Positions 1 to 12,850 of a stretch of 12,850 bases of DNA are shown here, in pieces. Within the stretch, counting starts at the first letter, position 1. Every line of letters begins with the position of its first letter. The notes beneath the pieces were generated by a model. It made no database searches. It saw only the letters and a list, made by a program, of their open reading frames with translations, and was not told where the DNA came from. This stretch comes from Holophagales bacterium. GTDB taxonomy: Bacteria > Acidobacteriota > Holophagae > Holophagales > Holophagaceae. A program made the translations under genes and the position numbers. The DNA lies in the NCBI GenBank assembly GCA_031281385.1, contig JAITFL010000177.1:1-12850 (forward strand), in the 5' to 3' direction.

Positions 1-170
1 ACAAGCGGCCTGCCGCAACCGGAGCATACGGCGTTGCCACGCGCTATCGGTTTGAAGCAAGCCGGACATTGAAAGCCGAAAGGCGAGCGGCTGCCGCATT
101 TGGAACACAGGCGGGAATCCCGCTCTATCATTTCCCCGCAATGGACACACGGCTGCTTGTAAGTGGCCAA
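1..170 (-). CDS. Double zinc-ribbon protein, N-terminal part (partial, runs off window)
   Basis: Reading the minus strand from a TTG at 170 gives 56 codons open to the window edge. Four CxxC knuckles are visible: C8/C11, C22/C25, C35/C38 and C49/C52, each pair spaced as in tandem rubredoxin-like zinc ribbons, and the last is followed by GRPL. This is the pattern of the double zinc ribbon (DZR-type) family, which binds two zinc ions; the role of such proteins is usually unknown. TTG is the likely start because an in-frame TAG lies two codons upstream, no ATG or GTG is available between, and a G-run that can act as Shine-Dalgarno sits a few bases upstream. A -35/-10 pair (226-253) lies at the right distance. 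It is transcribed divergently from der. The C-terminal part is outside the window, so further domains cannot be judged. I do not know its function. Confidence 0.72.
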   Translation of the reverse strand, partial: MATYKQPCVHCGEMIERDSRLCSKCGSRSPFGFQCPACFKPIARGNAVCSGCGRPL

Positions 171-225
171 ATGCTATTCCCCCCCTGTTTGACGCCGCAC
201 TCATTACCCAACCCGGCGCAAAAAA

Positions 226-253
226 ATTATGGCACCGTTTCAAGAATTGGCAA
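226..253 (-). promoter_or_regulatory. Promoter for the zinc-ribbon gene
   Basis: On the minus strand, TTGCCA (253-248) and CATAAT (231-226) are each five of six to the sigma-70 consensus and are 16 bases apart. Transcription would start near 219, leaving a leader of about 50 nt before the TTG at 170. Confidence 0.55.
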
Positions 254-388
254 GAGTTTTTTTAGGCCAGACCGCAAGCGCGATCTGGCCCATCATGGCC
301 ACAGTGTCGTTTTTGGGCCGATGGTTCAGCGACTATTGTTTGGGGTTCCGTGGTTTTTATATCAAGTTGCGCTCATCTGAACGCGACT

Positions 389-397
389 TGGTATAAT
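389..397 (+). promoter_or_regulatory. Extended -10 promoter for der
   Basis: TGGTATAAT at 389-397 is a perfect -10 with the TGn extension. The -35 is poor (TTGCGC at 367-372, 19-base spacer), which is tolerated when the -10 is extended. The leader to der would be about 85 nt and carries the hairpins at 396-411 and 430-446. Confidence 0.5.
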
Positions 398-489
398 GCC
401 TTTTTGGGCATCTTTGGCATCCATAAGACTGCCAAGGTTTTTGGCACCATTTCTAAAGCCCTTAACAAACGTAGCACCGCGAAACCGCA

Positions 490-1956
490 ATGAAAGTACC
501 TTTAGTCGCCATCTGTGGGCGCCCCAATGTCGGAAAGTCCACCCTGTTCAACAGGATCACGCGCAGCCGCGCAGCCTTGGTGCATGACCTGCCGGGGATG
601 ACTAGGGATCGCTCCTATGGGCGGGTCGTCTGCATGGATGGCTCGGGCCAGCCAACAGAGGTGTTCGACCTGATAGATACAGGCGGGCTGGACTTTGAAG
701 GCGACGATGTGATCACGCAAGGCATAACTCGCATGGCGGAGGGGGCCCTAAACGAGGCTCACGTTATCCTGTTGATGGTTGACGGCCACGCAGGTTTTAC
801 AACGGGCGACGCGGAAATCGCCCAAAGGGTAATTCGCATGGGCAAGCCGGCCATGTTGGTAGTGAATAAGTTAGATGGCATGAGGGGCGGTGCCCCAGAT
901 GGGGCCTTCTACGAGCTTGGATTCGAGAATGTCCACTTGGTCAGCTCTGCCCACGGCGCGGGGGTGCCAGACTTGCTGGAATCGGTGCTTGCCGCCCTGC
1001 CATTCCACCGCACACCAGAAGAAGCGGATGAACACGACAAGTCGGACGAACTGCGCTTTGCCATCATCGGTCGGCCCAACGTGGGCAAGTCGAGCCTCAC
1101 CAATTGTCTTTTGGGCTTTGAGCGCAGCTTGGTGAGCGAGGTGGCCGGCACGACAAGGGACGCAGTTGATACTATCTTCAAGCGCGGGGAAAGGGTCTAT
1201 CGCTTGATAGACACTGCCGGGATAAGGCGCAAGGGCAAGACCACCCAAGGGGCCGAGATACTTTCTATCCTAAAGGCAAAGCAGGCGATGGCTAGGGCCG
1301 ACGTCAGCCTGTTGCTGATTGACGCGCTGGAAGGAGTGGCCCACCAAGACGCGGTCATAGCCGGATACGCCCATGACGCGGGCGCCGCAGTGATCTTGGT
1401 GGTCAACAAATGGGACGCGGTTGAAAAGGATGGCTTTACGGCCCTGCAAGTGGAGGAAAACATCAGAAGCGGCTTGGGCTTTTTGCAGCACGCCCCGATG
1501 ATTTTTATTTCTGCCCTCACCGGCCAAAGGGTCTCCAAATTGTTTGGCCTGATAGACGAAGTCGCGGCCTGCCACGCCAAAAGGGTTTCCACGGGCGAGC
1601 TGAACCGGTTTTTGAGGGAGGCGGTGGCCACCATGCATCCCCCGGCTGCGGATGGCAAACTGCCAAAACTGTTTTTTATGACGCAGGTAGGCACCAGGCC
1701 CCCAAGCTTCGTCATCAAGTCCAATACAGACAGCAACATACACTTTAGCTACATGCGTTATCTAGAGAACCGCATGAGGGATGAATTTGGCTTTGCCGGG
1801 ACCCCCATCCGCCTGTCAGTGCACAAATCACACAAGGGCGAAGGCCCGGCCCCAAGAACTGCTAGGGTCAGAAAAATTTTGGACGTTGGTGAAGGGCTGA
1901 AGCCATCGAAAAGGCAAAAGGGGCCATCTTCTAAGCGTAGGCGGGCGGCAAAATAA
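490..1956 (+). CDS. der: Ribosome-assembly GTPase Der (EngA)
   Basis: Der is a double-Era GTPase needed for maturation of the large ribosomal subunit in the cytoplasm. Two G domains are visible. In the first, the P-loop GRPNVGKS is at 10-17, PGMTRD at 35-40, DTGG at 63-66 and NKLD at 126-129. In the second, the P-loop GRPNVGKS is at 194-201, AGTTRD at 219-224, DTAG at 241-244 and NKWD at 306-309. A KH-like C-terminal domain follows (about 375-460, with the typical PPSFVIKSN and GTPIRL stretches), then a short lysine/arginine-rich tail. The 488-residue length is slightly above the usual 430-490 range because of the tail. The ATG at 490 begins at the family's normal N-terminus; the Shine-Dalgarno is weak. 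The stop codon abuts the heptamer repeat at 1955. Confidence 0.97.
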   Translation: MKVPLVAICGRPNVGKSTLFNRITRSRAALVHDLPGMTRDRSYGRVVCMDGSGQPTEVFDLIDTGGLDFEGDDVITQGITRMAEGALNEAHVILLMVDGHAGFTTGDAEIAQRVIRMGKPAMLVVNKLDGMRGGAPDGAFYELGFENVHLVSSAHGAGVPDLLESVLAALPFHRTPEEADEHDKSDELRFAIIGRPNVGKSSLTNCLLGFERSLVSEVAGTTRDAVDTIFKRGERVYRLIDTAGIRRKGKTTQGAEILSILKAKQAMARADVSLLLIDALEGVAHQDAVIAGYAHDAGAAVILVVNKWDAVEKDGFTALQVEENIRSGLGFLQHAPMIFISALTGQRVSKLFGLIDEVAACHAKRVSTGELNRFLREAVATMHPPAADGKLPKLFFMTQVGTRPPSFVIKSNTDSNIHFSYMRYLENRMRDEFGFAGTPIRLSVHKSHKGEGPAPRTARVRKILDVGEGLKPSKRQKGPSSKRRRAAK

Positions 1957-1994
1957 TTGACAATTGACAATTGACAATGGACAATTGACAATGG
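1955..1994. repeat. Tandem heptamer repeat AATTGAC
   Basis: Five consecutive heptamers (1955-1961, 1962-1968, 1969-1975, 1976-1982, 1983-1989) plus a partial sixth (1990-1994). The fourth unit reads AATGGAC and the partial unit AATGG, so there are two T-to-G variants. The array begins inside the TAA stop of der. Each junction creates a TTGACA hexamer and a CAATTG palindrome. It resembles short tandemly repeated sequences found between genes in various bacteria. No role is evident. Confidence 0.9.
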
Positions 1995-2109
1995 TGGATG
2001 CGGCCTACGACCGCGCTGTTTTTAAAATTGGTGGGTGCCTATTGTATGGCAGCTTTAAGAAGTTGGATAAGGAATATGGGCAATGATTGGGGATTTTGCA
2101 AGAGGGTTC

Positions 2110-2121
2110 AATTGACAATTG
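2110..2121. repeat. Isolated second copy of the AATTGAC heptamer
   Basis: One full heptamer (2110-2116) and five bases of the next (2117-2121), in the same orientation as the array at 1955-1994, about 115 bases downstream in the same der-murI gap. The bases between (1995-2109) show no gene or structure I can support. Confidence 0.6.
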
Positions 2122-2175
2122 CGGGTATTTCTCATGGTCGCCGCATAGAACGCAAACTGGATACAAGATAGAGGT

Positions 2176-3000
2176 ATGACTGTCACACGGCCCTCCCAAA
2201 TGGTTGGAATATTCGATTCCGGCGTGGGAGGCCTATCTGTATTGAAGGCCGTCAGGGCAGTCCGCAAAGACGTTTGCATTCGCTACGTTGCAGACCAAGC
2301 CAATGTCCCATACGGCCCAAGGCCCTTGGAGGAAGTCAGGGGCTTCGCTTCTGGCATTGCAAAATTCTTGATCTCGGAGCGGGCCGCCTTGGTGGTCGTG
2401 GCTTGCAACGCCGCCTCTGCGGCTGCGCTTTACAGCTTGAGAGAGGATTTTCCAGATACTCCATTTGTCGGCATGGAGCCAGCGGTCAAGCCGGCTGCGA
2501 CCCAGTCAATTTCCGGAGTTGTCGGCGTTTTGGCCACCCCTGCCACTTTTCAAGGCAAGCTATACGCCTCGGTCATCGAGCGCTTTGCGGCCAACGTGAA
2601 GGTCTTGACCAGCGATTGCCCAGGGCTGGTGCAGCGCATCGAGCAGGGCGATTTGGACGGCCCAGCAACAAGGTCAATTTTGGAGCAGGCCCTTGGCCCG
2701 ATGATGGATGCCGGTGCAGACACCATAGTCCTAGGATGCACGCACTACCCCTTTGTAATTCCCCTCGTGCAGTCAATTGTGGGAACAAGGGCAAAGGTGA
2801 TAGACCCCTCCCCTGCCGTAGCCCGGCAAGTTGACAAAATTCTCAAAGAAAACGGCCAGCCCACAGAAACCTGCGGCGAAACGCTGCTATTCACCACCGG
2901 CGATGCAGGGCCTTTTGATTTAGTGGCGTCCTCTTTGCTCGGCGAAACACTTCCGATTTCTTCGCTAAAGTGGGATCGCAGCTCGCTCCTGCCACTCTAA
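2176..3000 (+). CDS. murI: Glutamate racemase MurI
   Basis: MurI interconverts L- and D-glutamate in the cytoplasm to supply D-Glu for peptidoglycan. The family hallmarks are present in order: FDSGVGGLSV at 13-22 (D14, S15), PYGPRP at 45-50, the first catalytic cysteine C77 in VACNAAS (75-81), GMEPAVKPA at 99-107, GVLATPAT at 117-124, and the second catalytic cysteine C188 in GCTHYP (187-192). The 274-residue length is normal. The motif after C77 reads C-N-A where the family usually has C-N-T or C-N-S; A79 therefore lacks the hydroxyl side chain next to the substrate. The start at ATG 2176 has AGAGG directly upstream with very short spacing; the second Met (codon 9, position 2200) has no visible Shine-Dalgarno but would leave the VGIFDSG core intact. 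Confidence 0.94.
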   Translation: MTVTRPSQMVGIFDSGVGGLSVLKAVRAVRKDVCIRYVADQANVPYGPRPLEEVRGFASGIAKFLISERAALVVVACNAASAAALYSLREDFPDTPFVGMEPAVKPAATQSISGVVGVLATPATFQGKLYASVIERFAANVKVLTSDCPGLVQRIEQGDLDGPATRSILEQALGPMMDAGADTIVLGCTHYPFVIPLVQSIVGTRAKVIDPSPAVARQVDKILKENGQPTETCGETLLFTTGDAGPFDLVASSLLGETLPISSLKWDRSSLLPL

Positions 3001-3020
3001 CCCCCCCATTTTTGCCGCCG

Positions 3021-3042
3021 GGCGCGGTCGCCGTTGTTGTTT
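3021..3042 (+). terminator. Weak candidate terminator after murI
   Basis: GGCG (3021-3024), loop CGGT, CGCC (3029-3032), followed by the T-rich GTTGTTGTTT. The stem is only four base pairs, so termination would be inefficient at best. Confidence 0.22.
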
Positions 3043-3083
3043 CCGGCTGTCTGATGGTCGGCCATGCAATTTGATGCTATCTT

Positions 3084-3112
3084 TTTTTGTCTTTGTTTGC
3101 AATTTTTATAAT
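3084..3112 (+). promoter_or_regulatory. Promoter of the HD-GYP gene run
   Basis: A perfect TATAAT at 3107-3112 sits in an AT-rich tract 31 bases before the first gene. The -35 at 17-base spacing (3084-3089, TTTTTG) is poor, so an activator or AT-rich upstream contacts may be needed. No cyclic di-GMP riboswitch fold was recognised between 3001 and 3143. No other good promoter was noticed up to 10028, which fits one transcript. Confidence 0.45.
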
Positions 3113-3143
3113 AAAATAAAAATGGGCAATTCATGGAGTGGCG

Positions 3144-4265
3144 ATGGACAACGAACGTGCGACGGTGATGGTGGTTGATGACAACTTGGCTAATTTGATG
3201 GTCGCCAAACTAGCGCTGACGCACTCATATGATGTGTTCACCGTGCCATCCGCAGCAAAAATGTTTGACATGCTAGAGCGAAATAGGCCCAGCTTGATAC
3301 TGCTTGACATTGAAATGCCAGAGACCGATGGCATGGAAGCGCTTTCAACCCTTAAATCCAAACCCGATTTAGCCGACATCCCCGTTATTTTTCTAACCGC
3401 AAAGGGAGACGATGAAAGCGAGCTGCGGGGCCTGGCCCTTGGCGCCGTTGACTATATCTCAAAGCCATTCATGCCTCAGCTTCTCTTGAAGAGGGTTGAC
3501 CTTCACCTCACCATAGAATCTCAGAAACTCCGCTTGGAAGAGCAGGCCAAGAACTTGGAGTCAAGCTTTAGGGCAATCAAGAATTTCAATGAGAACCTGC
3601 AGCAGATGGTCGAGGACAAAACGCGGGAGATAATCAAGCTGCAAAACGCCATCCTGCATGGAGTGGCGAATATCGTGGAGAGCCGCGACGACACCACCGG
3701 CGGACACGTTGAACGTACGCAGCACTACCTCAAGACGCTGATAGGCGGCCTCAACAAATTGAACCTGTACCAAGAAGACATGGTGGGATGGGACATTGAA
3801 TTGATGATCGAATCGTCCCAACTGCACGATGTGGGCAAGATAGCCATTTCAGACAGCATCCTAAAAAAACCCGGGCGCCTCACCAAAGAGGAATTCGACA
3901 CAATGAAAAAGCATGTGGACGTTGGCGTCAACCTCATCGAGAAAATAGAGACCGAAGTCTCTGGCACAGATTTTCTTAGGTACGCAAAAATTTTTGTGGA
4001 AACCCACCACGAAAAATGGGACGGCAGCGGCTACCCCAAGGGGCTTGCCGGCAACGACATCCCCCTGCCGGGCAGGCTGATGGCTTTGGCCGATGTGTAC
4101 GACGCGCTCACCTCTGCCCGGCCTTACAAAGACGCCTTCCCGCCCGATGAGGCCGCCCGCATCATACGGGAGGGGAAAGGGAACCACTTCGACCCAGTCC
4201 TTGTGGACGCATTTGACCAAGTAGCCGACCAATTTGCGTCCATCGCCAGCGAACCCACGAACTAA
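3144..4265 (+). CDS. Gene A: REC-HD-GYP response regulator (cyclic di-GMP phosphodiesterase)
   Basis: A soluble two-domain protein of 373 residues. The receiver domain (about 5-122) has the acidic pair D12/D13, phospho-acceptor D55 in LLDIEMP, T85 and K107 in SKPF. A helical linker (about 125-165) follows, then a complete HD-GYP domain. Metal-ligand residues expected from characterised HD-GYP enzymes are all present: E179, H188, H228/D229, H257, H288/H289 and D317, with the signature HHEKWDGSGYP at 288-298. It should hydrolyse cyclic di-GMP under control of receiver phosphorylation. I chose ATG 3144 because GGAG at 3135-3138 is five bases upstream; a GTG at 3138 in the same frame overlaps that Shine-Dalgarno. 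It heads the seven-gene run. Its partner kinase is plausibly gene G, the only histidine kinase in the window (inference). The HD-GYP part closely resembles that of gene D. Confidence 0.93.
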   Translation: MDNERATVMVVDDNLANLMVAKLALTHSYDVFTVPSAAKMFDMLERNRPSLILLDIEMPETDGMEALSTLKSKPDLADIPVIFLTAKGDDESELRGLALGAVDYISKPFMPQLLLKRVDLHLTIESQKLRLEEQAKNLESSFRAIKNFNENLQQMVEDKTREIIKLQNAILHGVANIVESRDDTTGGHVERTQHYLKTLIGGLNKLNLYQEDMVGWDIELMIESSQLHDVGKIAISDSILKKPGRLTKEEFDTMKKHVDVGVNLIEKIETEVSGTDFLRYAKIFVETHHEKWDGSGYPKGLAGNDIPLPGRLMALADVYDALTSARPYKDAFPPDEAARIIREGKGNHFDPVLVDAFDQVADQFASIASEPTN

Positions 4266-4291
4266 TAACATTGCATGGGATCAGGCCAGAC

Positions 4292-5641
4292 ATGAAAGAA
4301 CTGCTGAGGAGATTTGGGAAGTATGTGTCGCGCAATTTGATGATGATAGTCTATTTTTCTGCCGGCTTCGCAGTTATTGGAATTTCAATTTATAGCCAGA
4401 GGCAGATGGTAACCGTTATTAATTCAAGCGAACACAATTTTAGGGATAAATTGATAGCAGATGCTAAGAGGCTTGCCCCACTGGCTACTCTTGAAGAACT
4501 CAATAATTACCGCGTGCCTGCGGACGCTCAGAGGCCCGAGTGGAAAGCGCTGCGCCAAAAGCTGATCGAATTCGCCGAAGACGCCGAAGTCAAGTATGCC
4601 TATTATCTGCGTGTTGAGGGCGACAAGGTGCAGTACATCGTTGACAATGACCTTGATGAAAATACTAGGTCAGGGATTGACACAGAACCAGAGGAACTCA
4701 GCACTTATATAGACATAAAGCCTACGCTTGAAGGGGAAGCGTGTGTGAGTCAACTCGGGGAGTATGCCAAAGACTGGCCCGGATTGGTCTCGGCATATGT
4801 CCCATTATTCGATGACAACGGACGCGTTGCAGCAATCTGCGGGGTGGACGTAGATGACAGAAACTTGTTGGAAATGCATGCGATGGAACGTTGGCTTATT
4901 GTTATAAAAACATTGGCATTTATCATACTGTATGTAAGCGGCGTTTTCTGTATCGGGGGCTTGAATAAGATGGTCGAGATCAAGATTCGTGAGGTAGTCA
5001 AGCTGCAAAATGCCATCATGCACGGAGTGGCAAATATGGTAGAGAGCCGCGACAGCGGCACTGGAGAACATATCGAGCGCACCCAGCACTACCTAAGGGC
5101 GCTGATAGACAGCCTGAGCAAAATGGGCCTGTACCAAAAAGAAATGAAGGAATGGGACATTGAATTGATGATCGAGTCGTCCCAACTGCACGATGTTGGC
5201 AAAATAGCCATCTCCGACAGCATCCTCAACAAGCCTGGAAGCCTCACCACAGAAGAGTTCGAGATCATGAAGAAACATGTGGAGTCTGGCATAACCATTA
5301 TCGAGAGGATAGAGCAAGATGCCTATGGCACCGATTTTTTGAGGTACGCAAAAATAATCGCGCAGACGCACCACGAAAAATGGGACGGCAGCGGCTACCC
5401 CAAAGGGTTGGCCGGCAGCGACATCCCCCTGCCCGGCAGGCTCATGGCCATAGCCGACATGTACGACGCATTGACCTCCAGCCGTTCCTACAAAGACCCC
5501 TATCCGTCCGAAGAAGCAGCCAGAATCATCAGGGAAGGGCGGGGGACTCATTTTGACCCAGTCCTCGTGGACGCTTTCGAGCAAGTAGCCGACCGATTTG
5601 CTTCAATCGCTCGCCGGCCATCGAATCAACACATCACATGA
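4292..5641 (+). CDS. Gene B: membrane Cache-HD-GYP phosphodiesterase
   Basis: 449 residues in the order TM1 (about 15-35), extracytoplasmic sensor (about 40-200), TM2 (about 203-223), a short helical linker, and HD-GYP (about 237-440). The sensor has features of a single Cache/PDC fold: KYAYYLR at 101-107, YIVDND at 115-120, SAYVPLFD at 167-174 and the closing CGVDVDD at 183-189. All expected HD-GYP metal ligands are present: E251, H260, H300/D301, H329, H360/H361 and D389, with HHEKWDGSGYP at 360-370. It should couple binding of an unknown small ligand outside the membrane to cyclic di-GMP hydrolysis. I chose ATG 4292 by analogy with the paralogues, which mostly start xTG-AAA; a TTG at 4271 is in frame. 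The gap from gene A is 26 bases. Its sensor most resembles that of gene D. Confidence 0.9.
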   Translation: MKELLRRFGKYVSRNLMMIVYFSAGFAVIGISIYSQRQMVTVINSSEHNFRDKLIADAKRLAPLATLEELNNYRVPADAQRPEWKALRQKLIEFAEDAEVKYAYYLRVEGDKVQYIVDNDLDENTRSGIDTEPEELSTYIDIKPTLEGEACVSQLGEYAKDWPGLVSAYVPLFDDNGRVAAICGVDVDDRNLLEMHAMERWLIVIKTLAFIILYVSGVFCIGGLNKMVEIKIREVVKLQNAIMHGVANMVESRDSGTGEHIERTQHYLRALIDSLSKMGLYQKEMKEWDIELMIESSQLHDVGKIAISDSILNKPGSLTTEEFEIMKKHVESGITIIERIEQDAYGTDFLRYAKIIAQTHHEKWDGSGYPKGLAGSDIPLPGRLMAIADMYDALTSSRSYKDPYPSEEAARIIREGRGTHFDPVLVDAFEQVADRFASIARRPSNQHIT

Positions 5642-5656
5642 GGAGATGACATCAAA

Positions 5657-7030
5657 ATGATGAAAGCGTTGCTTGCAAAATTGAAGAAAGGCATCACGCT
5701 CAATTGGTTGCCGTTGACTATTATTTTTGTCGGCATCACCATCGGAGCAGTGTCCATCTATGGCTGGGTAAAAGTCATGGGCATCATAGAGATCAGCCAG
5801 CAAAACATCAGGGGCAAATTGCTGGAAGCCGCAAAAAGGCTTGCCACATTGACCACCGCAGAGGAACTGGACAAATTTCACGAGCCGGCGGATGCCGCGA
5901 AACCCGAATGGAAGGTGCTGCGCCAAAAGCTGATTGTGTTTGCCAAAGAAGCGGATGTCAAATATGCCTATTACATGCGCGTGGTTGGCGACAAGATACA
6001 GTACATCGTTGACAACGACTTTGATGAAAAGACGAGGGTCGGAATTGACAAAGAACTTAAGGAATTACGCGATTATCTGGATTTGACGCCCACGCTTGGC
6101 GGGAAGGCGAGAGTGGCCGAACTGGGCGAGTACGCCCTAGAATGGCCTGGGCTTTGCTCAGCGTACGCCCCCATATTTAACAGCAAAGGGGAAGTAATCG
6201 CAATCAGCGGAGTGGACATAGATGACAGAGAAATATTGGGCATGTTCGAAACCGAGAAGACGATAACTATTTTGCTTGCCTCAATGGTCATCTTCGTGTC
6301 TATCAGCGGCGCGTTTGGTTTCAAGAACCTTAAACGGATGATCAAAGCCAGGACGGAGGAAGTTTCCAAGTTGCAAAATGCCATCGTGCGCGGATTGGCA
6401 AATATGGTGGAGAGCCGGGATGGCGGCACCGGTGGCCACATCGAGCGCACACAGCACTATCTCAGGGCGTTGATAGGTAGCCTTAACAATTTGGGCCTGT
6501 ACCAAGAAGACATGAAAAAATTGTATGTTGCTGGTGGGGGAGGGGACATTGAATTGATGATTGAATCATCCCAACTGCACGACGTGGGCAAAATAGCCAT
6601 TTCAGACAGCATCCTGCAAAAGCCCGGAGGCCTCACCAAGGAGGAGTTCGAGAGCATGAAAAAACATGTGGAAGAGGGTGTAGCCATCTTAAAGAGGATA
6701 GAATCCGAAGTGCCTGGCACTACTTTTTTATGGTACGCCAAATTCTTTGCCGCCTACCACCATGAAAGATGGGACGGCAGCGGCTACCCCAGCGGTTTGG
6801 CCGGCGGCGATATACCGCTTTTAGGCAGGCTCATGGCCATAGCCGATGTGTACGATGCGCTGACTTCTCACCGCCCTTACAAAGAGGCGTTCTCGCACGA
6901 AGAAGCCGTCCGCATCATACGGGAAGGCAGGGGAACCCAATTCGACCCGGCGCTGGTGGACGCTTTCGAACAAGTGGCCGACCAATTTGCTTTGATAGCC
7001 CACCAATCTAGGAATAAATACATCGCATGA
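5657..7030 (+). CDS. Gene C: membrane Cache-HD-GYP phosphodiesterase with a glycine-rich insert
   Basis: 457 residues with the same order as gene B: TM1 (about 19-40), Cache-like sensor (about 44-200), TM2 (about 203-223), HD-GYP (about 240-450). Sensor landmarks are KYAYYMR at 102-108, YIVDND at 116-121 and SGVDIDD at 184-190. The expected metal ligands are intact: E252, H261, H308/D309, H337, H368/H369 and D397, with HHERWDGSGYP at 368-378. Oddity: LYVAGGGG (289-296) stands where the paralogues have a single Trp, a net gain of seven residues in the loop just before the helix leading to the HD motif. Start ATG 5657 has AGGAG at 5641-5645, which overlaps the stop codon of gene B. The sensor is closest to that of gene E. 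Catalysis seems likely, but the insert could alter it. Confidence 0.9.
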   Translation: MMKALLAKLKKGITLNWLPLTIIFVGITIGAVSIYGWVKVMGIIEISQQNIRGKLLEAAKRLATLTTAEELDKFHEPADAAKPEWKVLRQKLIVFAKEADVKYAYYMRVVGDKIQYIVDNDFDEKTRVGIDKELKELRDYLDLTPTLGGKARVAELGEYALEWPGLCSAYAPIFNSKGEVIAISGVDIDDREILGMFETEKTITILLASMVIFVSISGAFGFKNLKRMIKARTEEVSKLQNAIVRGLANMVESRDGGTGGHIERTQHYLRALIGSLNNLGLYQEDMKKLYVAGGGGDIELMIESSQLHDVGKIAISDSILQKPGGLTKEEFESMKKHVEEGVAILKRIESEVPGTTFLWYAKFFAAYHHERWDGSGYPSGLAGGDIPLLGRLMAIADVYDALTSHRPYKEAFSHEEAVRIIREGRGTQFDPALVDAFEQVADQFALIAHQSRNKYIA

Positions 7031-7043
7031 GGCAAAGTCAAAT

Positions 7044-8396
7044 ATGAAAGCCCAGCTTAGGAAACTGAAAAAAACCATCATATCCGACTGGTTACCGTTG
7101 ATCTTTGTTTGTTCCGGCATTGCCGTTCTTGCGGTGTCCATCAAAAGCTGGATGTTGCTCAGGGATCTCATTGCCGCCAACCAACAGGAGGTAAGGGTCA
7201 GATTGCTGGCAACTGCCGAGAAGCTGGCCACATTTACCACAGCAGAGGAACTCAACGGTTATCGCGAGCCTGCGGACGCCGCTAAGCCCGAGTGGAAGGA
7301 GCTTCGCCAAAAGCTGATTAAATTTGCCAAAGACGCCGATGTCAAATATGTCTATTACCTTCGCGCGATTGACGACAAAATTTACTACATCGTTGACAAC
7401 GACATTGACGAGGAGAATAGGGCAGGGATAGACAAAGCGCCTATCGAACTCAGCACATTTTTGGACTTGATGCCCACGCTGCTTGAGGGAAAAGTGTTTG
7501 TGAGCCAACTTGGCCACTACAACAAAGACTGGCCGGGACTCAGCTATGCATACTACCCAATATTCAACAGCGATGGAAGCGTAGCCGCTGTCTGCGGGGT
7601 GGATTTGGAAGACACAGAAATATTGAGAATGCACGCAATCGAGAATAGGCTTGCAATAACAATAGTAGTATTGATAATAATAGTCTTTGTTGGTTCTGGG
7701 TTCGGCTTTAATGTGCTGCAGCGGATGGTCAAGACTAGAACGCGGGAGGTAATCGCACTACAAAACGCCGTCCTGCACGGAGTGGCAAATATTGTTGAGA
7801 GCCGCGACAGTGCCACCGGCGGGCACATCGAGCGCACCCAGCGCTATCTCAAGACGCTGATAAGCGGCTTGGGCAAGATGGGCCTTTACCAAGAAGAAAC
7901 GAAGGGGTGGAACATCGAATTGATGGTGGACTCGTCACAGTTACACGACGTGGGCAAGATAGCCATATCGGACAGCATCCTGAAAAAGCCTAGCAGCCTC
8001 ACCACAGAGGAATTCGAGAGCATGAAAAAGCATGTGGAATATGGCGTAAGCATCATAGAAGGGATAGAGTACGAAGATTCCGGCACTGATTTTCTTAAGT
8101 ATGCAAAAATTTTTGCGGCAACGCACCACGAAAGGTGGGACGGCAGCGGCTATCCCAATGGGCTGGCCGGCAGCGACATCCCCCTACCCGGCAGGCTCAT
8201 GGCCATAGCCGATGTGTACGACGCGCTCACATCCGACCGTCCGTACAAAAAGGCATTTCCCCCGGAGGTGGCGGCCAGTATCATACGGGAGGGGAGGGGG
8301 AGCCACTTCGACCCAGTCCTTGTGGACGTATTCGACCAAGTGGCCGACCAATTTGCTTCGATAGCCCTCCAGCCTATGAATCAAAACATCGCATGA
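7044..8396 (+). CDS. Gene D: membrane Cache-HD-GYP phosphodiesterase
   Basis: 450 residues: TM1 (about 17-38), Cache-like sensor (about 42-200), TM2 (about 203-224), HD-GYP (about 238-442). Sensor landmarks are KYVYYLR at 101-107, YIVDND at 115-120 and CGVDLED at 184-190. The expected metal ligands are complete: E252, H261, H301/D302, H330, H361/H362 and D390, with HHERWDGSGYP at 361-371. It shares with gene B, but not C or E, the pattern ELST..D after the VDND region, VSQLG, KDWPGL and a HAxE stretch before TM2. Start ATG 7044 lies 13 bases after the stop of gene C and has GAGG in the overlapping TGAGG. It is expected to be an active sensor-controlled cyclic di-GMP phosphodiesterase; the ligand is unknown. 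Confidence 0.9.
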   Translation: MKAQLRKLKKTIISDWLPLIFVCSGIAVLAVSIKSWMLLRDLIAANQQEVRVRLLATAEKLATFTTAEELNGYREPADAAKPEWKELRQKLIKFAKDADVKYVYYLRAIDDKIYYIVDNDIDEENRAGIDKAPIELSTFLDLMPTLLEGKVFVSQLGHYNKDWPGLSYAYYPIFNSDGSVAAVCGVDLEDTEILRMHAIENRLAITIVVLIIIVFVGSGFGFNVLQRMVKTRTREVIALQNAVLHGVANIVESRDSATGGHIERTQRYLKTLISGLGKMGLYQEETKGWNIELMVDSSQLHDVGKIAISDSILKKPSSLTTEEFESMKKHVEYGVSIIEGIEYEDSGTDFLKYAKIFAATHHERWDGSGYPNGLAGSDIPLPGRLMAIADVYDALTSDRPYKKAFPPEVAASIIREGRGSHFDPVLVDVFDQVADQFASIALQPMNQNIA

Positions 8397-8407
8397 GGAG
8401 TCCAGCC

Positions 8408-9112
8408 TTGAAAGCGCAGCTTGAAAAAATTAAAAAAAACATTTCATCCAATCGGCTGGCGTTGATTTTTATTTGTTTAAGCATTGCCTTTCTTGCATTG
8501 TCCGTCTATGGCTTTGTGTTGGGTGCGCGCATCATTGACGTCAGCCAACAGAATATCAGAGGCAGGCTGCTGGAAGCCGCCAAAAGGCTTGCCACATTGA
8601 CCACTGCGGAGGAGCTGGACAAATTTCGCGAACCCGCCGATGCCGCCAAGCCCGAGTGGAAGGCTCTTCGCCAAAGGCTGGTTGTATTTGCCAGAGAGAC
8701 CGATGTCAAATATGCCTATTACATGCGCATGGTTGACGAAAAGATACAGTTCATCGTTGACAACGATTTTGATGAAGAGACAAGGGTGGGGGTTGACACA
8801 GAACTTTTCGAAGCCCGCCATTATCTGGACTTGGTGCCTACGCTTGGCTGGAGGGTACCACCACTTGGCGGAGAAGCGATAGTGGCTAAACTCGGCGAGT
8901 ACAGCCATGACTGGCCGGGGCTCTGCGCGGCGTACGCTCCCATATTTGACAGCAATGGAAGCGTGGCCGCAGTATGCGGAGTGGACTTGGACGACACTGA
9001 AATTTTAAGCATGTTCAAAACCGAGCGTACAATATCTATTTTGATGGTCTCAATGGTTATCATTTTGTCTGTTTTCGGCGGGTTCTGCATCAAGACACTG
9101 CGGAGGAGCTAA
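8408..9112 (+). CDS. Gene E: stand-alone TM-Cache-TM sensor without output domain
   Basis: 234 residues matching only the sensor half of genes B-D: TM1 (about 17-38), Cache-like domain (KYAYYMR at 101-107, FIVDND at 115-120, CGVDLDD at 190-196), TM2 (about 208-228), then LRRS and stop where the paralogues continue into the linker and HD-GYP. There is no catalytic domain. I chose TTG 8408 because AGGAG (8396-8400) is seven bases upstream and TTG-AAA matches the xTG-AAA starts of the paralogues; an ATG at 8393 is in frame but lacks a Shine-Dalgarno. A 21-base insertion relative to gene C adds WRVPPLG near residues 148-154 and is bounded by two CTTGGC copies (8843-8848 and 8864-8869). The stop overlaps the ATG of gene F by one base (TAATG). 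It may pair with a paralogue as a regulatory subunit, or be a remnant; the sequence alone does not decide. Confidence 0.85.
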   Translation: MKAQLEKIKKNISSNRLALIFICLSIAFLALSVYGFVLGARIIDVSQQNIRGRLLEAAKRLATLTTAEELDKFREPADAAKPEWKALRQRLVVFARETDVKYAYYMRMVDEKIQFIVDNDFDEETRVGVDTELFEARHYLDLVPTLGWRVPPLGGEAIVAKLGEYSHDWPGLCAAYAPIFDSNGSVAAVCGVDLDDTEILSMFKTERTISILMVSMVIILSVFGGFCIKTLRRS

Positions 9113-10014
9113 TGACCTTGAAAGAGCGGCTTGAAAAAATGAAAAAGGGCGTCAAGTCTAACCCTGTGCGTTCAGCCATTATTTTTTGTGGCATGGCCGT
9201 AATTGCGTTGTCCATTGGCAGCTTTTTGTTGATCAAGGATCTCGTTTACGCCCGCGAAAACACGATGATATCCATACTGTTAGCGTCAATTGTTGCCATT
9301 GTGTTCGTTGGCGGCCTGTTAGGCTCTAGGAACATAGATCGGATGGTTAAGGCAAAGACTAATGATATGTTTAAGCTTCAAAGCGCACTCCTGCAAGGAA
9401 TTACAAATATGATGGAGAATCGTGACGCCGTTACCGGAAGGCATGCCCTCAGCACCCAAGGCTACCTTAGGGCATTGATAGACGGCCTCAACAAAACAGG
9501 TCTGTACCAAGATGAAATGAAGAAATGGGATGTCGAATTGGTGGTAGAATCATCCCAACTGCATGATGTTGGCAAGATAGCCATCTCAGACAGAATCCTG
9601 CAAAAACCCGGACGCTTCACCCAGGAGGAGTTCGAGGCCATGAAAAAGCATGTGGAGTTTGGCGTTGAAATAATAGAAAGGATAGAATCCAAAGTGCCAG
9701 GAACGGATTTTATCAAGTGCGCCAAAATGTTTGTACAGACACACCACGAAAAATGGGACGGCAGCGGCTACCCCAAAGGGCTGACTGGCCGCGACATCCC
9801 TTTGCTGGGAAGGCTCATGGCCATAGCCAATGTGTACGATGCCCTCACTTCCAAGCGCCCATACAAAGAGGCATTCCCGCCAGAGGAAGCCGCCCGCATC
9901 ATACGAGAGGGGAAGGGCAGCCACTTTGACCCAGCCCTCGTGGACGTTTTCGAGCAAGTGGCCGGCCAATTTGCTTCGATTGCCAGGAACCCCATAGACC
10001 AACGCACAGCATGA
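9112..10014 (+). CDS. Gene F: membrane HD-GYP protein that has lost its Cache domain; metal-ligand Asp replaced by Asn
   Basis: 300 residues: TM1 (about 21-42), almost no extracytoplasmic part (about 43-51), TM2 (about 52-72), linker, HD-GYP (about 88-292). Compared with genes C and D, about 155 residues are missing in frame between DLVYA (43-47) and ENTMISILL (49-57), so the two membrane helices are nearly adjacent. In HD-GYP, E102, H111, H151/D152, H180, H211/H212 and the HHEKWDGSGYP signature (211-221) are kept. N240 replaces the Asp that is 28 residues after the second His of HH in the other copies and in characterised enzymes, where it binds metal. The paralogues' HIERTQ is HALSTQ here, losing an Arg (S114). 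Activity may be reduced or absent. Start is ATG 9112, with GGAGG at 9102-9106; TTG 9118 is an alternative that matches the paralogue starts. Confidence 0.87.
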   Translation: MTLKERLEKMKKGVKSNPVRSAIIFCGMAVIALSIGSFLLIKDLVYARENTMISILLASIVAIVFVGGLLGSRNIDRMVKAKTNDMFKLQSALLQGITNMMENRDAVTGRHALSTQGYLRALIDGLNKTGLYQDEMKKWDVELVVESSQLHDVGKIAISDRILQKPGRFTQEEFEAMKKHVEFGVEIIERIESKVPGTDFIKCAKMFVQTHHEKWDGSGYPKGLTGRDIPLLGRLMAIANVYDALTSKRPYKEAFPPEEAARIIREGKGSHFDPALVDVFEQVAGQFASIARNPIDQRTA

Positions 10015-10027
10015 GGCCAGACCAAAA

Positions 10028-12616
10028 ATGAAAATACTGCTCCAGAGATGTAAAAAAATCGTCATTTCACATCCCCTACAGGTGTTTTTTATTTTTTCCA
10101 GCGTCATCGTTTTGGTGGTGTCTGTCTATAGCTGGATAAGAATCACACGCATGATTAACGCCAGCGAAAATTTTTTTAAGGGCAGAATGATTGAAGCCGC
10201 GAAAAGGCTGTCCACGCTGACCACTGCGGAGGAGCTTGACAAATTTCACGTACCTTCTGATGCCGCTAAACCAGAATGGAAGGCGCTGCGCCAAAAATTG
10301 ATTGAATTCGCCGGGGACGCTGACGTCAAGTATGCCTTTTACATGCGCGTAAAAGAAGACAAGATACAGTACATCGTTGACAACGATGATGACGAAAAGA
10401 CAAGGCTCGGAATTGACACAGAGCCTGTATATCTCAACACGCATGCAGACATGAGCCCCATTTTCCAAGGGAAAGCGATGGTGACCAAATTAGGCGATTA
10501 CGCTGTTGGCTGGCCAAAGCTATCTTCGGCCTATGCCCCCATATTCGACCGCGGCGGGAAAGTGGCGGCTATCTGCGGAGTAGATGTAGATGACCAGGAA
10601 CTATTAAACACGCACTATTGGGAGCACTGGTTTGCTGTACTAGAGGTGGTATTGATTGTCGTGGTGGTTGCCAACGGCGCGTACAGCCTTAGAAGATTCA
10701 ACAAAGAGGCTACTTCGGCCAAAGAGGCGAATATGGGGAAAAGCCGCTTTCTTGCCCGCATGAGCCACGAGATCCGCACTCCCATGAACGCAGTCATAGG
10801 GATGAGCGACCTTGCCATCATGAACTATGGAAAGCCCGAAGGGATAGAATACATAGCCAACATAAAGCAGGCAGGCAACAACTTGCTGACCATCATCAAC
10901 GGCATTCTTGACCTTTCTGCCGTGGAATCTGGAAAACTGACGATCAAAAAGTCCCCATATAGAATAGCCCCACTCCTCAGCAACGTTATTACAATCATCA
11001 AGATGAGGCTAGATGACAATGATTCGGTAAAACTATCATTGGACATAGACCCCAATATCCCTGCCGAGCTGATAGGCGATGAGACCCGTGTGGAAGAGAT
11101 ACTCATGAACCTATTGTCCAACGCTGTGAAATACACACAAAAGGGGTTCATCAAGTTTGAGGCCAGAGGCCAGAGCGACATGCGTGGCAATGTTTTGCTT
11201 ACTTTCGATGTGTCCGACAGCGGAATTGGGATCAGGCAGGAAGACTTAGATGCCATTTTTGCCGATTTTTCAAGGATCGAAAACAAGTACACCGTTGGCA
11301 TCCAAGGGACTGGCCTTGGGCTGGCCATCACGCGGGCACTCTGCCGCATGATGGGTGGCGACGTGACGGTGAAAAGCGAATATGAGGTGGGGTCCACATT
11401 TTCCGCTACCATTATCCAAGATGTTTCCGACTTCTCCCCAATGGGGGCATTCGTAGAGAGCAGTGCGCCCATTGATGAAGCAGCAGTACAGGCCGACTTT
11501 TCTGCGCCTGGCTTTCGCGTGCTGATCGTGGACGACATTATGACGAACCTAAAAGTGGCCGAAGGGCTGCTTGCGCCATACCAGATGCAAGTAGATACAT
11601 GCCTCAGCGGCCGCGAGGCCGTCGCCCTTGTCCAACAGAAGGAATACGACCTCGTGCTAGTTGACCACATGATGCCAGATATGGACGGCATCGAAACGGT
11701 GGCCGCAATCAGGGCCCTTGGCGAGAACTTCAAAAAATTGCCCATGGTGGCGGTCACCGCCAGCGTGATGGACGGCATGAAGGACGTTTTTCTCAACAGT
11801 GGCTTTAATGATTATTTGTCCAAGCCGATTGAAATACCAAAACTTAAAGCGTTGCTGGAGAGGGTGGTCTCATCCGAAAATAAGGCCAGCGCAGAAACGC
11901 AGGAAGAGCCAGCCATAACAGAACCGGCTATTCCGCCCAAAAGGCAGACGATGCCTGAGAAACAAGCATTGCCGGATGCGCTGCAGTGGCAAACCCAGCT
12001 AAACCAAATTGATGGGCTGGACACAAAAAAGGGCATGGCCAGCACAGGCGGCTTGCCAAGCGCCTATCGGGCGGTGCTGGAGATATATTGCCGCGACGCG
12101 AGGGAGAGGTTCGGGCTGTTAAACACCGAATTTGCCGAGTCTGACATCAAAAACTTCACCACAAATGTGCACGCCCTAAAAAGTGCTTCCGCCAGCATTG
12201 GAGCAATTGGGCTTTCCAAGGCCGCCGCCGCGCTGGAGGCCGCTGGCCTGCAGGAGGATATGGAATATATTCGGTTGGCTATTGCCGAGTTCAAGGCCGC
12301 CATTGTCCGCGTTGTCGAAAAAATAGAAATCGCCATCGGCGAAGAGAAAAGTAACGGCCCATCTGACGCGGACAAGACAATCAGCATCGAAAACTTGGAC
12401 GCTTCTGTCGCCACGGCCCTCATCGAGCTAAAAAAAGCCCTTCAAAACGAGGATATAGGACGCACCGACCGGCTTTTGGCCGACCTGCCAATTATGCACC
12501 AAGGCCCCGAAGTCGGCATACTTCTGTCGCGGGTCACCGAGCTGGTCCTCACGTCGGATTTCCAAGAGGCCGCAAGGTGCATCGGCGATGCCATCGGCGG
12601 CTCCAGCGATACATAG
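10028..12616 (+). CDS. Gene G: Cache-sensing hybrid histidine kinase (HisKA-HATPase-REC-HPt)
   Basis: 862 residues. The first 225 repeat the module of genes B-E: TM1 (about 17-38), Cache-like sensor (KYAFYMR at 101-107, YIVDND at 115-120, CGVDVDD at 183-189) and TM2 (about 203-220). HisKA follows with phospho-acceptor H247 in MSHEIRTPMN; then the HATPase with N365 in the N box, DSGIG at 397-401 and GTGLGL at 427-432; then a receiver (497-613) with D502/D503, phospho-acceptor D546, T577 and K599; then an HPt domain (about 675-770) with H715 in NVHALKSA. A linker separates the last two domains, and a helical tail (about 785-862) follows. All four phosphorelay stations look intact. The likely outlet is the receiver of gene A (inference). 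It starts 13 bases after gene F, with AGG in the stop-overlapping TGAGG, and ends the run. Confidence 0.93.
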   Translation: MKILLQRCKKIVISHPLQVFFIFSSVIVLVVSVYSWIRITRMINASENFFKGRMIEAAKRLSTLTTAEELDKFHVPSDAAKPEWKALRQKLIEFAGDADVKYAFYMRVKEDKIQYIVDNDDDEKTRLGIDTEPVYLNTHADMSPIFQGKAMVTKLGDYAVGWPKLSSAYAPIFDRGGKVAAICGVDVDDQELLNTHYWEHWFAVLEVVLIVVVVANGAYSLRRFNKEATSAKEANMGKSRFLARMSHEIRTPMNAVIGMSDLAIMNYGKPEGIEYIANIKQAGNNLLTIINGILDLSAVESGKLTIKKSPYRIAPLLSNVITIIKMRLDDNDSVKLSLDIDPNIPAELIGDETRVEEILMNLLSNAVKYTQKGFIKFEARGQSDMRGNVLLTFDVSDSGIGIRQEDLDAIFADFSRIENKYTVGIQGTGLGLAITRALCRMMGGDVTVKSEYEVGSTFSATIIQDVSDFSPMGAFVESSAPIDEAAVQADFSAPGFRVLIVDDIMTNLKVAEGLLAPYQMQVDTCLSGREAVALVQQKEYDLVLVDHMMPDMDGIETVAAIRALGENFKKLPMVAVTASVMDGMKDVFLNSGFNDYLSKPIEIPKLKALLERVVSSENKASAETQEEPAITEPAIPPKRQTMPEKQALPDALQWQTQLNQIDGLDTKKGMASTGGLPSAYRAVLEIYCRDARERFGLLNTEFAESDIKNFTTNVHALKSASASIGAIGLSKAAAALEAAGLQEDMEYIRLAIAEFKAAIVRVVEKIEIAIGEEKSNGPSDADKTISIENLDASVATALIELKKALQNEDIGRTDRLLADLPIMHQGPEVGILLSRVTELVLTSDFQEAARCIGDAIGGSSDT

Positions 12617-12725
12617 CCACGTTAACACTCCTTAACGATGGGGCAGTGCGTCTTGGGTCAATCAACGCAGCTATTCCGTAATTGCCGCCCGCAAAGGGCG
12701 CAAGCGGCCCCAATTGAAAAATGCC

Positions 12726-12754
12726 TTGACTAAACACAAAAAATAAGGCATCCT
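12726..12754 (+). promoter_or_regulatory. Possible promoter of tRNA-Lys
   Basis: TTGACT (12726-12731), 17-base spacer, CATCCT (12749-12754; only A2, T3 and T6 match). Transcription would start about 20 bases before the tRNA. It overlaps the hairpin at 12741-12759, so only one of the two readings may be real. Confidence 0.3.
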
Positions 12755-12759
12755 TATTT
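12741..12759. terminator. AT-rich hairpin, candidate terminator between gene G and tRNA-Lys
   Basis: AAATAAGG (12741-12748), loop CAT, CCTTATTT (12752-12759): a perfect eight-pair stem. In the minus-strand sense it is followed by a T-run (complement of 12738-12740 and on), so it looks more like a terminator for a minus-strand transcript than for gene G. In the plus sense the tail is only part of the stem itself. The rest of 12617-12740 has only a weak GTTAA/TTAAC inverted repeat (12621-12636) and GC-rich inverted repeats near 12685-12710. Confidence 0.35.
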
Positions 12760-12779
12760 GTCCTGCCGACTATTGGCAC

Positions 12780-12850
12780 GGGCCCGTAGCTCAGTCGGTA
12801 GAGCAGCGGCCTTTTAAGCCGTTGGTCGCGCGTTCAAGTCGCGCCGGGCC
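12780..12850 (+). tRNA. tRNA-Lys (UUU), lacking its last bases at the window edge
   Basis: The cloverleaf folds fully. The acceptor GGGCCCG pairs with CGGGCC, with base 72 outside the window. The D stem is GCTC/GAGC. The anticodon stem GCGGC/GCCGT encloses the loop CTTTTAA with anticodon TTT. The T stem GCGCG/CGCGC has a TTCAAGT loop. Seventy-one bases are present; base 72, the discriminator and any encoded CCA lie beyond the window. Confidence 0.95.

What the first reader, a model, noticed from the sequence alone, without database searches (positions are those of the whole stretch)
3144..12616. Seven-gene cyclic di-GMP signalling array built from one sensor and two output types
The run holds five copies of one TM-Cache-TM sensor and five HD-GYP domains in seven co-directional genes with gaps of about 26 bases or less. 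The combinations are REC-HD-GYP, Cache-HD-GYP three times, Cache alone, HD-GYP with no Cache, and Cache-hybrid kinase. There is no GGDEF or EAL partner in the window. Such a dense, degradation-only array suggests several related ligands all lowering cyclic di-GMP, with graded or combinatorial control.
Basis: partly seen in the sequence, partly recalled or inferred. Interest (0 to 1): 0.72.

Follow-up and report, generated by a model that had tools for sequence, protein, structure and literature searches.

The report
Two-component system grown into sensor-enzyme array
In a bacterium related to Holophagales (Acidobacteriota), a two-gene signalling system appears to have fused its own sensor to its own enzyme and copied the fusion several times between the two parent genes, leaving a seven-gene array that should lower the messenger cyclic di-GMP.

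Summary
In detail: seven co-directional genes (3144-12616, gaps 26 to -1 bases) carry five copies of one TM-sensor-TM module and five HD-GYP domains. G1 (REC-HD-GYP) and G7 (sensor-hybrid kinase-REC-Hpt) look like a two-component pair; four kin loci keep that pair next to murI with no gene between. Three genes between them here (G2-G4) are chimeras: G7-type sensor joined to G1-type linker and HD-GYP, at the same place to within 30 bases. Two more copies were split: G5 is sensor only; G6 keeps both TM helices and HD-GYP but lost the sensor and has Asn at metal ligand Asp305. Two orthologues each of G5 and G6 (81-86% identity) keep the same truncations, and all three G6 proteins have the Asn. 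'Degradation-only' is thus partly right: one enzyme is probably impaired, one gene has no output and one is a kinase. Kin genomes encode GGDEF proteins elsewhere. The sensor is probably a remote single Cache (weak sequence support; fold search unavailable). A tandem array of c-di-GMP enzymes has a precedent in Leptospira (PAS-GGDEF). Ligand, activity and subunit pairing are inferred.

The parts
3144..4265 (+). G1: REC-HD-GYP response regulator; its HD-GYP half is the apparent donor type for the array
   Evidence: Pfam Response_reg 8.8e-25, HD_5 1.2e-31; E185 position T, other ligands kept
4292..5641 (+). G2: TM-sensor-TM-HD-GYP fusion (alternative TTG start 4271)
   Evidence: E185 position G, other ligands kept
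4961..4990 (+). fusion point in G2 at 30-base resolution (counterparts: 3597 in G1, 6329 in G3, 7716 in G4, chosen as anchors by a shared motif)
   Evidence: 30-base windows over 180 bases before and 210 after: identity to G1 0.17-0.33 before and 0.60-0.87 after; identity to G7 0.43-0.63 before and 0.17-0.37 after
5660..7030 (+). G3: TM-sensor-TM-HD-GYP fusion (alternative ATG 5657)
   Evidence: orthologue P0002 87%
7044..8396 (+). G4: TM-sensor-TM-HD-GYP fusion
   Evidence: orthologue P0006 93%
8408..9112 (+). G5: sensor only, ends right after TM2 (TTG 8408, or ATG 8393)
   Evidence: orthologues P0019 85% and P0020 83%, both 234 aa with the same end; AlphaFold2 model, mean pLDDT 89.2
9112..10014 (+). 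G6: TM1-TM2-HD-GYP, sensor missing, Asn at the Asp305 position; start overlaps the G5 stop (TAATG), GGAGGAG one base upstream
   Evidence: orthologues P0023 86% and P0024 81%, both with Asn
10028..12616 (+). G7: TM-sensor-TM-HisKA-HATPase-REC-Hpt hybrid kinase
   Evidence: Pfam HisKA 1.6e-13, HATPase_c 4.4e-24, Response_reg 1.4e-22, Hpt 5.6e-9
2176..3000 (+). murI; neighbour of the same pair in 4 of 4 inspected kin loci (but downstream of it there)
490..1956 (+). der (EngA); 81% identical to that of the Holophagales MAG G001

Best explanation
Origin: the array is a two-component system (G7 sensor hybrid kinase, G1 REC-HD-GYP) that gave rise to one-component copies of itself in place. A fusion joined the TM-sensor-TM part of a G7-type kinase to the coiled linker plus HD-GYP of a G1-type regulator, and tandem duplication made G2, G3, G4 and the ancestors of G5 and G6 between the two parents. 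Working (inferred): ligand binding outside the membrane moves TM2, which runs straight into the same coil that couples REC to HD-GYP in G1, and so switches HD-GYP activity without phosphorylation; G7 reads the same kind of ligand and passes phosphate through its REC and Hpt to G1. One stimulus would then set cyclic di-GMP breakdown by a direct and a phospho-route. G5 (sensor, no output) and G6 (output, no sensor, altered metal site), with overlapping stop and start, are most likely regulatory subunits that pair with the full-length copies. Shown: architecture, junction, synteny, conservation of the split pair. Inferred: co-transcription, ligand, activity, phosphotransfer, subunit mixing.
For: Synteny: 4 of 4 inspected kin loci (L001, L042, L043, L044) have REC-HD-GYP + kinase next to murI with nothing between the pair; der lies upstream in 3 of 4, in L001 with another kinase in between. 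Junction: identity to G1 and to G7 switches at one place in G2, G3 and G4, at 30-base resolution. Trees: 15 array-type sensors plus kinase sensors G7 and P0004 form one clade, 100/100, inside a set made mostly of kinase sensors; array HD-GYPs fall in a 20-row group with G1-type REC-HD-GYPs, 90/92. One clade of array HD-GYPs (p-AU 0.456) and one clade of array sensors without G7/P0004 (p-AU 0.081) are not rejected. Orthologues elsewhere are closer than paralogues here (G3-P0002 87%, G4-P0006 93%; full-length G2, G3, G4 among themselves 59-62%). G5 and G6 orthologues keep the same truncations. dN<dS in all 20 paralogue pairs, those with G5 and G6 included. The G6 model has one helix, residues 51-104, from TM2 into HD-GYP (pLDDT block means 65-73 there).
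Against: G7's sensor lies inside the array clade (joined to the G3/G5 group at bootstrap 81-90), so the donor need not be the present G7 and later exchange is possible. Several forks of the HD-GYP tree are open, and G3's group branches below G1's there. The G2-like P0031 is only 70% identical to G2, so not every copy has a close orthologue. murI is upstream here and downstream in kin, so the locus was also rearranged. No genome of the window's species is held. No expression, ligand or enzyme data. In PmGH, D305A left residual activity (PMC4159591 passages), so G6 may still work.
Confidence: 0.7

Rival explanations
1. Reverse order: sensor-HD-GYP one-component genes came first, and the kinase (G7) and the response regulator (G1) were made from them.
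For: G7's sensor lies within the array sensors; the widely held view that one-component systems are older (recalled).
Against: This sensor sits on kinases in L001-L004, L042 and L043, and REC-HD-GYP lies beside the kinase in L001, L004, L042, L043 and L044. In the sensor trees the four kinase sensors L001, P0011, L042 and L043 branch just below the array clade, which itself has 100/100; the fork that holds them has 89/95 and 92/96.
Confidence: 0.08
2. One reading: each copy senses a different related ligand and all lower cyclic di-GMP, giving graded or combinatorial control.
For: Sensor paralogues are 47-67% identical, with sensor dN 0.21-0.43 against HD-GYP dN 0.14-0.22; G3 and G4 are kept distinct in another lineage.
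Against: 58 of 63 invariant columns lie at G2 residues 46-199; sites such as Y109, R112, D123, W174, Y181 and D198 (G5 numbering) are invariant or at least 90% kept in 36 family members; G5 has no output and G6 is probably impaired.
Confidence: 0.25
3. G5 and G6 are decaying leftovers of a broken duplicate without function; the working system is G1-G4 and G7.
For: Complementary losses; Asn at Asp305; in this window G6 also has Ser where both orthologues have Arg ('HALST' against 'HALRT' and 'HAMRT').
Against: Near-equal lengths and the same truncations in orthologues at 81-86% identity; dN<dS; GGAGGAG just before the overlapping TAATG.
Confidence: 0.25
4. Several independent sensor/HD-GYP fusions made the array, not one fusion plus duplication.
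For: P0010 and P0013 carry this sensor family fused to HD-GYP with a linker about 25 residues longer (read by eye). Their HD-GYP halves are not one clade with the array: P0013 added, p-AU 0.004; P0010, P0013 and L045 added, p-AU 0.00018 (post hoc).
Against: G2, G3 and G4 share one junction at 30-base resolution; one clade of array HD-GYPs is not rejected.
Confidence: 0.12

Closest known systems
RpfC/RpfG-type two-component systems (hybrid kinase + REC-HD-GYP; recalled)
   Same: G7 + G1: hybrid kinase with REC and Hpt beside a REC-HD-GYP regulator; RpfG has Gly at the E185 position (PMC4159591 section 11), as have G2 and G3
   Different: RpfG also has Phe for H189, which all five window domains keep as His; different sensor; three fused sensor-HD-GYP genes and a split pair lie between the partners
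Seven in-tandem PAS-GGDEF paralogues of Leptospira interrogans, LIC_11125-LIC_11131 (passage of PMC12943098)
   Same: A tandem cluster of seven paralogous sensor-plus-cyclic-di-GMP-enzyme genes
   Different: Cyclases, not phosphodiesterases; the passage gives one architecture and mentions no parent two-component pair
HD-GYP structures 4mcw (PmGH), 4r8z (PA4781, name recalled) and 5z7c (3'3'-cGAMP-specific phosphodiesterase 3)
   Same: Sequence match of G4 (the one window protein searched) over its HD-GYP domain, E 1.8e-39, 1.4e-41 and 4.2e-29
   Different: PmGH has the E185 carboxylate, missing in all five window domains; G6 also lacks D305
Unconventional HD-GYP Bd1817 (described in PMC4159591)
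   Same: Precedent for an HD-GYP protein without phosphodiesterase activity
   Different: Bd1817 lacks the GYP tyrosine; G6 keeps GYP and changes a metal ligand

Membership tests
HD-GYP phosphodiesterase | HD_5 domain above curated cut-off | tested here: met
   five of five genes, 103.5-114 bits against 27.2
HD-GYP phosphodiesterase | HHExxDGxGYP motif and seven shared metal ligands, G1-G4 | tested here: met
   mapped on PmGH through the alignment and the residues named
HD-GYP phosphodiesterase | HHExxDGxGYP motif and seven shared metal ligands, G6 | tested here: not met
   motif kept, six of seven ligands kept, D305 is N
HD-GYP phosphodiesterase | hydrolysis of cyclic di-GMP | not testable with these tools
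   no assay
E/D-T-G (three-metal) HD-GYP subgroup | carboxylate at E185 | tested here: not met
   T, G, G, A, V in G1, G2, G3, G4, G6
Cache superfamily (single Cache) | match to a Cache profile above cut-off | tested here: not met
   no hit at E<=1 for window sensors; 2 of 36 members hit sCache_3_3, best E 4.7e-4
Cache superfamily (single Cache) | long N-terminal helix plus PAS-like sheet between two TM helices (recalled) | tested here: inconclusive
   G5 model: helix 21-67, short helices, strands 107-114, 117-123, 177-185, 191-200, last helix 202-238; mean pLDDT 89.2; fold search switched off
Two-component system | hybrid kinase next to a REC regulator | tested here: met
   G7 and G1 by Pfam, though six genes' length apart here; side by side in L001, L042, L043, L044 by profile and in L004 (its REC judged by eye)
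Two-component system | phosphotransfer G7 to G1 | not testable with these tools
   no assay
RpfC/RpfG | RpfC-type multi-TM fatty-acid sensor (recalled) | not tested
   no comparison with RpfC made; not filed as a member

The most novel reading that the evidence does not exclude
The array encodes subunits of mixed membrane enzymes: a conserved sensor-only protein (G5) and a conserved sensor-less HD-GYP with an altered metal site (G6) pair with full-length sensor-HD-GYP copies, so that one operon builds receptors with different numbers of sensors and active sites, all derived from one two-component system that still works beside them.
Probability: 0.3. Interest if true: 0.7.

Novelty: new variant of a known kind. 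Interest (0 to 1): 0.52.

Why it matters
Both parents and the fused offspring sit side by side with a readable junction. That makes the passage from two-component to one-component signalling directly testable in one locus. It also offers a natural test of whether a coil evolved for REC control can be driven by a transmembrane sensor, and of what conserved sensor-only and sensor-less copies do.

Tried and rejected
Own-genome search: none is held. Viral contigs: 204 stretches matched a pattern, none encodes a relative. Fold search of the sensor model: switched off. PDB profile search with the sensors: only short or weak matches, best E 0.024 over 23 residues (6ywh, multi-sensor hybrid histidine kinase). 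NCBIfam (five window proteins and one of L001): no hit for G5; among the rows shown (best 25 of 97 for G1 and of 147 for G7; all rows for G2 and G6) none reaches its cut-off. Clade test A was badly posed (it left G5 outside its own group) and was replaced by those. That P0002, P0006, P0019 and P0031 share a contig (10532) is inferred from equal contig lengths; likewise P0003/P0005/P0032 (24526), P0007/P0030 (8027) and P0020/P0023 (2783). Runs of HD-GYP genes across genomes were not counted: the match list was cut, as was that (120 of 6930 shown).

Rows left out: P0001, P0018 and P0034 (the window's own) from both trees; 64 of 136 extracted HD-GYP domains used; L005-L007 were not put into the sensor tree, and the sensors of L044 and L045 did not pass its cuts; L049 (very long branch) left out of the second sensor tree. 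Of 10 kin genomes with a sensor match (of 60 searched) the pair's locus was inspected in 4 (G001, G005, G006, G007); of the other six only L015 (G061) was annotated.

Literature: nine term searches, of which I saw the listings (20 of 243 papers); none of the titles or abstract starts shown names such an array. Passages seen: PMC4159591 (and its section 11), PMC12943098, PMC9239204.
Full report
Observation. Seven co-directional ORFs run from 3144 to 12616 with gaps of 26, 18, 13, 11, -1 and 13 bases. Pfam gives REC-HD-GYP (G1), HD-GYP in G2, G3, G4 and G6, and HisKA-HATPase-REC-Hpt in G7; G5 has only one chance-level hit. The N-terminal modules of G2, G3, G4, G5 and G7 are one family: 63 of 241 aligned columns are invariant, 58 of them at G2 residues 46-199. 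Upstream lie der and murI; a tRNA-Lys(TTT) follows.

Where it comes from. No genome is held for the window. Its Der is 81% identical to that of the MAG 'Holophagales bacterium isolate Mcx344_bin57' (L001, genome G001), against 45% or less, some over part of the protein only, in the three other genomes searched. That such isolate codes mean termite gut is recalled, not tested.

Ancestral state. In L001 the order is der - another hybrid kinase - REC-HD-GYP - sensor kinase - murI; in L043 and L044 der - REC-HD-GYP - kinase - murI; in L042 REC-HD-GYP - kinase - murI with other genes upstream. So 4 of 4 inspected kin loci hold the pair with nothing between. In L044 the kinase has lost most of its sensor. 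L004, a Deltaproteobacteria MAG, also has HD-GYP gene and sensor kinase side by side. The window differs by five genes between the two partners, and by murI lying upstream.

The fusion. In 30-base windows anchored at a shared motif (3597 in G1; 4961, 6329, 7716 in G2, G3, G4), identity of G1 to these three genes is 0.17-0.37 before the anchor and 0.60-0.87 after it, save one window of 0.47 at an insertion in G3; for G6 it is 0.17-0.37 before and 0.50-0.77 after. Identity of G7 to G2, G3 and G4 is 0.40-0.73 before and 0.17-0.40 after. The three genes are thus G7-type sensors with G1-type linker and HD-GYP. The sensor trees put 15 array-type sensors and the kinase sensors G7 and P0004 in one clade (100/100); the rows that branch below are kinase sensors (P0021, without a domain call, apart) and the two other fusions P0010 and P0013. 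The HD-GYP tree puts array HD-GYPs with five G1-type REC-HD-GYPs (20-row group, 90/92, some forks open). One clade of array HD-GYPs is not rejected (p-AU 0.456), nor one clade of array sensors without G7/P0004 (0.081). Against a simple picture, G7's sensor lies inside the array clade, so the donor may have been an earlier copy. P0010 and P0013 have a linker about 25 residues longer (by eye). Adding P0013, or P0010, P0013 and the L045 fusion, to the clade of array HD-GYPs is rejected (0.004 and 0.00018; post hoc), so such fusions happened more than once. For the sensor halves, adding P0010 and P0013 is rejected without G7/P0004 (0.004) but not with them (0.213).

Age and constraint. Orthologues elsewhere are closer than paralogues here: G1-P0030 97%, G2-P0007 85%, G3-P0002 87%, G4-P0006 93%, G5-P0019 85%, G6-P0023 86%, against 59-62% among full-length G2, G3 and G4. 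The G2-like P0031 is only 70% identical to G2. The array, split pair included, so appears older than these lineages, without recent homogenisation. Pairwise dN is below dS in all 20 paralogue pairs examined (10 sensor, 10 HD-GYP).

The split pair. G5 ends right after TM2; P0019 and P0020 have 234 residues and the same end. G6 keeps TM1 and TM2 but no sensor; P0023 and P0024 share this. All three G6 proteins have Asn for the Asp that aligns with D305 of PmGH. Of 135 aligned stretches with a residue there (taken from the best hits of two searches plus the window), four have Asn: these three and one stretch of P0131. In PmGH, D305A markedly reduced but did not abolish hydrolysis (PMC4159591 passages). 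So G6 is predicted impaired, not proven dead. G5's stop and G6's start overlap (TAATG), one base behind GGAGGAG.

Chemistry. None of the five HD-GYPs has the E185 carboxylate (T, G, G, A, V), so a two-metal centre is likely by the argument of PMC4159591 section 11. G1-G4 keep the other seven ligands. The substrate could be cyclic di-GMP or a relative; this was not tested.

Network. Four kin genomes (G001, G005, G006, G007) have 5, 4, 17 and 3 GGDEF matches, 0, 0, 2 and 0 EAL and 11, 4, 13 and 4 HD_5. These genomes are of unstated completeness (1.3-2.7 Mb), so absences are soft. Each has an open frame that joins a remote relative of this sensor (E 8.4e-9 to 3.6e-7) to GGDEF. HD-GYP is then the only phosphodiesterase class found in three of them, and a cyclase with a similar sensor lies elsewhere in all four.

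Sensor fold. The AlphaFold2 model of G5 has mean pLDDT 89.2 with a long helix, a PAS-like set of strands and a final helix, which fits a single Cache. Profile evidence is weak and fold search was off. The family looks rare: 17 proteins, the window's own included, in about 5.8 billion at E<=0.001 in a word-based search, and 7 loci in genome contigs in a pattern-based one.

Mechanism and standing. Shown: architecture, junction, synteny, conserved split pair. Inferred: ligand-driven TM2 motion through the shared coil, the phospho-route from G7 to G1, and subunit mixing by G5 and G6. The G6 model shows one helix from TM2 into the HD-GYP at modest confidence. A tandem array of c-di-GMP enzymes is known (seven PAS-GGDEF genes in Leptospira, PMC12943098 passage). 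No array like this appears in the listings of nine term searches, which cover open-licence papers only. Verdict: real; a new variant of a known kind; of moderate interest because the evolutionary path is readable.

Noticed in passing
window 1955-1995: Short near-tandem copies of TTGACAATTGACAATGG-like sequence just after der, which also give sigma-70-like matches; not analysed.
   Followed up: no
L044:974-3094 (-): In kin genome G005 the orthologous kinase lost most of its sensor and keeps a short N-terminal stretch before the kinase domain, much as G6 lost its sensor.
   Followed up: partly
L001:5564-8701: A further hybrid kinase (1045 aa) lies between der and the response regulator in the Holophagales MAG; not at that place in the window, L043 or L044.
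   Followed up: partly
P0025-P0029 and P0033: Proteins with two HD-GYP stretches in a row; the second ones have diverged metal-site motifs and form their own clade, 100/99.
   Followed up: partly
L045:6890-8164 (-): Kin genome G007 has another sensor-HD-GYP fusion at a contig end with a distant sensor; its HD-GYP groups with P0010, 100/98.
   Followed up: partly
window 12780-12850: tRNA-Lys (anticodon TTT) right after the array, running past the window's end.
   Followed up: no
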